Assembly: GCF_029626025.1 (NCBI RefSeq)
Contig: NZ_JARUBF010000001.1
Location: 1,984,001-2,048,000, forward strand
DNA from: Solwaraspora sp. WMMD406
GTDB taxonomy: Bacteria; Actinomycetota; Actinomycetes; Mycobacteriales; Micromonosporaceae
Direction: 5' to 3'
Length of the DNA stretch: 64,000 bases
Positions 1-64,000 of the stretch are shown piece by piece; within the stretch, counting starts at the first letter, position 1; each line of letters opens with the position of its first letter. A program made the position numbers and the translations under genes. The notes under the pieces were generated by a model, which was not told where the DNA came from, did not search any database, and was given only the letters and a program-made list of their open reading frames with translations.

Positions 1-1313
1 CCGGCACCGTCGACTACGACGCCTCGACCCGGATGGCCACCTTCACCCCGACCGCCCCGTTGGACCAGATGACCAGTTACACCGCGTCGGTACGGGTCGT
101 CGTCTCCGGTGGCGCCGCGATGGGCGCACCGTACACCTGGTCGTTCACCACCACGTTCACCGATGAGGTGGTGACCCTGTTGGAGCCGGACGGGCTGCCG
201 CAGCAGTCGTCCTCCGGGGACAGCACCGCCGTGGAGCTCGGCATGCGGTTCACGCCGGCGGTGGACGGGCAGGTCGTGGGGATGCGGTTCTTCCGGGGGC
301 CGGGTAACACGGGTAGTCAGGTGGGTCGGTTGTGGCCGGTGGGTGGGGGGAGCCCGTTGGCGGAGGTGACGTTCCCGGAGGGGTCGACGACGGGGTGGCA
401 GTCGGCGGCGTTCGGGCAGCCGGTGTCGGTGTCGGCGGGTACGACGTATGTGTTGTCGTACTACGCGCCGAACGGCAACTACGCCTTCGACGGCGGGTTC
501 TTCAGTTCGGCGTACAGCCGGGGTCCGTTGAGCGCACCGGGCGGTGCCAATGGTCTCTACCGCTACGGACCCGGCGGCGGGTTCCCCACCGAGAGCTACA
601 ACTCGGCCAACTACTGGGTGGATCCGTTGTTCCTGCCGGCCGGCAGTGGCGGCCCGGCACCGGATCCGGACGCCAGCCCGTCGCCGGGCACACCCGGGCC
701 GTCCCCGGACCCGACGCCGAGCGGTTCGGCCTCGCCGACCGCGTCGCCGTCACCGAGCGCCTCGCCTTCGGCGTCGCCCAGCGCCAGCGCGTCGCCGGAG
801 CCGACGGCGTCGCCGGGCCCGACCGAGCCGTTGCCGCCGGTGAGCATCTTCGGTCCGGAGGACGTGCCGCAGAGCGCCAGTTGGGCGGACACCGACGCGG
901 TCGAGGTGGGCGTCCGGTTCCGGGCCGACGTGCCCGGTACGGTCACCGGGGTCCGGTTCTACAAAGGTCCGGGCAACACCGGCACCCATCGTGGTTCGAT
1001 CTGGACCGCCGACGGCGTACGGCTGGCGACCGCCGTGTTCACCGACGAGACGGAGTCGGGCTGGCAGACGGTGACGTTCGACCAGCCGGTGCCGATCCTG
1101 GCCGACACCACCTACGTGGCCTCCTACCACACCTCCGTCGGGCAGTACGCGGTGACGGCGAACCAGTTCGCCACCGAGGAACTCGATCGGGCACCATTGC
1201 ACGTGCTGGTCGGCGGTGGCGCCTACCACTACGACCCGTACGGCTGGGTGTTCCCCGGCTATTCGGTCAATCACAACTACTGGGTGGATGTCGTGTTCAC
1301 GCCTAACTCTTGA
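1..1313 (+). CDS. DUF4082 domain protein, secreted or cell-surface (5' end missing)
   Basis: The gene enters the window already open; its frame is continuous from base 3, so the N-terminus and any signal peptide lie upstream. The first ~50 visible residues (ending TYTWSFTT-like, with a TFTPTAPL motif) look like the end of a bacterial Ig-like (Big_5) domain. Two DUF4082 domains follow, at about residues 55-210 and 285-435 of the visible part. Each has the ELGMRF/EVGVRF, GPGNTG and NYWVDxxF hallmarks. A Pro/Ser/Ala linker of roughly 65 residues (about bases 650-840) separates them. DUF4082 modules are found in large extracellular actinobacterial proteins, often with Ig-like and sugar-binding domains; their molecular role is unknown to me. 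The position just upstream of glycosyltransferases suggests a surface-glycan locus, but that link is inference. Confidence 0.8.
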   Translation, partial: GTVDYDASTRMATFTPTAPLDQMTSYTASVRVVVSGGAAMGAPYTWSFTTTFTDEVVTLLEPDGLPQQSSSGDSTAVELGMRFTPAVDGQVVGMRFFRGPGNTGSQVGRLWPVGGGSPLAEVTFPEGSTTGWQSAAFGQPVSVSAGTTYVLSYYAPNGNYAFDGGFFSSAYSRGPLSAPGGANGLYRYGPGGGFPTESYNSANYWVDPLFLPAGSGGPAPDPDASPSPGTPGPSPDPTPSGSASPTASPSPSASPSASPSASASPEPTASPGPTEPLPPVSIFGPEDVPQSASWADTDAVEVGVRFRADVPGTVTGVRFYKGPGNTGTHRGSIWTADGVRLATAVFTDETESGWQTVTFDQPVPILADTTYVASYHTSVGQYAVTANQFATEELDRAPLHVLVGGGAYHYDPYGWVFPGYSVNHNYWVDVVFTPNS

Positions 1314-1383
1314 AGCTGGTTCCGGTCAGGCCGTTGAATCATCCGCAGGGGTGGCAACTGCCGCCGGCGTCGAAGGGATATCC

Positions 1384-2598
1384 GTGCGCATCCTCACCTG
1401 CCTGCACACGCTCGAGATCGGCGGCACCCAGATCAACGCCATCGAGATCGCGGCGACCGTCGCCCAACTCGGGCACGAGGTGATCATTTACGGTCCGGAC
1501 GGCGAACTGCGGAGCATGATCGACAAGTGGGGACTGGAGTTCGTACCGGCACCCCCGAAGGGGGAGGCGCCCTCGCCGCGTAACGTCGCCGCGATCGCCG
1601 ACGTGGTGCGGCGTCGCGGCATCGACCTGGTGCACGCCTACGAGTGGGCGCCTACCCTGGAGACCGCGTACGGTGCCTACCTGCGCCAGGGCGTCCCGCT
1701 GGTGGTGACGGTGCTCTCCATGGAGGTGCCGGCCTGGGTGCCCCGCCATCTGCCGCTGATCGTCGGCACCGAGCAGATCGCGGCGCAGGAGCGGCCGCAC
1801 CGGGCCGAGGTGCACGTGATCGAGCCACCGATCGACACGACGGCCAACGCCCCGGTGGTGGATCCGGCCGCCGTCGAGGCGGCCCGGCGCGGCCTCGGGG
1901 TGGCCGCCGACGAACTCGCGGTGGTCTCGGTGTCCCGGCTGGTGCCGGAGCTCAAACTGGAAGGGCTGCTCGCCGCCACCCGGGCGATGGGTCGGCTCGA
2001 TCCGGCGCTGCGGATGCGGCTGGTGATCGTCGGCGACGGCCCGTCGCGGTCCGAGATCCAGACCGCGGCGGACAAGGTCAACGCCGATCGGGGCACCGAG
2101 GTGGTCACCCTGACCGGGGCGATGCTCGATCCGCGTGACGCCTACGCGGCCGCCGACATCGTGATCGGCATGGGCTCCTCGGCCTTGCGGGCGATGGCCT
2201 TCGCCAAACCGGTGGTGGTGCAGGGCGAGCGCGGCTTCTGGCTACCGCTCGACCCGCAGACCCTGCCGGTCTTCCTCGACCAGGGCTTCTACGGGCTGGG
2301 TGACGGCACGGACGGCACCGGGTTGGTCACCACCGCCCTGGCTGAGCTGGGTGCCGACCCGAGCCGGTGGGCCGAGCTCGGCGAGTTCGGCCGGCGTACG
2401 GTGGTCGACCGGTTCAGCCTGCAGGCCGCCGGCCGCCGACAGATCGAGATCTACGCCGACGCGCTCCGCCGTCGGCTGAGCCTGCCGAAGCGGGCCGGTG
2501 CCCTGGCCCACCCGACCGCCCACCTGCTCAACTTCAAGGCGTACCTGGCCCGCGAGCGGTTCACCGCCGGTCGGGCGACCAGCGGGGAGCGGCCGTGA
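1384..2598 (+). CDS. GT4-type glycosyltransferase
   Basis: A 404-residue protein with the two-Rossmann (GT-B) layout of family 4 glycosyltransferases. The N-terminal part begins VRILTCLHTLEIGGTQ, where the GGTQ loop matches the donor or acceptor glycine loop. The C-terminal nucleotide-binding half contains VVSVSRLVPELK and VIVGDGPSR. The usual E-x7-E donor motif is weak: the first Glu position sits in GMGSSALRAMA, so it appears to be replaced by Ser. I chose GTG 1384 because an AAGGGA ribosome-binding site lies 6-7 bases upstream and the homologous protein begins there. The open frame extends further upstream but overlaps the preceding gene. The stop overlaps the flippase start (GTGA), so the two are translationally coupled. 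Donor sugar and acceptor cannot be read from the sequence. Confidence 0.85.
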   Translation: MRILTCLHTLEIGGTQINAIEIAATVAQLGHEVIIYGPDGELRSMIDKWGLEFVPAPPKGEAPSPRNVAAIADVVRRRGIDLVHAYEWAPTLETAYGAYLRQGVPLVVTVLSMEVPAWVPRHLPLIVGTEQIAAQERPHRAEVHVIEPPIDTTANAPVVDPAAVEAARRGLGVAADELAVVSVSRLVPELKLEGLLAATRAMGRLDPALRMRLVIVGDGPSRSEIQTAADKVNADRGTEVVTLTGAMLDPRDAYAAADIVIGMGSSALRAMAFAKPVVVQGERGFWLPLDPQTLPVFLDQGFYGLGDGTDGTGLVTTALAELGADPSRWAELGEFGRRTVVDRFSLQAAGRRQIEIYADALRRRLSLPKRAGALAHPTAHLLNFKAYLARERFTAGRATSGERP

Positions 2599-4196
2599 CC
2601 GCAGAGTCCTCGCCGCCGGCTCCGCTGGGTGGCCGGGTCCGGCGTGCCCTGGCGTGGAGCACCCTGAACAGCATCGCGCTGCGGATCGGCAGCCTCGGGG
2701 TCGGCATCGTGCTGGCCCGGCTGCTGGCTCCCGAGGAGTTCGGGGTCTTCGCGGTGGCGCTGACCATGCTGACCATCGTGATCTCGCTGGCCGATCTCGG
2801 GATGAGCGCCGACATCATCCGGCACGGGGTGCAGGGCCGGGCCGGAACGGTCACCACGATCTCGGTGATCACCAGCGTGCTGCTGGCCGGCGCGATGTGC
2901 CTGGCCGCCGGCCCGGTCTCGACGGCGATGGGCAGCCCGCAGGCCACGCCGGTGGTCCAGCTGATGTCGTTGACGTTGATTCTCAGCGGCCTGTCGGTGG
3001 TGCCGTACGCGGTGATGCAGCGGGAGTTCCGCCAACGCGCCCAGCTCGGCCTCGACGGTGCCAGCCTGGTGCTGAGCACCGTGGTGACGATCGGGCTGGT
3101 GCTGCTCGGCATGGGTGCGATGGCGCTGGCCGTCTCCCGGGTGGTCGCGCAGTCGATGGTCACCGTGTTGCAGTTCGTGTTGACCCGGTCCCGGCCGACG
3201 TTCGGGTTCGACGCGGGCGTGGCCCGCAGCCTGATCCGCTTCGGGGTGCCGCTCGCCGGTGCGAACGTGTTGTCCTGGGTGGTGATGAACGTCGGTCACC
3301 TGACGGTCGGCACGGCGGCGGGCGCGCTGACGCTCGGGCTCTACACCCTGGCGTTCAACATCTCCACTTGGCCGATGAGCGCCCTCGGGGTGGCCATCCG
3401 CGCGGTGGCGCTGCCCGCGTTCGCCACCGTCGACGACCGCCGGCGCAAGGCCGCCGGGTTCGTCTCGGCGGCGGCGTTGACCTGGAGCGTGGCCCTGCTC
3501 GTCGGCGTGTTGCTCTCCGGGTTGGCCAGCGTGGTGGTCCCGCTGCTGTACGGCCAGCGGTGGTCGATGGCCGCCGACGCGCTCGCCGGGTTGGCGTTCT
3601 TCGGCGCGTTCCGGGTGCTGTTCGACCTGGTGGCCACCTTCCTGATCGCGGTGGGGGCGAGCCGGGCGTTGTTCGCCGCGCAGGTGGTCTGGTTGGTGGC
3701 GCTCTTCCCGGCGGTGATCCTGGGCGTGCGGTGGTACGGCCTGGTCGGTGCCGGGGTCGGGCACGCGGTCGTCTGTGCCCTGATCATCCTGCCGATGTAC
3801 GCGGTGGCGTTGCGCCGTCATGGCGTACGGGTGCGGTCCCTGGCCGGCGCGCTGGCGGCGCCGATGCTCACCGCGGTGCCGGCACTGATCGCCGGCCTGT
3901 TCGTGGTCGAGGTGGTGCCGGGTGCGCTGTGGCAGTTGCTGGCCGCCGGTACGACGATGACCGTGATCTTCGTCGCTCCGCTGCTGCCCTGGCTGCGGCG
4001 TCGGCTGCGGGAGCTGAAGGCGGCCGGCGAGGAAGCCGGGTCGGCGGGGCCGGGGTCCACCGACGAGTCCGCGCCGGGGCCGGGGACCGGGGACGGATCG
4101 GGGCCGGGGACCGGGCCGCTGTCGGTCACCACTGCCGCGTCGACGCCGGTCACCCCTGGGCCGCAGCCGCCGTTGGCGGCGGTAGTCAAGTCCTGA
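2595..4196 (+). CDS. Wzx-like oligosaccharide flippase (MOP superfamily)
   Basis: A 533-residue polytopic membrane protein with about 12-14 hydrophobic segments. The N-terminal signature (LAWSTLNSIALRIGSLGVG followed by RLLAPEEFGVFAVA) is typical of RfbX/Wzx and related polysaccharide exporters, which flip lipid-linked oligosaccharide units across the cytoplasmic membrane. The last ~55 residues are a Gly/Pro/Thr-rich low-complexity cytoplasmic tail encoded by GGGGCCGGGGACC-like repeats. The GTG start overlaps the stop of the upstream glycosyltransferase by 4 bp, with GGGGAG as ribosome-binding site. Flanking glycosyltransferases make a role in export of a surface glycan or teichuronic-type polymer likely. 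The exact substrate is unknown. Confidence 0.85.
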   Translation: MTAESSPPAPLGGRVRRALAWSTLNSIALRIGSLGVGIVLARLLAPEEFGVFAVALTMLTIVISLADLGMSADIIRHGVQGRAGTVTTISVITSVLLAGAMCLAAGPVSTAMGSPQATPVVQLMSLTLILSGLSVVPYAVMQREFRQRAQLGLDGASLVLSTVVTIGLVLLGMGAMALAVSRVVAQSMVTVLQFVLTRSRPTFGFDAGVARSLIRFGVPLAGANVLSWVVMNVGHLTVGTAAGALTLGLYTLAFNISTWPMSALGVAIRAVALPAFATVDDRRRKAAGFVSAAALTWSVALLVGVLLSGLASVVVPLLYGQRWSMAADALAGLAFFGAFRVLFDLVATFLIAVGASRALFAAQVVWLVALFPAVILGVRWYGLVGAGVGHAVVCALIILPMYAVALRRHGVRVRSLAGALAAPMLTAVPALIAGLFVVEVVPGALWQLLAAGTTMTVIFVAPLLPWLRRRLRELKAAGEEAGSAGPGSTDESAPGPGTGDGSGPGTGPLSVTTAASTPVTPGPQPPLAAVVKS

Positions 4197-4221
4197 TCGC
4201 GACGGAATTCGAGCGAGGTTG

Positions 4222-5340
4222 ATGGTGTCGGAGCAACGCCGAGGCGAGTTGCTGCCCACGACGCGGGTGCCGGCTCCGGTGCCCGACGGTGATCCGGGTC
4301 GGGTCGCCCGGGTGTCGGTGATCATCCCGTGTTACAACTACGGCCGGTTCCTGCCGGAGAGCGTCGGTAGCGTGTTCGCGCAGTCCGGCATCGATCCCGA
4401 GGTGATCGTCGTCGACGACTGTTCGACCGACGACACCCGGCAGGTACTGGCCCGACTCGGTCGCGACGAGCACCGGCTGGTGGTCGTGCACAACGAGACC
4501 AACCACGGGCCGTGCGTCGCGTTCAACGACGGGTTGGCGGTGGCGACCGGCGAGTTCATCGTCCGGTTGGACGCCGACGACCTGCTGACGCCGGGGTCGC
4601 TGGCCAGGGCGGTACGGCTGTTCGACCACTTCCCGCAGGTCGGGCTGGTCTACGGGCACCCCGTGCACTTCCACGGCCCGGTGCCGCAGACCTCCCGCAG
4701 CGAGGTGACCGGCTGGACCGTCTGGTCCGGGGCGGACTGGATCGCGCACCGCTGCCGGCTCGGCGTCAACTGCGTCACCACCCCCGAGGCCGTGGTACGG
4801 GCCAGCGTCTATCAGGAGATCGGTCCCTGGGACAGCCGGATGCGGTACGCCTGCGACATGGAGATCTGGATGCGGGCGGCGGCGGTGTCCGACGTCGGCC
4901 ACGTCGACGGGACCGATCAGGCGCTGCACCGGGAACACCCGGCCAGCGTGAGCGTGACCGACGCGGCCGGCCGGCGGACCGACCTGATCGAGCGCCGGAC
5001 CGCGTTCGAGGTGTTGTTCGAGGGTCCCGGTGGCAAGCTGCCCGACGCGGCGCGGCTGCACGACGACGCCCGGCGGGCGTTGGCCGTCGAGGCCTTGGAG
5101 TCCGCCTGCCACGCGTACGACCGCCGGCTCACCGACCGGGAGCCGGTCGAGTGGTACGTCGAGTTCGCCCTGGAGACCTATCCGCAGGCGCGGCGGTTGC
5201 CGCAGTGGCGCGGCCTGCAACGGCGTCAGCGGGTCGGCGCGCGGCTCGCCCCACTGGTGCCGGGCTTCGCCGCCAGCGTGGTCCGGCGGCGACTGCGCAA
5301 CGACGCCCGCTACCGCACCTGGACCCGGCACGGCGTCTGA
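4222..5340 (+). CDS. GT2 family glycosyltransferase
   Basis: A family 2 (GT-A fold) glycosyltransferase of about 372 residues. The nucleotide-binding strand SVIIPCYNYGRFL, the VVDDCSTDD aspartate motif and the metal-binding RLDADDLL (DxD) are all intact in the first ~120 residues. The C-terminal ~120 residues are helical and basic with no membrane segment, so the enzyme is probably cytoplasmic. GAGCGAGG lies directly upstream. ATG 4222 is preferred over TTG 4219 and GTG 4225, which share the same frame. The gene follows the flippase by 25 bp in the same direction and presumably belongs to the same operon. It probably adds a sugar to the repeat unit assembled by the neighbouring transferases. 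Confidence 0.87.
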   Translation: MVSEQRRGELLPTTRVPAPVPDGDPGRVARVSVIIPCYNYGRFLPESVGSVFAQSGIDPEVIVVDDCSTDDTRQVLARLGRDEHRLVVVHNETNHGPCVAFNDGLAVATGEFIVRLDADDLLTPGSLARAVRLFDHFPQVGLVYGHPVHFHGPVPQTSRSEVTGWTVWSGADWIAHRCRLGVNCVTTPEAVVRASVYQEIGPWDSRMRYACDMEIWMRAAAVSDVGHVDGTDQALHREHPASVSVTDAAGRRTDLIERRTAFEVLFEGPGGKLPDAARLHDDARRALAVEALESACHAYDRRLTDREPVEWYVEFALETYPQARRLPQWRGLQRRQRVGARLAPLVPGFAASVVRRRLRNDARYRTWTRHGV

Positions 5341-5367
5341 GCCTGCCGTGCCAAGACCGGCGGTGAC

Positions 5368-6441
5368 TCAGTCGGCGGCCAGCAGCGGGCGGTAGAACGC
5401 GGCGAGGTCGTCGCGCAGTCCGGCGACCGTGTAGCGGTCCCGGATCGCCTCGGCGCCTGCGGCCGCCCGCTTGGCCATCGATTCCGGCTCATCGCGGTAG
5501 CTCGCGCATGCCTGCTCGACGGCGCGGGCGTACGCCAACAGGTCGCCGTCGGGCACCGGGGAGCAGTACGCCGGGTCGAAGAATTCCCGCCCGGCCAGCC
5601 CCGGGTAGCCGACGACGTACGCCCCGCACGCCATCGCCTCGGCCGGTGGCATGCCGAAGCCTTCCCGGTCGCTGAAGCTGAGGAAGATCGCGCACTGCCG
5701 CATGATCTCGGCGGTCTGCTGCTCGGTCCGCCCGGCGATCAGGGTGATCTCCCAGTCCCGCAGGACGCCCCGGGACCGCAGGATGTGCAGCAGCTGGTCG
5801 CGTTCGGCCGCCCGGCGGTGCCCGACGTAGGCGATCCGCCGGGCCCGGGGCCAGCCACCGGGCGCGAACACCTCGGGGTCGACGACGTTGCGGGTCAGCC
5901 GTACCGGGATCTCGGGGAAGGCGTAGCGCAGCAGGTCGACGTTGTCGTCCGAGACGGCGAGCAGGGCGGTCATGCCGGGCAGTCCGGCGTACGGGGCTCC
6001 CGGCGTGGTGTCGGGGTACGGGATGTGGTCGAAGGTGTCGTAGGCGCGCTGGTTGAACACGACGATCCGGGGGCCGGCCGGAAGCTGGGCCAGCCCGGGG
6101 CCGTACCACTCGGGAACGACGAGGATGTCGGCCGGTGAGAGCGTGGCCTCGGCGGCCGGCACCACCGGTGTCTGGTTGGTGAACCAGGTGCAGCGGAAAC
6201 CGGGCTCGCTGTGCATGACCACCGCCGGGATGCCCAGCTCGGCCAGCAGGTCGACGTGCCGGTAGATGACCCGGACCCCGCCGCTGGGGTGCGGGTTGTC
6301 CGGTGCCAGGTAGTAGACCCGGCCGGGGCCGGTGGTCGCCGTCGTGACCTGGAACTGCGGGATCTGCCGTCGGCGGACTTCGGCGGCGGCCAGGCGGGCG
6401 TGGACGAAATCGCGGGCCTGGCCCTTGAACCGGTTGATCAC
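5368..6441 (-). CDS. GT4-type glycosyltransferase
   Basis: A 357-residue GT-B enzyme on the opposite strand, convergent with the GT2 gene. The N-terminal half contains YYLAPDNPHPSGGVRVIY (Gly-rich loop). The C-terminal donor site has YVGHRR and a clear E-x7-E motif in REGFGMPPAEAMACG. The start is GTG 6441, preceded by GGAG at a spacing of 5 bases. An in-frame extension further upstream (to 6627) has no homologous character and runs into the promoter region of the divergent gene. It probably acts on the same surface glycan as the genes at 1384-5340. Sugar specificity is not deducible. Confidence 0.85.
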   Translation of the reverse strand: MINRFKGQARDFVHARLAAAEVRRRQIPQFQVTTATTGPGRVYYLAPDNPHPSGGVRVIYRHVDLLAELGIPAVVMHSEPGFRCTWFTNQTPVVPAAEATLSPADILVVPEWYGPGLAQLPAGPRIVVFNQRAYDTFDHIPYPDTTPGAPYAGLPGMTALLAVSDDNVDLLRYAFPEIPVRLTRNVVDPEVFAPGGWPRARRIAYVGHRRAAERDQLLHILRSRGVLRDWEITLIAGRTEQQTAEIMRQCAIFLSFSDREGFGMPPAEAMACGAYVVGYPGLAGREFFDPAYCSPVPDGDLLAYARAVEQACASYRDEPESMAKRAAAGAEAIRDRYTVAGLRDDLAAFYRPLLAAD

Positions 6442-6517
6442 CTGAGCTCCGCAAGGCCGTACGAGGGGGACTGCGGTTGATCGTAGCGGGTGGGGCCGGT
6501 GCCGATCGGCCACTGTC

Positions 6518-6546
6518 GGTTGCCGGACATGGCCCGCCGCTATACG
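6518..6546 (+). promoter_or_regulatory. candidate promoter in the 6442-6647 divergent spacer
   Basis: The 206-bp spacer between the divergent glycosyltransferase and the membrane protein is noticeably AT-richer around 6541-6600. GGTTGC (6518-6523) and TATACG (6541-6546) are 17 bp apart and resemble -35/-10 boxes reading towards 6648. Assigned by eye only. A second TAGCAT hexamer at about 6591 is also possible. Confidence 0.25.
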
Positions 6547-6647
6547 TACAGTGAACAATAAAGCGGACAAAACGTCGTACTGGTCGCTGTTAGCATCGAC
6601 CAGCGCAACCTGTCGCGACATGATCACTCACAGTTCGAAAGGCATCC

Positions 6648-8045
6648 ATGGCCGCCACCACCCGACCATCGGCTCGCCGCATCGCCATCATCGCCCTGGT
6701 GGTAGTGGCCAGTGTGCTCGTCGCGCTGACCGCCGTACGGCTGATCGTCGACGCCGCCCGTGGCCCCGCCGCCGCCCGGATCGCGCCCGGTGCGGTCGCC
6801 ACCGCCGGTGGCGCGGGCGCGACGCTGCGCCCGGTCGACGGTGGTCCCGACTACTACGACCGGTTCTCACCCTCGCCACCGACCGGGCCCGAGTTCTTCC
6901 CGATCGCGGTCTGGCTGGAAAGCGTCACCGATCCGGCGGACACCGCCAAGGACCGCGAGATCGGACTCAACACCTACCTCGAAATGACCGGCACCACCAA
7001 CCTCGACCTGGTCCGCGCCGCCGGCATGCGGACCATCACCAGCCCGATCGGCGAACACGGCGACGAAACCGTCGGATGGTTGATCTCCGACGAGGCGGAC
7101 ATGTGGGCCGGCCCCGGCGACGACCCGTGGACCGGCAACTTCCCCGGCCAGGGCGACATCTGCCAACCAGCCGACGGGCGCTGCGGCTACCGCGTCCAAC
7201 AGGGCGTCCTCGGCCGCCTCCCCGCCGACGACCGGCTGCGGATGGCCAACTACGGCAAGGGCGTCGCCTTCTGGCAGAGCGACGCGGAAGCCGCCCGGTT
7301 CGTCAACGAGTTCGCCGACGTCGTCTCGGTGGACACCTACTGGTTCACCGACGGCGGGATCTGCGGACACAGCGAAGGCGGCCGGTTCTTCGACCCCGAC
7401 CAACTGGTCACCGTCGACGGTGCCGAGCGGCTGCCCGCGGAACTGTGCCGCCAGGCCGCCAACTACGGCCGGACCGTCGACCGGGTCCGGTCGCTGGTGT
7501 CACCGCCGGGCAGCAAACCAGTGTGGAGCTTCGTCGAGGTCGGCCGGCCGTTCACCGAGGAGCACTATCCGACGATCAAACCGGAGGAAGTCGTCGCCGC
7601 CGTCTGGAGCAGCCTCATCCACGGCGCCCGGGGCATCGTCTACTTCAACCACAGCTTCAGCGGTCCCTGCCAGAGCCAACACGCGCTCCGCGAACAGTGC
7701 TACGCCCCGGTCCGGGCGGCGGTCGCCGACCTCAACGAGCGGATCACCCGACTCGCCCCGGTGCTCAACGCGCCGTACGCCGACGGGGTGACCACCGTCT
7801 CCGCCGGCGTCGACGTCGCCACCAAATGGCACGACGGCCACTTCTACCTGATCGCCGGATCCGGCGGCGGCAGCGTCGCCGAAGCCACCTTCTCCCTGCC
7901 CTGCGTCGGTGACGCCCGGATCACCGTGCTCGACGAGGACCGGACGCTGCTCGTCGAGGACGGCAGGTTCACCGACTCTTTCATCGACGGCAACGCCGTC
8001 CACGTCTACCGGGTCGACGGCGGCTCCAGCTGCGGCGCGTACTAG
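6648..8045 (+). CDS. membrane-anchored protein of unknown function, possibly TIM-barrel glycoside hydrolase-like
   Basis: A 465-residue protein with a short basic N-terminus, one strong transmembrane segment (about residues 11-33) and a long extracytoplasmic domain. I do not recognise a named family with certainty. The pattern VGWLISDEADMW (near residue 147), VVSVDTYWFTDGG and KPVWSFVEVGRPF, followed by AAVWSSLIHGARGIVYF, is reminiscent of beta-strand ends of TIM-barrel glycosidases. Glu/Asp residues sit at the expected active-site positions. The C-terminal ~90 residues look like a beta-sandwich. GAAAGG precedes the ATG. Context (glycosyltransferases, flippase) would fit a surface enzyme trimming or modifying the exported glycan, but that is inference. 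Ends in a shared terminator with the convergent neighbour. Confidence 0.7.
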   Translation: MAATTRPSARRIAIIALVVVASVLVALTAVRLIVDAARGPAAARIAPGAVATAGGAGATLRPVDGGPDYYDRFSPSPPTGPEFFPIAVWLESVTDPADTAKDREIGLNTYLEMTGTTNLDLVRAAGMRTITSPIGEHGDETVGWLISDEADMWAGPGDDPWTGNFPGQGDICQPADGRCGYRVQQGVLGRLPADDRLRMANYGKGVAFWQSDAEAARFVNEFADVVSVDTYWFTDGGICGHSEGGRFFDPDQLVTVDGAERLPAELCRQAANYGRTVDRVRSLVSPPGSKPVWSFVEVGRPFTEEHYPTIKPEEVVAAVWSSLIHGARGIVYFNHSFSGPCQSQHALREQCYAPVRAAVADLNERITRLAPVLNAPYADGVTTVSAGVDVATKWHDGHFYLIAGSGGGSVAEATFSLPCVGDARITVLDEDRTLLVEDGRFTDSFIDGNAVHVYRVDGGSSCGAY

Positions 8046-8060
8046 TGTCCTGCGCCGCAG
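8030..8060. terminator. bidirectional hairpin terminator
   Basis: CTGCGGCGC (8030-8038) and GCGCCGCAG (8052-8060) form a perfect 9-bp stem with a 13-base loop, exactly between two convergent genes. The left arm lies inside the last codons of the upstream gene. There is no clear U-tract, as is common in actinomycetes. Confidence 0.6.
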
Positions 8061-8063
8061 GGC

Positions 8064-8930
8064 CTAGCTGTTGAGCTCGGCCAGCGCCGCGCGCCGCAGC
8101 GCGAACGGCGTACGGGACTTCGCGGAGATCATCACCGCCACGTCGGACGGCGTGATCGCGTCGAGAAACCCGGTGATCGACGTGGCGTCCAACGGAGTCT
8201 CGTCCCAGTACGCGTGACACAACGTGTCCTCGGAGGTGAAGCTCCGCGCGGCCGGGCCGCCCAGCACCTCGTCGACGAACACGCCGTACAGGGTCCACTC
8301 GGAGAAGTGCAGCTGGGCGCCGACCACGTCCGCCCACCGGCGGCCGGTCACCGACTCGATCCGGGCCAACAACGCGCGTACCACCACCGGATCCCAGGCC
8401 AGCAGCGACGAGACGTAGTCCGGGTACGGCGGCGGCTGCTGCGCCAGGCCGAGCAGCGTACGGGCCACCTCGTGCCACCGGACGTGCCGGGGCAGCCGCT
8501 GATCGACCTCGTCCGGCTTGCGGTAGAAGCGGACCACGCCGTCGCGCCGGAACGTCTCCGCCGAGAAAGGCCGGACGAACTCGATGTCCGAATCGACCAG
8601 CACGACCACGTCGGCCTCGATCCGGGCGGCGGCGGCCAGCTTGATCACCTGCTGGAGTATCCAGCCCCGCAGCGGCGGAAACGGTCGGCGCAGGTTCACC
8701 GAGTACTTGGTCCCCGGCACCGGGCGCACCGAGCCGGGCAGGAACTCGGCTTCGTCGTGTAGCACCGTCCGGTCGCCGCGCAGCTCGGCGAAGCGGGACA
8801 GATCCGCGCGCGGCACGATGATGTGGTGCCGCACCGAGTCGGGGGAGTGGGCGAGCACCGAGCGGTGCAGTGCCGCGCACAGGTCGAAATCCGGGCCGAA
8901 GCTCGGCGTGATCACGGCCAGCTCACTCAT
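8064..8930 (-). CDS. DUF6492 family protein, glycosyltransferase-like
   Basis: A 288-residue soluble protein starting MSELAVITPSF. VVLVDSDIEFV gives a DxD motif in a strand-loop context typical of nucleotide-sugar (GT-A) folds, and the overall pattern matches the DUF6492 family of putative transferases. ATG 8930 is preferred over an in-frame TTG at 8942 because GGAG lies 6 bases upstream of the ATG. It is the last gene of the long minus-strand operon starting at 16400, 27 bp after the beta-propeller gene. Likely a sugar transferase or modifying enzyme of the pathway; substrate unknown. Confidence 0.72.
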   Translation of the reverse strand: MSELAVITPSFGPDFDLCAALHRSVLAHSPDSVRHHIIVPRADLSRFAELRGDRTVLHDEAEFLPGSVRPVPGTKYSVNLRRPFPPLRGWILQQVIKLAAAARIEADVVVLVDSDIEFVRPFSAETFRRDGVVRFYRKPDEVDQRLPRHVRWHEVARTLLGLAQQPPPYPDYVSSLLAWDPVVVRALLARIESVTGRRWADVVGAQLHFSEWTLYGVFVDEVLGGPAARSFTSEDTLCHAYWDETPLDATSITGFLDAITPSDVAVMISAKSRTPFALRRAALAELNS

Positions 8931-8957
8931 CAGAGTCTCCAAAGGTAGGCGTAGGCG

Positions 8958-9977
8958 TCACCGGACCACCGCCGGTGACCACGCGTCGTGCACCAGCACC
9001 CGCGGCGTACCGGAGCCGTCGGCCGGCACCCGCCACACGTCGCTGGTCGCCGCCCCACCGCCGGCGCGGGGCAGCCCGTAGATCACGGTGTCGTCGTCGA
9101 GCCACTCGACCTGGTCGTCCACGCTGCGCGTCTCGGCCAGCAGGGTCTCCGAACCGGTCGTCAGGTCGTAGACCGCCAGCCGCCACCGACCCGGCGGCAG
9201 GTCGCCACGCTTCTTGAACACGACCCTGGTCCGGTCCGGTGACAGCGACGGACATTCGGCGTCGACCCGCAACGTGTCGACCCGGCGGGCGGCGATGCTC
9301 CCCTGGACCAGCCAGGTCCGGCCACCGGAGGCGGCCGTCGCGTAGAACCGGTCGTCGTCGGCGAAGGTCACCCCCCACAGGTTCTTGTCGATCGCGGTGA
9401 GCAGCCCGCCGTCGACGTAGAGCGGGAACTCCTCGATGTCGCCGACCACCGCACCGCCGGTGCGGCTGATCACCGTACGAGTGGAGAACTCGCCCGGATT
9501 GGCGTACGAGTCGCCGGAGACGAACGACGTGGTCGCCGCCAGGCTCCCGTCGCCGGACAGCCGGGCCCGCGACGGGATCCCGGTGAGCGGCAGATCCCGC
9601 TCCGGGGCGAACGCGGCGTCCAGCAACCGCGCCCGGTAGACGGTGAGCAGGCCACGCTCGGCGGACAGGCAGATGGTCTGCGACCGTGTGGCGTACACCC
9701 GCTCGCAGGACGTGTCGGTCAGCACCCGGGGACCGTCGGGGTCGGACAGCGGAGTCATCGCCACCTTGCCGTGGCCGACGCCGAGCGCGGTGGAGCGGAA
9801 CACCAGATGCGGCGCGGCGCGGACCGTAGCGAAGTCCTCGCGGGTCGGCACCGGGGTCACGTCCGCCTGCACCTGGGCCTGCGACTGGCGCACGTGCCAC
9901 ACGTATCCGCCGGCGCCGAACACCGACAGCAGCACCACGGCCACCAGGATCACCAGTCGGGCCCGCAACCCGGTCAC
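8958..9977 (-). CDS. membrane-anchored beta-propeller (TolB-like) protein
   Basis: A 339-residue protein. One N-terminal transmembrane helix (LVILVAVVLLSVFGAGGYVW) precedes an extracytoplasmic domain built of repeated 40-60 residue blade-like units. The units contain SRARLSGDGSL, CPSLSPDRTRVVF and DDQVEWLDDDTVIY, as in WD40-like/TolB propellers. GTG 9977 overlaps the stop of the upstream MFS gene (GTGA), so the two are translationally coupled and may cooperate in export or sensing. No catalytic motif is visible. The function is not assigned. Confidence 0.72.
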   Translation of the reverse strand: MTGLRARLVILVAVVLLSVFGAGGYVWHVRQSQAQVQADVTPVPTREDFATVRAAPHLVFRSTALGVGHGKVAMTPLSDPDGPRVLTDTSCERVYATRSQTICLSAERGLLTVYRARLLDAAFAPERDLPLTGIPSRARLSGDGSLAATTSFVSGDSYANPGEFSTRTVISRTGGAVVGDIEEFPLYVDGGLLTAIDKNLWGVTFADDDRFYATAASGGRTWLVQGSIAARRVDTLRVDAECPSLSPDRTRVVFKKRGDLPPGRWRLAVYDLTTGSETLLAETRSVDDQVEWLDDDTVIYGLPRAGGGAATSDVWRVPADGSGTPRVLVHDAWSPAVVR

Positions 9978-11299
9978 GACGCACCGCCCGTCGACGGCGG
10001 GCCGGCGTCGGCTGACGGTGCCGGCTCGGCGTCGCCCGCCGACGTCGCGTCCGCGTCGGCTGACGGTGCCGTGTCGACGTGGCGCAGCAACCACCAGGCG
10101 AACGGCACCCCGGCGGCCAACGCGACCGCGAACACCGCCACCGCCGTCGTCGAACCCGCGACACTCCACAACAGACCAAACGCGACCGACGACGCGAACC
10201 TGGTCAGCACCACCATCGTCTGCGCGGCGGCGATGCCACTGCCCCGGGCGGCAGCCGGTACCAGCCTGGCGACCAGCGCCGGTAACACCCCGTCGGTGGC
10301 CGCGTAGAAGACCCCGAGCAGCAGCAAGACCGTGACCGTCAACCACCACCCGCCAGCCGGAGCGGCCGCCAGCAGATAACAGGCGAGCAGCGCACCGTGC
10401 CCGGCGACCATCACCCGGGCCCGGCCGACCCGGTCGGCGAGGCGCCCCAACGGAACGGCCAGCGCCAGGTACGCCACGTTGCTGCCGACGAACAACAACG
10501 GAAAGTACGACGCGGCGAAGTCGTCGCGGTCCTGCAACGTCAGATAGAGGAACCCGTCGCCGACGGTCACCAGACCGAGCAGGCCGGCGGCGAGCAGCGG
10601 CCGACGCAGCCGGGCCCCGGTCACCTCAGCGACCATCCGCTGTACGCCGAGCCGGGCCGCGCCCACCGCGGTCGGCAGGTTCGGCACGAACAGCACCAGC
10701 ACCGCCAGCCCCACCACGGCGAACGCGAACGACACCAGAAACACCGAGTCGTAGCTACCCGGAACCGTGGCCAGCAGGGCGAACGCGACCAGCGGGCCGA
10801 GCGCGGCACCGAACGTGTCCAACGCCCGGTGCACCCCGAACGCCCGACCGAGCATGGCCGGGTCCGACGAGGCGGCGATCAGCGCGTCCCGGGGCGCGGT
10901 CCGCAGCCCCTTGCCCAGCCGATCCATGGTGATCACCGCGGTGATCGCGGCGAACCCCTGCACCGGCACCAGCGCGATCCGGCTCAGTGCCGACGCCCCG
11001 TAGCCGGCCACCGCCACCCACTTCGGCCGCCCACCCCGGTCCCCGGCGTACCCGCCGGCGATCCGGACCAGCGCGGAGACGCCCTGATACACGCCGTCCA
11101 CGAAGCCGTACGCCACCGGGCTCAGCCCGACCACCGCCGTCAGGTACAGCGGCAACACCGACGCCACCATCTCCGAGGAGACGTCGGTGAGCAAGCTGAC
11201 CGTACCGAGCAGCAGGACGGTGCCCGACACCCGCCGCCCGACGTGGCGACCCGGCGAAGCCGAGTCCACACCGGGGCGATCGCGCAGCGTGACGTACAC
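9974..11299 (-). CDS. MFS transporter
   Basis: A 441-residue major facilitator with about 12 transmembrane segments. Several sequence features are MFS-like: SLLTDVSSEMVASVLPLYL in helix 1, GDRGGRPKW in loop 2-3 (motif A-like), DRLGKGLRTAPRDALIA, and RLADRVGRAR in the second half. Its overall character is that of the drug:H+ antiporter or UMF-like branch. The last ~35 residues are Asp/Ala/Ser-rich. GTG 11299 lies 13 bp downstream of the fusion gene stop; no strong ribosome-binding site is visible. Inside a sugar-biosynthesis operon it may export the product or a precursor, which is inference. Confidence 0.85.
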   Translation of the reverse strand: MYVTLRDRPGVDSASPGRHVGRRVSGTVLLLGTVSLLTDVSSEMVASVLPLYLTAVVGLSPVAYGFVDGVYQGVSALVRIAGGYAGDRGGRPKWVAVAGYGASALSRIALVPVQGFAAITAVITMDRLGKGLRTAPRDALIAASSDPAMLGRAFGVHRALDTFGAALGPLVAFALLATVPGSYDSVFLVSFAFAVVGLAVLVLFVPNLPTAVGAARLGVQRMVAEVTGARLRRPLLAAGLLGLVTVGDGFLYLTLQDRDDFAASYFPLLFVGSNVAYLALAVPLGRLADRVGRARVMVAGHGALLACYLLAAAPAGGWWLTVTVLLLLGVFYAATDGVLPALVARLVPAAARGSGIAAAQTMVVLTRFASSVAFGLLWSVAGSTTAVAVFAVALAAGVPFAWWLLRHVDTAPSADADATSAGDAEPAPSADAGPPSTGGAS

Positions 11300-11312
11300 C
11301 GGTCCGGCTCGC

Positions 11313-13151
11313 TCAGCCCGCCAGCGCGGCGGCCAGCACCTCGACGACCCGGTCCTGCTGCGCGGCGGTCAACTGCGGGTAGATCGGCACCGACAGCAGC
11401 TCCGGGGCGGTCGACTCGGCGTGCGGGAACGACCCGGCCGGGTAACCCAGGTCGGCGAAGGCCGGCGTCAGGTGCACCGGCACCGGGTAGTGGATGCCGG
11501 CCCCGATCCCGGCCGTGTTCAACGCGGCGACGACGGCGTCCCGGCGGGCCGCCCCGCCCGGCACCCGTACGCAGTAGATGTGCCAGACGTGCACGTTGCC
11601 GTCCGCCGTCACCGGTCGGACCACGTCGAGGTCGGCCAGCAGCTCGTCGTACCGGGCGGCGATCGCCCGGCGCCGGGCGTTGCCGTCGGCCAACCGGGCC
11701 AGCTTGGCCCGCAGCACCACCGCCTGCAGCCCGTCGAGGCGGCTGTTGAAGCCGAGCACCTCGTGGACGTACTTGCGGGCGCTGCCATGCGCCGACATCA
11801 GGCGGATGTCGGCGGCGAGCCCGGCGTCGGCGGTGACCACCGCCCCGGCGTCGCCGTACGCGCCGAGGTTCTTGCCCGGGTAGAAGCTGGTCGCGGCGAT
11901 CCCGTCCGCACCGGCGCTCACGCCGTGCCGGGTGGCCCCCTGGCACTGCGCGGCGTCCTCGACGATCGCGACGTCCCGCCCGGTGCCGCCGGCCAGCCCG
12001 GCGAGGCCGGCGCGCAGCCGCTGCACGTCGGCCAGCTGCCCGTACAGGTGCACCGGGGCGATCGCCCGGGTCGCCGGGGTGACGGCGGCCAGCGCCGCGT
12101 CCACATCGATCAGGTACGTCGCCGGGTCGCAGTCGACCAGTACCACCCGGGCACCGGCCCGGGCGACCGCCTCGGCGGTGGCGATGAACGTGTTCGCCGG
12201 CAGGATCACCTCGCTGCCCGGACCGACGCCGACCGCCCGCAACGCCAGTTCGAGCGCGTCGGTGCCGTTGGCCACCCCGACGCAGTGCGGTACCCCGCTG
12301 AACGCCGCGTACTCGGCCTCGAAGGCGGCGACCTCCGCGCCGCCGATGAAGGCGGTGTCGGCGATGACCCGCTTGAAACCGGCGTCGACCTCCTCGGCCA
12401 CCTCGGCATGGGCGGCGGCCAGATCGACCAGGGGGATGCTGTTCACGGACGACTCCTCGACTGCGACTACGGCTTTCGACTCCACCTGCGGCCCGGCCGG
12501 CTGACCGGCCGGGCGCAGGAACCGGGCCGGAGCGCCGACCCACACTTCGCCAGCGGGTACGTCCCGCAGCGCCACCGACCCCATGCCCAGCTGTGACCAG
12601 GCACCGACGCTGACACCGTCGCGCAGCAACGCGCCCGCCCCGACGTAGACGCCGTCGCCGAGCCGTACCCCACCGCCCAGCCGCACCCCGGAGGCGATCG
12701 TGGCATACGGACCGATCACGTTGTCGTGGGTCAGCACCACCTGCGGCATCACCGCCACGTGCGCGCCGACGGACACCTCAGCGGTCAGGTCCACCCCGGC
12801 CAGCAGCACACTGCCTTCCCCGACGACGCATCCGACGCCGACCCGGGCGCTCGGGTGCACGATGGTGGCGTACCGCTGCGGGGGCAGGCCGAACCGTTCG
12901 ACCAGCCGCTGCCGCGACCGGTAGTTGCGGGGGTTGCCGACGCAGACCACCACGGCCGCGTCGGCCAGTTCGCCGACCAGGTCGGTGCCGCCGATCACCG
13001 GGACGTCGACCCGCCGGGTGCCGTGCAGCGCCGGGTCGTCGTCGAGGAAGCCGCGCAGCCGCCAGGTCGGCGACACCGCGTTGATCGCCGCGACGGCGGC
13101 GGCGGTCTCCCGGGCGAACCCGCCGGCGCCGACGATGACCAGGTCTCTCAT
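11313..13151 (-). CDS. fusion: NeuD/PglD-type sugar O/N-acetyltransferase + DegT/DnrJ/EryC1/StrS aminotransferase
   Basis: A single 612-residue frame with two complete enzymes. Residues 1-215 match NeuD/PglD acetyltransferases: an N-terminal Rossmann-like nucleotide-sugar domain (MRDLVIVGAGGFARETA) and a left-handed beta-helix of hexapeptide repeats ending in VWVGAPARF. Residues 236-612 are a full-length PLP sugar aminotransferase with the Schiff-base lysine in SFYPGKNLGAYGDAGA. The linker is about 20 residues. A GTG at 12446 (residue 236) has a perfectly placed GAGGAG, so the aminotransferase may also be made alone. ATG 13151 overlaps the stop of the second aminotransferase gene (ATGA). The pair fits transamination of a ketosugar followed by acylation of the new amine. 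Confidence 0.88.
   Translation of the reverse strand: MRDLVIVGAGGFARETAAAVAAINAVSPTWRLRGFLDDDPALHGTRRVDVPVIGGTDLVGELADAAVVVCVGNPRNYRSRQRLVERFGLPPQRYATIVHPSARVGVGCVVGEGSVLLAGVDLTAEVSVGAHVAVMPQVVLTHDNVIGPYATIASGVRLGGGVRLGDGVYVGAGALLRDGVSVGAWSQLGMGSVALRDVPAGEVWVGAPARFLRPAGQPAGPQVESKAVVAVEESSVNSIPLVDLAAAHAEVAEEVDAGFKRVIADTAFIGGAEVAAFEAEYAAFSGVPHCVGVANGTDALELALRAVGVGPGSEVILPANTFIATAEAVARAGARVVLVDCDPATYLIDVDAALAAVTPATRAIAPVHLYGQLADVQRLRAGLAGLAGGTGRDVAIVEDAAQCQGATRHGVSAGADGIAATSFYPGKNLGAYGDAGAVVTADAGLAADIRLMSAHGSARKYVHEVLGFNSRLDGLQAVVLRAKLARLADGNARRRAIAARYDELLADLDVVRPVTADGNVHVWHIYCVRVPGGAARRDAVVAALNTAGIGAGIHYPVPVHLTPAFADLGYPAGSFPHAESTAPELLSVPIYPQLTAAQQDRVVEVLAAALAG
12446..12458 (-). promoter_or_regulatory. 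internal ribosome-binding site and GTG start inside the fusion gene
   Basis: On the minus strand GAGGAG (12453-12458) is followed by 6 bases and GTG (12446-12444), in frame. It lies exactly at the boundary between the acetyltransferase and aminotransferase domains (residue 236). It looks like the retained start of a formerly separate aminotransferase gene. Confidence 0.5.
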
Positions 13152-14293
13152 CGGCCGGCCAGTTTGCGCAGCACCGCCACGATGTGGTCCTGGTCGGCCT
13201 CGGTGAGCGCGTGGTGCAGCGGCAGGATCAGCGAATCGCGGGTCAGCCGCTCGGTCACCGGCAGCGGGGCCGGTGTGACGTGCGCGTACGCCGGTTCCAG
13301 GTGGGCGGCCATGATGCCGCGCCGCGCGGACACCCCGGCGGCGGACAACTCGGTGAGCACCTCGTCGCGGCTGACCCCGTACTCCGGGTCGATGCGCACC
13401 CAGAACGACTGGAAGTTCGTCTCGCCGTACGCCGGGTCGACCACCGGGACCAGCCCGTCGATCCCGGCGAGCAGCTCGTGGTAGCGGGCGGCGAGCGCCC
13501 GCCGGCCGGCGATCAGTCCGGGCAGCCGGCCGACCTGGACCAAGCCGACAGCGGCCTGGATGTCGGTCATCCGGTAGTTGAAGGCGGTTTCCAGGTACGC
13601 CTCCAGCACCGGTTGGGTGCTGGCGTGCCGGTCGGCAGCGGAGACGTTCATGCCGTGTTCGCGCAGCCGGCGCAGCCGGACCGCGCCGTCGGCGTCGTCG
13701 AGGGTCAGCATGCCGCCCTCGCCGGTGGTGATCACCTTGCGGGGGTGGAACGACCAGGCGGAGATCGCCGCGCCGGCACCGACCGGCCGACCGTACGCGC
13801 GGGAACCGGCCGCGCAGGCGGCGTCCTCGATCAGCGGTACGCCCCAGCCCGCGGCCGCCGCGCGCAGCGCGACCGTGTCGAACGGCATGCCGCCCTGGTG
13901 GACCGCGATCACCGCCCGGGTACGCGGCGTGCGAACCGCCTCGATCGTCTCGACGGTCAGGTTGCCGGTGGCCAGGTCGACGTCGGCGAAGACCGGCTCG
14001 GCACCGGCGTGCCGGACCGCGTTGGCGGTGGCGATGAACGACAGCGACGGTACGACGACCTCGTCGCCGGGTCCGACGCCGTGCAGCACCAACGCCAGGT
14101 GCAGCGCGGTGGTGCAGGAGCTGACCGCCACCCCGTGGTCCGCGCCGACGGCGGTGGCGAACTCGCGTTCGAACTGCGCCACCCGGGGGCCCTGGGCCAC
14201 CCAGCCGGAGCGGATCGCCGCAGCGGCGGCCTGCTCCTCCTCCTCGCCGAGCATCGGCAGCATCACCTGGATACGGCGGGTGGATTCGCTCAT
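13148..14293 (-). CDS. DegT/DnrJ/EryC1/StrS family sugar aminotransferase
   Basis: A 381-residue PLP-dependent aminotransferase. Key elements are the SSCTTALHLAL phosphate-binding loop, the VIAVHQGGMPFD strand, LIEDAACAAGS (Asp contacting the pyridine nitrogen) and the lysine in WSFHPRKVITTGEGGM. The last motif resembles perosamine-synthase/PseC-like sugar 4-aminotransferases more than the neighbouring fusion partner. Two different aminotransferases in one operon suggest either a diamino sugar or two successive transaminations. ATG 14293 overlaps the preceding stop (ATGA), and the gene's own stop overlaps the next start. Confidence 0.9.
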   Translation of the reverse strand: MSESTRRIQVMLPMLGEEEEQAAAAAIRSGWVAQGPRVAQFEREFATAVGADHGVAVSSCTTALHLALVLHGVGPGDEVVVPSLSFIATANAVRHAGAEPVFADVDLATGNLTVETIEAVRTPRTRAVIAVHQGGMPFDTVALRAAAAGWGVPLIEDAACAAGSRAYGRPVGAGAAISAWSFHPRKVITTGEGGMLTLDDADGAVRLRRLREHGMNVSAADRHASTQPVLEAYLETAFNYRMTDIQAAVGLVQVGRLPGLIAGRRALAARYHELLAGIDGLVPVVDPAYGETNFQSFWVRIDPEYGVSRDEVLTELSAAGVSARRGIMAAHLEPAYAHVTPAPLPVTERLTRDSLILPLHHALTEADQDHIVAVLRKLAGR

Positions 14294-15330
14294 GCCGGCT
14301 GGCTCCAGTTCTTGGTCTGCATCCGCTCCAGCGCGCCGGGCTGCTCGCGCAGCAGCCGCTGGAAGTATTCGAGGGTGTGGCCGATACCCTCGGCCAGTGA
14401 CACCCGGGGTGCGAAGTCGATGGTCTTGCGCAGCTTGGAGGTGTCCACCCACAGCCGGGGCACGTCTGCCGGGCGGGGTTCCTCGAAGACCGGGCTCAGG
14501 TCGGTGCGGCCGACCGCCGCCAGTACCGTCTCGGCCAGCAAGCCGATGGTCAGCTCCTCGCCGTAGCCGAGGTTGACCACCTCGCCGACCAGCTCGGTCG
14601 ACTCCGCCACCCGGGCCAGCGTCTCGACGCAGTCCTTGACGTACAGGAAGTCGCGGGTGACGCCGCCGTCGCCGAAGACCACCGGCGGCTGTCCGGCCAG
14701 GGCGCGCAGGAGGAAGCGGGGGATCACCTCGCCGGAGTCGCCCTCGAAGTGCGAACGCGGCCCGTAGTTGTTGAACGGCCGGACGCAGACCACCGGCAGC
14801 CCCCAGCACTCCAGGTACGAGCGGGCGTAGTGTTCGCCGGCCAGTTTGCTGCTGCCGTACACGGTCAACGGCCAGGGGGTGGTCTCCTCGGTGATCGGGA
14901 ACTCCAGCGCCCGGCCGTAGATCTCCGAGGTCGACACGTACAGCAGTCGGGACACCCGCGCGGCCCGCGCCGCCTCCAGCACGTTGAGTGTTCCGAGCGC
15001 GTTGACCTGGTGGTTCTCCACCGGGCTGTGCAGCGAGTGGCGCACCCCCAGGCAGGCCAGGTGGAACACCACGTCGACGCCGGCCATCGCGTCGACGCAG
15101 GTCTGCGGGTCGCGGATGTCGCCCTCGATCACCCGCATCGATTCCGTGCCGGGGAAGTCGAGGTTGTCCCGGGTGCCGTTGCGGAAGTTGTCCAGCACCA
15201 CGACCCGCGCCCCGAGCGAGACGAGGTGTTCGGCCAGGTGCGAGCCGATGAACCCGGCGCCGCCGGTCACCAGGACGGTGGAGGTGCTCAGGTCGACGGC
15301 GGGCGCGGCCGGTCCGGTGGGCGTCGTCAT
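14290..15330 (-). CDS. NAD-dependent nucleotide-sugar epimerase/dehydratase (extended SDR)
   Basis: A 346-residue extended short-chain dehydrogenase. TGGAGFIGSHLAEHL is the NAD-binding glycine motif, VSTSEIYGR the catalytic Ser region, and YGSSKLAGE the Tyr-x3-Lys pair. RPFNNYGPR and DGGVTRDFLYVKD are substrate-domain signatures shared by UDP/GDP-sugar epimerases, decarboxylases and 4,6-dehydratases. The SEIYG context (rather than TDEVYG) argues against a classical dTDP-glucose 4,6-dehydratase. Translationally coupled on both sides through 4-bp overlaps. It probably supplies the keto- or epimerised sugar for the downstream aminotransferases. Confidence 0.88.
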   Translation of the reverse strand: MTTPTGPAAPAVDLSTSTVLVTGGAGFIGSHLAEHLVSLGARVVVLDNFRNGTRDNLDFPGTESMRVIEGDIRDPQTCVDAMAGVDVVFHLACLGVRHSLHSPVENHQVNALGTLNVLEAARAARVSRLLYVSTSEIYGRALEFPITEETTPWPLTVYGSSKLAGEHYARSYLECWGLPVVCVRPFNNYGPRSHFEGDSGEVIPRFLLRALAGQPPVVFGDGGVTRDFLYVKDCVETLARVAESTELVGEVVNLGYGEELTIGLLAETVLAAVGRTDLSPVFEEPRPADVPRLWVDTSKLRKTIDFAPRVSLAEGIGHTLEYFQRLLREQPGALERMQTKNWSQPA

Positions 15331-16400
15331 GCCGGGCTCTCCTCGTCCAGCGGGATCATCGTGCCGCCGGCGGCGAGGCTGCGGGTGGCGGCTTCCAGGA
15401 TGGCCAGCACCCGCAGGCCGGAACGACCGTCGGTCAGGGCGGGGGTGCCGGTACGGATGGCGCGGGCGTACTCCTCGACCATGGTGCGCAACGCTTCCCG
15501 TTCGGTCAGCGCCGGGGCCACCATGTCGCCGGAACGGTACGACACCAGCATGTCGCGCCGTGCCTCGGTGCCGAGCTCGTCCGGGGCGGCGACGTCCACG
15601 CCCCGGTCGAACAGGGCGAGCCGTTGGCTGGGGTTGAGATCGTCCCAGACCAGGGTCCGCTTCGACCCGCCGACGATCGTGGTGCGGATCTTGACGGGGG
15701 AGAGCCAGTTGACGTGTACGTGGGCGATCGCCCCGCTGCTCAGCCGCAGCGTGAGATAGGCCACGCAGGCGCGGCCGGCGCCGATGCCGTCGGCGCCGTG
15801 CGCGGCGACCGCCACCGGGCGTACCCCCGGGGGCAGGATGAAGTCGAGGATCGACAGGTCGTGCGGGGCGAGGTCCCAGATCACGTCGATGTCGCGCTGC
15901 ACCAAGCCCAGGTTGATCCGTACCGAGTCGAGGTAGTGCAGCTCACCGAGCTCACCGGCGTGCAGCATCTCGCGGATCCGCAGCACCGCCGGGGTGTAGC
16001 AGTAGGTGTGGTCGCACATCAACGTCAGACCACGCCGCTCGGCCTCGGCGACCAGGGTGGCGCCGTCGGCGTGGTTGGCGGCGAGCGGCTTCTCGACCAG
16101 CACGTGCTTGCCGGCCCGCAGCGCGGCGGACGCGACGTCGAGGTGGGTGCCGGCGGGGGTGGCGATCGCCACGGCCCGCACCGCGTCGTCGGCGAGCACC
16201 CGCGCCAGGTCGTCTGTGGCGCCGATCGTGGAGTAGTCGCCAAGGACCGTACGGGCCCGGCCGAGATCGAGGTCACAGAGCCAGCGCAGCCGGAACGCCG
16301 GGCTGGACATGAAGTTGCGGACCAGGTTGGGGCCCCAGTAGCCGGCGCCGATGACGGCTACGCCGATGGGCTCGTCCGGCATGGCAGGCGGATGAGTCAC
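15327..16400 (-). CDS. Gfo/Idh/MocA family oxidoreductase (WbpB-like sugar dehydrogenase)
   Basis: A 357-residue NAD(P)-dependent dehydrogenase: GVAVIGAGYWGPNLVRNF is the dinucleotide loop, and VLVEKPLAANHADG is the family EKP motif with the catalytic lysine. HDLSILDFIL lies in the substrate domain. Proteins of this type in aminosugar operons (WbpB/WlbA) oxidise the 3-hydroxyl of a UDP-sugar so an aminotransferase can act. GTG 16400 has a weak GGA upstream; ATG 16382 (MPDEPIG) is an equally sensible but unmarked start. First gene of the long minus-strand operon. The acyltransferase at 16781, transcribed divergently, would be the WbpD counterpart. Confidence 0.85.
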   Translation of the reverse strand: MTHPPAMPDEPIGVAVIGAGYWGPNLVRNFMSSPAFRLRWLCDLDLGRARTVLGDYSTIGATDDLARVLADDAVRAVAIATPAGTHLDVASAALRAGKHVLVEKPLAANHADGATLVAEAERRGLTLMCDHTYCYTPAVLRIREMLHAGELGELHYLDSVRINLGLVQRDIDVIWDLAPHDLSILDFILPPGVRPVAVAAHGADGIGAGRACVAYLTLRLSSGAIAHVHVNWLSPVKIRTTIVGGSKRTLVWDDLNPSQRLALFDRGVDVAAPDELGTEARRDMLVSYRSGDMVAPALTEREALRTMVEEYARAIRTGTPALTDGRSGLRVLAILEAATRSLAAGGTMIPLDEESPA

Positions 16401-16780
16401 GGATGTCCATTTCGTTGGGGGGGCATGCTGACCCGGACACGGCCGGGAGACCCGGGCCACCGAAGGGCGCGAGCGCAGCCCACCGGCGGGCCCGGCGGAG
16501 AGGGTCCGTCGGCGAAGCTACCGAGCGTTGCCGTCCCGACGCTAGCGCTGTGACGTAAACCCGGCACAACCGCGCGGCCACGAGGTACCTTCGGTGACCC
16601 GGGTCCGCCTGTCGGCCAGTGCCGGCCCGGAGAGTCGGCCGCCTTCCGCTCGGATCCTCGGGCCGTGCCGGGGTGCCGGGTCAGCTTCCCGACAACGGCG
16701 GCGACGGAGAACACCTACCGTGTGCGCCGCACCTTCGGCAGCTCTGACAGACTGCCGGTGACCAGGGAGGATCACTGTTG
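16401..16780. other. 380-bp divergent intergenic region
   Basis: This spacer separates the minus-strand sugar operon (16400) from the plus-strand acyltransferase (16781) and should hold both promoters. No -10/-35 pair stands out by eye. The only clear element is AGGGAGG (16764-16770), the ribosome-binding site for the acyltransferase. No coding potential was seen here. Confidence 0.5.
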
Positions 16781-17437
16781 ATGGCCGCCACCACACCAGA
16801 CCGGGACGCCGCCGGCGCCGGCTCAAGGTCACACCCGGGCGTCGCTGTCGCCGGTTCCGCCGACGTGGCCGACGCGGCACGCATCGGTGCCGGCACCCGG
16901 GTCTGGCACCTGGCCCAGATCCGCGAGGACGCGACCGTGGGCCGCGACTGCATCATCGGCCGGGGGGCGTACGTCGGACCGGGGGTCCGCCTGGGTGACA
17001 ACGTGAAACTGCAGAACCACGCATTGGTCTACGAGCCGGCGCAGCTCGACGACGGGGTGTTCGTCGGCCCGGCGGCAGTGCTCACCAACGACGAGTACCC
17101 CCGCGCCGTCACCCCGGACGGGCGGTTGAAGACCGGCGACGACTGGACGGCGGTCGGGGTGACGATCGGCACCGGCGCCGCGATCGGTGCCCGCGCGGTC
17201 TGCGTCGCGCCGGTACGGATCGGCCGCTGGGCGACGGTCGCCGCCGGTGCCGTGGTCACCCGGGACGTGCCGGACTTCGGCCTGGTGGTCGGCGTACCGG
17301 CCCGCCGGGTCGGTTGGGTCGGACGGGCCGGCGTCCCGCTGGTCGCCGACGGTGACGGCCGGTACGTCTGCCCGCGTACCGGCACCAGCTACCAGGAACG
17401 CGACGGCCGACTCGTCGAGGACGCCGCGCCGGACTGA
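16781..17437 (+). CDS. hexapeptide-repeat acyltransferase (WbpD/WlbB-like)
   Basis: A 218-residue left-handed beta-helix acyltransferase. Residues ~35-170 carry many [LIV]Gxxxx hexapeptide turns (IGAGTRVWHLAQI, VGPGVRLGDNVKLQN, VFVGPAAVLTND), ending in VVVGVPARRVGW. The VWHxxQI and NVKLQN pattern is typical of UDP-2-acetamido-3-amino-2,3-dideoxy-glucuronate N-acetyltransferases (WbpD/WlbB). The C-terminal ~30 residues contain a CPRTG segment seen in this subfamily. ATG 16781 was chosen; TTG 16778 is one codon upstream with better spacing to AGGGAGG. Divergent from the WbpB-like gene, it probably completes N-acylation of the amino sugar made by that operon. Confidence 0.85.
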   Translation: MAATTPDRDAAGAGSRSHPGVAVAGSADVADAARIGAGTRVWHLAQIREDATVGRDCIIGRGAYVGPGVRLGDNVKLQNHALVYEPAQLDDGVFVGPAAVLTNDEYPRAVTPDGRLKTGDDWTAVGVTIGTGAAIGARAVCVAPVRIGRWATVAAGAVVTRDVPDFGLVVGVPARRVGWVGRAGVPLVADGDGRYVCPRTGTSYQERDGRLVEDAAPD

Positions 17438-17454
17438 CCCACCCAACCCCCCGC

Positions 17455-17488
17455 CCGGTGATCGTCGCGCCCCGGTGATCGTCGCGCC
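17455..17488. repeat. 17-bp perfect tandem duplication
   Basis: CCGGTGATCGTCGCGCC occurs twice back to back in the short spacer between the acyltransferase and the convergent coiled-coil gene. No further role is evident. Confidence 0.8.
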
Positions 17489-17507
17489 CCGGCGGCGAAC
17501 GCAGCTG

Positions 17508-19442
17508 TCAGGCGTGGGTACGCCGGTCCCGCTTGCTGGCACCGGCGGCCACCTTTTCGGCGGTCTCGTCGACCGACACCGCCTCGGCCGGGACCGAGTC
17601 CACCGACACCGCGTCGGCCGGCACCTCCGCGTCGGCCGGCGCCGGTGTCGTCGCCTCGTCCCGGGACAGCTCGGCCTGTTCCCGTTCGGCCTCGGCGGGT
17701 GGCGTGGCCATGGTGGCGGTCGTCGCCGCTGCGGCGGGCGTCGGCAACGCCGTCGTGTCCTGCTGTCCGGCCAGCCGTTGCTGTTCGGTGGCCAGTTCCG
17801 CCTGGACCGCCGCGAGCGTACGGCGGGCCTCGTCCGACTCCTGACGGGTGAGCACCATCTGATGCCGCAGGTCAGCCAGGGCCTGCTGGGCCTCGGCGAC
17901 CTCCTGCAACACCTCGGTGAGCTGCTGCCCGGCGGCCACCACCTCACGTTGGGCCGAAGCGACCTGCTGCTGGCTGCTGGCGAGTTGCCGCTGGGCGATC
18001 GCCGCGTGTTCCTCGGAGAGCCGCCGGACGCTGGCCGCGTGGTCGTCCGCGCCGCCCCGCGTGCTCAGCGCGTACGCCTCGGCCTGCTGGCGGATGGTGA
18101 CCGCCTGCTCCTCCGCGCGGGCCCGGACATGCGTGGCGTACTCCTCGGCCTCGCCGCGCTGGTTGGCGATGATCTCCTGCGCGGTGGCGCGCCACTGCTC
18201 GACCTCCTGCTCGGCGGTGGCGCGCAGGTCGGCGATCTCCCGCAGCGCGGTGTCCCGCCGCTCGGCCACCTCCTGCTCCACGGCGTCGCGCAGCGCCGTG
18301 GTCTCCTGCTCGGCCGCGTTGCGCAGGGCTGTGGTCTCCTGTTCGACCGTGCTGCGTTGGTCGGCCAGTTCCCGCTCGACCTGGCTACGCAGAACGGTGA
18401 GTTCCTGATCGAGCTGCGACCGGGTCTCGGCGACGAACGCCTCGGTTTCGGCGTGGGTGCGGTTGACGTACTCGGTGGCCTGCTCGACTGCCTGGGCCGC
18501 CTCCCGCTTGGCGGCGGCGGCCTCCGACTCGCCCTCGGTACGGATCCGTTCTGCGTCCTGCCGGGCGGCGGCCACCGCTGCCGTGGCGGCGTCGCGGAGG
18601 TTCGTCGCCTCGTCCTGCGCGGCGGTCACCGTCCGGCTGGCCTCCATCCGTGCCTGGGTGACCAGACGCTCCGCCTCGGCCCGGGCGTCGCCCACCATCC
18701 GGTCGGCCGACTCCTGTGCCGCCCGGACCGTCTCGGCGGCCTGCTCCTGTGCGGTGGTGACGGTGTCGCGGGCCTCCCGCTGTGCCGCGTTGACCGTCTC
18801 GGTCGCCTCCCGCTGGGCGGCGTGGATCGTGTCGTTCGCCTGCTGCTGGGCCGCCCCGAGCACCCGATCGGCTTCCTCCCGAGCGGCGACCAGGGCGGCT
18901 TCCGCTGCCGCCCGCAGGTTCTCGGCCTCGTCGCGGGCGGTGGCCACGGTCGCCTCCGCCTCGGCGCGGCGGGCCGCGTTCGCCTTGTCCTCCTCGGCGC
19001 GGCGGGCGGCGAGCGCCAGTTCGAAGTCCCGGATCGCGGTGTCCGCCTGTTGCCGGGCGTCGGCGAGAACCTGCTCGGCCTCGGCCCGCCGGGTGTCGAT
19101 CTCCTCGGCCGCCGTGGTCCGGATATCTTCGGCCTGGTCCTCGGCGAGCGCCAGAATCTGCTCCACCCGTGGTCCCAGATGCCGGAACGAGACCTGGTCG
19201 AGGAAGCTGGCCTCGCGCCGCGACTCGGTCAATTCGGCCTGTAACTGCTCGATCTGGGCCGCCAGCGTGTGCAGTTGGACGTATGCCTGCTCACGTTCCG
19301 CGCCGAGCGTCGCCAGCTCGTTCTCGGTGCGGGCGATGTATCGATCCACCTGGCGTTTGTCGTACCCGCGCAGGGCCAGTTCGAAGTTGGGCCCGGAGGT
19401 GGCGTCCCCGCCAAGTGTGAAGAGTTCTTCGCCTTGCGCCAT
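17508..19442 (-). CDS. DivIVA-domain, long coiled-coil protein (Scy/FilP-type polarity or cytoskeletal factor)
   Basis: A 644-residue protein. The N-terminus carries a DivIVA-like segment (FELALRGYDKRQVDRYIARTE, about residues 20-40). A very long Ala/Glu/Arg/Gln-rich coiled coil follows, with a visible 11-residue (hendecad) periodicity up to about residue 560. A Pro/Ala/Thr-rich, probably disordered tail ends in basic residues. The HLGPRVEQILALAEDQAEDI motif is shared with the downstream paralogue and with FilP proteins. Such proteins organise tip growth and hyphal polarity in filamentous actinomycetes. ATG 19442 is preferred (AGGA 7 bases upstream). No membrane segment. Adjacency to a paralogue and to the epimerase/thiolase block resembles the filP-scy neighbourhood I recall from Streptomyces. 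Confidence 0.8.
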   Translation of the reverse strand: MAQGEELFTLGGDATSGPNFELALRGYDKRQVDRYIARTENELATLGAEREQAYVQLHTLAAQIEQLQAELTESRREASFLDQVSFRHLGPRVEQILALAEDQAEDIRTTAAEEIDTRRAEAEQVLADARQQADTAIRDFELALAARRAEEDKANAARRAEAEATVATARDEAENLRAAAEAALVAAREEADRVLGAAQQQANDTIHAAQREATETVNAAQREARDTVTTAQEQAAETVRAAQESADRMVGDARAEAERLVTQARMEASRTVTAAQDEATNLRDAATAAVAAARQDAERIRTEGESEAAAAKREAAQAVEQATEYVNRTHAETEAFVAETRSQLDQELTVLRSQVERELADQRSTVEQETTALRNAAEQETTALRDAVEQEVAERRDTALREIADLRATAEQEVEQWRATAQEIIANQRGEAEEYATHVRARAEEQAVTIRQQAEAYALSTRGGADDHAASVRRLSEEHAAIAQRQLASSQQQVASAQREVVAAGQQLTEVLQEVAEAQQALADLRHQMVLTRQESDEARRTLAAVQAELATEQQRLAGQQDTTALPTPAAAATTATMATPPAEAEREQAELSRDEATTPAPADAEVPADAVSVDSVPAEAVSVDETAEKVAAGASKRDRRTHA

Positions 19443-19598
19443 GGCTCCATCCTCACACGCACCGACCCGTTGCGGGGCGATACCCACGCTCCTGACAGGA
19501 CGCGCGTCACTTCGGAGGAATTGTCAGGTGTGAACCATTCGACGGTGGGTAGGCCGGAACAGCAGCCAGGCGGCCGGACCCCGATTCCGCCTGTCCTA

Positions 19599-19654
19599 CC
19601 GTACGCATCCCTGCCGTACGCATCCCTGCCGTACGCATCCCTGCCGTACGCATG
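19599..19654. repeat. 15-bp tandem repeat, 3.7 copies, in a 314-bp intergenic region
   Basis: CCGTACGCATCCCTG repeats at 19599, 19614, 19629 and partly 19644. It lies in the spacer 19443-19756 between the two coiled-coil genes, which holds no gene and should contain the promoter of the 17508-19442 gene. Confidence 0.85.
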
Positions 19655-19709
19655 CCGAAGACCGCGCCGGGATGCGACGCGGCCTTCGGTGCGACTCGAT
19701 GCCGGTGCC

Positions 19710-19764
19710 GGCGTCAGCTCGCCGGTAGTCTCGGCGTCAGCTCGCCGGTATCAGCGTCAGCTCG
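19710..19764. repeat. imperfect 18-bp repeat spanning a stop codon
   Basis: GGCGTCAGCTCGCCGGTA occurs at 19710-19727 and 19733-19750, with a third partial copy (GCGTCAGCTCG) running into the end of the FilP-like gene (stop 19757-19759, minus strand). It looks like duplication of the gene's own 3' end. Confidence 0.7.
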
Positions 19765-21010
19765 ACGAGCCCGCGCCGACCCGATCGGTGCTCTCGCCCG
19801 ACTCGGCACCCTTCTTGGCGTCCCCGCCGCCGCTGGGCACCCCCGGCACGATGCCGGCCAGCCCGGAGAGCATCTGGCCGAGCTGCGCGGTGACCGCGTC
19901 CTTCTGCCGGGTGAGGTCCTCGACCTCGCGGCGGGCCGCCTGGGTGGTCAGCTCCGCTTCGGTGCGGGCCTCGGTGAGCAGACGGTTCGCTTCGGCGCGG
20001 GCCTCGCTGAGCGTCTTGTCCGACAGCGCCTTGGCCTTCTCCACCGTCTCCTGGGCGGAGCGCTCGGACTCGACCCGACGGGCTTCGGCGCGCTGCTCGA
20101 TCTCCTTGGACCGTTCCTCGGCGGCGCGGGCGCGCCCTTCCGCCTCGGCGACCAGCCGCTGGGTCTGGGCGACCTGCGCGGCGTGGCGCTCCGACTCTTC
20201 CCGCTCGGCCTTCTCCCGGCGTTCGGCCAGCTGCAGTTCCAGCGCCTGCAGGTCCTTGTCGCGCTTGTCCCGGGCGTCGGTGAGCAGCTTGGTCGCCTCG
20301 GCGCGCTTCTCCTCGGCCTCGCGGGCCGCCTTGGCCCGTAGCTGGGTGATCTCCCGTTCGGCGGTGGCCCGCAGCGTCGCCACCTCACGCTCGACCGTCG
20401 ACTTGAGCTCGGCGACCTCGTGGGCGGTGACCGCGCGCAGCTGCTTGGTCTCCCGTTCGGCGTCGGCCCGCAGCGTGTCGGCCTCGCGCCGAGCCTGCAC
20501 CCGTACCTCGGCGGCCTCCCGTTCCGCCGCCGTGCGCACGCTGCCCGCCTCGCGCTCGGCGCCGGCCTTCATCGCGGCGGCCTCCGCGCGGGCCTTGTCG
20601 GTGATCTCCCGTGCCTCCAGCCGCGCGGCGGACAGGATCCCCTCGGACTCCCGCTTCGCCTCGCCCCGGTGGTCATTGGCCTGTTCCTCGGCGAGCCGCA
20701 GGATCTGCTCGACCCGGGTGCCCAGTCCGGACAGGGTCGGCCGGTTGTTTTCCTCGAGCTGCTTGTTGGTGTCGGTGAGCTTCTGCTCAAGAGCGTTGAG
20801 GCGCTGCTCGGCTTGGCGGAGCCGACGCTGCGCGTCGTTCATCCGCTGCTCGGCCTCAGCGCGAGCCTGCTCCGACTGGGTGAGGGCGGCTACCAACCGC
20901 TGCAGGTGGTCATCCACCTGGTTGCGGTCGTAGCCACGGAGCACGACGGTGAAGTCGTGCGGAGCGCTGGCGTTATCGAAGAACGCAAGGGAGGACTGCT
21001 GCTGGGGCAT
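19757..21010 (-). CDS. FilP-like DivIVA-domain coiled-coil protein
   Basis: A 417-residue protein of the FilP type (intermediate-filament-like proteins of actinomycetes that stiffen hyphae and interact with DivIVA). A short DivIVA-like N-terminus (FTVVLRGYDRNQVDDHLQRL, about residues 20-39) precedes a coiled coil with the conserved GLGTRVEQILRLAEEQAND segment. A continuous charged coiled coil runs to about residue 370. The C-terminal LTRQKDAVTAQLGQMLSGLAG block, which FilP also has, precedes a short Gly/Ser tail. No signal or membrane segment. It lies upstream of the longer paralogue on the same strand, and the 314-bp gap suggests separate promoters. Confidence 0.8.
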   Translation of the reverse strand: MPQQQSSLAFFDNASAPHDFTVVLRGYDRNQVDDHLQRLVAALTQSEQARAEAEQRMNDAQRRLRQAEQRLNALEQKLTDTNKQLEENNRPTLSGLGTRVEQILRLAEEQANDHRGEAKRESEGILSAARLEAREITDKARAEAAAMKAGAEREAGSVRTAAEREAAEVRVQARREADTLRADAERETKQLRAVTAHEVAELKSTVEREVATLRATAEREITQLRAKAAREAEEKRAEATKLLTDARDKRDKDLQALELQLAERREKAEREESERHAAQVAQTQRLVAEAEGRARAAEERSKEIEQRAEARRVESERSAQETVEKAKALSDKTLSEARAEANRLLTEARTEAELTTQAARREVEDLTRQKDAVTAQLGQMLSGLAGIVPGVPSGGGDAKKGAESGESTDRVGAGSSS

Positions 21011-21126
21011 TGGGACATAGTGGCAGACACACCAGGGGGCTTCGCAAGAGCGGACGAGCCACGTCCACGATAGCCGACATGGTCATCTTCTCCGGCCATC
21101 CGGTGACCGATATACCAATGGTAGGC

Positions 21127-21142
21127 GTTGTGTATACGCAAC
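21127..21142. promoter_or_regulatory. operator-like palindrome
   Basis: GTTGTGTATACGCAAC is an inverted repeat (GTTG-nn-TATA-nn-CAAC) about 117 bp upstream of the FilP-like gene start. It sits in an AT-richer patch that also contains TATATC on the minus strand, a possible -10 box. Binding protein unknown. Confidence 0.3.
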
Positions 21143-21277
21143 GGAGTTGACTGGTGACCGTGGATGGTCCGACCGCCTGTGGATCGATCGCCATCAGATA
21201 GACGTCGTCGCAGCTCGCTGCGGGTTTGCCACCGGTCGGCGCCGATCGTGCGGGTCATCCGGTAGCCGCCGAGCGCT

Positions 21278-21769
21278 TCAGTCGGTGGCCGACTCCACCG
21301 GTGCGGCGGCCGGTTGCACCAGTTCGACCAGCACCCCGCCGGCGTCCTTCGGATGCACGAAATTGATCCGGGACCCGGCGGTGCCCGGTCGGGGCGCGTC
21401 GTAGAGCAGCCGTACGCCCCGCTCGCGCAACGCGACGCACGCCGCGTCGATGTCCGACACGGTGTACGCCACCTGCTGCACCCCGGGGCCCGCGCGGTCG
21501 AGGAACTTCGCGATCGTCGACTCCGGGGTCAACGGGGCCAGCAGTTGCACGGATCCGCCGTCCGGGGTCGGGCCGACCGACAACATCGCCTCGCGTACGC
21601 CCTGCTCGTGATTGATCTCGGTGTGTACGCACCGCATGCCGAAGGTCCTGGCGTAGAACTCGACGGCGGTGTCGAGGTCGGGCACGGCTATGCCGACGTG
21701 ATCGATCCGGAGCAGGCCGATGTCTGTGACATAGTCCGCGGCGGTCTCGGTGGGAACGGCTTCCGACAT
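21278..21769 (-). CDS. mce: methylmalonyl-CoA epimerase
   Basis: A 163-residue vicinal-oxygen-chelate protein. [18 protein letters not shown] supplies the first metal-binding histidine (H24), GSVQLLAPL the second ligand region, and [17 protein letters not shown] the C-terminal His/Glu. Length and motifs fit methylmalonyl-CoA epimerase, which interconverts (S)- and (R)-methylmalonyl-CoA on the propionyl-CoA to succinyl-CoA route. It is divergent from the thiolase gene (77 bp apart), with MeaB just beyond. The window has an isobutyryl-type mutase but no classical methylmalonyl-CoA mutase, which must be encoded elsewhere if the pathway is complete. Confidence 0.9.
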
Positions 21770-21846
21770 GGCGTTATTGTTGCCGAACCATCGTTAAGTT
21801 GTCGCCGGTAACCCGGCCTTGTCCCACGACGTGGAGGCGAAACCCC

Positions 21847-23034
21847 GTGACCTCGGTGATCGTCAGCGGTGCGCGCACCCCGATGGGCCGGCTGCTCGGC
21901 AACCTCAAGGACTTCCCGGCCACCGCGCTGGGCTCGGTGGCCATCTCCGCCGCCCTGCGGCGCGGCGGCGTCGACCCCGATCAGGTCCAGTACGTGATCA
22001 TGGGGCAGGTGCTGCAGGCCGGAGCGGGGCAGATCCCGGCCCGACAGGCCGCCGTCGGCGCCGGCGTCCCGATGAGCGTACCCGCGCTGACCATCAACAA
22101 GGTGTGCCTTTCCGGACTGGACGCGATCGCCCTGGCCGACCAGCTCATCCGGGCCGGTGAGTTCGACGTGGTGGTGGCGGGCGGGATGGAGTCCATGACC
22201 AACGCCCCCCATCTGCTGCGCGGTCAGCGGGCCGGCTACAAGTACGGCGACGTCGTGGTCGCCGATCACATGGCGCTCGACGGCCTCACCGACGCCTGGG
22301 ACTGCTGCGCGATGGGTGAGTCCACCGAACGGCACGGGGTCCGGCACGGCATCACCCGCGCCGAGCAGGACGCCTTCGCCGCCACCAGCCACCAACGGGC
22401 CGCCGCCGCCCAGAAGAACGGGATCTTCGCCGAGGAGATCACCCCGGTCGAGGTGCCGCAGCGCAAGGGAGACCCGGTGCGGCTCGTCGACGACGAAGGG
22501 ATCCGACCGGACACGACGGTCGAGTCGCTGGCCCGGCTGCGTCCCGCGTTCGCCCCGGACGGCACCATCACCGCGGGCAGCTCCTCGCCGATCTCCGACG
22601 GAGCCTGCGCCGTCGTCGTGATGAGCAGGAGCCGGGCCGAATCGCTCGGGCTGGACTGGATCGCCGAGATCGGAGCACACGGCAACGTCGCCGGCCCGGA
22701 CAACTCATTGCACTCCCAGCCGTCCAACGCCATCCGGCACGCCCTGGACAAGGCCGGAATGACCGTCGCCGACCTGGACCTGATCGAGATCAACGAGGCG
22801 TTCGCCGCGGTCGGCATTCAGTCCATGCGCGATCTGGGGGCCAGCCCGGACATCGTCAACGTCAACGGCGGTGCGATCGCACTCGGCCACCCGATCGGCA
22901 TGTCCGGCGCCCGGCTCGCGCTGACACTCGCCCTGGAACTGCGCCGCCGTGGCGGCGGCGTCGGTGCCGCCGCGCTCTGCGGCGGTGGCGGTCAGGGCGA
23001 CGCGCTGATCCTGCGGGTTCCCGCAGCGGCATGA
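21847..23034 (+). CDS. acetyl-CoA C-acetyltransferase (thiolase)
   Basis: A 395-residue type II thiolase. The nucleophilic cysteine lies in [12 protein letters not shown] (about C87). [10 protein letters not shown] gives the catalytic histidine (about H348), and LCGGGGQGD the second cysteine (about C378), so all three catalytic positions are intact. It condenses or cleaves acetoacetyl-CoA/acetyl-CoA. GTG 21847 has GGAGG 9 bases upstream. The stop overlaps the meaB start (ATGA), so the two are translationally coupled, linking acetoacetyl-CoA metabolism with B12-dependent mutase maintenance. Confidence 0.9.
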
Positions 23035-24125
23035 CCCGGGCCGAGCCGGGCATCGGGCCGTCGCGCCGACGTCACCACGACGTCCCGCACCTGGTCCGCC
23101 GCGCCCGCGACGGCGATCCCCGATCGGTGGCCCGCCTGATCACCCTGGTCGAGTCGGGTGACGAGCCGGCACTGGCCGCCGTCGCCGCCGAACTCGCCCC
23201 GCACACCGGCCACGCCCGGGTGATCGGGCTGACCGGGGCACCCGGTGTCGGAAAGTCGACCACCACCAGCGAACTGATCCGGGTACTCCGCGAACAGGAC
23301 CGCCGGGTGGGGGTGCTGGCGGTGGACCCGTCCAGCCCGTTCACCGGTGGGGCGATCCTCGGCGACCGGGTCCGGATGCAGGAACACGCCACCGACCCCG
23401 GGGTCTACATCCGGTCGATGTCCAGCCGGGGACACCTCGGTGGTCTGGCCGCGGCGACCCCGGCCGCCGTACGGGTGCTCGACGCGGCCGGCTGCGACGT
23501 GGTGCTGATCGAAACGGTCGGAGTCGGCCAGGCCGAGGTGGAGATCACCGGACTGGCCGACACCACCGTGGTGCTGCTGGCACCGGGCATGGGCGACGCC
23601 ATCCAGGCGGTGAAGGCCGGCATCCTGGAGATCGCCGACGTGTTCGTGGTCAACAAGGCCGACCGCGACGGAGCCGACGCCACGGTTCGGGACATCCTGG
23701 GCATGATCGGTCTCGGGCGGACCGGCCCGCAGTGGTGGCGCCCGCCCGTGGTCCGGGCGATAGCCGCCCAGGGCGAGGGGATCATCGACGTCGCCGCCGC
23801 GATCGACCGCCACCACGACTGGCTGGTCAGCCGGGACGAGTTGACGGCCCGCCGGGTGCGCCGGATCGCCGCCGAGGTCGAGGCGATCGCGTTGGGCACG
23901 CTGCGCGCCAGGATGAGTTCACTGCGCGACGGTACGCGGCTGGCCGAGTTGGCCGCCCGGGTACTCGACGGCCGACTCGATCCGTACGCCGCCGCCGGAC
24001 GGCTGCTCACCGACCTGGCCCCGGCGGAGCCCGGCTCGGCCCCGGCGGAGCCCGGCCCGGCCCCGGAAAAGCGCGGTGGGACGTCCGACGGGCACGGGAC
24101 ACCGCGTCGAGGCGGAGCCGGTTAG
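23031..24125 (+). CDS. meaB: MeaB/ArgK-type GTPase, mutase chaperone
   Basis: A 364-residue G3E-family P-loop GTPase: [12 protein letters not shown] (Walker A, K75), [20 protein letters not shown] (switch region), [12 protein letters not shown] (Walker B) and VVNKADRDG (base specificity). MeaB proteins gate cobalamin loading and protect acyl-CoA mutases from inactivation. The last ~45 residues are a low-complexity Pro/Glu/Gly tail with a 21-bp DNA duplication encoding APAEPG. The start overlaps the thiolase stop. It likely serves the acyl-CoA mutase at 29030 and/or a methylmalonyl-CoA mutase elsewhere. Confidence 0.9.
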
Positions 24126-24134
24126 GGTCGGCGG

Positions 24135-24812
24135 GTGGACACCACCCCCGATCCGTTGACCGTCCAGTTGGACGACGTCACCCTCGGCTATCACGACAGC
24201 GAGCCAGTGCTCCGTACCCTTTCGGCGACGGTCCGCTCGGGCCAACTGCTCGCGGTGACCGGCCCCTCCGGTGCCGGCAAGACGACCCTGCTGTCCGCGC
24301 TGGCCGGCTCCCTGCGGCCACAGGCAGGGACGGTCTCGGTCGACGGGGAACCGCTGCGCGACCGGGACCACGCCGTGTCCCGCAAGGTGGTCCTGGTCCC
24401 GCAGGACAACGGGCTGGCGGCGGTGCTCACCGCCGGTGAGAACGTGCAGGTGGCGCTGATCGCGGCCGGGTTGAGCCCGGTCGACGCCCGGCGCGCGAGT
24501 ATGGCCGCGCTGGAACGGCTGGGTCTCGCCGGCCAGTCCGATCAGCTGGTCGAGGAGCTTTCCGGTGGCCAGCAGCAGCGGACCGCGTTGGCCCGTGCCC
24601 TGGCGCTGCGCGGCGATGTGCTGTTGGCCGACGAGGTGACCAGCGAGCTCGACGCCACCAACCGGCAGCTGGTGTTGGATCTGCTTCGGGCCGAAGCGGA
24701 CCGGGGCGCGGCCGTGGTCTTCGCCACCCACGATCCGGAGGCCGCCGCCGCCTGTGACGCTGAGCTGCATCTGCTGGACGGCCAGGCGGAGCTGCTGCGG
24801 CCGGCGGGATGA
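24135..24812 (+). CDS. ABC transporter ATP-binding protein (MacB/LolD-like)
   Basis: A 225-residue ABC ATPase with every motif intact: GPSGAGKTT (Walker A, about residues 43-51), Q-loop VPQDN, signature LSGGQQQRTALARAL, Walker B VLLADEVTSELD and H-loop THDPEA. Size and sequence resemble ATPases that drive FtsX/MacB-type permeases. No permease is adjacent. The FtsX-type permeases at 31767-38008 have their own ATPase, so the partner is unknown. It starts with GTG 9 bp after meaB, so co-transcription is likely. Confidence 0.85.
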   Translation: MDTTPDPLTVQLDDVTLGYHDSEPVLRTLSATVRSGQLLAVTGPSGAGKTTLLSALAGSLRPQAGTVSVDGEPLRDRDHAVSRKVVLVPQDNGLAAVLTAGENVQVALIAAGLSPVDARRASMAALERLGLAGQSDQLVEELSGGQQQRTALARALALRGDVLLADEVTSELDATNRQLVLDLLRAEADRGAAVVFATHDPEAAAACDAELHLLDGQAELLRPAG

Positions 24813-24827
24813 AAGCGAGCTTCCCGC

Positions 24828-24861
24828 CATGCCCGCACCTCGATCATGCCCGCACCTTGAT
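24828..24861. repeat. 17-bp tandem duplication (one mismatch)
   Basis: CATGCCCGCACCTCGAT followed by CATGCCCGCACCTTGAT fills the 48-bp spacer between the convergent ABC ATPase and ACC deaminase genes, abutting the latter's stop codon. Confidence 0.75.
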
Positions 24862-25880
24862 CAGGAGAACAACGCGCTGTAGCCGTTGAGCGCCGGTTGG
24901 CCGCCGAGGTGGGCGTAGAGGACCGTGGCGTCGCGGGGGATTTCGCCCCGCGTCACGAGGTCAATCAACCCGGCCATCGACTTGCCCTCGTACACCGGGT
25001 CGGTGACCATGCCTTCGGTCCGCGCGGCGAGTCGCATGGCGTTCAGGGTGGCGTCGTCCGGTACGCCGTAGACGCCGCCGTGGTACCGCTCGTCCAGTTC
25101 GACGTCGTCGTCGCCGAGTGGACGCCGTACGCCGATCAGCTCGGCTGTCCGCTGGGCGATCCGGGTGACCTGCTCCCGGGTCCGCGCGACCGTGGCCGAG
25201 GCGTCGATGCCGAGCACCCGCCGGGGTCGGCCGCCCGCCTCGGCGAGCGCGGCGAACCCGGCGACCATGCCGGCCTGGGTGCTACCGGTCACCGAACACA
25301 CCACGATCGTGTCGAAGAAGACGTCGAGCTGGCGCTCCTGTTCCGCCAGCTCGTACGCCCAGTTGGCGAAGCCGAGACCACCGAGACGATGGTCGGAGGC
25401 CCCGGCCGGGATCGCGTACGGCTTGCCACCGGCGTCGGTGACGTCCCGCAGCGCCTGCTCCCAGCTGCGCCGGAAGCCGATGTCGAAGCCGGCCCGGACC
25501 AACCGTACGTCGGCCCCGGCGAGCCGGCTGATCAGGATGTTGCCGACCTTGTCGTAGACCGGGTCCGGCCAGTCGACCCAGCTCTCCTGCACCAGCACGG
25601 ACGTCAGCCCGGCGTGGGCGGCGACCGCGGCGACCTGCCGGGTGTGGTTGGACTGGACTCCGCCGATCGAGACGAGGGTGTCGTAACCGCCGGCCACCGC
25701 GTCGGCCACCAGGTACTCCAGCTTGCGGGTCTTGTTGCCGCCGTACGCGATCCCGGAGTTGCAGTCTTCGCGTTTCGCCCAGATCGCGGCACCACCGAGG
25801 TGTCGGGTCAGCCGGTCCAGCCGGTGCACCGGTGACGGGCCGAACAGCAGCGGGTAGCGCGTGAACGAGGCGATCGACAT
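24861..25880 (-). CDS. acdS: 1-aminocyclopropane-1-carboxylate (ACC) deaminase
   Basis: A 339-residue PLP enzyme of the tryptophan-synthase-beta fold. [12 protein letters not shown] holds the PLP lysine (K50), and [12 protein letters not shown] the nucleophile-region Ser (S77). Glu in DPVYEGKS (E298) and Leu in YAHLGGQP (L325) match the Glu/Leu pair that distinguishes ACC deaminase from D-cysteine desulfhydrase (which has Thr at the second position). It converts ACC, the plant ethylene precursor, to ammonia and 2-oxobutanoate. GGAGGA precedes ATG. A GntR-type regulator lies 37 bp upstream on the same strand. Suggests plant or rhizosphere association, or use of ACC as nitrogen source. Confidence 0.88.
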
Positions 25881-25917
25881 GATGTCCTCCGTACGGTCGG
25901 GGGTCAGGTGAGCGCGG

Positions 25918-26568
25918 TCAGGTGAGCGTCGGGTCGGCGGCGAGGTCCACCAGCGACTGCCAGATCCGCGCCGTGACGTCGGTGGCGCGGGCGGCGTCGC
26001 GGGCGGCGCAGGCGTCGATCAGCTGCTCGTGCAGGGTGACTGATCGCGCCGCGCCGGCCGGGCTGAACTGGTGCCGTTCCAACCGCCGGATCAGTGGCGT
26101 GTACCGGGCGATGGTCGCGGCGGCGGCCCGGTTGCCGGCCGCGTCGACCAGGACCTGATGCAGGTCGTCGTCGGCGGCCAACGCGGCGTCGAGGTCGCCG
26201 GCCGCGCAGGCGGCCGCGAACCGACGATTGGCGGTACGCATCGTGGCCACCTGCGCGTCGTCGAGGGTCGGTACGCCGGTGCGGGCGGCGAGTTCGTGCA
26301 TCGCCCGTACCACGGCGGCGGCGTCCCGGACCTCGTGCGGCAGCAGTGGGGTGATCCGGGTGTGGCTCTGCGGCTTGCGTTCGACCAGGCACTCGTCGGC
26401 GAGCCGGGCGAGGGCGTCGCGTACCGGCGCCTTGGACAGTCCGAGCTGTTCGGCGAGGTCTGCGTCGCGTACGGCGGTGCCGGGTGCGAGGTCGCCGCGC
26501 ACGACGGCGTCGCGGATCGCCGCGTACGCGCTGTCGCGCAGCAGCGTCCGGGGTACGGGCTTCAACAC
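25918..26568 (-). CDS. GntR family (FCD-type) transcriptional regulator
   Basis: A 216-residue regulator. Residues ~8-75 form a winged helix with the classical GntR pattern ([37 protein letters not shown]). The C-terminal ~140 residues are an all-helical FCD ligand domain with metal-binding-type residues ([25 protein letters not shown]). GTG 26568 is the start. Its place directly upstream of acdS in the same direction makes it the probable regulator of ACC deaminase; GntR-type neighbours of acdS are known from actinobacteria. The effector (ACC or another ligand) is inferred. Confidence 0.85.
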
Positions 26569-26576
26569 ACTGAAAT

Positions 26577-26589
26577 GTTAGATGTCAAC
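26577..26589. promoter_or_regulatory. possible GntR operator
   Basis: GTTAGATGTCAAC, an imperfect palindrome (GTT-n7-AAC), lies 8 bp upstream of the GntR start. Its size and position fit an autoregulatory operator, but the assignment is by eye only. Confidence 0.3.
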
Positions 26590-26625
26590 CTGCCTCGGCC
26601 GCTAGCGCGAACCTGAACGGCGGTG

Positions 26626-26672
26626 GATCTAGAAGGATCTGGCCGGTATACCGACCGAAATCCTTCTAGATC
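26626..26672. repeat. 13-bp perfect inverted repeat
   Basis: GATCTAGAAGGAT (26626-26638) and ATCCTTCTAGATC (26660-26672) are exact complements with a 21-base loop that itself contains the palindrome GGTATACC. It lies between the GntR gene start and the DUF559 gene stop. It could be a terminator-like hairpin for the DUF559 gene or a protein-binding site. There is no U-tract. Confidence 0.7.
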
Positions 26673-26690
26673 GCTGGCAGTGGGACCTCC

Positions 26691-27647
26691 TCAACCAGGC
26701 CAGCCGGCGGCCCGCAACGCGGCGCGTACCTGATCGACGACCTCCTCCGGTCGGGACCGGATCAGAAACGCGGGAAAGCGCAGTATCCGGTCGCCGGCGA
26801 TCCACACGTCGTTCTGCCGCCTCATATCGGCCGCCCACTCGCGTACGTCCATGTGGTGCGCGCCGTCCACCTCCACCTGCAGCCGCCACTGACGCCAGTA
26901 CGCGTCGAGATAGCGCAGCCGGCCAGACCGATCGCGTCGCCGCTGCTGCAGGTCCGGCAGGGGCAGCTGGTGACGTCGGCAGAGTCGGATGAAGTCGATC
27001 TCGGACAGCGCCGTCGCGCCACCGTCGGCGTCCACGGCGGTGGCGCGAATGAGCTGGCGGCGTCGGGTTCGCTGCATCCGCTCCAGCACGGCGAGTATCT
27101 CCGCCGGGGCGACGCGACGCTGTTGACATCCGGCGGCGATGATCGCCCGCGCCTCGTCGTCGGATCGGGCCCAGGCAGCCGCGTCCACCAACGACCGCGC
27201 CATGCTGGTGCGCATCGGACGTCCGACCTGACGGTCATCGTCGGGCAGTACACCGGTCCGGTGCACCACCACCGCCGGCATGTCCAGCGGCAGCCGCCGA
27301 CGCAGGTCCGGGTACTGCTGGTCGCTGTCGACGAGGATCCTGATCGGACCGGAACCAGTGAAGCGCAGCCCTCCCTCGCGGGCTGCGGTCAGCCCGGCCA
27401 ACAACGCTGTCGGACCGGCCAGCAGCACCGCCACCCAGAGGGCCTGACCAGCGGTCAACGGACCGTTGTGGGTCAGCACCACGCCGGAACAGATCCGCCG
27501 CCACTGGCTGCGGTCGAGCCGGCGGCGCAACCCTGACCGGCCAAGCTGCTCGATGGCCTGCCTCGAGGTGAGGACACCGGACTGCTCGAACACGAGCCAG
27601 TCAAGATCATTGCTAGCGGGGCCAGGCAGGCTCCGGGGCGGCCACAT
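26691..27647 (-). CDS. AbiEi-like / DUF559 domain protein
   Basis: A 318-residue protein. The N-terminal ~90 residues (VFEQSGVLTSRQAIEQLGRSGLRRRLDR and so on) resemble the winged-helix type IV antitoxin AbiEi_4-like domain. The C-terminal ~100 residues (LRYLDAYWRQWRLQVEVDGAHHMD, then NDVWIAGDRILRFPAFLIRSRPEEVVDQVRAAL) match DUF559, a Vsr/PD-(D/E)xK-like nuclease fold. Within it, D-x9-EVDG supplies the acidic pair. Such two-part proteins are common, often multicopy, in actinomycetes; their biological role is unclear to me. No toxin partner lies next to it, so a toxin-antitoxin role is not supported by context. Confidence 0.75.
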   Translation of the reverse strand: MWPPRSLPGPASNDLDWLVFEQSGVLTSRQAIEQLGRSGLRRRLDRSQWRRICSGVVLTHNGPLTAGQALWVAVLLAGPTALLAGLTAAREGGLRFTGSGPIRILVDSDQQYPDLRRRLPLDMPAVVVHRTGVLPDDDRQVGRPMRTSMARSLVDAAAWARSDDEARAIIAAGCQQRRVAPAEILAVLERMQRTRRRQLIRATAVDADGGATALSEIDFIRLCRRHQLPLPDLQQRRRDRSGRLRYLDAYWRQWRLQVEVDGAHHMDVREWAADMRRQNDVWIAGDRILRFPAFLIRSRPEEVVDQVRAALRAAGWPG

Positions 27648-27768
27648 CCGTCGAGTGTCGCCGGCAGCGTCAACCCGACCGGCGGCGCTGCCAGGTGCTG
27701 GCGGCGTCCCCTCAGAACGTGTGCGAATTCAGAACCGGGTGCGACGTCGCATCAGTCGCCGCTCGCCC

Positions 27769-28710
27769 TCACAGCTGAGGGGCCACCTCGGCGGCGACGA
27801 GTTCCAGATGGTCCAGGTCAGCCAGGTCCAGCACCTGCAGGTAAATCCGTTCGGCACCGATCTCGGCGTACCGACCGATCTTGTCCACCACCTCGGCCGG
27901 CGTGCCGGCCAGGCCGTTGGCGCGCAGCTCATCGGGCTTGCGGCCGATCACCGCCGCCCGGCGCGCCACCTCGGCGTCGTCGCGGCCACAGCACACGATC
28001 AACGCGTTGGACAGCCGCAGGCTGTCCGGGTTACGGCCGCCCTTGGCGCAGGCCGCGCGGACCTGTTCGAACAGCCGGGCCGACTCCTCGATCCCCACGA
28101 ACGGGGCGTTGAACTCGTCGGCGTAGCGGGCGGTCAGCTGCGGCGTGCGCTTGCGTCCCGTGCCGCCGAGCAGCACCGGCGGGCGGGGTCGCTGCACCGG
28201 CTTGGGCAGCGCCGGCGAACCGGCCACCTGGTAGTACATGCCCGGGTAGTCGAAGGTTCCGCCGGCCGGCGTCTCCCAGAGCCCGGTGATGATCGCCAGC
28301 TGCTCCGCCAGACGGTCGAATCGCTCGCCCACCGGCGGGAACGGGATGCCGTACGCGGTGTGCTCCGCCTCGTACCAGCCGGCGCCTACGCCGAACTCGA
28401 CCCGGCCGCCGCTCATCTCGTCCACCTGCGCCACGGCGATCGCCAGCGGTCCCGGGAGCCGGAACGTCGCCGCGCTCATCAGCGTGCCCAACCGGATCCG
28501 GCTGGTGTCGCGGGCCAGGCCGGCCAACGTGGTCCACGCGTCGGTCGGGCCGGGGAGCCCGTCCGCGTCACCCATCACCAGGTAGTGGTCGGACCGGAAG
28601 AACGCGTCGTAGCCGGCGGCTTCGGCGCAGCGCGCCACCGCGAGAAGCTGCTGGTAGCTGGCGCCCTGCTGGGGTTCGGTGAAGATCCGCAAGTCCACGC
28701 CGTCGAGCAT
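27769..28710 (-). CDS. LLM-class F420-dependent oxidoreductase
   Basis: A 313-residue luciferase-like TIM-barrel flavin/F420 enzyme: FFRSDHYLVMG in strand 2, RIRLGTLMSAATFRLPGPLAIAVAQVDEMSGGRVEFGVGAGW (F420-binding core), and PVLLGGTGRKRTPQLTARYADEFN near the C-terminus. The overall pattern matches the TIGR03560-like family of probable F420-dependent oxidoreductases of unknown substrate. ATG 28710 directly abuts the ATG of the divergent gene at 28711 (sequence CATATG), leaving no spacer. The long upstream in-frame extension lies antisense to that gene and is unlikely to be translated. Confidence 0.85.
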   Translation of the reverse strand: MLDGVDLRIFTEPQQGASYQQLLAVARCAEAAGYDAFFRSDHYLVMGDADGLPGPTDAWTTLAGLARDTSRIRLGTLMSAATFRLPGPLAIAVAQVDEMSGGRVEFGVGAGWYEAEHTAYGIPFPPVGERFDRLAEQLAIITGLWETPAGGTFDYPGMYYQVAGSPALPKPVQRPRPPVLLGGTGRKRTPQLTARYADEFNAPFVGIEESARLFEQVRAACAKGGRNPDSLRLSNALIVCCGRDDAEVARRAAVIGRKPDELRANGLAGTPAEVVDKIGRYAEIGAERIYLQVLDLADLDHLELVAAEVAPQL

Positions 28711-28974
28711 ATGCCCGGTCCGGCCGCTTTCGTCGGTCGGTCGGTAGCGGGTCGGTTCGCCTCGGCCGGGTCGGTGGCCGAGACCGGCGAACGGATCCAC
28801 CAGCGGTTGCGCGCGGAGCGGATCGACGCGGTAATCGACGACCGGGCGGAACGGGCCGGGGTGAAGTTCCGCGACGGCGAGCTGGTCGGCGTCCCGCTGC
28901 GGGTGCCGGTGGAGCAGGTGGTCGATCATGTCCGCGTGGCGATTCGGCGCGACGATCTCACCCAGTGGGCTTAG
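28711..28974 (+). CDS. stand-alone ProRS-type anticodon-binding domain protein
   Basis: A small protein of about 87 residues. Residues ~22-80 (VAETGERIHQRLRAERIDAV, DDRAERAGVKFRDGELVGVP, then LRVPVEQ...VAIRRDD) closely follow the class IIa aminoacyl-tRNA synthetase (HGTP) anticodon-binding domain of prolyl-tRNA synthetase. There the canonical block reads DDRxERaGvKFxDaeLiGiPlrv. No catalytic domain is present in any frame nearby. The N-terminal strand of the usual fold is weak, so it could be a trimmed functional relic or a decaying fragment. GTG 28774 is a shorter alternative start. Located 55 bp upstream of the mutase gene, same strand. Role unknown; could be a tRNA-binding accessory or regulatory domain. 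Confidence 0.55.
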   Translation: MPGPAAFVGRSVAGRFASAGSVAETGERIHQRLRAERIDAVIDDRAERAGVKFRDGELVGVPLRVPVEQVVDHVRVAIRRDDLTQWA

Positions 28975-29029
28975 CCATCGTTCAGGGAGCCCTCTAGACT
29001 CGGAATCGCCGTACGACGAGGAGGCCCCG

Positions 29030-30718
29030 ATGGACGCCGAACAGATCGCCGCCGGCCGTGCCCGCTGGCAGGCCCGCTACGACGCCGCCGCCAAGCGGGA
29101 CGCCGACTTCACGACGCTGTCCGGCGCACCCGTCGAACCGGTCTACGGCCCGCCCGACGGGGTCGACCACCCTGGCTTCGAACGGATCGGCTGGCCGGGG
29201 GAGTACCCGTACACCCGGGGGTTGTATCCGACCGGCTACCGGGGGCGGACCTGGACGATCCGGCAGTTCGCCGGCTTCGGCAACGCCCGGCAGACCAACG
29301 AGCGGTACAAGATGATTCTCGGCGCCGGCGGCGGCGGACTGTCGGTCGCCTTCGACATGCCGACACTGATGGGCCGCGACTCCGACGACCCGCAGTCACT
29401 CGGCGAGGTCGGCCACTGCGGCGTGGCGATCGACTCCGCCGCCGACATGGACGTGCTCTTCGACGGCATCGACCTGGCGGCGGTCACCACGTCGATGACC
29501 ATCTCCGGGCCGGCGGTGCCGGTGTTCTGCATGTACCTGGTCGCCGCCGAACGTCAGGGCGCCGATCTGGCCACTCTGGACGGCACACTGCAGACCGACA
29601 TCTTCAAGGAGTACATCGCGCAGAAGGAATGGCTCTTCGCCCCCGAGCCGCATCTGCGCCTGATCGGCGACCTGATGGAGTTCTGCGCCGAGCGGATCCC
29701 GCGCTACAAGCCGCTGTCGGTCTCCGGCTACCACATCCGCGAGGCCGGCTCCACCGCCGCGCAGGAGCTGGCCTACACCCTGGCCGACGGCTTCGGCTAC
29801 GTCGAGCTGGGACTCTCCCGTAACCTGGACGTCAACCGGTTCGCCCCCGGGCTGAGCTTCTTCTTCGACGCGCACGTCGACTTCTTCGAGGAGATCGCCA
29901 AGTTCCGGGCCGCCCGGCGGATCTGGGCCCGCTGGCTGCGCGACGTCTACGGCGCCACCGACGAACGGGCCCAGTGGCTGCGGTTCCACACCCAGACCGC
30001 CGGGGTGTCGCTGACCGCGCAGCAGCCGGTCAACAACGTGGTACGGACGGCGGTCGAAGCGCTCGCCGCCGTGCTCGGCGGCACCAACTCGTTGCACACC
30101 AACGCCCTCGACGAGACCCTGGCGCTGCCCACCGACGCCTCCGCCGAGATCGCCCTGCGGACCCAGCAGGTGCTGATGGACGAGACCGGGGTGGCCAACG
30201 TCGCCGACCCGCTCGGCGGCTCCTGGTACGTCGAGGCGCTCACCGACCGGATCGAGGCCGAGGCGGAGGAGATCTTCGCCCGCGTCCGTCAGCTCGGCGG
30301 CGACGGTCCGCACCGGATCGGGCCGATGACCTCCGGCATTCTGCGCGGGATCGAGGACGGCTGGTTCACCGGGCAGATCGCCGAGGCGGCGTTCGCCTAC
30401 CAGCAGGCGGTGGAGGACGGCAGCAAGAAGATCGTCGGTGTCAACTGTCACACCGGTACGGTCGCCAAGGAACTGGAGATCCTGCGCATCTCGCACGAGG
30501 TGGAGGTCGAGCAGTGCCGGTTGCTGGCCGCCCGCAAAGCCGGCCGCGACGACGCGCTGGTCCGCCGGCGCCTCGCCGAGCTGGTCGCGGTGGCCCGCAG
30601 CGACGACAACCTGGTGCCGGCGATGCTCGACGCGGTCCGGGCCGAGGCGACCCTCGGGGAGATCTGCGACGCGCTGCGCGGCGAGTGGGGCGTCTACCGG
30701 GAGCCGCCCCGCTTCTGA
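29030..30718 (+). CDS. icmA: acyl-CoA mutase large subunit, isobutyryl-CoA mutase type
   Basis: A 562-residue B12-dependent mutase catalytic subunit: substrate TIM barrel only, no cobalamin-binding (DxHxxG) domain, so a separate small subunit is needed (not in this window). Using its own numbering, residue 80 is Phe (in WTIRQF) and residue 198 is Gln (in EYIAQKE). Isobutyryl-CoA mutases have Phe80/Gln198 at these substrate-determining positions; methylmalonyl-CoA mutases have Tyr89/Arg207. It should interconvert isobutyryl-CoA (from valine) and n-butyryl-CoA, a polyketide and fatty-acid precursor route. ATG 29030 is preceded by GAGGAGG. A MeaB-type GTPase and an epimerase/thiolase block lie 5-8 kb upstream. 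Confidence 0.88.
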
Positions 30719-30760
30719 TGTCCCTGGTGTCCGGCTGTCCGACGTGACGGGGGACAGCGG

Positions 30761-31762
30761 GTGCCGACGATCCATGGTACGCAGTACGCCGTGACGGGAC
30801 TTGCGGTGAGCTGTCGGCGGGTGGTGCAGATCTATCGGGGCGAGGCCGGTGACGTGGTCGCGCTCTCCGGGGTCGATCTGACCATCAACCCCGGCGAGAT
30901 GCTGGCTTTGGTGGGCCCCTCCGGTTCCGGCAAGTCGACACTGGTGGCGCTGCTCGCCGGGCTGATGCGTCCGTCCGCCGGGCGGGTCAGCGTCGGCACA
31001 TACGACCTGGGCAAGCTCTCCGACCGGGAGATCTCCCGGATGCGGGGTACCCAGATCGGGGTGGTGCTGCAGGGCGCGGCGCGCAACCTGTTGCCGTACG
31101 CGACGTTGCGGCGCAACGTGTGGCTGGCGCAGCGGCGGGCCGCCGCCACCGCCGGTATCGATCTGGACGACCCGGACCGCATCCTCGACCTGGTCGGGCT
31201 GCCGGGCCAGGGTGGGGCGCGGATCGCCGACCTGACCCCCGGTGCCCGGCAGCGGGCGGCGCTCGCGGTCGGTGTCGCCGCCTCGCCCGGACTGCTGCTG
31301 GTCGACGAACCGACCAGCCAACTCGACACCCGGGGCCGCGACGAGGTGCTGGACGCGTTGGAGACCGTCAACGCCGAGCGGGATACCACGATCGTGGTGG
31401 TCACCCACGACGCCGCCGTCGGTGCCCGGCTCGGCCGGGCGGTGACCATCCGCGACGGTCGGGTCGGCGCCGAGGGGCGCGACGGCGAGGACTTCGCGGT
31501 GGTGGCCGGCGACGGTACGGTGCAGCTGCCGCCCGAGGTCCTCGGCGACTTCCCGCCCGGCACGCTGCTGCGGGTGGCCCAGGTGGACGGTGCGGTGACC
31601 CTGGTCGTCGGCGGTGAGGCCGCCCCGCCCGGCGAACTGCCCGGGGGCGTGGCCCCGCCCGGCGAACTGCCCGGGGGTGTGGCCCCGCCCGGCGAACTGC
31701 CCGGGGGCGTGGCCCCGCCCGGCCCGCTGTCCGGCGGCGTCAACAACGCCACCGTGGACTGA
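30761..31762 (+). CDS. ABC transporter ATP-binding protein with degenerate signature motif
   Basis: A 333-residue ATPase coupled to the two large permeases downstream. Walker A GPSGSGKST (about residues 52-60), Q-loop VVLQGAARN, Walker B LLLVDEPTSQLD and the H-loop (VVVTHDA) are normal. The ABC signature, however, reads LTPGARQRAAL instead of LSGGQ(Q/R)QR. The C-terminal ~50 residues are an extra tail made of about four copies of a 10-residue Ala/Pro/Gly/Glu/Leu unit. GTG 30761 has GGGGGA upstream; GTG 30791 is a poorer alternative. The permease start lies 4 bp after its stop. Probably powers extrusion of a lipid, peptide or hydrophobic substrate, as in MacB/LolCDE-like systems. Confidence 0.85.
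   Translation: MPTIHGTQYAVTGLAVSCRRVVQIYRGEAGDVVALSGVDLTINPGEMLALVGPSGSGKSTLVALLAGLMRPSAGRVSVGTYDLGKLSDREISRMRGTQIGVVLQGAARNLLPYATLRRNVWLAQRRAAATAGIDLDDPDRILDLVGLPGQGGARIADLTPGARQRAALAVGVAASPGLLLVDEPTSQLDTRGRDEVLDALETVNAERDTTIVVVTHDAAVGARLGRAVTIRDGRVGAEGRDGEDFAVVAGDGTVQLPPEVLGDFPPGTLLRVAQVDGAVTLVVGGEAAPPGELPGGVAPPGELPGGVAPPGELPGGVAPPGPLSGGVNNATVD
31621..31740 (+). repeat. 30-bp coding tandem repeat, four copies
   Basis: Four 30-bp units begin at 31621, 31651, 31681 and 31711; the first three are almost identical and the last diverged. They encode the repeated APPGELPGGV decapeptide at the end of the ABC ATPase. Confidence 0.9.
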
Positions 31763-31766
31763 TCTG

Positions 31767-34700
31767 ATGCTCGCACTGATTCTCGGGGCGCTGCGGGCCC
31801 GAGCGGGCCAGGCTGTCGCACTGCTGGTGCTGACCGCGCTCGCGGTCACCGCAACCACCGCCGCCCCCTGGTACGCCGCTGCGGCCACCCGCACGGTCGC
31901 CGAGGCGGCCGTCGCCGACGCCGGGCCGGGCCAGTTGGCCGCCCGGGCGACCGGCCGGATCGAGCTCGACGGCCCGGACCTGCCCCGCGACCAGGTGGTC
32001 GACCCCACCACCGGTGACCGGGCCGCCCTCGACGCCGCCGGCGCCGACCTGCTCGACCAGGCCCGCCACGACGGCTCGGCGACCATCGGATTCCCGGACG
32101 CGCGGGCCAGCAGTGCGGTCTGGAGCCTCGGCACCCTCGCCTCCGGGGAGACCGGCGTCTCCGCCGACCTGGTGCACCGGGAGCAGATCTGCACCTATGT
32201 GAGAGTCACCGGCAGCTGCCCCCGCGCCCCCGGCGACGTCCTGATCAGCGCCCGGACGGCCGAGCGGCTCGGCGTCGAGGTCGGGGATCCGATCACCCAC
32301 CAGGCGAGCCGCCAGGCGACGATCGCGCTCACCGTCACCGGCACCTACCAGGTCGCCGACCCGCATTCGCCGTACTGGGCCTTCGGCCTGCTGAGCACCG
32401 GGGCCGGCACCGACGACGCGGACGCCGACAACGGCGATCCGGCCTTCGCCACCGCCGGCACCCTGGCTGCCGCGCCAGCGTCGATGCTCTCCCTCGACCA
32501 CCATCTGGTGTTGCCCGGTGCCGCCTTCGTCGACGGGGTCGACGTGGCCGGCGAGCTGCGTCGCCCGGCCGGCGACGGCAGCGGGCGCTGGTCGGTCCGT
32601 ACCGACGCCGGCGTCCTGGTCGACCAGATCACCCGGCACCGCCAACTGGTCAACCTGGGCGTCGGCGTGGCCGCCGGCCAGCTGCTGCTGTTGTCGTGGT
32701 TCGCCCTGTTCTTCGCCGTCCGGCACACCGCCGAGCACCGCCGCCGCGACCTGGGACTGGTCAAACTCCGGGGCGGTGCCCGATGGCGGGTCTGGCTGCT
32801 CACCCTCGGGCAGAGCGGGCTGCCGATGCTCGTCGGCGCGCTGGTCGGTCTGGCCACCGGCCTGCTCTGCGCCCGGCTGCTCGCCGGTGCCGCACCGGAC
32901 CCGGTCCGGCTCGCCACCGCCGCCGGACTCGCCGCCGCGGCGGCCGGTACGGCGATCGCCGGCGCCCTGATCGCCGCGATCGCCGCCGACCTGCGTAACG
33001 CCCGCGCCGGCGTGGTGGACCTGCTCCGGCACGTCCCGGCGCGCCACCGGGGATGGCGAGCCGACGTCGTCGATCTGATCGCCGTCGCGGTCGCGGTCGC
33101 CGGGCTGTACCAGGCCTACACCGCCACCACCGAGCCGGGCGAGGTCAGTGGCGTCGTGCTGTTGGCCCCCGCGCTGCTGGCGCTCGCCGTCGCGTTGGTG
33201 GTCGGTCGGTTCGTCACCCCCGGCGCGGCCCGCGCCGGTGCCGCGTTGCTGCGCCAGGGCCGGCTGCCCGCCGCGTTGGCCGCGCTGCACCTGGCCCGCC
33301 GGCCGGGGACCGCTCGGCTCGTCGCGTTGCTCACGGTGGCGGTGGCGCTGTTCGGGACGGCGATCTCCGGCTGGACCGAGTCGGTCGACGCCCGCGCCGT
33401 CCGGGCCACCCACACCGTCGGCACCGACCAGGTGCTCACCGTGCAGGCCCGCAACCGTGCCCACCTGATCGCCGCGGTCCGGGCGGCCGACCCGTCCGGA
33501 CGGCAGGCGATGGCGGTGGTGCGCAACTCCAGCGGGCCGGCTCACCACATCCTGGCCGTGGACACCGCGAGATTCGCCGCCGTCGCAGCCTGGCACCCCC
33601 GGTACGGGCCGGCCGCCGCCGAGGTCGCCGCCGCGTTGACCGCGCCGGTCACCGGGGTCGCGGTGGCCGACGGCGAACTGCGGCTGACCGCCGTCGGGCC
33701 GGCCGACGTACCGGTCAGTGTCGTCGCCCACCTGGTCGACCCGATCGGGAATCCGGTGACAGCGGTCTTCGGCCCGCTCGGGCCCACCCTCGCGGAATAT
33801 CCCGCGACGGTCGAGGGCTGCGGCACTAACGGCTGCCGGCTCACCTCGCTCGAACTGCGTCAACCGGGCTGGAACGGTCGGCCGATACCGGCGGCGGAGG
33901 GGGCGGCCGTCACCCTGCGGGAGCTGGCCGGCCCCGCGACACCCGCGCTCGACCGCGACTTCTTCACCGACCTGCGCAACTGGCGCGGCCCGGTGGCGGC
34001 CGGCGAGTACGGGCCCGGGTTGGCCGTCGATGACGACGGGCTGACCGTCACCGCGCCCCGGCCGGGCCGGGAACGGTCCACCCGGGTACACGTGATCGAG
34101 ACCCCCGTGCCGCTGCCGGTGGTGCGCACCGGCCCGGAACTCGCCCCGGACCTGCCCGGCGACCCGCGACTGGAGGTCTTCGGAGACGACGACCTACCGG
34201 TGCGGTACGTGGCGGTGGCCGACGCGCTGCCGCAGGCCCGGTTCCGTGGCTACCTGGTCGACCTGGAACTGGCCGACCGGCTGGCCGGCGGCGCCGGCCG
34301 GGGCGACGTCCCGCAGGTGTGGTTGGCCCCCGACGCCCCCGGTGACCTGATCGACCGGCTCACCGCGCAGGGCCTGACGGTCATCGACGTCGAGTCCCAG
34401 GCCGAGGTGGTCGGACAGCTCGGCCGGCAGGGTCCACCATCGGCGTTGCGGTTCCAACTGGCCGCGGGCCTCATCGGGCTGCTGTTGGCGGCCGGCGCGC
34501 TGATGGTCGTCGCGGCGGTGGAACGCGACGACCGGGCCGCCGAACTGACGGCACTGCGGGTGCAGGGTCTGCCGGCCGGTGCCGTCGCGCGGATCGCCTA
34601 CGGCGGGTACGTCGTCGCCGGGGCGCTCGCCGTGGTCGTCGGACTGGTGGTGACCGTCGTCGCCCGGTTGCCCGTACTGCGGACGATGCCGGTCTTCGTC

Positions 34701-34952
34701 GACAACTGGGCGGTGCTGCCGCTCGAGATCGGCCCGCGACCGGTGCCGCTGGTGATCACCCTGGTCACCGCGACGGTCGTGCTCGGCTGCGCCGCTGTCT
34801 TCGCGGGCCGTCGCCTGGCCCGCGCCGTCGAGTCGGACGCCGGCCGACCCGGTGCCGACGACGCACCGGCCGCCGGCCGTTCCGGTGCCGGTGGACCCCG
34901 TACGGGCGGACCCCGTGCCGACGACCCGCCGGCCGAGGGGAGGCACGGATGA
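31767..34952 (+). CDS. FtsX-type ABC transporter permease (large)
   Basis: A 1,061-residue membrane protein: N-terminal helix (LALILGALRARAGQAVALLV), then a ~260-residue extracytoplasmic domain with two paired Cys. A multi-helix FtsX core follows (FFAVRHTAEHRRRDLGLVKL, ARWRVWLLTLGQSGLPMLVG). A second long extracytoplasmic domain and a final three-helix FtsX block (AAVERDDRAAELTALRVQGL) complete it. Length and duplicated FtsX cores match actinobacterial permeases of about 1,000 residues, with four-plus-four or more helices. It is encoded between its ATPase and a second permease, with a 4-bp gap and a 4-bp overlap. The C-terminal ~45 residues are Ala/Gly/Arg/Asp-rich and low complexity. Confidence 0.85.
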   Translation: MLALILGALRARAGQAVALLVLTALAVTATTAAPWYAAAATRTVAEAAVADAGPGQLAARATGRIELDGPDLPRDQVVDPTTGDRAALDAAGADLLDQARHDGSATIGFPDARASSAVWSLGTLASGETGVSADLVHREQICTYVRVTGSCPRAPGDVLISARTAERLGVEVGDPITHQASRQATIALTVTGTYQVADPHSPYWAFGLLSTGAGTDDADADNGDPAFATAGTLAAAPASMLSLDHHLVLPGAAFVDGVDVAGELRRPAGDGSGRWSVRTDAGVLVDQITRHRQLVNLGVGVAAGQLLLLSWFALFFAVRHTAEHRRRDLGLVKLRGGARWRVWLLTLGQSGLPMLVGALVGLATGLLCARLLAGAAPDPVRLATAAGLAAAAAGTAIAGALIAAIAADLRNARAGVVDLLRHVPARHRGWRADVVDLIAVAVAVAGLYQAYTATTEPGEVSGVVLLAPALLALAVALVVGRFVTPGAARAGAALLRQGRLPAALAALHLARRPGTARLVALLTVAVALFGTAISGWTESVDARAVRATHTVGTDQVLTVQARNRAHLIAAVRAADPSGRQAMAVVRNSSGPAHHILAVDTARFAAVAAWHPRYGPAAAEVAAALTAPVTGVAVADGELRLTAVGPADVPVSVVAHLVDPIGNPVTAVFGPLGPTLAEYPATVEGCGTNGCRLTSLELRQPGWNGRPIPAAEGAAVTLRELAGPATPALDRDFFTDLRNWRGPVAAGEYGPGLAVDDDGLTVTAPRPGRERSTRVHVIETPVPLPVVRTGPELAPDLPGDPRLEVFGDDDLPVRYVAVADALPQARFRGYLVDLELADRLAGGAGRGDVPQVWLAPDAPGDLIDRLTAQGLTVIDVESQAEVVGQLGRQGPPSALRFQLAAGLIGLLLAAGALMVVAAVERDDRAAELTALRVQGLPAGAVARIAYGGYVVAGALAVVVGLVVTVVARLPVLRTMPVFVDNWAVLPLEIGPRPVPLVITLVTATVVLGCAAVFAGRRLARAVESDAGRPGADDAPAAGRSGAGGPRTGGPRADDPPAEGRHG

Positions 34953-37900
34953 TCTCACTGCTGTTGTCGATGGTGGCCGCCCGGCGCGGTCAGGCGATCG
35001 TGGTCTTCGTACTCAGCGTCTTCGCCACGGCGGCCGCGGTGACCGGCCCGGCGTACCTGGCCGCCGCCGACCGGGCGGTGGTGGCCGCGGAGACGTCGGC
35101 GGCCACCCGGGCACAGCGGACCGTCAGTCTGTCGGTTCCCGAGTCGCTACCCGGCCAGGAGAGCGCCTTCCAGGCTGTCACGAACGCGGTCGGCGACCTG
35201 CCCGGCTTCCGGACCGTCTACTCGGTACGGTCACCGATCCTCGGGATAGAAACCGCCCCCACCGCCGAGTCGTACCTGGTCTTCCGCGAGGACGTGTGCG
35301 CCAACCTGAAGATGGTCGAGGGCCGGTGCCTGATCTCGCCGTACGAGGTTGTCGTCGGCGTCGACACGGCCCGCGAGTTGGGGGTGGTCCCCGGCCAGGG
35401 AAAGACCATCACCGTGGCCAAGTACGACCAGATGCGACGGACCTTCATCCCGGCGGGCGCGCCGGCCGAGGTCACCGTCGTCGGCGTCTACGCGCCGCTG
35501 GATCCGCAGGCGCTCTACTGGGGCCGTACGCCGTACTTCGTCCCGGGCACGTCGAACGCCTACCGGGAGCCGGTCTTCACCGGCCGGTTCACCGTGGACG
35601 GCATCGACCGGGAAGGCGATTTCCGCAGCGTGGAGGCGTTGGCCGGCGACGACGCCTTGCGCCCGGACCGGCTGGCGGCCCTCGACCGGCAACTCGACGA
35701 CATCAGCGAGCGGATCACCGGAGAAAACGCCGGGTTCGTCCTGCTGACCGATGACGTGTCGCCGCTGCTGGACCGGATCGTCGCCGCCCAGTCACTGACC
35801 CGCCAGGTGGTGCCGGTCGCGGCCGTACCGCTGGTGGTCCTCTGCCTGTTCGTCATCTTCATGGCGGTCGCCGCCGGGACCGCCGCCCGCCGTACCGAGC
35901 TGGGCCTGCTCGCTCTGCGCGGCACCCCGCAGCGGGCCCGTTGGGGTCTGGTCGCCGGTGAACCGGCGGCCGCCATCGCCCTCGGCGCACCCGTCGGCTA
36001 CCTGCTCGGATCGGTGTTCGTCGGGATCCTCGCCGGCCTGCGGTTGGAGGAGGGCCGGTTCGCGCCGGTCACCTCCGGTACGGCCGTGCTGGCCGCCTGC
36101 GCGGCGTTCGTCGGTGCCCTGCTCGCCGGGCTGCTCGCCCAACGCCGGGAACTCGCCAGCCCGGTCGTCGACCTGCTGCGGCGGGTGCCGCCCCGGACCC
36201 GACTCTGGGCGTCGTTGCTGGTCGAAGCGGTCATGCTCGCCCTGACCGTCGTCGCCGTCGCCCAGCTACGGATCTTCGACAGTGAACTGGTCGGCCTGTC
36301 GTTGCTGGTGCCGGGGCTGATCGGGGTGACCGTCGCGCTGGTCGCCGCCCGCCTGGTGGCCCCACTGACCGGGCGACTCGGTGCCGCCGCGCTGCGTCGG
36401 GGCCGGCTCGCCGCCGCGCTGGGGCTGCTGCACCTGGCCCGCCAGCCGGCCGGTCAACGCCTGTTCGCCCTGCTCACGGTCACCGTCGCGGTGACCGGTT
36501 ACGCGGCCGTCGCGTTCGACGTGGCCGAGCAGTCGCGGTCGGCGCGGGCCGAGGTGCAGGTCGGCGCCGCCCGGGTGGTGACCGTGCTGCCGGTCGACGC
36601 CGGGACGCTGCTGACCGCCGTGCGCAGCGTCGACCCTGACGGCGGGTACGCGATGGCCGTCGGCCGCTCCGGCGCCGACGCCAGTACCGGTGCCTACCTG
36701 CCGGTGCTGCTGGCCGACACCGCCGCCCTGGCCGCCACCGCCCGCTGGCGGCCGGAGTTCGGCCCCGCCGGTGCGGCCGAGGTCGCCGACCTGCTGCGGA
36801 CACCCGCCGACGCGCCGATCGCTGTCGACGGGACCGAACTGGTCGTGGAGTTGATCGTCGGCGCGCCCCGCCGGATCGAAGCCGGGACGCCGCTGCGGGA
36901 CGTCCGGTTCACCGTGCATCTGCGGTCACCCTCGGGGCGTCTGGTCGCGGCGTCGGTGACCGCGAGCGCCGGCGAGCGCGGCTACCCGCTCGCCGTCGAC
37001 TGCGCCGACGGCTGTCAGCTGGCCGGCTTCTCGGTCCGACCCGAACGGCCCGGCGGCGGTCCGGCGACGGCACCGGACGAAGGCCCCGCACCGGTCGACC
37101 CGGACGTGACGGTGACCGGGCTGGCCGTCGACGGCACCCGGCTGCTCGATCCGGCCACGTTGAGAGACGAGACCAGGTGGCGCGGACAGTCCGACGCCCC
37201 GGTCGAGGTCGACCCGTCCGGGCTGCGGGTACCGACCGCGGACGTCGCCGACCCGTGGATCGTGCCGACCGACACCCCGTTCCCGCTGCCGGCCCTGATC
37301 ACCCAGGTCGACGACCGGCCACAAGGGCTCCAGCGCACGACCACCATCCGGCTGGACACCGGTGTACCGGTGGAATCGGTGACCGAGGAGCCGGTCGGGG
37401 TGCTACCGGCCGTGGGCACCGGGGGGCTGCTGGTCGACCTGGAGTACGCGGTACGGGCCGTACCGGAGAACACCCTGCTCGACGCGGCGCAGGTGTGGCT
37501 GAGCCCGGACGCCCCGGCCGACGTCGCCGAGCGGCTCGACGCCGCCGGGCTCACCGTGACCGGCGAGGTCACCCCCGAACAGGTGCGCCAGCGGCTCGAC
37601 CGGACGGCACCGGCCCTGGCGATCTGGTTCCACCTGCTCGCCGCCGCGCTCGCGGTGGTGTTGGCCTGCGCAGGGATCGTGCTACTGGCCGTGGTCGAAC
37701 GGCGTCGTCGTGGTGAGGACCTGGCGGCGCTGGTCGTCCAGGGACTGCCGGCGCGGACCGCGGCCCGTTCGCTGGGCTGGAGCGCGGTGCCGGCGGTGGT
37801 GCTGGCGACCGTCACCGGCCTCGGTGCCGCGCTCCTGGCCTGGTGGGTGACAGGCGACTATCTGCCGGTCGCCGTCGACGGCGACGTCGCGCTGGCCCCG

Positions 37901-38008
37901 GTGGCCTGGTCCCGGCCGGTTGCCGTGCTGCTTCCGGTGATCGGCGTCATGCTGCTGTTCGGGGTGGTGGCGCTGGCGTTGGGACGTACGGTTCGCGTGC
38001 GAGACTAG
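34949..38008 (+). CDS. FtsX-type ABC transporter permease (large)
   Basis: A 1,019-residue permease paralogous to its upstream neighbour and overlapping it by 4 bp (ATGA). It has the same layout: an N-terminal helix, a ~270-residue external domain, and helices around VVPVAAVPLVVLCLFVIFMA and AARRTELGLLALRGTPQRAR. A second external domain and C-terminal helices (VVERRRRGEDLAALVVQGLP) follow. The pair probably forms a heterodimeric channel driven by the ATPase at 30761. Substrate unknown. It ends 6 bp before the thioredoxin-TPR gene. Confidence 0.85.
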   Translation: MISLLLSMVAARRGQAIVVFVLSVFATAAAVTGPAYLAAADRAVVAAETSAATRAQRTVSLSVPESLPGQESAFQAVTNAVGDLPGFRTVYSVRSPILGIETAPTAESYLVFREDVCANLKMVEGRCLISPYEVVVGVDTARELGVVPGQGKTITVAKYDQMRRTFIPAGAPAEVTVVGVYAPLDPQALYWGRTPYFVPGTSNAYREPVFTGRFTVDGIDREGDFRSVEALAGDDALRPDRLAALDRQLDDISERITGENAGFVLLTDDVSPLLDRIVAAQSLTRQVVPVAAVPLVVLCLFVIFMAVAAGTAARRTELGLLALRGTPQRARWGLVAGEPAAAIALGAPVGYLLGSVFVGILAGLRLEEGRFAPVTSGTAVLAACAAFVGALLAGLLAQRRELASPVVDLLRRVPPRTRLWASLLVEAVMLALTVVAVAQLRIFDSELVGLSLLVPGLIGVTVALVAARLVAPLTGRLGAAALRRGRLAAALGLLHLARQPAGQRLFALLTVTVAVTGYAAVAFDVAEQSRSARAEVQVGAARVVTVLPVDAGTLLTAVRSVDPDGGYAMAVGRSGADASTGAYLPVLLADTAALAATARWRPEFGPAGAAEVADLLRTPADAPIAVDGTELVVELIVGAPRRIEAGTPLRDVRFTVHLRSPSGRLVAASVTASAGERGYPLAVDCADGCQLAGFSVRPERPGGGPATAPDEGPAPVDPDVTVTGLAVDGTRLLDPATLRDETRWRGQSDAPVEVDPSGLRVPTADVADPWIVPTDTPFPLPALITQVDDRPQGLQRTTTIRLDTGVPVESVTEEPVGVLPAVGTGGLLVDLEYAVRAVPENTLLDAAQVWLSPDAPADVAERLDAAGLTVTGEVTPEQVRQRLDRTAPALAIWFHLLAAALAVVLACAGIVLLAVVERRRRGEDLAALVVQGLPARTAARSLGWSAVPAVVLATVTGLGAALLAWWVTGDYLPVAVDGDVALAPVAWSRPVAVLLPVIGVMLLFGVVALALGRTVRVRD

Positions 38009-38014
38009 GTAACC

Positions 38015-38956
38015 ATGAGCGACCCACGTACCACCCCGTCGATCTTCACCCGCGGCGCGGTAGACCTGAGCTCCCTGCGCAGCGCCGCGCCGGCCACCCC
38101 GCGTCCCGGCACCGGGGGCCCGACCAACGCCGGTGGCGGACCGGCTGCCGGTCCGAGCGCTCCGGCCGGTGCGCCGGCCGGCGGCGGCGTCGCCGTCATC
38201 GACGTGACCGAGGCCACCTTCCAGGCGGAGGTCCTCGAACGATCGATGACCACACCCGTGGTCATCGACTTCTGGGCCGAATGGTGCCAGCCGTGCAAGC
38301 AGCTGTCGCCGATGTTGGAGCGACTGGCCGCCGAGGGCGGCGGCGCCTGGGTGCTGGCCAAGATCGACGTGGACAGCAACCAACGCCTGGCGCAGATGTT
38401 CCGGGTGCAGAGCATCCCCATGGTGTACGCCGTGGTCGGCGGCCAGCCGGTCGACGCGTTCGCCGGTGTCGTACCCGAGTCCCAGCTCCGGCAGTGGATC
38501 GGCGCGGTCCTCAAGGCCGGCGGCGTCGCCGTGGAGGCGCCGGAGGATCCTCGGCTGAGCGAGGCCGACGAGGCCCTCATGATGGGTGACCTGGACGCCG
38601 CCGAGCAGGCGTACCGCAAGATCCTCAACGAGGCACCGGCGGACGCCGTCGCGGAGTCCGGGCTCGCCCAGGTCGCCCTGGCCCGCCGGGTGCAGGGCGT
38701 GCAGCCGGCCACGGTGTTCGCCGCCGCGCAGGCCGCTCCGGACGATGTGGCGGCACAACTGCTGGCCGCCGACGTCGAGGTGCTCAGTGGCCAGGCCGAG
38801 CAGGCCTACCAGCGGCTGATCGACCTGATCCGGCGCAGTGCCGGTGACGACCGCGAGACGATCCGCAAGCACCTGGTCTCGTTGTTCACCGTGGCCGGAC
38901 CGGACGACCCGGTCGTCACCAAGGCTCGCCGCGCCTTGGCCAGCGCGCTGTTCTGA
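38015..38956 (+). CDS. thioredoxin-TPR protein (CnoX/YbbN-like)
   Basis: A 313-residue cytoplasmic protein. Residues 1-57 are a Gly/Pro/Ala-rich, probably disordered leader. Residues ~60-165 form a thioredoxin domain with active-site WAEWCQPCK (C91, C94) and the cis-proline in SIPMVYAV. Residues ~175-313 are TPR-like helices (EADEALMMGDLDAAEQAYRKIL). The architecture is that of CnoX/YbbN co-chaperones, which combine holdase and thiol chemistry and hand clients to GroEL/DnaK. Here both cysteines are present, with CQPC instead of CGPC, so redox activity is plausible. It follows the permease by 6 bp but may be functionally unrelated. Confidence 0.85.
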   Translation: MSDPRTTPSIFTRGAVDLSSLRSAAPATPRPGTGGPTNAGGGPAAGPSAPAGAPAGGGVAVIDVTEATFQAEVLERSMTTPVVIDFWAEWCQPCKQLSPMLERLAAEGGGAWVLAKIDVDSNQRLAQMFRVQSIPMVYAVVGGQPVDAFAGVVPESQLRQWIGAVLKAGGVAVEAPEDPRLSEADEALMMGDLDAAEQAYRKILNEAPADAVAESGLAQVALARRVQGVQPATVFAAAQAAPDDVAAQLLAADVEVLSGQAEQAYQRLIDLIRRSAGDDRETIRKHLVSLFTVAGPDDPVVTKARRALASALF

Positions 38957-38966
38957 GTTCACGCCG

Positions 38967-40214
38967 ATGCGCCGGATCGCCGTGCTCGACGCACCGTCCA
39001 ACCTTGGTCTGCGCCCGCCGACCGGGACGTCGGTGCCGGGCTGCGCGAAAGCCCCCGGCGCGCTACGCGACCACGATCTGGTCGCCCGGCTCGCCGCCCG
39101 CGACGCCGGTTGCCTCACCCCGCCCCGGTACGACCCGGCGGACTGGCGTCCCGGAGACGGGGTCTGCCACGCCGGGTCGATCGCGGCGTACTCCGTGGCG
39201 CTCGCTGGCCGGATCGGCGCGATCATCGACGCCGGAGAGTTCCCGGTGGTACTCGGTGGCGACTGTTCGATCCTGCTCGGTTCGGCGTTGGCCATGCACC
39301 GGCTCGGTGAGGCGGTCGGAGGCCGGATCGGGCTGGTCTTCGTCGACGGTCACTCCGACTTCCGGCACCCCGGCAACGCCTCGTACGTCGGCGCCGCCGC
39401 CGGCGAGGATCTCGCCCTGGTGACCGGGCGGGGCCAGCCGGATCTGGCGGCGATCGAGGGCCGCCGCCCGTACTTCCGGGACATCGACGTGGTGGTGCTG
39501 GGCATCCGTACCCAGGACGAGTACCGCCTCGACCTGCAGGCGGCCGGCATCGTCACCCGGCCGGTCCCGGCGTTGCGCGCCGAGGGCGCGGCACGCAGCG
39601 CGCAGTGGGCCCGGGACCAGCTGGTCGACTGCGCCGGATACTGGGTGCACGTCGACGTGGACGTACTGGATCCGGCGGTGATGCCGGCGGTCGACGCGCC
39701 CGATCCGGGTGGCATCGCCTTCGCCGAGTTGGAGGCGCTGCTCGCCGAGTTGGTCGGCACCCCGCACTGCCTGGGCGTGGAGATCACCGTCTTCGACCCG
39801 GACTACGACCCGGACGGTACGCACGCGGCGGAGATCGTCTCCACGGTGGTCGCCGGGCTTCGTCCGGTCCACGCCGACCAGGGTGTCGCCGGCTCGGCAC
39901 CGACATCGCCACCCCCGGAGACGGCGGACACCCCTCCGGCGACGGAGGCCGCGACGCCAGCTCCGGTCGTCGAGCCGACCGCTAACCTGGTTGAGCAGGA
40001 TCCGCCGGCGGTGGCGGCGTTGCGGCCTGCGGTTCCACCGGTTCCGCCGGTGACGTTGACGGTCGCCGACCGGATCGCGCCGCGTGGGGCGACCAAGCCA
40101 GGACGGCTACGGCGGCCGACGCCGTCCCCACGGCCCGCTGCCGCAGACTCCGTCGACTCGACGCCGCAGCCGACGACCACGACCACCGAGGCACCAGCTC
40201 CTTCCGAAGACTGA
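38967..40214 (+). CDS. arginase/agmatinase family ureohydrolase
   Basis: A 415-residue protein. Residues ~1-300 form the ureohydrolase domain with the binuclear manganese ligands in GGDCS, VDGHSDFRH and HVDVDVLDP, and Glu in GVEITVFDPDYD. All ligand positions look intact. The substrate loop differs from textbook arginase, so the substrate (arginine, agmatine, guanidino acid or formimino compound) cannot be fixed. The last ~115 residues are an unusual Pro/Thr/Ala-rich tail of low complexity ending in an acidic patch, not part of the catalytic fold. ATG 38967 lies 10 bp after the previous stop. Convergent with the flavoprotein gene, with one base between stops. Confidence 0.82.
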   Translation: MRRIAVLDAPSNLGLRPPTGTSVPGCAKAPGALRDHDLVARLAARDAGCLTPPRYDPADWRPGDGVCHAGSIAAYSVALAGRIGAIIDAGEFPVVLGGDCSILLGSALAMHRLGEAVGGRIGLVFVDGHSDFRHPGNASYVGAAAGEDLALVTGRGQPDLAAIEGRRPYFRDIDVVVLGIRTQDEYRLDLQAAGIVTRPVPALRAEGAARSAQWARDQLVDCAGYWVHVDVDVLDPAVMPAVDAPDPGGIAFAELEALLAELVGTPHCLGVEITVFDPDYDPDGTHAAEIVSTVVAGLRPVHADQGVAGSAPTSPPPETADTPPATEAATPAPVVEPTANLVEQDPPAVAALRPAVPPVPPVTLTVADRIAPRGATKPGRLRRPTPSPRPAAADSVDSTPQPTTTTTEAPAPSED

Positions 40215-40215
40215 G

Positions 40216-40743
40216 TCAGTCCCGATGGTGCGTTGTCAGTAGGTCGAGCACGGCTTCCCACTGGAATGGACCGTCCGGGACAGCCGGCCGCAGGGCGTCG
40301 GTGGCGGTGAAGCGAACGCCAGCACCGGCGAGCAGGTCGATGCTGCGGCTGAAGGCTGGGTGGGCGGCGAGCACCGCCTTCGCGTACGGCGAGGCGATCA
40401 CTGGCGTACCCGATCCCAACGCCTCGTTGAGGATGCCCAACGCTGCTGTGTTGTTGGTGCCGGCCGCCCACTGGTTGATCGTGTTGAAGGTAGCCGGTGC
40501 GACGATGATGGCATCGGCCCTTGGCAGAGACTTCGGTTCCTGCGGTCCGCGTGGTTCGCGTTTGACTGGGTGGCCGGTGACCCGCTCAAGGGATGCGGGG
40601 TCGACCCATTCGCCAGCGGCCTCGGTTATCACGGGATATACGTCCCAGCCGTCGCTACGGAGTTGTCCAGCCAGCTCGGCCACCTGGGCGGCCGGCGGTG
40701 CGGCGCATATGACGAGTAGGACGATGGGGGCGGCTTCGGTCAT
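40216..40743 (-). CDS. HFCD-family flavoprotein (PPCDC/EpiD-like)
   Basis: A 175-residue Rossmann-like flavoprotein of the homo-oligomeric flavin-containing Cys decarboxylase family. VLLVICAAPPAAQVAELAGQL opens the fold. APATFNTINQWAAGTNNTAAL is the signature flavin-binding PAT/NT block. The histidine typical of decarboxylating members is not evident, so it could be a redox, decarboxylase or binding protein. ATG 40743 overlaps the stop of an upstream small gene (ATGA), implying translational coupling to that frameshifted partner. Confidence 0.8.
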   Translation of the reverse strand: MTEAAPIVLLVICAAPPAAQVAELAGQLRSDGWDVYPVITEAAGEWVDPASLERVTGHPVKREPRGPQEPKSLPRADAIIVAPATFNTINQWAAGTNNTAALGILNEALGSGTPVIASPYAKAVLAAHPAFSRSIDLLAGAGVRFTATDALRPAVPDGPFQWEAVLDLLTTHHRD

Positions 40744-40915
40744 GAGTTCTGTACTCCTGCCCGGTTGGCGAGGGCTCGTAGCCCTGGTGTATCGCTGCGG
40801 CGTTCCCGCCGGAGCAGCTGGGCGATGAGGTCAGCGGCGGTGGCGTTGAGCTTGATGGCCTCGGGTACGAGGCGTTCGTACTCCAGGAGCTTTCGTACTC
40901 CAGGAGCTGGAGCAT
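40740..40915 (-). pseudogene. small coupled gene disrupted by a 17-bp tandem duplication
   Basis: On the minus strand a frame ending TGA at 40740-40742 encodes LLEYERLVPEAIKLNATAAD and continues to ANRAGVQNS. It has good codon character and its stop overlaps the flavoprotein ATG. It has no start codon, because 17 bases (40892-40908) duplicate 40875-40891. Removing one copy joins it to ATG 40915 and gives a smooth ~52-residue helical protein (MLQLLEYERLV...). With the duplication present, the ATG frame runs off into nonsense. I do not recognise the family; context suggests a small partner or regulator of the flavoprotein. Confidence 0.6.
40875..40908. repeat. 17-bp perfect tandem duplication (frameshifting)
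   Basis: TTCGTACTCCAGGAGCT occurs at 40875-40891 and again at 40892-40908. Because 17 is not a multiple of three, it shifts the reading frame of the small minus-strand gene. Confidence 0.95.
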
Positions 40916-40963
40916 CGCTTGCGGGTCTGAGCCCCTACATCCCCCAGGGCAGCCCGCTGACGG

Positions 40964-42955
40964 TCAGTTGGCGGCGAGGCCGCGTAGGAAGGTTTCCGCG
41001 ATCGGCACCGCCTGACCGGAACCCGATCCGCCCTGCTCCACGAAGACCGCGAACGCCAGGTCTCCCTGCCAGCCGATGAACCAGGCGTGGGTGTTGGCCG
41101 GGTCGTCGTCGTACTCGGCGGTGCCGGTCTTGCCGTGCACCGGCTCGCCCGGCACGTCCCGCAGCGCCTCGGCGGTGCCCTCGGTCACGACCTCGCGCAT
41201 CATCGACCGCAGCGCCTCGGCGGCGGCGGTGTCCAGTTGCGGGCCGTCAGCTGCCGGATCCTGCGGCGCGGGGTCGACGATCAGGACCGGCTGGCGCCAC
41301 TGTCCCCGGGCCACGGCGGCGGTGGCGCCGGCCATCGCCACCGGGCTGACCAGGGTGGTGCCCTGACCGAACGCGGCGGCGGCGCGTTCCGGGGCCGGCC
41401 CGCCGGTGGAGACCGCGCCGCCGAACGCCGGGGTGCCCAGGCGCCATTCGGCCTCCAGGCCGAGCAGCCGGCCGGCCTCGGCCAGGCCGTCGGCGCCGAG
41501 TTTCGGCGCGAGTTCCACGAAGGACGTGTTGCAGGACCGGGCGAACGCGGTACGGAACGGCACCGTACCCAGCTCGAAGTTGTCAGCGTTGGTGAACGTG
41601 CGCCCGTCGACGCTGGCGGCCCGGGGACAGCCCACCGGCTGGTCCGCCGTGATCGCCCCCGATTCGAGCAGGCCGAGGGTGCTGACCATCTTGAACGTCG
41701 AGCCGGGTGGCACCTGGGCGGTGAAGGCCAGGTTCTCCGTACCGCCGTTGGGTCCGTTGGCGACCGCCACCAGATGGCCGTCGCTGATCCGTACGGCGAC
41801 CAGGGCGCTGCGCCGCTCCTCGCCGGCGAGAGCGGCGTCGGCCGCGGTCTGTACGGCGGCGTCGAGCGTGGTCCGCACCGGTTCGCCGGCCTGCGCTTCG
41901 GTCGTGAACAGCACGGTGTCGGTGGCGGCTACGGTACCGTCCGGTCCCGCCCGCGCGATCAGCACCGACAGGCCGGGCGTGCCCCGCAGCCGCTGCTCGT
42001 ACTCGCCCTGCAGCCCGCCGTGGCCGACCAGGTCTCCGACGACGTACCGGCCGGGGTGCGTCTCCATGTCCTGACGTTGGACCGGATCCACGGTGCCGAG
42101 CAGGGCTCGGGCGAACTCCCTGGTGGGGGCGAGATCACGCCGTTCGCCGCGGAACTTGGTGCCGGGTAGGTCGTAGATCCGGGAGCTGATCTGCTGGTAT
42201 GCCTCGTCGCGCAGGGTCACCACGTCGACGAACGCGTCGGGCTTGGCGGCGGCGAGCCGGTCGGGCAGGTCGGAGACGTCGATCGGTGGGTCGATGGCCG
42301 GACGGATGGCCCGGAACGCCGCGTCCAGTTGCCCGGCCAGTACGGCGGGATCCGCTACCTCGCTGGGCTGGACACCGACCACGACGACGCCGCGTGGGGT
42401 CACGATGGGTTCGCCGGTGCCGTCGAGGATCGGGCCGCGTCGCGGGGTCAGCCGGCGCAGCGCCAACTGGTCGCCGGATTCGAGCTGGTCGTGGACGACG
42501 CTCGGCTCCCAGATGACCTGCCAGGCGTCGTCGGGGCCGCGCCGCAACCGGACCGTGGTCGGGTAGCTCCACCGCAGGTCGCCGGGGAGTGTCCACTCGA
42601 CGGCGATCGTGCTGGTCGCGATGTCGGCGTCGATCGTGGCATCGGACTCGCGGCGTAGCTGCGGTGGCGGGTCGCCGAGTTCGCCGACGAGCGTGGTCAG
42701 CTCCTCGCTGACCTCGGTGGCCGCGACCCGCTGGCCGGCGGTGTCGATGAAACCGATGGGGGACAGATCACCGGCCAGCCAGCCCTCGAGGAAGGCGTCG
42801 ACGGTGCCGTCCGGACTGTCATCGGAGGAGCAGGCCGCCAGCAGCGTCGCGACCAGCAGCGCCCCGGTCGCGGCGGCGGCTGGCCGGAGCCGCTGACGGT
42901 GACGGCGCTGGTGGCGGTGACGCGGATCGGCGACGTTCGGCACCGTGAAACGCAT
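40964..42955 (-). CDS. penicillin-binding transpeptidase lipoprotein (class B-like, MecA_N/NTF2 domain)
   Basis: A 663-residue D,D-transpeptidase. The N-terminus carries a basic region, a hydrophobic stretch and a lipobox ending LLAAC (C42), predicting a lipid-anchored extracytoplasmic protein. An NTF2-like MecA_N domain (about residues 48-170) and a PBP dimerisation domain follow. The transpeptidase domain has S419-T-F-K422, S474-C-N476 and K609-T-G, all intact. It cross-links peptidoglycan in growth or sporulation. ATG 42955 with GGGGGA 7 bases upstream is preferred over the longer frame. The small gene and flavoprotein lie downstream on the same strand. Confidence 0.9.
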   Translation of the reverse strand: MRFTVPNVADPRHRHQRRHRQRLRPAAAATGALLVATLLAACSSDDSPDGTVDAFLEGWLAGDLSPIGFIDTAGQRVAATEVSEELTTLVGELGDPPPQLRRESDATIDADIATSTIAVEWTLPGDLRWSYPTTVRLRRGPDDAWQVIWEPSVVHDQLESGDQLALRRLTPRRGPILDGTGEPIVTPRGVVVVGVQPSEVADPAVLAGQLDAAFRAIRPAIDPPIDVSDLPDRLAAAKPDAFVDVVTLRDEAYQQISSRIYDLPGTKFRGERRDLAPTREFARALLGTVDPVQRQDMETHPGRYVVGDLVGHGGLQGEYEQRLRGTPGLSVLIARAGPDGTVAATDTVLFTTEAQAGEPVRTTLDAAVQTAADAALAGEERRSALVAVRISDGHLVAVANGPNGGTENLAFTAQVPPGSTFKMVSTLGLLESGAITADQPVGCPRAASVDGRTFTNADNFELGTVPFRTAFARSCNTSFVELAPKLGADGLAEAGRLLGLEAEWRLGTPAFGGAVSTGGPAPERAAAAFGQGTTLVSPVAMAGATAAVARGQWRQPVLIVDPAPQDPAADGPQLDTAAAEALRSMMREVVTEGTAEALRDVPGEPVHGKTGTAEYDDDPANTHAWFIGWQGDLAFAVFVEQGGSGSGQAVPIAETFLRGLAAN

Positions 42956-43110
42956 GCGGCGGTCCCCCTTCCGGACGCATGGCGGACAACCGAACGGTAG
43001 TACGGCAGCGCACCGTAGGCGGTACCCGGATGGCCGGGCAAGGTGATGATCGCCGATCGGCGGGGTAAAGGCGACCATGAAGGGGTCATCAGGACCAGCC
43101 AATATCACAC

Positions 43111-43128
43111 ACGGTGTTCAAACGGTGT
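43111..43128. promoter_or_regulatory. direct repeat, helical period, upstream of the glutamate dehydrogenase gene
   Basis: ACGGTGT at 43111-43117 and 43122-43128, 11 bp apart (same helical face), in the 282-bp spacer between two divergent genes. It could be an activator or repressor site; no family can be named. Confidence 0.25.
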
Positions 43129-43237
43129 CGCCAACTCGACGGTCTCCTACCGATGCCCGGCGGGATCATGATTCGAGAGGCATAGGCTTGGCCGTGGTTG
43201 ACCCCACAGCGTGGTGGGGCCGAGGGGAGTTTGCACC

Positions 43238-46200
43238 ATGAACCGGCGTCCGGTGACGAAGTCCAAACGCGCGTCCTTGGCCGGTGACGACCGCCGCGAG
43301 CCTGACGCGGTACGCGGCGGCCGGCCCGGTGATCCGGATCCGACCACCGTGCCCCGACCCACCGGTCAGACCCAGGGATGGACGTTCACGCCGCCGGAGA
43401 CCACGCTCGCGGCGGTCGTCGACGACAGCGACGACGCCGACCTCGACGAGCCGATGCCCAGCGCCGAGCGGTTGATCGCCCAGGCCGTCTCGCTCGCCGA
43501 CGCCGATCACGACACCGCCTCGCTGGTCGACCGGTTCTGGCGGTTCGCCGCCGACGAGGAACTGATCGGCTACACCCCGCAGGAGATGCTTGCCGCCGCC
43601 CGCTCCCATCGGGAGCTCGCCGCACACCGACTACCCGGCGAGCTGAAACTACGCCTCACCGGCCCGGGTGACGGCCAGCCGCACACCGTCGTCGAGATCG
43701 TCACCGACGACATGCCCTTCCTGGTCGACTCGGTCACCGCGCTGTTGACCGAACGTCATCTCGACGTCCAGGTGCTGGTGCACCCGCTGGTGGTGGTCCG
43801 CCGGGAACCACTCGGTCAGCTCACCGAGGTCGCCGCCGACGTCGAACCCGACGACGCCATCGACGGGGACCTGGTGGAAAGCTGGATGCGGATCGAAATC
43901 GATCCCATCCGCGACCCCGACGACCGCGACCGGCTCGGCCGTGACCTGCAGCGGGTCCTCACCGACGTACGGGAAGCCGTCGAGGACTGGCCCAAGATGC
44001 GTCGGCGGGCCCTGTCCATCGCCGACGAACTCGACCGCGCCGGGCGGACGTCGAGCGTTCCGCCCGTACCCGAGAAGGACATCAGCGACTCGGTCGAACT
44101 GCTCCGCTGGCTCGCCGATGACCATTTCACCTTCCTCGGCTACCGCGAGTACCGGCTGGCGGACAGCGGTGCCGGGGACAAGGCGCTGGTCGCGGTGCTC
44201 GGCACCGGGCTGGGAATCCTCCGCCAGGATCAGACCCGACCGCGGCTGCTGGCCTCGATGACCCCGCAGGCGGCCGCCAAGGCGTTGGAGCAGCGCCTGC
44301 TGATCATCACCAAGGCGAATTCGCGGGCCACCGTGCACCGGTCCGCCTACCTGGACTACATCGCGTTCAAGATCTTCGACGCCTCCGGCGCGGTCGTCGG
44401 GGAACGCCGGTTCCTCGGCCTGTTCTCCAACGCCGCGTACCGCACCAGCGTGCAGGAACTGCCGGTGGTCCGGCGCAAGGTCGCGGAGGTGCTGGAACGC
44501 TCCGGACTGAGCCCGCGCAGCCACTCCGGCAAGGACCTGCTGCAGATCCTGGAGACCTACCCGCGCGACGAACTGTTCCAGATCCGCACCGACGACCTCT
44601 ACCACGCCGTACTCGGGGTGCTGCGGATGGCGGGTCGTCGGCAGCTGCGGCTGTTCGTCCGCCAGGACGGCTACGGGCGGTTCATGTCCTGCCTGATCTA
44701 CCTGCCCCGGGACCGGTTCACCACCCACAACCGGCTGCGGATGCAGCAGATCCTGCTGCGCGAACTCAACGGCGTCGGCGTCGACTACACCACCCGGGTC
44801 ACCGAGTCGATGCTGGCCCGGGTGCATTTCATCGTGCGTACCGACCCGGCCGACCCACCCACCACGGTCGACGCCGACCGGCTCGCCGAACTGCTCGCCG
44901 ACGCCACCCGCCTGTGGGAGGACGACTTCCGGCTCGTGCTCGACCGCAAACTCGGCGACGAGTCGGCCAAGTCGCTCTACCGGCGGTACGCCAACGCCTT
45001 CCCGGAGGGATACAAGGAGGAACACACCGCGTACCAGGCGGTGCAGGACCTGGCGAAGCTGGAACTGCTGGAGGAACCCAGGCAGCTGGAGATGCACCTG
45101 TTCCGTCCGTCCGGCGCGGACGTCGACGAACGAGACGTCCGGTTCAAGGTCTACCGGTACGGCGAACCGATGGTGCTCTCCGACGTCCTGCCGGTGCTGC
45201 ACTCCCTCGGCGTGCAGGTGATCGACGAGCGGCCGTACGAGATCGGCCGCGCCGACCAGCTGATCTACCTCTACGATTTCGGGTTGCGGCTGCCGGTCGG
45301 CGCGCGGGCGTTGGCCGAGGTCCGCCCGCACGTGGAGAACGCCTTCTCCGCCGCCTGGCGCGGCGAGGCCGAGATCGACGGGCTCAACGAACTGGTGCTA
45401 CGGGCCGGGCTGACCTGGCGGCAGGTGGTGGTGCTGCGGACGTACGCGAAGTATCTGCGCCAGGCGGGCACCGTCTTCTCCCAGGAGTACATGGAGTCGA
45501 CGTTCGTCAGCTATCCGGCGATCGCCCGGCTGCTGGTCGATCTCTTCGAGGCCCGTTTCTCGCCGAGCACCGGCGTCGACGACGAGCAACGGCGCCGACG
45601 CGGACAGGAACTCGTCGCCTCGGTCGGGCACCAGTTCGACCAGGTCGACAGCCTCGACCAGGACCGGATCCTGCGAGGTTACCTGACACTGATCCTGGCC
45701 ACCCTTCGGACCAACTTCTACCAGCGGGGGCCCGACGGCCGGCCGATCCCGTACGTGGCGGTCAAGCTCGACCCGCAGGCCATCCCGGATTTGCCGGCCC
45801 CCAGACCGAGGTACGAGATCTTCGTCTATTCACCCCGGTTCGAGGGCGTGCATCTGCGGTTCGGCGAGGTCGCCCGGGGTGGGCTGCGCTGGTCGGACCG
45901 GCGGGAAGACTTCCGGACCGAGGTGCTCGGCCTGGTCAAGGCGCAGATGGTCAAGAACGCGGTGATCGTGCCGGAGGGGGCCAAGGGCGGGTTCGTGGTC
46001 AAACCGTCCGGCGGTGCGACGCGTGGGCGCGGCTCGTCGGAGCCACCGGACCGGGAAGCGGTGCAGGCCGAAGGGGTGGCCTGCTACCAGCAGTTCATCT
46101 CCGGCCTGCTGGACGTCACCGACAACATCGTCGGCGGCCGGATCGTACCCCCGCCCCGGGTGATCCGGCACGACGGCGACGACCCGTACCTGGTGGTCGC

Positions 46201-48316
46201 CGCCGACAAGGGCACCGCGACCTTTTCCGACGTGGCCAACGCGATCTCGCTGTCGCGGGGTTTCTGGCTGGGCGACGCCTTCGCCTCCGGTGGTTCCGCC
46301 GGCTACGACCACAAGCGGATGGGTATCACCGCCCGAGGCGCCTGGGAGTCGGTCAAGCGGCACTTCCGGGACTTGGGCGTGGACATCCAGCGGGAGAGCG
46401 TCACGGTCGCCGGCATCGGCGACATGTCCGGTGACGTGTTCGGCAACGGGATGCTGCTATCCGACCGGTTGCGCCTGGTCGCGGCCTTCGACCATCGGCA
46501 CGTCTTCCTCGACCCGGAACCGGATCCGGCCGTCTCCCACGCCGAACGGCGCCGGATGTTCGACCTGCCGCGGTCGTCGTGGGCCGACTACCGTCCGGAG
46601 CTGATTTCCGCCGGCGGCGGGGTGTATCCGCGTACGGCCAAGTCGGTGCCGATCAGTCCGCAGGTCCGCACGCTGCTCGGCCTCGACGACGCCGTCGACG
46701 TGCTGAGCCCGCCGGAGCTGATCCGGGCGATCCTGCGCGCCCCGGTGGACCTGCTGTTCAACGGCGGGATCGGCACCTACGTCAAGGCGTCGACGGAGTC
46801 GCACGCCGAGGTCGGCGACAAGGCCAACGACGCGATCCGCATCGACGGCCGGTCGGTGCGGGCGAAGGTGATCGGCGAGGGCGGCAACCTGGGACTCACC
46901 CAGCGCGGCCGGATCGAGTACGCCGCCTCGGGCGGCCGGATCTACACCGATTTCATCGACAACTCGGCCGGGGTGGACTGCTCCGACCACGAGGTCAACA
47001 TCAAGATCCTGCTCGGCGCGGCGGTCGCCGACGGGGAGTTGACCGTGCCGGAGCGAGACATGTTGCTGGCCGAGATGACCGACGAGGTCGCCGCGCTGGT
47101 GCTGCGGGACAACTACGGTCAGGCCCGCGCGCTGGCCAACGCCCGCGCGCAGTCCCGCGCGCTGCTGCCGGTGCACCGCCGGCTCATCGCCGACCTGGAA
47201 CAGGCCGGGCACCTCGACCGTGACCTGGAGGCGCTGCCCGGCGACGACGAGTTGGCCGAGCGGATCGCCGCCGGTGCCGACGGGCTGACCAGCCCCGAGT
47301 TCGCGGTGCTGCTGGCCTACACCAAGATCGCGCTGGAGCGGGAGGCGCTCGCCGACGGGCTGGCCGACGAACCCTGGACCGACCAGGTCCTGGTCGACTA
47401 CTTCCCGACCCCGCTGCGCGAGCGGTACGCCGAGCGGATGTCGGGGCACCGGCTGCGTCGGGAGATCGTGGTGACCAGCCTGGTCAACGAAGCGGTCAAC
47501 CGGGGTGGGGTGTCGTTCGCCTTCCGCACGATGGAGGAGACCGGCGCGTCCGCCGCCGACGTGCTGCGGGCCTACGTGGTGGTCCGCGACGTCTTCGGGC
47601 TCGACGAACTCTGGGCCGGTATCGACGCCTTGGACAACGTGGTGCCGACCGAGGTCCAGGTCACGGTGCACTTGGAGAGCCGGCGGCTGCTGGACCGCGC
47701 GGTCCGGTGGCTGGTCACCAACCGCCGGTCGCCGCTGGACGTGCCGGGTGAGACCGCCCGGCTGCGGGCCGGGGTCTCCCGACTGCTGCCCGAACTCGGC
47801 AGCTACTTCCGGGGCGACGAGCGCGAATCGCTGCGGGCGCACGTCGAGACGATGATCGGTCGTGGGTTGCCGGCGGAGCTCGCCGACCGGGCCACCCGGA
47901 TCATGTACAGTTTTGGCCTGCTCGACGTGGTGGAGGCCGCCGCCGACACCGACCGGGACGTCACCGAGGTGGCCGCCGTCTACTTCATGCTCTCCGAACG
48001 GTTCCGGGTCGACTGGTTGCTCTCCAAGATCTCCCTGCTGCCCAGGGAGGACCGGTGGCAGACGCTGGCCCGTACGGCGTTGCGCTACGACCTGTACGCG
48101 GCGCTCGCGGCGTTGACCGTGGAGGTGCTCACCAGCACCAAGTCGGATCTGCCGGTCGGTGAGCGGGCCGAGCAGTGGGAGCAGGCCAACGCCAGCGCCG
48201 TGGTCCGGGTGAGCCGGGCGATGGAGGACTTCGCGCATTCGCCGGCCGATCTCGCCGCGCTGTCCGTTCTGCTACGCCAGATCCGGACCCTGGTCCGCAC
48301 CTCCTCGGCCACCTGA
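43238..48316 (+). CDS. NAD-specific glutamate dehydrogenase, large (180-kDa class)
   Basis: A 1,692-residue protein of the L_180 glutamate dehydrogenase family (EC 1.4.1.2). The first ~700 residues are ACT-like and helical regulatory domains (TDDMPFLVDSVTALL near residue 160). The catalytic core begins around residue 870 with EVARGGLRWSDRREDFRTEV. It continues with GLVKAQMVKNAVIVPEGAKG and KGGFVVKP, where the catalytic lysine lies. A Rossmann part includes GIGDMSGDVFGNGML and VIGEGGNLGLTQRGRIEY. It deaminates glutamate to 2-oxoglutarate with NAD. ATG 43238 with GAGGGGAG upstream. The downstream spacer has an unusual hairpin repeat array. Confidence 0.93.
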   Translation: MNRRPVTKSKRASLAGDDRREPDAVRGGRPGDPDPTTVPRPTGQTQGWTFTPPETTLAAVVDDSDDADLDEPMPSAERLIAQAVSLADADHDTASLVDRFWRFAADEELIGYTPQEMLAAARSHRELAAHRLPGELKLRLTGPGDGQPHTVVEIVTDDMPFLVDSVTALLTERHLDVQVLVHPLVVVRREPLGQLTEVAADVEPDDAIDGDLVESWMRIEIDPIRDPDDRDRLGRDLQRVLTDVREAVEDWPKMRRRALSIADELDRAGRTSSVPPVPEKDISDSVELLRWLADDHFTFLGYREYRLADSGAGDKALVAVLGTGLGILRQDQTRPRLLASMTPQAAAKALEQRLLIITKANSRATVHRSAYLDYIAFKIFDASGAVVGERRFLGLFSNAAYRTSVQELPVVRRKVAEVLERSGLSPRSHSGKDLLQILETYPRDELFQIRTDDLYHAVLGVLRMAGRRQLRLFVRQDGYGRFMSCLIYLPRDRFTTHNRLRMQQILLRELNGVGVDYTTRVTESMLARVHFIVRTDPADPPTTVDADRLAELLADATRLWEDDFRLVLDRKLGDESAKSLYRRYANAFPEGYKEEHTAYQAVQDLAKLELLEEPRQLEMHLFRPSGADVDERDVRFKVYRYGEPMVLSDVLPVLHSLGVQVIDERPYEIGRADQLIYLYDFGLRLPVGARALAEVRPHVENAFSAAWRGEAEIDGLNELVLRAGLTWRQVVVLRTYAKYLRQAGTVFSQEYMESTFVSYPAIARLLVDLFEARFSPSTGVDDEQRRRRGQELVASVGHQFDQVDSLDQDRILRGYLTLILATLRTNFYQRGPDGRPIPYVAVKLDPQAIPDLPAPRPRYEIFVYSPRFEGVHLRFGEVARGGLRWSDRREDFRTEVLGLVKAQMVKNAVIVPEGAKGGFVVKPSGGATRGRGSSEPPDREAVQAEGVACYQQFISGLLDVTDNIVGGRIVPPPRVIRHDGDDPYLVVAADKGTATFSDVANAISLSRGFWLGDAFASGGSAGYDHKRMGITARGAWESVKRHFRDLGVDIQRESVTVAGIGDMSGDVFGNGMLLSDRLRLVAAFDHRHVFLDPEPDPAVSHAERRRMFDLPRSSWADYRPELISAGGGVYPRTAKSVPISPQVRTLLGLDDAVDVLSPPELIRAILRAPVDLLFNGGIGTYVKASTESHAEVGDKANDAIRIDGRSVRAKVIGEGGNLGLTQRGRIEYAASGGRIYTDFIDNSAGVDCSDHEVNIKILLGAAVADGELTVPERDMLLAEMTDEVAALVLRDNYGQARALANARAQSRALLPVHRRLIADLEQAGHLDRDLEALPGDDELAERIAAGADGLTSPEFAVLLAYTKIALEREALADGLADEPWTDQVLVDYFPTPLRERYAERMSGHRLRREIVVTSLVNEAVNRGGVSFAFRTMEETGASAADVLRAYVVVRDVFGLDELWAGIDALDNVVPTEVQVTVHLESRRLLDRAVRWLVTNRRSPLDVPGETARLRAGVSRLLPELGSYFRGDERESLRAHVETMIGRGLPAELADRATRIMYSFGLLDVVEAAADTDRDVTEVAAVYFMLSERFRVDWLLSKISLLPREDRWQTLARTALRYDLYAALAALTVEVLTSTKSDLPVGERAEQWEQANASAVVRVSRAMEDFAHSPADLAALSVLLRQIRTLVRTSSAT

Positions 48317-48330
48317 CCGATCGACGCCGC

Positions 48331-48445
48331 CGAGGCGGCATACGCTCCGTTCCAGGCCGCCGAGGCGGCATACGCTCCGTTCCAGGCCGCCGAGGCGGCA
48401 TACGCTCCGTTCCAGGCCGCCGAGGCGGCATACGCTCCGTTTCAG
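48331..48445. repeat. 30-bp tandem repeat with internal hairpin, 3.8 copies
   Basis: Units start at 48331, 48361, 48391 and 48421 (the last partial and slightly changed). At each junction GCCGCC-GA-GGCGGC forms a short GC hairpin, so the array presents a series of stem-loops just after the glutamate dehydrogenase stop (48316). It has no spacers and is not a CRISPR. It may act as a terminator or mRNA-stabilising element, or be a slippage-derived repeat. Confidence 0.9.
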
Positions 48446-48495
48446 ACGACGACTTCGGTACGGGCCGCCAGCCCGTACGACCGGCAGGGGGCAGG

Positions 48496-49158
48496 ATGCT
48501 CGACAAGCGCCTCTACCACCACCTGGTGAGCTGGCTGGGACAGTGGCCGGCCGGCCGGCCACTGCAGGTGGTCGGCTCCGAGCGGCGGGTCCGCCCCGGC
48601 TGGGACGGCCGACCGCATCCGCTGGTGGGCGTGGGGGCACCGGGTGGCGCGGTGCTGTCCGTACCGCCGGACCGGGTGACGGCGGTCCGGGCGATGAGCG
48701 ACCTGCCGGTCGGGGATCTGCTCGCCAAGCTGCCGGCGGCGGTCGGCTACGCCGACTGGCGGGCCCACCGGGCGGTGTTCCGCTACTGCCTGGCACCCGC
48801 GCCGCTGCCCGACGCCGGCGACTGGATCGCGTCCGACGACGAGGTGGTGCCGCCGTGGCTACGCCCGTTCACCGGGCAGGTGTTGGTGGCCCGCGACGCC
48901 GACGGGGCCTTCCTGGCCGGGGTCGGGGTGAAGCGTCACGACGCGCACGGCCAGGAGATCGCGGTCGGAACCGTACCGGCGGCGCGGGGGCAGGGTCTGG
49001 CCCGGCGGCTGGTCGCCCAGGCGGCCCGCCGGGTGCTCGACAACGGCGCGGTCCCCACCTATCTGCACGAGGTGGGCAACCTGGCGTCGGCCCGGGTCGC
49101 CGACGCCGCCGGCTTCCGGGACCGGGGCTGGACGGCGTACGGCATCTCCGCCGACTGA
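48496..49158 (+). CDS. GNAT family N-acetyltransferase
   Basis: A 220-residue protein with a C-terminal GNAT fold. VLVARDADGAFLAGVGV is strand 4, VGTVPAARGQGLARRLVAQ the acetyl-CoA pyrophosphate loop (Q/RxxGxG/A), and YLHEVGNLASARVADAAGF the motif B. The N-terminal ~110 residues are a less typical extension (MLDKRLYHHLVSWLGQWPAG). ATG 48496 sits after AGGGGGCAGG; the longer open frame upstream runs through the repeat array and is not coding. Substrate unknown. Confidence 0.82.
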   Translation: MLDKRLYHHLVSWLGQWPAGRPLQVVGSERRVRPGWDGRPHPLVGVGAPGGAVLSVPPDRVTAVRAMSDLPVGDLLAKLPAAVGYADWRAHRAVFRYCLAPAPLPDAGDWIASDDEVVPPWLRPFTGQVLVARDADGAFLAGVGVKRHDAHGQEIAVGTVPAARGQGLARRLVAQAARRVLDNGAVPTYLHEVGNLASARVADAAGFRDRGWTAYGISAD

Positions 49159-49291
49159 CCGGCCCGGCGACTGCCTCCGGCCCGTCGATCGACTCGGGCT
49201 GACTGACTCCGGCCGCTCGTGGTTCACCCGGTCCGGATGATGCCGGGCCACCCGATTCACGGCGAGTCTGCGATGTGGGCGGAGGGAGCCG

Positions 49292-49699
49292 ATGATGCCG
49301 CAGACGACGCCGGCTGTCGAACAGTCGCAGGTCACACAGGAATTCTTCGATCGGATCACGCGCAAGGAGAGCATCTTCCTGCTGCGTCAGATCTCCGGCA
49401 CGGTCCGGTTCGACCTGGCCCACGACGAGCGGGTGGACTACTGGTTCGTCGCCCTCGACAAGGGCGCGGCGACCGTGACCCGGGAGCAGCGTGACGCGGA
49501 CTGCGTCCTGCGTACCGACCGGGTGATCTTCGAGGCGATGGCCCGTGGAGAGATCAATCCGATGGCGGCGATGCTGCGCGGACAGATCATGGTCCTCGGT
49601 GATCTGCGGCTGCTCATCCTGCTCGAGCGGATGATGCCGGGGCCGCCCGGTGCCCGTGATCCACGCACGTTCGTCCGGCGGGAGAGGACGGAATCATGA
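49292..49699 (+). CDS. SCP2 sterol-binding domain protein
   Basis: A 135-residue single-domain SCP2 protein: GTVRFDLAHDERVDYWFVALDKGAATV, then DCVLRTDRVIFEAMARGEINPMAAMLRGQIMVLGDL. This is the classical order of the SCP2 fold, a hydrophobic-ligand-binding cup. GGAGGGAG precedes ATG 49292 (ATG 49295 is one codon downstream). The stop overlaps the start of the debranching-type enzyme (ATGA), so translation is coupled. Ligand unknown; the link to a glucosidase is unusual. Confidence 0.82.
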   Translation: MMPQTTPAVEQSQVTQEFFDRITRKESIFLLRQISGTVRFDLAHDERVDYWFVALDKGAATVTREQRDADCVLRTDRVIFEAMARGEINPMAAMLRGQIMVLGDLRLLILLERMMPGPPGARDPRTFVRRERTES

Positions 49700-51765
49700 C
49701 CGAGGGAATGGTCAGCATCCTGGACGGAAACACCTTCGTGGTCAGCGACACCCAGGGCGACATCGACGCCTCCCCGGCGGCGCCGACCGGGCTGTTCTCC
49801 TTCGACACCCGGTTCCTGTCGAAGTGGCAGTTGACCATCGACGGCGAACGGCTGAGTTCGCTCTCCGTCGACGACCTGCAGTACTTCGAGGCGCGGTTCT
49901 TCCTGGTGCCGGGCGAGCCGACGCACTACGTCGACGCCGAGATGTCGGTGATCCGGCAACGCTGGGTGGGCGGCAGCTTCGACGAGGAGATCACCATTCT
50001 CAACCACTCCCAGGAGCCGATGGAGCTCACCGTACGGTTGGAAGCGGGTGCGGACTTCGCCGACCTGTTCGAGATCAAGGACGTCCGGCACAAGGTGGGT
50101 AAGCACTACGCACACGTGGACCGGGACAGTCTGCGGCTGGGCTACCAGCGGGAGAGCTTCCATCGGGAGACGATCATCTCCAGCAGTGAGCCGGCGACGA
50201 TCGACGAGCACGGGCTCAGCTTCACCATCACCATCGAACCGCACGGCCAGTGGGTGACCCACATCAAGGTGAAGACCACCGCGATCGGCCCCGACGGGCG
50301 GGACCTGCGGGAAGGGTTGCTCGGCCAGCACTTCGACCGGCCCAAGCCGGAGATGCGCCGCGACCTGGAAGAATGGCTGGCGCGGGCGCCCCGGCTGGCC
50401 TGTGAATGCGAGCCGCTGGCGTCGACGTACAAGCGGAGCATGGTTGACCTGGCCGCGCTGCGCTACACACCGCTGTCGCTCGGCGGGCAGTCGGTGCCGG
50501 CGGCGGGCGTCCCGTGGTTCGCCACCATGTTCGGCCGGGACAGCATCTTCACCAGCCTGCAGGCGCTGCCGTTCGCTCCGGAGCTGGCCTCGTCGACGTT
50601 GAAGCTGCTCGGCGCGTTGCAGGGCAGCAAACTCGACGACTTCCGCGACGAGGAGCCGGGCAAGATCCTGCACGAGATCCGGTACGGCGAGTCGTCGGCG
50701 TTCGAGGAGCAGCCGCACACCCCGTACTTCGGGGCCGCCGACTCGACGCCGCTGTTCGTCGTCCTGCTCGACGAGTACGAGCGGTGGACCGGCGACGTCA
50801 AGCTGGTCCGGGCATTGGAGCAGGAGGCCCGGCGGGCGTTGCACTGGATCGACACCTACGCCGACCTGCTCGGCAACGGCTACGTCTGGTACGAGCGGCG
50901 CAACACCGACACCGGTCTGGAGAACCAGTGCTGGAAGGACTCGTGGGACTCCATCTGCTATCGCGACGGCCGGCTGCCGGAGTTCCCCCGGGCCACCTGC
51001 GAACTGCAGGGATACGCGTACGACGCGAAGGTGCGCGCAGCCCGGCTGGCCCGCGAGATCTGGCGCGACCCGGGGTACGCCGACCAGTTGGAGCGGGAGG
51101 CGGCCGACCTGAAGACCCGGTTCAACCGGGACTTCTGGGTCGCCGACGGTGAGTACTTCGCTCTCGCGCTCGACCCGGAGGGCGGCCAGGTCGACGCGCT
51201 GTCGTCCAACATCGGCCATCTGCTGTGGAGCGGCATCGTCGACACCGCCAAGGCGAAGAAGGTGGCCAAGCATCTGCTCAGCCCCCGGATGTTCTCCGGT
51301 TGGGGGGTGCGCACCCTGGCCGAGGGTGAGGGCCGGTTCAATCCGATCGGCTACCACGTGGGCACGGTCTGGCCGTTCGACAATTCGTTCATCGCCTGGG
51401 GTCTGCGCCGGTACGGGTTCGTGGAGGAGGCGTCCCGGATCGCCGACGGGATCGTCAACGCCGCGCAGTACTTCGACGGCCGCCTGCCGGAGGCGTTCGG
51501 CGGCTACGACCGGGCCTTGACAAAGTATCCGGTGGAGTATCCGACGTCCTGCAGCCCGCAGGCCTGGTCGACCGGCGCCACCTTGTTGCTGCTGCGAACC
51601 CTGCTGGGTCTGGAGCCGCAGGGCGAGCACCTGGTCGTCGATCCTGCGCTGCCGATCGACATGGGTCGTATCGAGTTGCTCGACATACCGGGGCGGTGGG
51701 GGCACATCGACGCCTTCGGCCGTGGCCGGATGGACATCCACCGCAAGCGACGCCAACCGGCCTGA
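49696..51765 (+). CDS. amylo-alpha-1,6-glucosidase / glycogen-debranching-type (GDE N-terminal + alpha/alpha-toroid) enzyme
   Basis: A 689-residue cytoplasmic protein. Residues ~1-220 match the GDE N-terminal (GDE_N_bis) beta-sandwich domain (SFDTRFLSKWQLTIDGERL). Residues ~250-660 form an (alpha/alpha)6 toroid of the GH15/GH63/GH133-like class, with GVPWFATMFGRDSIFTSLQ and NQCWKDSWDSI. The block IGYHVGTVWPFDNSFIAWGL completes the active-site region, with Asp/Glu residues in the expected places. It probably hydrolyses alpha-glucosidic linkages in glycogen or another glucan. Translationally coupled to the SCP2 gene. Confidence 0.88.
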   Translation: MTEGMVSILDGNTFVVSDTQGDIDASPAAPTGLFSFDTRFLSKWQLTIDGERLSSLSVDDLQYFEARFFLVPGEPTHYVDAEMSVIRQRWVGGSFDEEITILNHSQEPMELTVRLEAGADFADLFEIKDVRHKVGKHYAHVDRDSLRLGYQRESFHRETIISSSEPATIDEHGLSFTITIEPHGQWVTHIKVKTTAIGPDGRDLREGLLGQHFDRPKPEMRRDLEEWLARAPRLACECEPLASTYKRSMVDLAALRYTPLSLGGQSVPAAGVPWFATMFGRDSIFTSLQALPFAPELASSTLKLLGALQGSKLDDFRDEEPGKILHEIRYGESSAFEEQPHTPYFGAADSTPLFVVLLDEYERWTGDVKLVRALEQEARRALHWIDTYADLLGNGYVWYERRNTDTGLENQCWKDSWDSICYRDGRLPEFPRATCELQGYAYDAKVRAARLAREIWRDPGYADQLEREAADLKTRFNRDFWVADGEYFALALDPEGGQVDALSSNIGHLLWSGIVDTAKAKKVAKHLLSPRMFSGWGVRTLAEGEGRFNPIGYHVGTVWPFDNSFIAWGLRRYGFVEEASRIADGIVNAAQYFDGRLPEAFGGYDRALTKYPVEYPTSCSPQAWSTGATLLLLRTLLGLEPQGEHLVVDPALPIDMGRIELLDIPGRWGHIDAFGRGRMDIHRKRRQPA

Positions 51766-51791
51766 CCGCGCGTGCCGTAGTCTTGGCGATC

Positions 51792-52670
51792 GTGCGAGTC
51801 GGGATCGTCATTCTGCCGGACGAACCATGGTCGGTGACCGCCGAGCGGTGGCGGCAGGCCGAGCGGTGGGGTTTCGACCATGCCTGGACCTACGACCATC
51901 TGGGCTGGCGTGACCTGGTCGACGGGCCCTGGTTCGACGCGGTGCCGACGCTGACCGCCGCCGCCACGGTCACTTCCCGGATTCCGCTGGGCACCCTGGT
52001 CGCCTCGCCGAACTTCCGTCACCCGGTGCACTTCGCCCGCGAGATCACCGCGGTGGACGACATCTGCGACGGGCGGCTGCTGCTCGGCATCGGTGCCGGT
52101 GGGCAGGGCTTCGACGCCGAGGTGCTCGGTGTCGCGCCGTTGTCGCCCCGCGCCCGGGTCGACCGGTACGCCGAGTTCGTCGAGTTGCTCGATCGGCTGC
52201 TGCGCGAACAGCGGGTCACCTGGCGGGGACGCTACTTCGAGGCGGTGGACGCCCGGAGCACCCCGGGCTGCCGGCAGCAGCCCCGCGTACCGTTCGTGCT
52301 GGCCGCGAACGGTCCCCGGTCGATGGCGCTGGCAGCGCGGTTCGGCGCCGGCTGGGTGACCACCGGGACGGTCTTCGACGACTTGGACGGCTGGTGGGCG
52401 TCGGTGGCCGGGCTGGCGGACCGGTGTACGGCGGCGATGGACGAGGCCGGCCGGGATCCGGCCGGCCTGCGCCGTTACCTCTTGTTGGATTCCGCGCCGG
52501 TCTTTTCCCTTTCCAGCGCGAGCTTCTTCGCCGACGCCGTCGAGCGGGCCGCTGGTCTCGGGTTCACCGACGTGATCGTGCACTGGCCACGTCGGAGCAG
52601 TTGGTACGCCGGTGACGAGCGGGTCCTCGTCGAGGTCGCCACCGAGGTGCTGCCGACCCTGCGCAGGTGA
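51792..52670 (+). CDS. LLM-class F420-dependent oxidoreductase
   Basis: A 292-residue luciferase-like TIM-barrel protein: VRVGIVILPDEPW start, HAWTYDHLGWRDL, SRIPLGTLVASPNFRHPVHFAREITAVDDICDGRLLLGIGAGG (F420/FMN core) and PFVLAANGPRSMALAARFGAGW. The second such enzyme in the window, only distantly related to the one at 27769. GTG 51792 is chosen by homology to family N-termini; no clear ribosome-binding site. It converges with the protease gene one base beyond its stop. Substrate unknown. Confidence 0.85.
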   Translation: MRVGIVILPDEPWSVTAERWRQAERWGFDHAWTYDHLGWRDLVDGPWFDAVPTLTAAATVTSRIPLGTLVASPNFRHPVHFAREITAVDDICDGRLLLGIGAGGQGFDAEVLGVAPLSPRARVDRYAEFVELLDRLLREQRVTWRGRYFEAVDARSTPGCRQQPRVPFVLAANGPRSMALAARFGAGWVTTGTVFDDLDGWWASVAGLADRCTAAMDEAGRDPAGLRRYLLLDSAPVFSLSSASFFADAVERAAGLGFTDVIVHWPRRSSWYAGDERVLVEVATEVLPTLRR

Positions 52671-52671
52671 A

Positions 52672-54231
52672 TCACCAGGCGGCACCGATCCGGACCCGGG
52701 GTGCGGTCGACGTGCCGCGTCGGCTCTGGCCGGGGTACAGCCACAACTCGGCGCTGGCGTCGTGCCGGGTGACGATGTCGGTGTGGCCGTCGCGGTCCCA
52801 GTCGGCCACCCCGAACGCGGTGTAGCCGCGCCAGCCGTTGCCGATCCGGACCCGGGGCACGCTCGAGGTGCCGCGTCGGCTCTGGCCGGGGTAGAGCCAC
52901 AGGTCGGCGCTGTCGTTGTCCCGGGTGACGATGTCGGTGTGGCCGTCGCGGTCCCAGTCGGCCACCCCGAACGGGCTGTGGGCGTTGAACCCGGAGCCGA
53001 TCAGCACCCGGGCGGTGGTGGCCGGCCCGCGCGTGCCCGTACCCGGGTAGAGCCACAGCTGTCCGGTGCCGTCCTGTCGGGCGAGCACGTCGGCGTTGCC
53101 GTCGCGGTCCCAGTCGGCCACCCCGAACGAGGTGTGGCCCAGCCAGCCGCCGCTGAGCCGCACCGGCGTGGTCGGGTATCCGCGTACGCCCCGTCCGGGA
53201 TAGAGCCACAGGTCACCGGTGGTGTCGTTGCGGGTGAGGATGTCGGCGTTGCCGTCGCGGTCCCAGTCGGCCGCCCCGAACGAGGTGTAGCCGCGCCAGC
53301 CGTTGCCGATCCGCACCGACAGGACGCCGGACGGCGCGCGGACGCTCTGGCCGGGGTCGAGCCAGAGCAGGCCGTTGTCGTCCTGCCGGCTGATGACGTC
53401 GGTGTGCCGGTCGCCGTCCCAGTCGACGAGGCCGAACGGGGCGTACCGCAGGGAGGTGAGCTGGCTGAGCAGCCAGGTCCGGTTGCTACCGGCACCGACC
53501 TCGCTGTAGGAGCCGATGCCGGTGCAGCTGGCCGCCTTGAGTACGCCGGCCTGCACGTAGGTGCCGCCGGACGAGACCAGCAGCGGGCCGCCGCTGTCGC
53601 CCTGGCACGGACCACGGTCGACCATGATCCGCTTGATGCCCAGGCCGTCGGGCTGCGGCGGGGTGATGTTGACCCCGACGAACTGCAGCCGCGACGGCAG
53701 GCCGCCGGTGCCGTCGCGCCCCCAACCGGTGGCGACACCCTGGTCGTACGGGGTGAACGGGCCGCCCTGCGCGCCGTTCCACAGGTGTGCCTCGGCGGGG
53801 GTGGCCAGCCGGACTGGGGTGATGGTGGTGATCGGCGTGCTGAGTTCCAGCAGCGCGACGTCGTTGTGTCCGCCGATGTAATCAGGGTGGGCCAGGATCC
53901 GGGTGATCCGGCGCGACTCGCCGCCGGTGCCGGCGACGGTGTTGCCGACCCGGACCGACACGTCGCCGACCGAGGCCGGTACGGCGCAGTGCGCGGCGGT
54001 GAGCACCCATCCGGGGTGGATCAGCGAGCCGGTGCAGAGGCCGCCGGACGTGGTGTTGCGGACCTCGGCGACGAAGGCGAGGTCACCGGCGACGACGGGT
54101 TGGCCGCCGACGATGGCGTGGGCCGGTGCCGGAGCCAGCAGGGGTGCGAGCCCGGCGAGCAGGCTGGCGGCCAGTGACGCGGCCAGCCGGTGGCGGGATC
54201 GGTCCCTGCCCGGGACGTGGTGTTGGCGCAT
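52672..54231 (-). CDS. secreted trypsin-fold serine protease with FG-GAP/VCBS repeats
   Basis: A 519-residue secreted protein. A signal peptide (residues 1-39, ending APAHA) is followed directly by IVGG, the mature N-terminus of the trypsin fold. Triad: H81 (TAAHC), D124 (HNDVALLEL), S213 (CQGDSGGP). The S1 position equivalent to chymotrypsin 189 is Gly207, so Lys/Arg specificity is not expected. Residues ~300-519 hold five ~48-residue FG-GAP repeats, each with WDxDGxxD calcium-loop motifs and LWLYPG. Their DNA is highly similar between copies, indicating recent duplication. ATG 54231 has GGAGG upstream. Confidence 0.9.
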   Translation of the reverse strand: MRQHHVPGRDRSRHRLAASLAASLLAGLAPLLAPAPAHAIVGGQPVVAGDLAFVAEVRNTTSGGLCTGSLIHPGWVLTAAHCAVPASVGDVSVRVGNTVAGTGGESRRITRILAHPDYIGGHNDVALLELSTPITTITPVRLATPAEAHLWNGAQGGPFTPYDQGVATGWGRDGTGGLPSRLQFVGVNITPPQPDGLGIKRIMVDRGPCQGDSGGPLLVSSGGTYVQAGVLKAASCTGIGSYSEVGAGSNRTWLLSQLTSLRYAPFGLVDWDGDRHTDVISRQDDNGLLWLDPGQSVRAPSGVLSVRIGNGWRGYTSFGAADWDRDGNADILTRNDTTGDLWLYPGRGVRGYPTTPVRLSGGWLGHTSFGVADWDRDGNADVLARQDGTGQLWLYPGTGTRGPATTARVLIGSGFNAHSPFGVADWDRDGHTDIVTRDNDSADLWLYPGQSRRGTSSVPRVRIGNGWRGYTAFGVADWDRDGHTDIVTRHDASAELWLYPGQSRRGTSTAPRVRIGAAW

Positions 54232-54383
54232 GGCGATCCTCCAGATCGACGTGCCAGCGGATCGCTCGCCCCGCTGGGGATGAGGGGCGTCGCTGGCTGT
54301 TGTCGACCAGAGTGGAGCTTCCCGGCGGGACGCGACGGTCGTCGCGGCGACGGTTGGCACGAATTAGCTAGACAGCGTGATGA

Positions 54384-55316
54384 TCAATCCTGGGTCGATC
54401 GTGGCGCTGGCGCTGGCGCTGGTGCCGGCGCTGGTGCCGGCGCTGGTGCCGGCGCTGGTGCCGCGTCTACACCGGTGCCACCGACCTCGGTCCGCAGCGC
54501 GGCCACCTCGGTCCGCAGCGCGGTGAGCTCCGCGGTGAGCGCGGCGAGGTCCGCCCGGGTGGCCGGTGCCGTCCTGGCGTCCGCGGCGGCTTCGGAATCG
54601 TCGGCGTTGGATTTGGCGTTGGATTCGGCGTCGGTATCGGCGTCGGCTTCGGCCGAGGCGGTGGAGATCCGCTCCACGATCCAGCTGGCCAGCGAACCGG
54701 TGACGAAACCGATCAGGCCGATGCCGCCGATCATCAGGGCGAGCGCGACGAACCGGCCGGTGGTGGTGACCGGGAAGTAGTCGCCGTAGCCGACGGTGGT
54801 GATCGTCACCACCGACCACCACAGCGCGTCCGGATAGTTGGTGATCGCGCCGTCCGGGTCCGCGCGTTCGGCGTCGAGCACCGCCAGCCCGGAGACGATC
54901 ACCAGCAGGACCGTGGTCGAGCCGACATAGAGCGCCAGCCGGCCACGCGCCCAGATCTCGGTCCGTCGGGTCAGGGTGAGTACGGCGGTGACCAGCCGCA
55001 GCATCCGTAGCGGCCGCAGCACCGGCAGCAGCAGCACGATCAGGTCGAACAGGTGGGCGCGGACGAACCGCCACCGGTTGCCGGCCAGCCACAACCGGAC
55101 GAGGTAGTCGCCCCAGAACAGCAGCCAGATCCCGATGTTGGCAGTGACACACACATCCCGCCAGCGTGCGGGCAATTCAGGGTAGAGAATGGGCGCGGCG
55201 TACACCACGAGGAACGCCACGGCGAGTACGGTCAGCGCGCCCGCCGTCCGGCGCTCCCACCTGGCGACTTTATCTTCGTCCTGGGCGACAGCAGGCCCTT
55301 CATCCTGGAGAGACAT
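54384..55316 (-). CDS. voltage-gated-type potassium channel
   Basis: A 310-residue Kv-like channel. S1-S3 hydrophobic segments span about residues 26-100, and an S4-like RPLRMLRLVTAVLTLTRR has Arg at every third place (101, 104, 107). S5, the selectivity filter TVGYGD (174-179) and S6 (about 186-213) follow. The C-terminus holds a short coiled coil (ALTAELTALRTEVAALRTEV), then a repetitive Pro-Ala tail encoded by 12-bp repeats near 54405-54470. ATG 55316 overlaps the ATG of the divergent TrkH gene (shared CATG), so the two start codons lie on top of each other. Mediates K+ flux opposite to the uptake system. Confidence 0.88.
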   Translation of the reverse strand: MSLQDEGPAVAQDEDKVARWERRTAGALTVLAVAFLVVYAAPILYPELPARWRDVCVTANIGIWLLFWGDYLVRLWLAGNRWRFVRAHLFDLIVLLLPVLRPLRMLRLVTAVLTLTRRTEIWARGRLALYVGSTTVLLVIVSGLAVLDAERADPDGAITNYPDALWWSVVTITTVGYGDYFPVTTTGRFVALALMIGGIGLIGFVTGSLASWIVERISTASAEADADTDAESNAKSNADDSEAAADARTAPATRADLAALTAELTALRTEVAALRTEVGGTGVDAAPAPAPAPAPAPAPAPAPAPRSTQD

Positions 55317-56799
55317 GCCCGACAGGCTGCCTGATGGCGGCAACCGGCCGACGACCGGCCCGACCCCGGGACGTGGCGAAGCCGCCAACCGCCGGTCCGG
55401 ACGCCCCGGCAGCCCCGGCCGGTCGGGCCGCCCCGGCCGGCGGTGGCGGGTACCGATGTGGCGGCGCGGGGCGGACCGGTTCCAGCATCCGGCGCAGGTG
55501 ATCGCCGGCGCGTTCGCGGTCGCGGTGCTGACCGGTACCGCGCTGTTGATGCTTCCGGTGGCCAGCCGGGACGGACAGTCCGCGTCGCTGGTCGACGCCA
55601 TGTTCACCGCGACCTCGGCGGTCTGCGTGACCGGTCTGGTCGTGGTGGACACCGCCGGGTACTGGTCGGTCTTCGGGCAGCTGGTGATCCTGGCGTTGAT
55701 CCAGGTCGGCGGCCTGGGCATCATGACGTTGGCGACCCTGTTGACCGTTCTGTTGTCCCGCCGGCTGGGTCTGCGGGCCCGGTTTCTCGCCCAGGCCGAG
55801 ACGAAGAGTCTCAGCATGCGTGACGTCCGCCGGGTGGTCCGCAACATCGTGCTGTTCAGCCTGGCCAGCGAGTTCGTGGTGGCCGTGGTGCTGACCGTGC
55901 GCTTCGCCCTGCGGTACGACTACCCGTTGGCCCAGGCGGCCTATCACGGACTCTTCCACGCCATCTCGGCCTTCAACAATGCCGGGTTCGCCCTGTACAC
56001 AGACAGTTTGGTCCGGTTCGTCGCTGATCCGTGGATCATGATCTCTGTCTCAGTAGCGGTGATCGTCGGTGGCCTCGGCTTCCCGGTGGTCTTCGAGCTG
56101 CTGCGTTCGTGGCGACGGCCCCGGACGTGGTCGGTGCTGACCCGGATCACCGTGGTGCTGACGGTCAGCCTGCTGATCCTCGGCACGGTGTTGTTCACGA
56201 TCGTCGAGTTTCGCAATCCGGGCACCTTCGGCGAGCTGGCCGCGCCGGAGAAGCTGCTGGCCGGGTTCTTCGCCTCGGTGATGACCCGTACGGCGGGGTT
56301 CAACAGCGTCGACATCGGTGCGATGCGGCCGGAGAGCCTGCTGCTCAGCGACATCCTGATGTTCATCGGCGGGGGCAGCGCGGGAACCGCCGGCGGAGTG
56401 AAGGTGACCACCGTCGGCCTGCTGGCGTTCGTGCTGTGGGCGGAGATGCGCGGCGAGACGCAGGTCAACATCGGTGCCCGCCGGGTGCCGGAGAGCAACC
56501 AGCGCCAAGCCTTGGCGGTGGTCCTGCTGGCGTTGGGGGCGGTCGCGGTGGCGACGTTCGCGCTGCTCGCGATGACCCGTTACTCGTTGGATCAGGTGCT
56601 GTTCGAGGTGATCTCGGCGTTCGCCACGGTCGGGTTGTCCACCGGCATCACCGCTGGTCTGCCGCCGGCCGCCGACGTACTGCTGATCTTGTTGATGTTC
56701 ATGGGTCGGATCGGGCCGTTGACCGTCGCGTCCGCGCTCGCGCTGCGCGAACGCGGCCGACGCTACGAGCTGCCCGAGGAGAGGACGATCGTTGGCTGA
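55315..56799 (+). CDS. TrkH/KtrB-type potassium uptake membrane subunit
   Basis: A 494-residue protein with the four M1-P-M2 repeats of the Trk/Ktr/HKT superfamily. Filter-like segments include TATSAVCVTGLVVVDT, HAISAFNNAGFAL, MTRTAGFNSVDIG and SAFATVGLSTGIT, each with its selectivity glycine. The first ~45 residues are a Pro/Gly/Arg-rich extension. GGAGAG lies 5 bases before ATG 55315; ATG 55456, just before the first helix, is an alternative. The following RCK subunit overlaps its stop, so they form a Trk/Ktr K+ (or Na+-coupled) uptake system. Confidence 0.9.
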   Translation: MPDRLPDGGNRPTTGPTPGRGEAANRRSGRPGSPGRSGRPGRRWRVPMWRRGADRFQHPAQVIAGAFAVAVLTGTALLMLPVASRDGQSASLVDAMFTATSAVCVTGLVVVDTAGYWSVFGQLVILALIQVGGLGIMTLATLLTVLLSRRLGLRARFLAQAETKSLSMRDVRRVVRNIVLFSLASEFVVAVVLTVRFALRYDYPLAQAAYHGLFHAISAFNNAGFALYTDSLVRFVADPWIMISVSVAVIVGGLGFPVVFELLRSWRRPRTWSVLTRITVVLTVSLLILGTVLFTIVEFRNPGTFGELAAPEKLLAGFFASVMTRTAGFNSVDIGAMRPESLLLSDILMFIGGGSAGTAGGVKVTTVGLLAFVLWAEMRGETQVNIGARRVPESNQRQALAVVLLALGAVAVATFALLAMTRYSLDQVLFEVISAFATVGLSTGITAGLPPAADVLLILLMFMGRIGPLTVASALALRERGRRYELPEERTIVG

Positions 56800-57466
56800 T
56801 TCACGAAACGAGCCGGTGGTGGTGATCGGCCTGGGTCGGTTCGGCGGCGCGCTCGCGCTGGAACTGGCCGGGCGTGGCACCGAGGTGCTCGGCATCGACG
56901 GGGATCCGAAGATCACCCAGGGCTTCAGCGGGCAGTTGCCGCACGTGGTGACCGCCGACGCCACCGATCTGGAGGCGCTGCGCCAACTCGGCGTCGGTGA
57001 GTTCCACCGGGCGGTGGTGGCGATCGGCACTGACATCCAGGCGAGCATCCTGGCAACGTCGCTGTTGTCGGAGCTTGGCGTCGCGGACATCTGGGCCAAG
57101 GCGATCAGCCGCCAGCACGGCCGGATCCTGGAGCGGATCGGGGCACATCACGTGGTGCTCCCCGAACACGACATGGGCGAACGGGTCGCGCATCTGCTCA
57201 CCGGTCGGCTGCTCGACTACGTCGAGGTCGACCAGGACTTCGCGATGATCAAGACGACTCCGCCGCAGGAGGTGGTCAGTGTCCCGTTGCGCGAGTCCCG
57301 GGTCCGGTCCCGCTTCGGCGTCACCGTCGTCGCGGTCAAGAGCGAGGCGCACGGGGCGAAGGCCCGGTTCACCCACGCGACGCCGGACACCGTGCTGATG
57401 TACGGCGACATCATTCTGGTGATCGGCCGGATCAACGACGTGGAGCGGTTCGCCGAGTCGGCCTGA
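56792..57466 (+). CDS. TrkA/KtrA-type potassium uptake regulatory subunit
   Basis: A 224-residue cytoplasmic RCK protein. RCK_N Rossmann domain: VVVIGLGRFGGALALELAG and the acidic EVLGIDGDP for nucleotide binding. The RCK_C domain (about residues 140-224, VVSVPLRESRVRSRFGVTVV) follows. It gates the TrkH subunit in response to nucleotides (ATP/ADP or NAD(H) in known members, and c-di-AMP through RCK_C in some). TTG 56792 overlaps the end of TrkH by 8 bp; no alternative start retains the glycine loop. Confidence 0.9.
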   Translation: MADSRNEPVVVIGLGRFGGALALELAGRGTEVLGIDGDPKITQGFSGQLPHVVTADATDLEALRQLGVGEFHRAVVAIGTDIQASILATSLLSELGVADIWAKAISRQHGRILERIGAHHVVLPEHDMGERVAHLLTGRLLDYVEVDQDFAMIKTTPPQEVVSVPLRESRVRSRFGVTVVAVKSEAHGAKARFTHATPDTVLMYGDIILVIGRINDVERFAESA

Positions 57467-57508
57467 GTCGGCGTCGGCCTGAGCCGGCGTCAGCCTGAGC
57501 CGGCGTCA
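57461..57508. repeat. 16-bp tandem repeat, three copies, carrying both stop codons
   Basis: GCCTGAGTCGGCGTCG (57461), then GCCTGAGCCGGCGTCA (57477) and an exact copy at 57493. The first copy holds the TrkA stop (57464-57466) and the third contains the stop of the convergent methyltransferase on the opposite strand (57506-57508). Confidence 0.85.
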
Positions 57509-58225
57509 GCGCGGTCGGCGGGCGTGGTATACGAAGGCCGGCGGCAGGTTCGCCAGGACGGTCCGGCCGACCACCACTTCCTCGAACCGGTCGTGCAGCA
57601 GCTGCCGGAACCGGCGGGCCGGCGGCGTGTGCCGGGTGAGAACGTATCCGAACGTGGTGAAGGCCCCGTCGGGCGACAGCGCGTCGTGCACCGCGTCGAG
57701 CGAGGCAAGCTGCAGGTCACGCGGGAACGACACCCACGGCAGTCCGCTGACCACCACCGTGGCGTGGGACAGGTCGCGTTCGGTGAGGAACGACCGGCAG
57801 TCGGCGGCGTTTCCGGTGATCACCTCGACACCCGGGTGGCGGCTGGCGAGCAGCTCGGCCATGGTCGGGCTCAACTCGATGGCGAGGTGCCGGCCCCGGC
57901 CGGCGAGCCGGGACTGGATCACCGCCGTGAACGCCCCGGTGCCCGGACCGAGCTCGACCACGATGGGATCACCCCGCTCGGGGATCGGGCTGGTGATCGC
58001 GTCGGCGAGTCGCCGGGAACTCGGTGCGACCGCGCCGACCCGGGTGGGTGAGCGGAGGAACTCGCGGAGGAACATCGGTCCGTCGCGCCGCTGCCGGACC
58101 AGCCCGGCCGCCGCCGCGTCGGAGATACCGACCGTCGGTACGCCGCTGCCGCCGGCGACGTCCGGTGCTGCGGGGCCGGCTGCTGCGGGGCCGGCAGTGG
58201 CTGCGTCGGAGGCGAATGCGGTCAC
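57506..58225 (-). CDS. class I SAM methyltransferase (phospholipid N-methyltransferase-like)
   Basis: A 239-residue methyltransferase. MFLREFLRSPTRVGAVAPSSRRLADAI followed by VVELGPGTGAFTAVI (SAM motif I), LAIELSPTMAELL and VVVSGLPWVSFPRDL resembles PmtA/phospholipid methyltransferases, also annotated as rRNA-adenine-methyltransferase-like. GTG 58225 is selected because of GGAG 7 bases upstream; the frame remains open to 58315 without a good start. The first ~55 residues are Ala/Gly-rich and probably flexible. Substrate is inferred, not shown. Confidence 0.8.
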   Translation of the reverse strand: MTAFASDAATAGPAAAGPAAPDVAGGSGVPTVGISDAAAAGLVRQRRDGPMFLREFLRSPTRVGAVAPSSRRLADAITSPIPERGDPIVVELGPGTGAFTAVIQSRLAGRGRHLAIELSPTMAELLASRHPGVEVITGNAADCRSFLTERDLSHATVVVSGLPWVSFPRDLQLASLDAVHDALSPDGAFTTFGYVLTRHTPPARRFRQLLHDRFEEVVVGRTVLANLPPAFVYHARRPR

Positions 58226-58366
58226 GGAGGTCTCCTCCACAGGGGGTGATCGACCGGCGAGCGGCAGACCGGCGAGCGGCAGCCACAGCATGCCGGGGAT
58301 GGCATGATCCGTCAACTATGTCTTCTATGCCGAGGTAGCCACGCAGCGTCGCCGCCGCGCCGGTCG

Positions 58367-58879
58367 TCAGCGCCGGGTGTCGAGTAGCCCGCGCAGGTAA
58401 CCGGCCTGTCCGACGTGCTGTAGGTCGTCGTTGGCGACGCTGACCAGCCGTACCCCGAGGGTCACCGGCGGGTCCCAGCTGTCGTCCACGATCCGGTCCA
58501 GGTCGTCGTCGCTCACGGTGACCAGAAATTCCCGGGTACGGGTGGCGACGGCGCTGTAGTGGTCGATCAGCGTCTCGGCGCTGTCCGCAGCGACGGCGGC
58601 GACCTGCTCGGCGGTGTGACCGTAGCCGGTGTCGGCCGGGTCTGCGGTCAGCCCGAACCGTCGCGCCCAGTCACCGCCCACCCAGATCTGCGGTTCGCCG
58701 AGGATCTCCGCCAGGTGGTCGTCCTGGATTCGGGTGAGGTGCCAGACCAGCCAGCCGATCGGGTTGGCACCGTCCGCCGGGGCCCAGCGCAGCTGCTCGG
58801 GGTCGAGTCCCTCCACGGCGGCCCGGACCAGGTCCGGCAGGCGGTCGAAAGTCTCCACCAGCAGCTCGCAGACCCGCAT
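58367..58879 (-). CDS. DinB/DUF664 family protein
   Basis: A 170-residue four-helix-bundle protein of the DinB superfamily. Metal-binding histidines are in VWHLTRIQDDHL and DLQHVGQAGYLRG, spaced as in DUF664/mycothiol-dependent enzymes. Members in actinomycetes are often mycothiol S-transferases or maleylpyruvate isomerase-like; the specific reaction cannot be deduced. ATG 58879. It precedes a short region with a 16-bp tandem repeat before the interrupted gene on the other strand. Confidence 0.82.
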   Translation of the reverse strand: MRVCELLVETFDRLPDLVRAAVEGLDPEQLRWAPADGANPIGWLVWHLTRIQDDHLAEILGEPQIWVGGDWARRFGLTADPADTGYGHTAEQVAAVAADSAETLIDHYSAVATRTREFLVTVSDDDLDRIVDDSWDPPVTLGVRLVSVANDDLQHVGQAGYLRGLLDTRR

Positions 58880-58937
58880 CGCTTCCGTACCTCTCCGCCG
58901 CTGATCGAGACCGCCGCCGTCCCGCCGACCCTACCGA

Positions 58938-59001
58938 CCGGGACCCCTACCAGCCCGGACCCCTACCAGCCCGGACCCCTACCAGCCCGGACCCCTACCA
59001 G
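58938..59001. repeat. 16-bp tandem repeat, four copies
   Basis: Units CCCGGACCCCTACCAG begin at 58954, 58970 and 58986, with a one-base variant at 58938. They fill the spacer between the divergent DinB gene and the interrupted nucleotidyltransferase gene, close to its promoter. Confidence 0.9.
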
Positions 59002-59040
59002 CCCGGCCGGCCCGGCCGCGCCGTAGGTTATCAACGACGG

Positions 59041-59212
59041 ATGGCCCGCTACCTGCTCTTTCCCGGTCGGCATCACCTGCTTACCCGGTTCCAGGCCGAC
59101 TATCTGCGTCAGCTGGCCGCGACCACCGCGACCGATACCGACGGTGACGGTGACGGGTGCACGGTGGTCTGGGCGGTCACGTCGGCCAACCACAGCAACA
59201 CCCGACGGAACC
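59041..59212 (+). pseudogene. 5' fragment of an interrupted nucleotidyltransferase-methyltransferase gene
   Basis: ATG 59041 opens a frame of 57 residues (MARYLLFPGRHHLLTRFQAD ... WAVTSANHSNTRRN) that runs into the IS607-family element. The fragment is the beginning of an NMNAT/cytidylyltransferase-like nucleotidyltransferase: a glycine-rich FPGRHH loop, a core strand (CTVVWAVTSA) and a TRRN stretch that normally continues NP(F/V). The sequence P-V-P-F-H-R-R-E on the other side of the element (61234 onward) supplies that continuation exactly. The rest of the gene is at 61234-62603. Without the element, one 513-residue protein would result. On its own this fragment is non-functional. Confidence 0.85.
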
Positions 59213-59420
59213 GTTACCTCTCAGTGGGCTTTAGTGAGCGCACGGTTGGTAGTCCTGCCTTGCGGTAGGACGGTCCCGGTCTGATCCGCTTGAGCGGTGC
59301 CGGGTTCACGCTTCACGGCCACCTGCCCGCGTGTGCGGGTCTTCTGGTCGGCTCCACGTGCTGCCACCGGGCCACTCCCGGCGGTTGCCGCCGCAAGGGC
59401 GGCCAGGTTCACAGCGGCGT
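59213..59420 (-). ncRNA. predicted omega (guide) RNA region of the IS607 element
   Basis: TnpB systems produce a guide RNA from the 3' end of tnpB through the element end, with the guide copied from the flanking DNA. Here tnpB stops at 59221, only 8 bp before the element end at 59213, so the RNA scaffold must overlap the tnpB coding end. The guide would be read from 59212 leftwards into the interrupted gene. The start of the RNA is a guess; family knowledge, not a direct sequence signal. Confidence 0.35.
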
Positions 59421-60594
59421 TGCGGTCACGGTCGATGACTAGACCGCACGCCTCACACCGGTATTCACGCTCGGACAGGGCCAGCTTGGTTTTCACCGTG
59501 CCACAGCCCGAGCAGGTCTTGCTGGACGGGTACCAGCGGTCGGCCACCACAAGCCGGCCGCCGTTCCATCCGGTCTTGTACGCCAACTGGCGGCGGATCT
59601 CCGAGAATCCGGCGTCGGCGACGTGCCGAGCCAACCGCCGGTTGCGCAGCATGCCGGTGACGTTGAGGTCTTCCACCACAACGGTGCCGTACGTCGTGGC
59701 GAGTCGGGTGGTGAGCTTGTGCAGCCCGTCACGGCGCAGATGAGCGACCCGGGCGTGAGCGCGACCGAGCCGGCTCGCGGCCCGTTCCCACCGCTTCGAG
59801 GGACGTCGTCCGGTACGCCGGTCCGGGCCCTGCTTGCGCGACAGCGTCCGGCCGAGCGCATGCATCCGTTGCCGCGCGGCCACGAGGTGGCGCGGGTTGT
59901 CGACCAACTCGCCGGTGGACAGCACCGCGAGATGCCGGATACCGACGTCCACACCAACCACCGAGCCGGGTCGGGCCGGGCTGCGTTCGGCGCGTTCGAC
60001 CTCGACGGTGAACGACACATGCCACCGTCCGCCATCACGACGCACTGTCGCGGACATGATCCGGGCGGTGCCGGCTTCAATACGGCGGGCGAGCTTGCGG
60101 GCGGACTCGTGCAACTTCAACCGGCCCAGCCGGGGTAGCACCACGTGCATCTTGTCCGGTTCGACCCGGATCGCCCCGGTGGTGAACCGCACGCTGGGCG
60201 TGGTACGGCGGCGGGACTTGAACCGGGGGAAACCCGACGGCCGACCGGCGCGTTTCCCGCTGCGGGAGTCAGTCCAGTTCTTCAACCCGCGAGCGAGCGC
60301 GTCGAGGCCGGTGTTGAACGCCTCCTTCGACACCTCACCCCACCACGGCGCGACGTCGGGCTTCGCGGCGTTCCAGGCCTTCCGAAGACCGGCCAGCGAC
60401 CAGGACAGTGATGGCGTTAGCAACTCGTCTGGTACGCCGTAGGAGCGTTCGGCGATGCGCTGGTCCATGACCGCCTTGACCTTCGCGAGCGCCCAGTTGT
60501 GGGCGAGCCGGGCGGCCCCAGCGTGTGCAAGGACGTCGCGTTCCTGGCGCGAGGTGAGGTCGAGGGCGAACCGGTACGCCTGGATCGTTTTCAC
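59221..60594 (-). CDS. tnpB: TnpB, RNA-guided nuclease of the IS607 element
   Basis: A 457-residue TnpB. An N-terminal helical/WED-like part (VKTIQAYRFALDLTSRQE) is followed by a RuvC core: D216 in VVGVDVGIRHLAV, E308 in TVVVEDLNVTGM, and the final Asp (D388/D390) in VIDRDRNAAVN. A zinc finger sits between them (C361, C364, C380, C383). All catalytic and zinc residues are present, so the nuclease should be active. GTG 60594 overlaps the tnpA stop (GTGA). The C-terminal ~45 residues are basic and poorly conserved, and their DNA doubles as the likely guide RNA scaffold. Confidence 0.92.
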   Translation of the reverse strand: MKTIQAYRFALDLTSRQERDVLAHAGAARLAHNWALAKVKAVMDQRIAERSYGVPDELLTPSLSWSLAGLRKAWNAAKPDVAPWWGEVSKEAFNTGLDALARGLKNWTDSRSGKRAGRPSGFPRFKSRRRTTPSVRFTTGAIRVEPDKMHVVLPRLGRLKLHESARKLARRIEAGTARIMSATVRRDGGRWHVSFTVEVERAERSPARPGSVVGVDVGIRHLAVLSTGELVDNPRHLVAARQRMHALGRTLSRKQGPDRRTGRRPSKRWERAASRLGRAHARVAHLRRDGLHKLTTRLATTYGTVVVEDLNVTGMLRNRRLARHVADAGFSEIRRQLAYKTGWNGGRLVVADRWYPSSKTCSGCGTVKTKLALSEREYRCEACGLVIDRDRNAAVNLAALAAATAGSGPVAARGADQKTRTRGQVAVKREPGTAQADQTGTVLPQGRTTNRALTKAH

Positions 60595-61172
60595 GCCGGG
60601 CCACTCTCGGTGGCGGCTTCGACCGCCCGGCGGGCACGGTTCGCGGCAGCGCGACGCCCGTACAGGCGGGCGCACAACGACGTCAGGATCTCCGTCACGT
60701 CGCGGACCAGATCATCGTCGACCTCAGCCGGGTCGACCACCAGCAGTCGGCGGCCCTGCGCGGCCAGCGCCGCCTCAACGTACTCGGCCCCGAACCGGGC
60801 GAACCGGTCCCGATGCTCAACCACGATCGTTGCCACCTTCGGGTCGCGCAGCAGCGCGAGGAACTTCTTGCGGTGCCCGTTCAACGCGGATCCAACCTCG
60901 GTCACCACCCGGTCGACGCCGAGTTTCTGCCCGGTGGCCCACACGGTGACCCGGGCGACTTGCCGGTCCAGGTCGGGTTTCTGATCGGCTGAGGACACCC
61001 AGGCGTACACCACGGTCTGCCCCGTCTCGGCCGACGTGCCGGTGACCGGCTCACCGACCATGATCAGTCGACCGATCCGGTAGGTGGGAACAGGCAGCGT
61101 CCCGGCTGCGTACTGTCGCCGAGCGGTGATGTACGCGATGCCGGTCGACGCTGCCCACTCCTTGAGGTTCAC
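60591..61172 (-). CDS. tnpA: IS607-family serine recombinase (TnpA)
   Basis: A 193-residue serine transposase. A MerR-like helix-turn-helix occupies residues ~1-40 (MNLKEWAASTGIAYITARRQYAAGTLPVP), followed by the resolvase-type catalytic domain with S60 in YAWVSSADQK and D122-R123...R126 in VEHRDRFARFG. The position normally Arg in YARVS is Trp (W58), a change at a residue usually important for catalysis. A C-terminal helical, basic end is seen in IS607 proteins. The gene overlaps tnpB by 4 bp. GTG 61172 is the start. Confidence 0.9.
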   Translation of the reverse strand: MNLKEWAASTGIAYITARRQYAAGTLPVPTYRIGRLIMVGEPVTGTSAETGQTVVYAWVSSADQKPDLDRQVARVTVWATGQKLGVDRVVTEVGSALNGHRKKFLALLRDPKVATIVVEHRDRFARFGAEYVEAALAAQGRRLLVVDPAEVDDDLVRDVTEILTSLCARLYGRRAAANRARRAVEAATESGPA

Positions 61173-61205
61173 GCGAGCATCATAGCAGCTTCAAGAGCGC
61201 CATAG

Positions 61206-62603
61206 ATGCCCGGAGCGCCAACAGTCAGCTACCCCGTGCCCTTTCACCGCCGGGAGGCGGCGATCGAGCGGTTCAGCGTACTGACCGGGCTGCGGTCGCT
61301 GGTGGTGCCGGTGTTCGACACCCGGGCGACCACCCGGTTCGCCGAGGTCACCCTGAAAAACGTGGCGGCGGCGACCGGGCTGGAACTGACCGCGACCAAC
61401 ACCGTGCTGGCCTGCTCGACCCCGGAGGTGGCGGCGATGTACGCCGAGCTCGGCTTCCCGGTGGCCGGGGTGGAAGCCGAGGTGTCGCCGTCACCGGACC
61501 GGCCGTGGGACGTACTGCTGCGGCTGGCCGCCGGCGACGAGACGTGGCGGGATCTGGCGCACCCGGCCACCGTCGACATCTTCCACAGATACGGACTGGA
61601 CCGGCTGGTCCAGGCGGTCGTCAACGACCCGGTGGTGGGCGACGAGGGCGGGCTGACCGCCACCCGGGACTACCGTAGCTACGCCGAGGCGTTCGCCGAG
61701 GCGGCGCACCGCAAGTGGACGGCGGTCCGGGAGCACGTCCGACCCGGGCGGATCGTCGACATCGGGTGCGGGGCCGGCGCGGTGCTGGAGCTCGCCGACC
61801 GGGAACCGGCCCTGCGGGAAAGCGACCTGATCGGGGTCGAGGTGGCCCGGCACCTGTTCGAGGAATGCGTACACAAGAAGGCGCAGGGCTTCTTCACCAA
61901 CCCGAACGTGTTCTTCTACCACCGCAACGTGCTCGGCGGTGCGGTGTTCCCGCCCCGCTCGGTCGACACGACCCTGACGTTCGCGCTGACCCACGAGATC
62001 TGGTCGTACGGCGCCCAGCTGGACTCGGTACGTCGGTTCGTCCAGGCGATCTACGACCACACCGTACCGGGCGGGGTGTGGATCAACAGCGACGTCTGCG
62101 GACCGGACGGCCGGGACCGTCCGGTGCTGCTCGACCTCTGCCGTACCGACGGGGCGAATCCGGCGGCTCCCCGTACCGACCTGGCCGCGCTACCGGCGGC
62201 GCGGGTGGCGCAGCACGTTCGTGTCCTGTCCACCCGGGCCCGGCTCGACCAGTTCGCGGTCGACTTCGCCTTCCCGACGCCCTATCAGCCGGTGCCCGAC
62301 CGGCCCGGCGTGGTCGAGACGACGCTCGGGGCGGCGATGGACTTCCTGACCCGCAAGGACTATCCGGACAACTGGCTGTCGGAGACCCGTGAGCAGTTCT
62401 GCGGGCTGGAGTACGCCGACTGGAAGGCGCTGCTGGCCGACGTCGGCTTCGAGGTGGAGGCGGCGAGCGGGCCGTGGCGTAACGACTGGATCGTCACCAA
62501 CCGGCTCGACCCGGTGGCCACACTCCGCACCCTGGACGGGGCGGCGATGGAGTGGCCGGTCACTCACGTGTTGCTGGTGGCCCGCCGACCGGTGAACAGC
62601 TGA
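61206..62603 (+). CDS. class I SAM methyltransferase (3' part of an IS-interrupted nucleotidyltransferase-methyltransferase)
   Basis: A 465-residue frame starting with ATG 61206 inside the right end of the IS607 element; the first nine or ten residues (MPGAPTVSY) are element-derived. Residues ~10-95 are the remaining part of a nucleotidyltransferase domain (PVPFHRREAAIERFSVLTG, NVAAATGLELTATNTVLAC). Residues ~170-330 form a SAM-dependent methyltransferase: RIVDIGCGAGAVLELAD (motif I, about 182-199), LIGVEVARHLFEE, TFALTHEIWSYG and VPGGVWINSDVCG. The C-terminus is intact. The methyltransferase could still be translated from the element-supplied ATG. Target molecule unknown; the domain pairing suggests modification of a nucleotide-linked substrate. 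Confidence 0.8.
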   Translation: MPGAPTVSYPVPFHRREAAIERFSVLTGLRSLVVPVFDTRATTRFAEVTLKNVAAATGLELTATNTVLACSTPEVAAMYAELGFPVAGVEAEVSPSPDRPWDVLLRLAAGDETWRDLAHPATVDIFHRYGLDRLVQAVVNDPVVGDEGGLTATRDYRSYAEAFAEAAHRKWTAVREHVRPGRIVDIGCGAGAVLELADREPALRESDLIGVEVARHLFEECVHKKAQGFFTNPNVFFYHRNVLGGAVFPPRSVDTTLTFALTHEIWSYGAQLDSVRRFVQAIYDHTVPGGVWINSDVCGPDGRDRPVLLDLCRTDGANPAAPRTDLAALPAARVAQHVRVLSTRARLDQFAVDFAFPTPYQPVPDRPGVVETTLGAAMDFLTRKDYPDNWLSETREQFCGLEYADWKALLADVGFEVEAASGPWRNDWIVTNRLDPVATLRTLDGAAMEWPVTHVLLVARRPVNS

Positions 62604-62621
62604 GCCGGACGAGGGCGGCGG

Positions 62622-63221
62622 TCACAGCTGGTTGAACGGCTCGGCGTAGCGGAACGTCCCCGGCGTCGGTGGGTCGGTGCCGAGCACCCGGACCTGGAAG
62701 TACCTGCCCCACCGCGGGTCGGGCGCGACGACGCCCAGCGGTTGGCTGGGCCGTAGGCCGAACCGTTGGTAGTAGGCGGGGTCGCCGAGCAGCGCCACCA
62801 ACGGCTCGTCCAGGGCTTCGGCCGCGCCGAGAACCGCGTGCATCAGCGCCGTACCGACGCCGCGACCGTGCCGGTCCGGACGTACGGCGAGTGGGCCGAG
62901 GCCCAGCACCGGCAGGTCGTCGAGGTACGCCCGGGTGCAGACGACGTGCCCGACGACGTCACCGCCGCCCCCGCTGTCACTCCCGTCTCCGCCGTCACTG
63001 CCGCCTCTGCCTTGGCTGTCGGTGTCGCCGCCGTCGGCACGGTGCTCGACGGCGACCAGGGACAGCGCGGGCAGCCACGACTCGTCGCCCCGTAACTCGT
63101 CCAGCAGGCGCACCTCGATCGGTGGATCCGGCTGCCCCGCCCGCGCGAACGCGGCGGCCACCACCGCACGGACCACCGGCACGTCGGCCGGGCGTTCCCG
63201 TCTGACCAGCATGGTCACCAT
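62622..63221 (-). CDS. GNAT family N-acetyltransferase
   Basis: A 199-residue acetyltransferase. MVTMLVRRERPADVPVVRAVV opens a typical GNAT, and GLGPLAVRPDRHGRGVGTALMHAV is the acetyl-CoA loop. ALLGDPAYYQRFGLRPSQPLG resembles YhbS-type members. A Gly/Asp/Ser-rich stretch of ~25 residues (near residues 65-90) is inserted between strands and looks like simple-sequence expansion. ATG 63221 is chosen; ATG 63212 is in frame. Converges with the methyltransferase gene 18 bp away. Confidence 0.82.
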   Translation of the reverse strand: MVTMLVRRERPADVPVVRAVVAAAFARAGQPDPPIEVRLLDELRGDESWLPALSLVAVEHRADGGDTDSQGRGGSDGGDGSDSGGGGDVVGHVVCTRAYLDDLPVLGLGPLAVRPDRHGRGVGTALMHAVLGAAEALDEPLVALLGDPAYYQRFGLRPSQPLGVVAPDPRWGRYFQVRVLGTDPPTPGTFRYAEPFNQL

Positions 63222-63356
63222 TAGGCCGACCGGACGCCAACCAGGCAACCGAATTGGCCCCCACCATCGGTCGACACCAGCTGTTTTGCCGGATCGGCAA
63301 CAACGTTTGCCGGTACGGTCGGGGTAGGCGCATCGTGGGTGCCGGAGGTGGTCGAC

Positions 63357-64000
63357 GTGACCGACAACAGAGCGGGGGGACCCGCGTACCGCGTCGCCGT
63401 GGCGGTGATCGGCGGCGGTGCCGCCGGGTTGAGCGCGGCGCTGACCCTGGCGCGGGCGCGCCGGTCGGTGATCGTGATCGACGCGGGTGAGCCCCGCAAC
63501 GCGCCGTCGCCCGGCGTACACGGATTCCTGACCCGCGATGGAATGAGCCCGGCCGACCTGGTGGCGACCGGCCGGCGCGAGATCGAGCGGTACGGCGGCG
63601 TCGTGCTGCCCGGCCGGGCGGAGACGGCCGAGCGGGTCGGCGACGGATTCGAGGTCCGGCTCGCCGACGGCCGGCTGGTCGCCGCCCGGCGCCTGCTGCT
63701 GGCCACCGGGGTGGTCGACGAACTACCGGACATCCCGGGGCTGCGGGACCGCTGGGGCCGCGACGTGGTGCACTGCCCCTACTGCCACGGCTGGGAGGTC
63801 CGCGACCAACCGATCGGTGTGCTCGCCACCAGCGCCATGGCACTGCACCAGGTGCAGCTGTTCCGCCAGTGGACCGCCGACCTGATCCTGTTCACCCACA
63901 CCGGCCTGGACCTCACCGACGAGCAGGCCGAGCAGCTGGCGGCGCGCGGCGTACGGGTGGTGGCCGGGGAGGTGACCGGCCTGGAGGCCACCGAGGACCG
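63357..64000 (+). CDS. NAD(P)/FAD-dependent oxidoreductase, thioredoxin-reductase-like (3' end missing)
   Basis: The frame continues past the window end; 214 residues are visible. VAVIGGGAAGLSAALTLARARRSVIVIDAGEPRN is the FAD-binding dinucleotide motif, and LLLATGVVDELPDIPG the ATG motif. The redox pair CPYCHGWEV is in place of the CATC of classical thioredoxin reductase; this CPYC type is common in actinobacterial low-molecular-weight disulfide-reductase-like proteins. GTG 63357 has GGAGG 8 bases upstream. Divergent from the GNAT gene. Confidence 0.88.
   Translation, partial: MTDNRAGGPAYRVAVAVIGGGAAGLSAALTLARARRSVIVIDAGEPRNAPSPGVHGFLTRDGMSPADLVATGRREIERYGGVVLPGRAETAERVGDGFEVRLADGRLVAARRLLLATGVVDELPDIPGLRDRWGRDVVHCPYCHGWEVRDQPIGVLATSAMALHQVQLFRQWTADLILFTHTGLDLTDEQAEQLAARGVRVVAGEVTGLEATED

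Follow-up and report, generated by a model that had tools for sequence, protein, structure and literature searches.

The question raised by this locus is whether two reading frames that lie on either side of a mobile element were once a single gene, and how the element came to stand between them. The window, a stretch of 64,000 nucleotides within contig C1 of the 7.16 Mb genome of Solwaraspora sp. WMMD406, was first annotated from its letters and open reading frames. The initial annotation proposed that a recent, nearly undecayed insertion of the IS607 family cleanly splits a nucleotidyltransferase-methyltransferase gene, and that its removal would restore 513 residues without a scar, so that the target, the crossover dinucleotide and both element ends could be read directly. 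The features that bear on these proposals are collected in Table 1.

Table 1. Features of the interrupted gene and the inserted element (window coordinates).
Feature	Position	Strand	Remarks
Interrupted gene, 5′ part	59041..59212	+	57 codons up to 59211, plus base 59212
Predicted 20-nt guide segment, starting after GG	59191..59210	-	inferred from anatomy, if TnpB works like that of ISXfa1
Crossover dinucleotide CC (GG on element strand), right-end side	59211..59212	.	GG in 44/45 copies
IS607-family element, 2019 bp	59213..61231	-	end points common to four copies at other sites: G003 (two), G005, G006
tnpB, RNA-guided endonuclease, 457 aa	59221..60594	-	PF01385, PF07282, PF12323, NF038280
Conserved structured right end, presumed reRNA/omega-RNA scaffold	59224..59383	-	six helices, inside tnpB frame; 42 copies
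Rfam RF03015 Transposase-2 RNA	59248..59314	-	70.8 bits vs gathering 42.7
tnpA, serine transposase, 193 aa, GTG start	60591..61172	-	PF00239, NF033518
Element left end with in-frame ATG for the 3′ fragment	61206..61231	+	gives 465-aa ORF 61206-62603
CCCC (GGGG on element strand)	61232..61235	.	retained core CC and neighbouring target bases; predicted TAM side (GGG)
Interrupted gene, 3′ part	61234..62603	+	remaining nucleotidyltransferase domain and methyltransferase domain

The frame that opens at 59041 (MARYLL...HSNTRRN) can be read to 59211, where it enters the element and comes to a stop at 59268. Beyond the element the same frame resumes as PVPFHRRE when one CC is kept, the CCC codon occupying 61233-61235. 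The left flank ends in ...CGGAACC and the right flank begins with CCCCGTG; after deletion of 59213-61233 the joined flanks read AACCCCGTG, and the resulting 1542 bases encode 513 residues with no internal stop, the length and scarless join first annotated. Because there are C-runs on both sides, deletion of 59211-61231, 59212-61232 or 59213-61233 gives the identical product. The element proper is therefore 59213-61231 with CC on each side; one of the two is the crossover dinucleotide that is retained. No target duplication longer than this exchange dinucleotide is present (CC/CC at the two sides of the element, GG on its own strand).

The uninterrupted orthologues implied by this arrangement were found. 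Protein searches with the 3′ part gave matches in 15 of 61 genomes and then in 119 of 354 genomes of the family, the strain itself included in both counts and the second taking in some short or weak matches. The gene is thus patchily distributed in the family, and more distant relatives at 51–57% identity occur in one Klenkia record and two Chloroflexi records. The junction was read in 75 orthologous loci: 14 from the set of 61 genomes, 22 from the set of 354 and 39 from named records, which include genera such as Micromonospora, Actinoplanes and Catellatospora of the Micromonosporaceae. Every one of the 75 is continuous across the junction, 73 by a junction pattern and two (L135 and L141) by direct reading; the loci are partly non-independent, because the two collections have some genomes in common, and fragments in G199, G271, G274 and G354 are among the listed places outside the junction check. 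Alignments of the joined protein to intact orthologues span almost all of it, with identities of 54–82% in the matches listed. All five congeneric loci share common neighbours (DinB-like, methyltransferase and GNAT genes), which were not found within the flanks of 1.5–3 kb or less around the other 70. In the protein search no match to the interrupted gene was detected in the congener G005, where the element lies at another site, nor did the family search of 354 genomes reveal a second match in the strain's own genome.

Naming the interrupted gene from sequence alone was dropped. Sequence profiles returned weak methyltransferase matches and a sub-threshold TBD match for the first 57 residues, and a profile search of solved structures gave weak matches, among them 1f9a at E 0.078; a fold search was therefore used. 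By the predicted fold of an orthologue, the product joins an NMN-adenylyltransferase-like domain and a class I methyltransferase in one chain, in agreement with the name first given to the gene. The two predicted domains resemble archaeal NMN adenylyltransferase (1hyb, 1ej2) and class I methyltransferases, and nicotinamide N-methyltransferases occur among the fold matches. We take the segment GRHHLLT in the 5′ part to be HIGH-like. The split lies within the nucleotidyltransferase fold. We know of no activity for a fused protein of this kind; the insertion marks a two-domain gene for a predicted NAD-type enzyme, and intact congeners offer a comparison for its loss in this strain. Just upstream of the gene start, at 58929-59006, there is a tandem array of 4.9 copies of the 16-bp unit CCCTACCAGCCCGGAC.

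The element carries two genes on the strand opposite to that of its host gene, the stop codon of tnpA and the start codon of tnpB overlapping in GTGA. The tnpA product scored 194.6 bits against NF033518 (IS607 transposase; cut-off 110) and the tnpB product 582.7 bits against NF038280 (IS607 TnpB; cut-off 350), both cut-offs being curated, which places them in the IS607 family. TnpB has CxxC pairs at 361 and 380 together with the PF01385 and PF07282 matches, as expected of a RuvC-type nuclease with a zinc ribbon; D216, E308 and D390, placed from motifs rather than from a structure alignment, are presumably the RuvC triad. Only 8 bases separate the tnpB stop codon from the element end. None of the 14 inverted pairs reported (minimum length 12) links the two ends of the element as terminal inverted repeats. 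The element is a complete IS607-family insertion sequence and, to judge from its sequence, is probably active.

Four full-length, near-identical copies were found at other sites in three congeners, two of them in G003 and one each in G005 and G006. On realignment with the window copy they show 98.4–99.4% identity and begin and end at exactly the same bases; their right ends abut GG and their left ends a run of at least GGG, so that the end points read from the target recur in each of them. Between this strain and five congeners, G003 and G006 included, the 3′ part of the host gene has a DNA identity of 81.8–83.1%. With the element at 98.4–99.4% and its host gene at 82–83% between species, the element has spread between lineages recently. 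The description of the insertion as recent and nearly undecayed is supported.

A second copy in the strain's own genome differs from the window copy at 1 of 1910 bases and is missing the outermost 109 bp on the left side, for which the surrounding 6.5 kb holds only matches of up to 13 bases. This truncated copy adjoins a 60-bp stretch (L098:1425-1484; G000:C1 ~6170424-6170483), bounded by TCGAGGTGAGG and its inverse, that may have been left as a scar by another element or by a deletion. When one genome per species was compared, 260 of the 354 family genomes matched the element somewhere at E ≤0.001, many merely near 1e-4. The phage collection contained no match to the element. Among plasmids, 75 records matched, 3 at 80–90% and 72 at 60–80% identity, and just one carries 80% or more of the element at a single place; no close plasmid copy was thus found in the collection searched.

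Several other explanations of the locus can be weighed against these data. The two parts might be independent genes that flank the element, the joined protein being a coincidence, and the 3′ part is indeed open for 465 aa from an ATG of its own at 61206. That ATG belongs to the left end of the element, however, and all 75 orthologous loci examined hold both parts in one continuous frame; in none were they met as separate genes. The continuous orthologues led us to reject this reading, the probability of which is negligible. The orthologue alignment, the 75 continuous loci and the four copies with common end points place the junction far beyond chance. The same 465 open codons would also suit a co-opted insertion, in which the ATG of the element, and perhaps a promoter, expresses a stand-alone methyltransferase. 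The split within the nucleotidyltransferase fold speaks against this, as does the youth of the element, which follows from its near-identity to the copies in other species and the single difference from the second own copy; we regard such co-option as very improbable.

It might be argued, too, that the element is by now a remnant, dead or immobile, whose TnpB is no longer a nuclease, as the left-truncated close copy in the same genome could suggest. Yet tnpA and tnpB are full length and have the expected motifs, and both ends match those of copies at other sites, none of the four near-identical copies ending differently; a remnant is thus unlikely, though less so than co-option. The element may still be mobile within its own strain, although the left truncation of the second close copy there weighs against this.

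We therefore hold it to be nearly certain that an intact IS607 element, acting through TnpA, split the NMNAT-like/methyltransferase gene scarlessly, and that TnpB with the right-end RNA can be expected to favour its retention. In this mechanism the element would enter as double-stranded DNA through the serine transposase. A circular double-stranded intermediate, which we infer, would recombine its GG with a GG in the GGGG run (CCCC on the + strand) at codon 58. The right-end RNA would run out into the flank, GGTTCCGTC..., and TnpB guided by it (TTCCGTC..., beside a GGG TAM) would be expected to cut the empty allele; such cutting would favour retention of the element.

The choice of target was followed in 45 copies: 39 near-full-length places in the family, the second own copy, L003, L004, L005, L007 and the window. 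These share ancestry, yet their guide starts are all different (45/45). The right flank is GG in every copy except L087, which has AG, and the next base is G in only 1 of 45, whereas in flanking DNA G follows GG in 22.8% of cases (P ~1e-4). At the left flank GGG or a longer run was scored in 38 of 42 copies by a script and in 39 of 42 by eye, L002, L005 and L007 being omitted with left ends missing or unaligned. The script was imperfect: in L081 and L083, at least, it scored a run that does not lie at the boundary, and it overlooked L071 and L094. By eye the exceptions were L083, L087 and L091, with L094 uncertain. All five copies with exact boundaries, the window counted, show GGG or a longer run on the left. 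The flank counts place the exchange at the last GG of the run, and copies of the element thus insert at the 3′ edge of G-runs. This is in line with the GG exchange and (G)GG target preference described for the IS607 family (PMC6188088), with GG as the overlap dinucleotide (PMC4058570) and with the GGG TAM reported for the IS607-family ISXfa1 TnpB (PMC10711439). As read from the flanks, GGG would be the TAM here also. Intact alleles in five congeners differ from the predicted guide of the window copy by 2–3 mismatches in 20, beside GGG, and might be cut by TnpB.

The right end of the element has features of a structured RNA. RF03015 was matched in all 11 further loci given to Rfam, and when a six-helix structure is scored on 42 distinct right ends, 96.3% of its cells are paired. 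Five of the helices came from the alignment's own fold and one was added by hand, while the outer helices (columns 56-60/105-109 and 64-70/93-98) and the pair 75/91 were left out, so that the paired percentage leans to the favourable side. The hand-added helix is the weakest, at 89.4% paired, with a C-C mismatch in the window copy. As to covariation, double changes occur at 13 pairs, where shuffles gave 5.3 and slid controls 1–9; two of the left-out pairs showed them likewise. Across the 45 copies of one bacterial family the Transposase-2 RNA coincides with IS607 right ends wherever examined (the window and the 11 loci), and this RNA family can therefore be tested as a guide scaffold of TnpB.

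The tnpB stop lies exactly 8 bases before the element end in 32 of the 45 copies; no motif was recovered in L069, and in the other 12 the stop falls at various places between 47 ahead of the end and 73 past it. With the stop 8 bases from the end, the reading frame encloses the presumed guide-RNA scaffold. Among 30 distinct sequences that stop 8 before the end, the entropy by codon position is protein-like in the preceding 146 codons (0.32/0.22/0.78) and flat in the 53-codon tail (0.25/0.29/0.35), and several copies have shifted or altered tnpB tails, the frame being open ahead of the RuvC-III motif. The flat entropy and the altered tails make the tail look constrained mainly as RNA. One might go further and suppose that in this actinobacterial IS607 clade the guide-RNA gene and the nuclease gene have fully merged, with the tnpB frame crossing the entire Transposase-2 scaffold and every guide RNA having to be cut from the tnpB message, so that translation and guide supply compete as a built-in self-limiting switch and the tail is kept by RNA rather than protein selection; we offer this tentatively, and doubt it more than we believe it. 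No literature was found on RF03015, nor on IS607 with Micromonospora; the term Transposase-2 was absent among the matches listed, and complete overlap could still have been published.

The locus is a very clean yet ordinary case of IS607 insertion and leaves the picture of IS607 transposition unchanged. It offers a natural example in which the target, the crossover dinucleotide, both ends and the empty-site frame are legible at base level. To the initial annotation, which holds to the base, are added the G-run target edge, the Transposase-2 RNA with covarying helices and the scaffold inside the tnpB frame. IS607, IS1535 and ISC1926, as described in PMC6188088, likewise combine a serine transposase and TnpB without terminal inverted repeats or target duplication and share the GG exchange and (G)GG preference; exchange at the 3′ edge of the run was seen in the copies compared here. 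ISXfa1 has an IS607 TnpB and a GGG TAM, to which the GGG left flank corresponds, and PMC10711439 assigns its flanking nucleotide to the RNA scaffold; the right-end RNA here, known from sequence, matches Transposase-2. The IS607 TnpBs with RAGATH-18 reRNAs also have a structured right-end RNA, but according to PMC11061315 their TAMs are AGGAG or GAGGG, and in ISFba1 the RNA starts 13 nt downstream of tnpB, whereas the RF03015 match lies inside tnpB. Overlap of reRNA and tnpB is already known, and its completeness is the only unusual detail here: in ISDra2, according to PMC11844463, the reRNA overlaps the coding sequence and the protein tail is dispensable, as appears to be so here, although the transposase family differs and the present frame extends to 8 bases from the element end.
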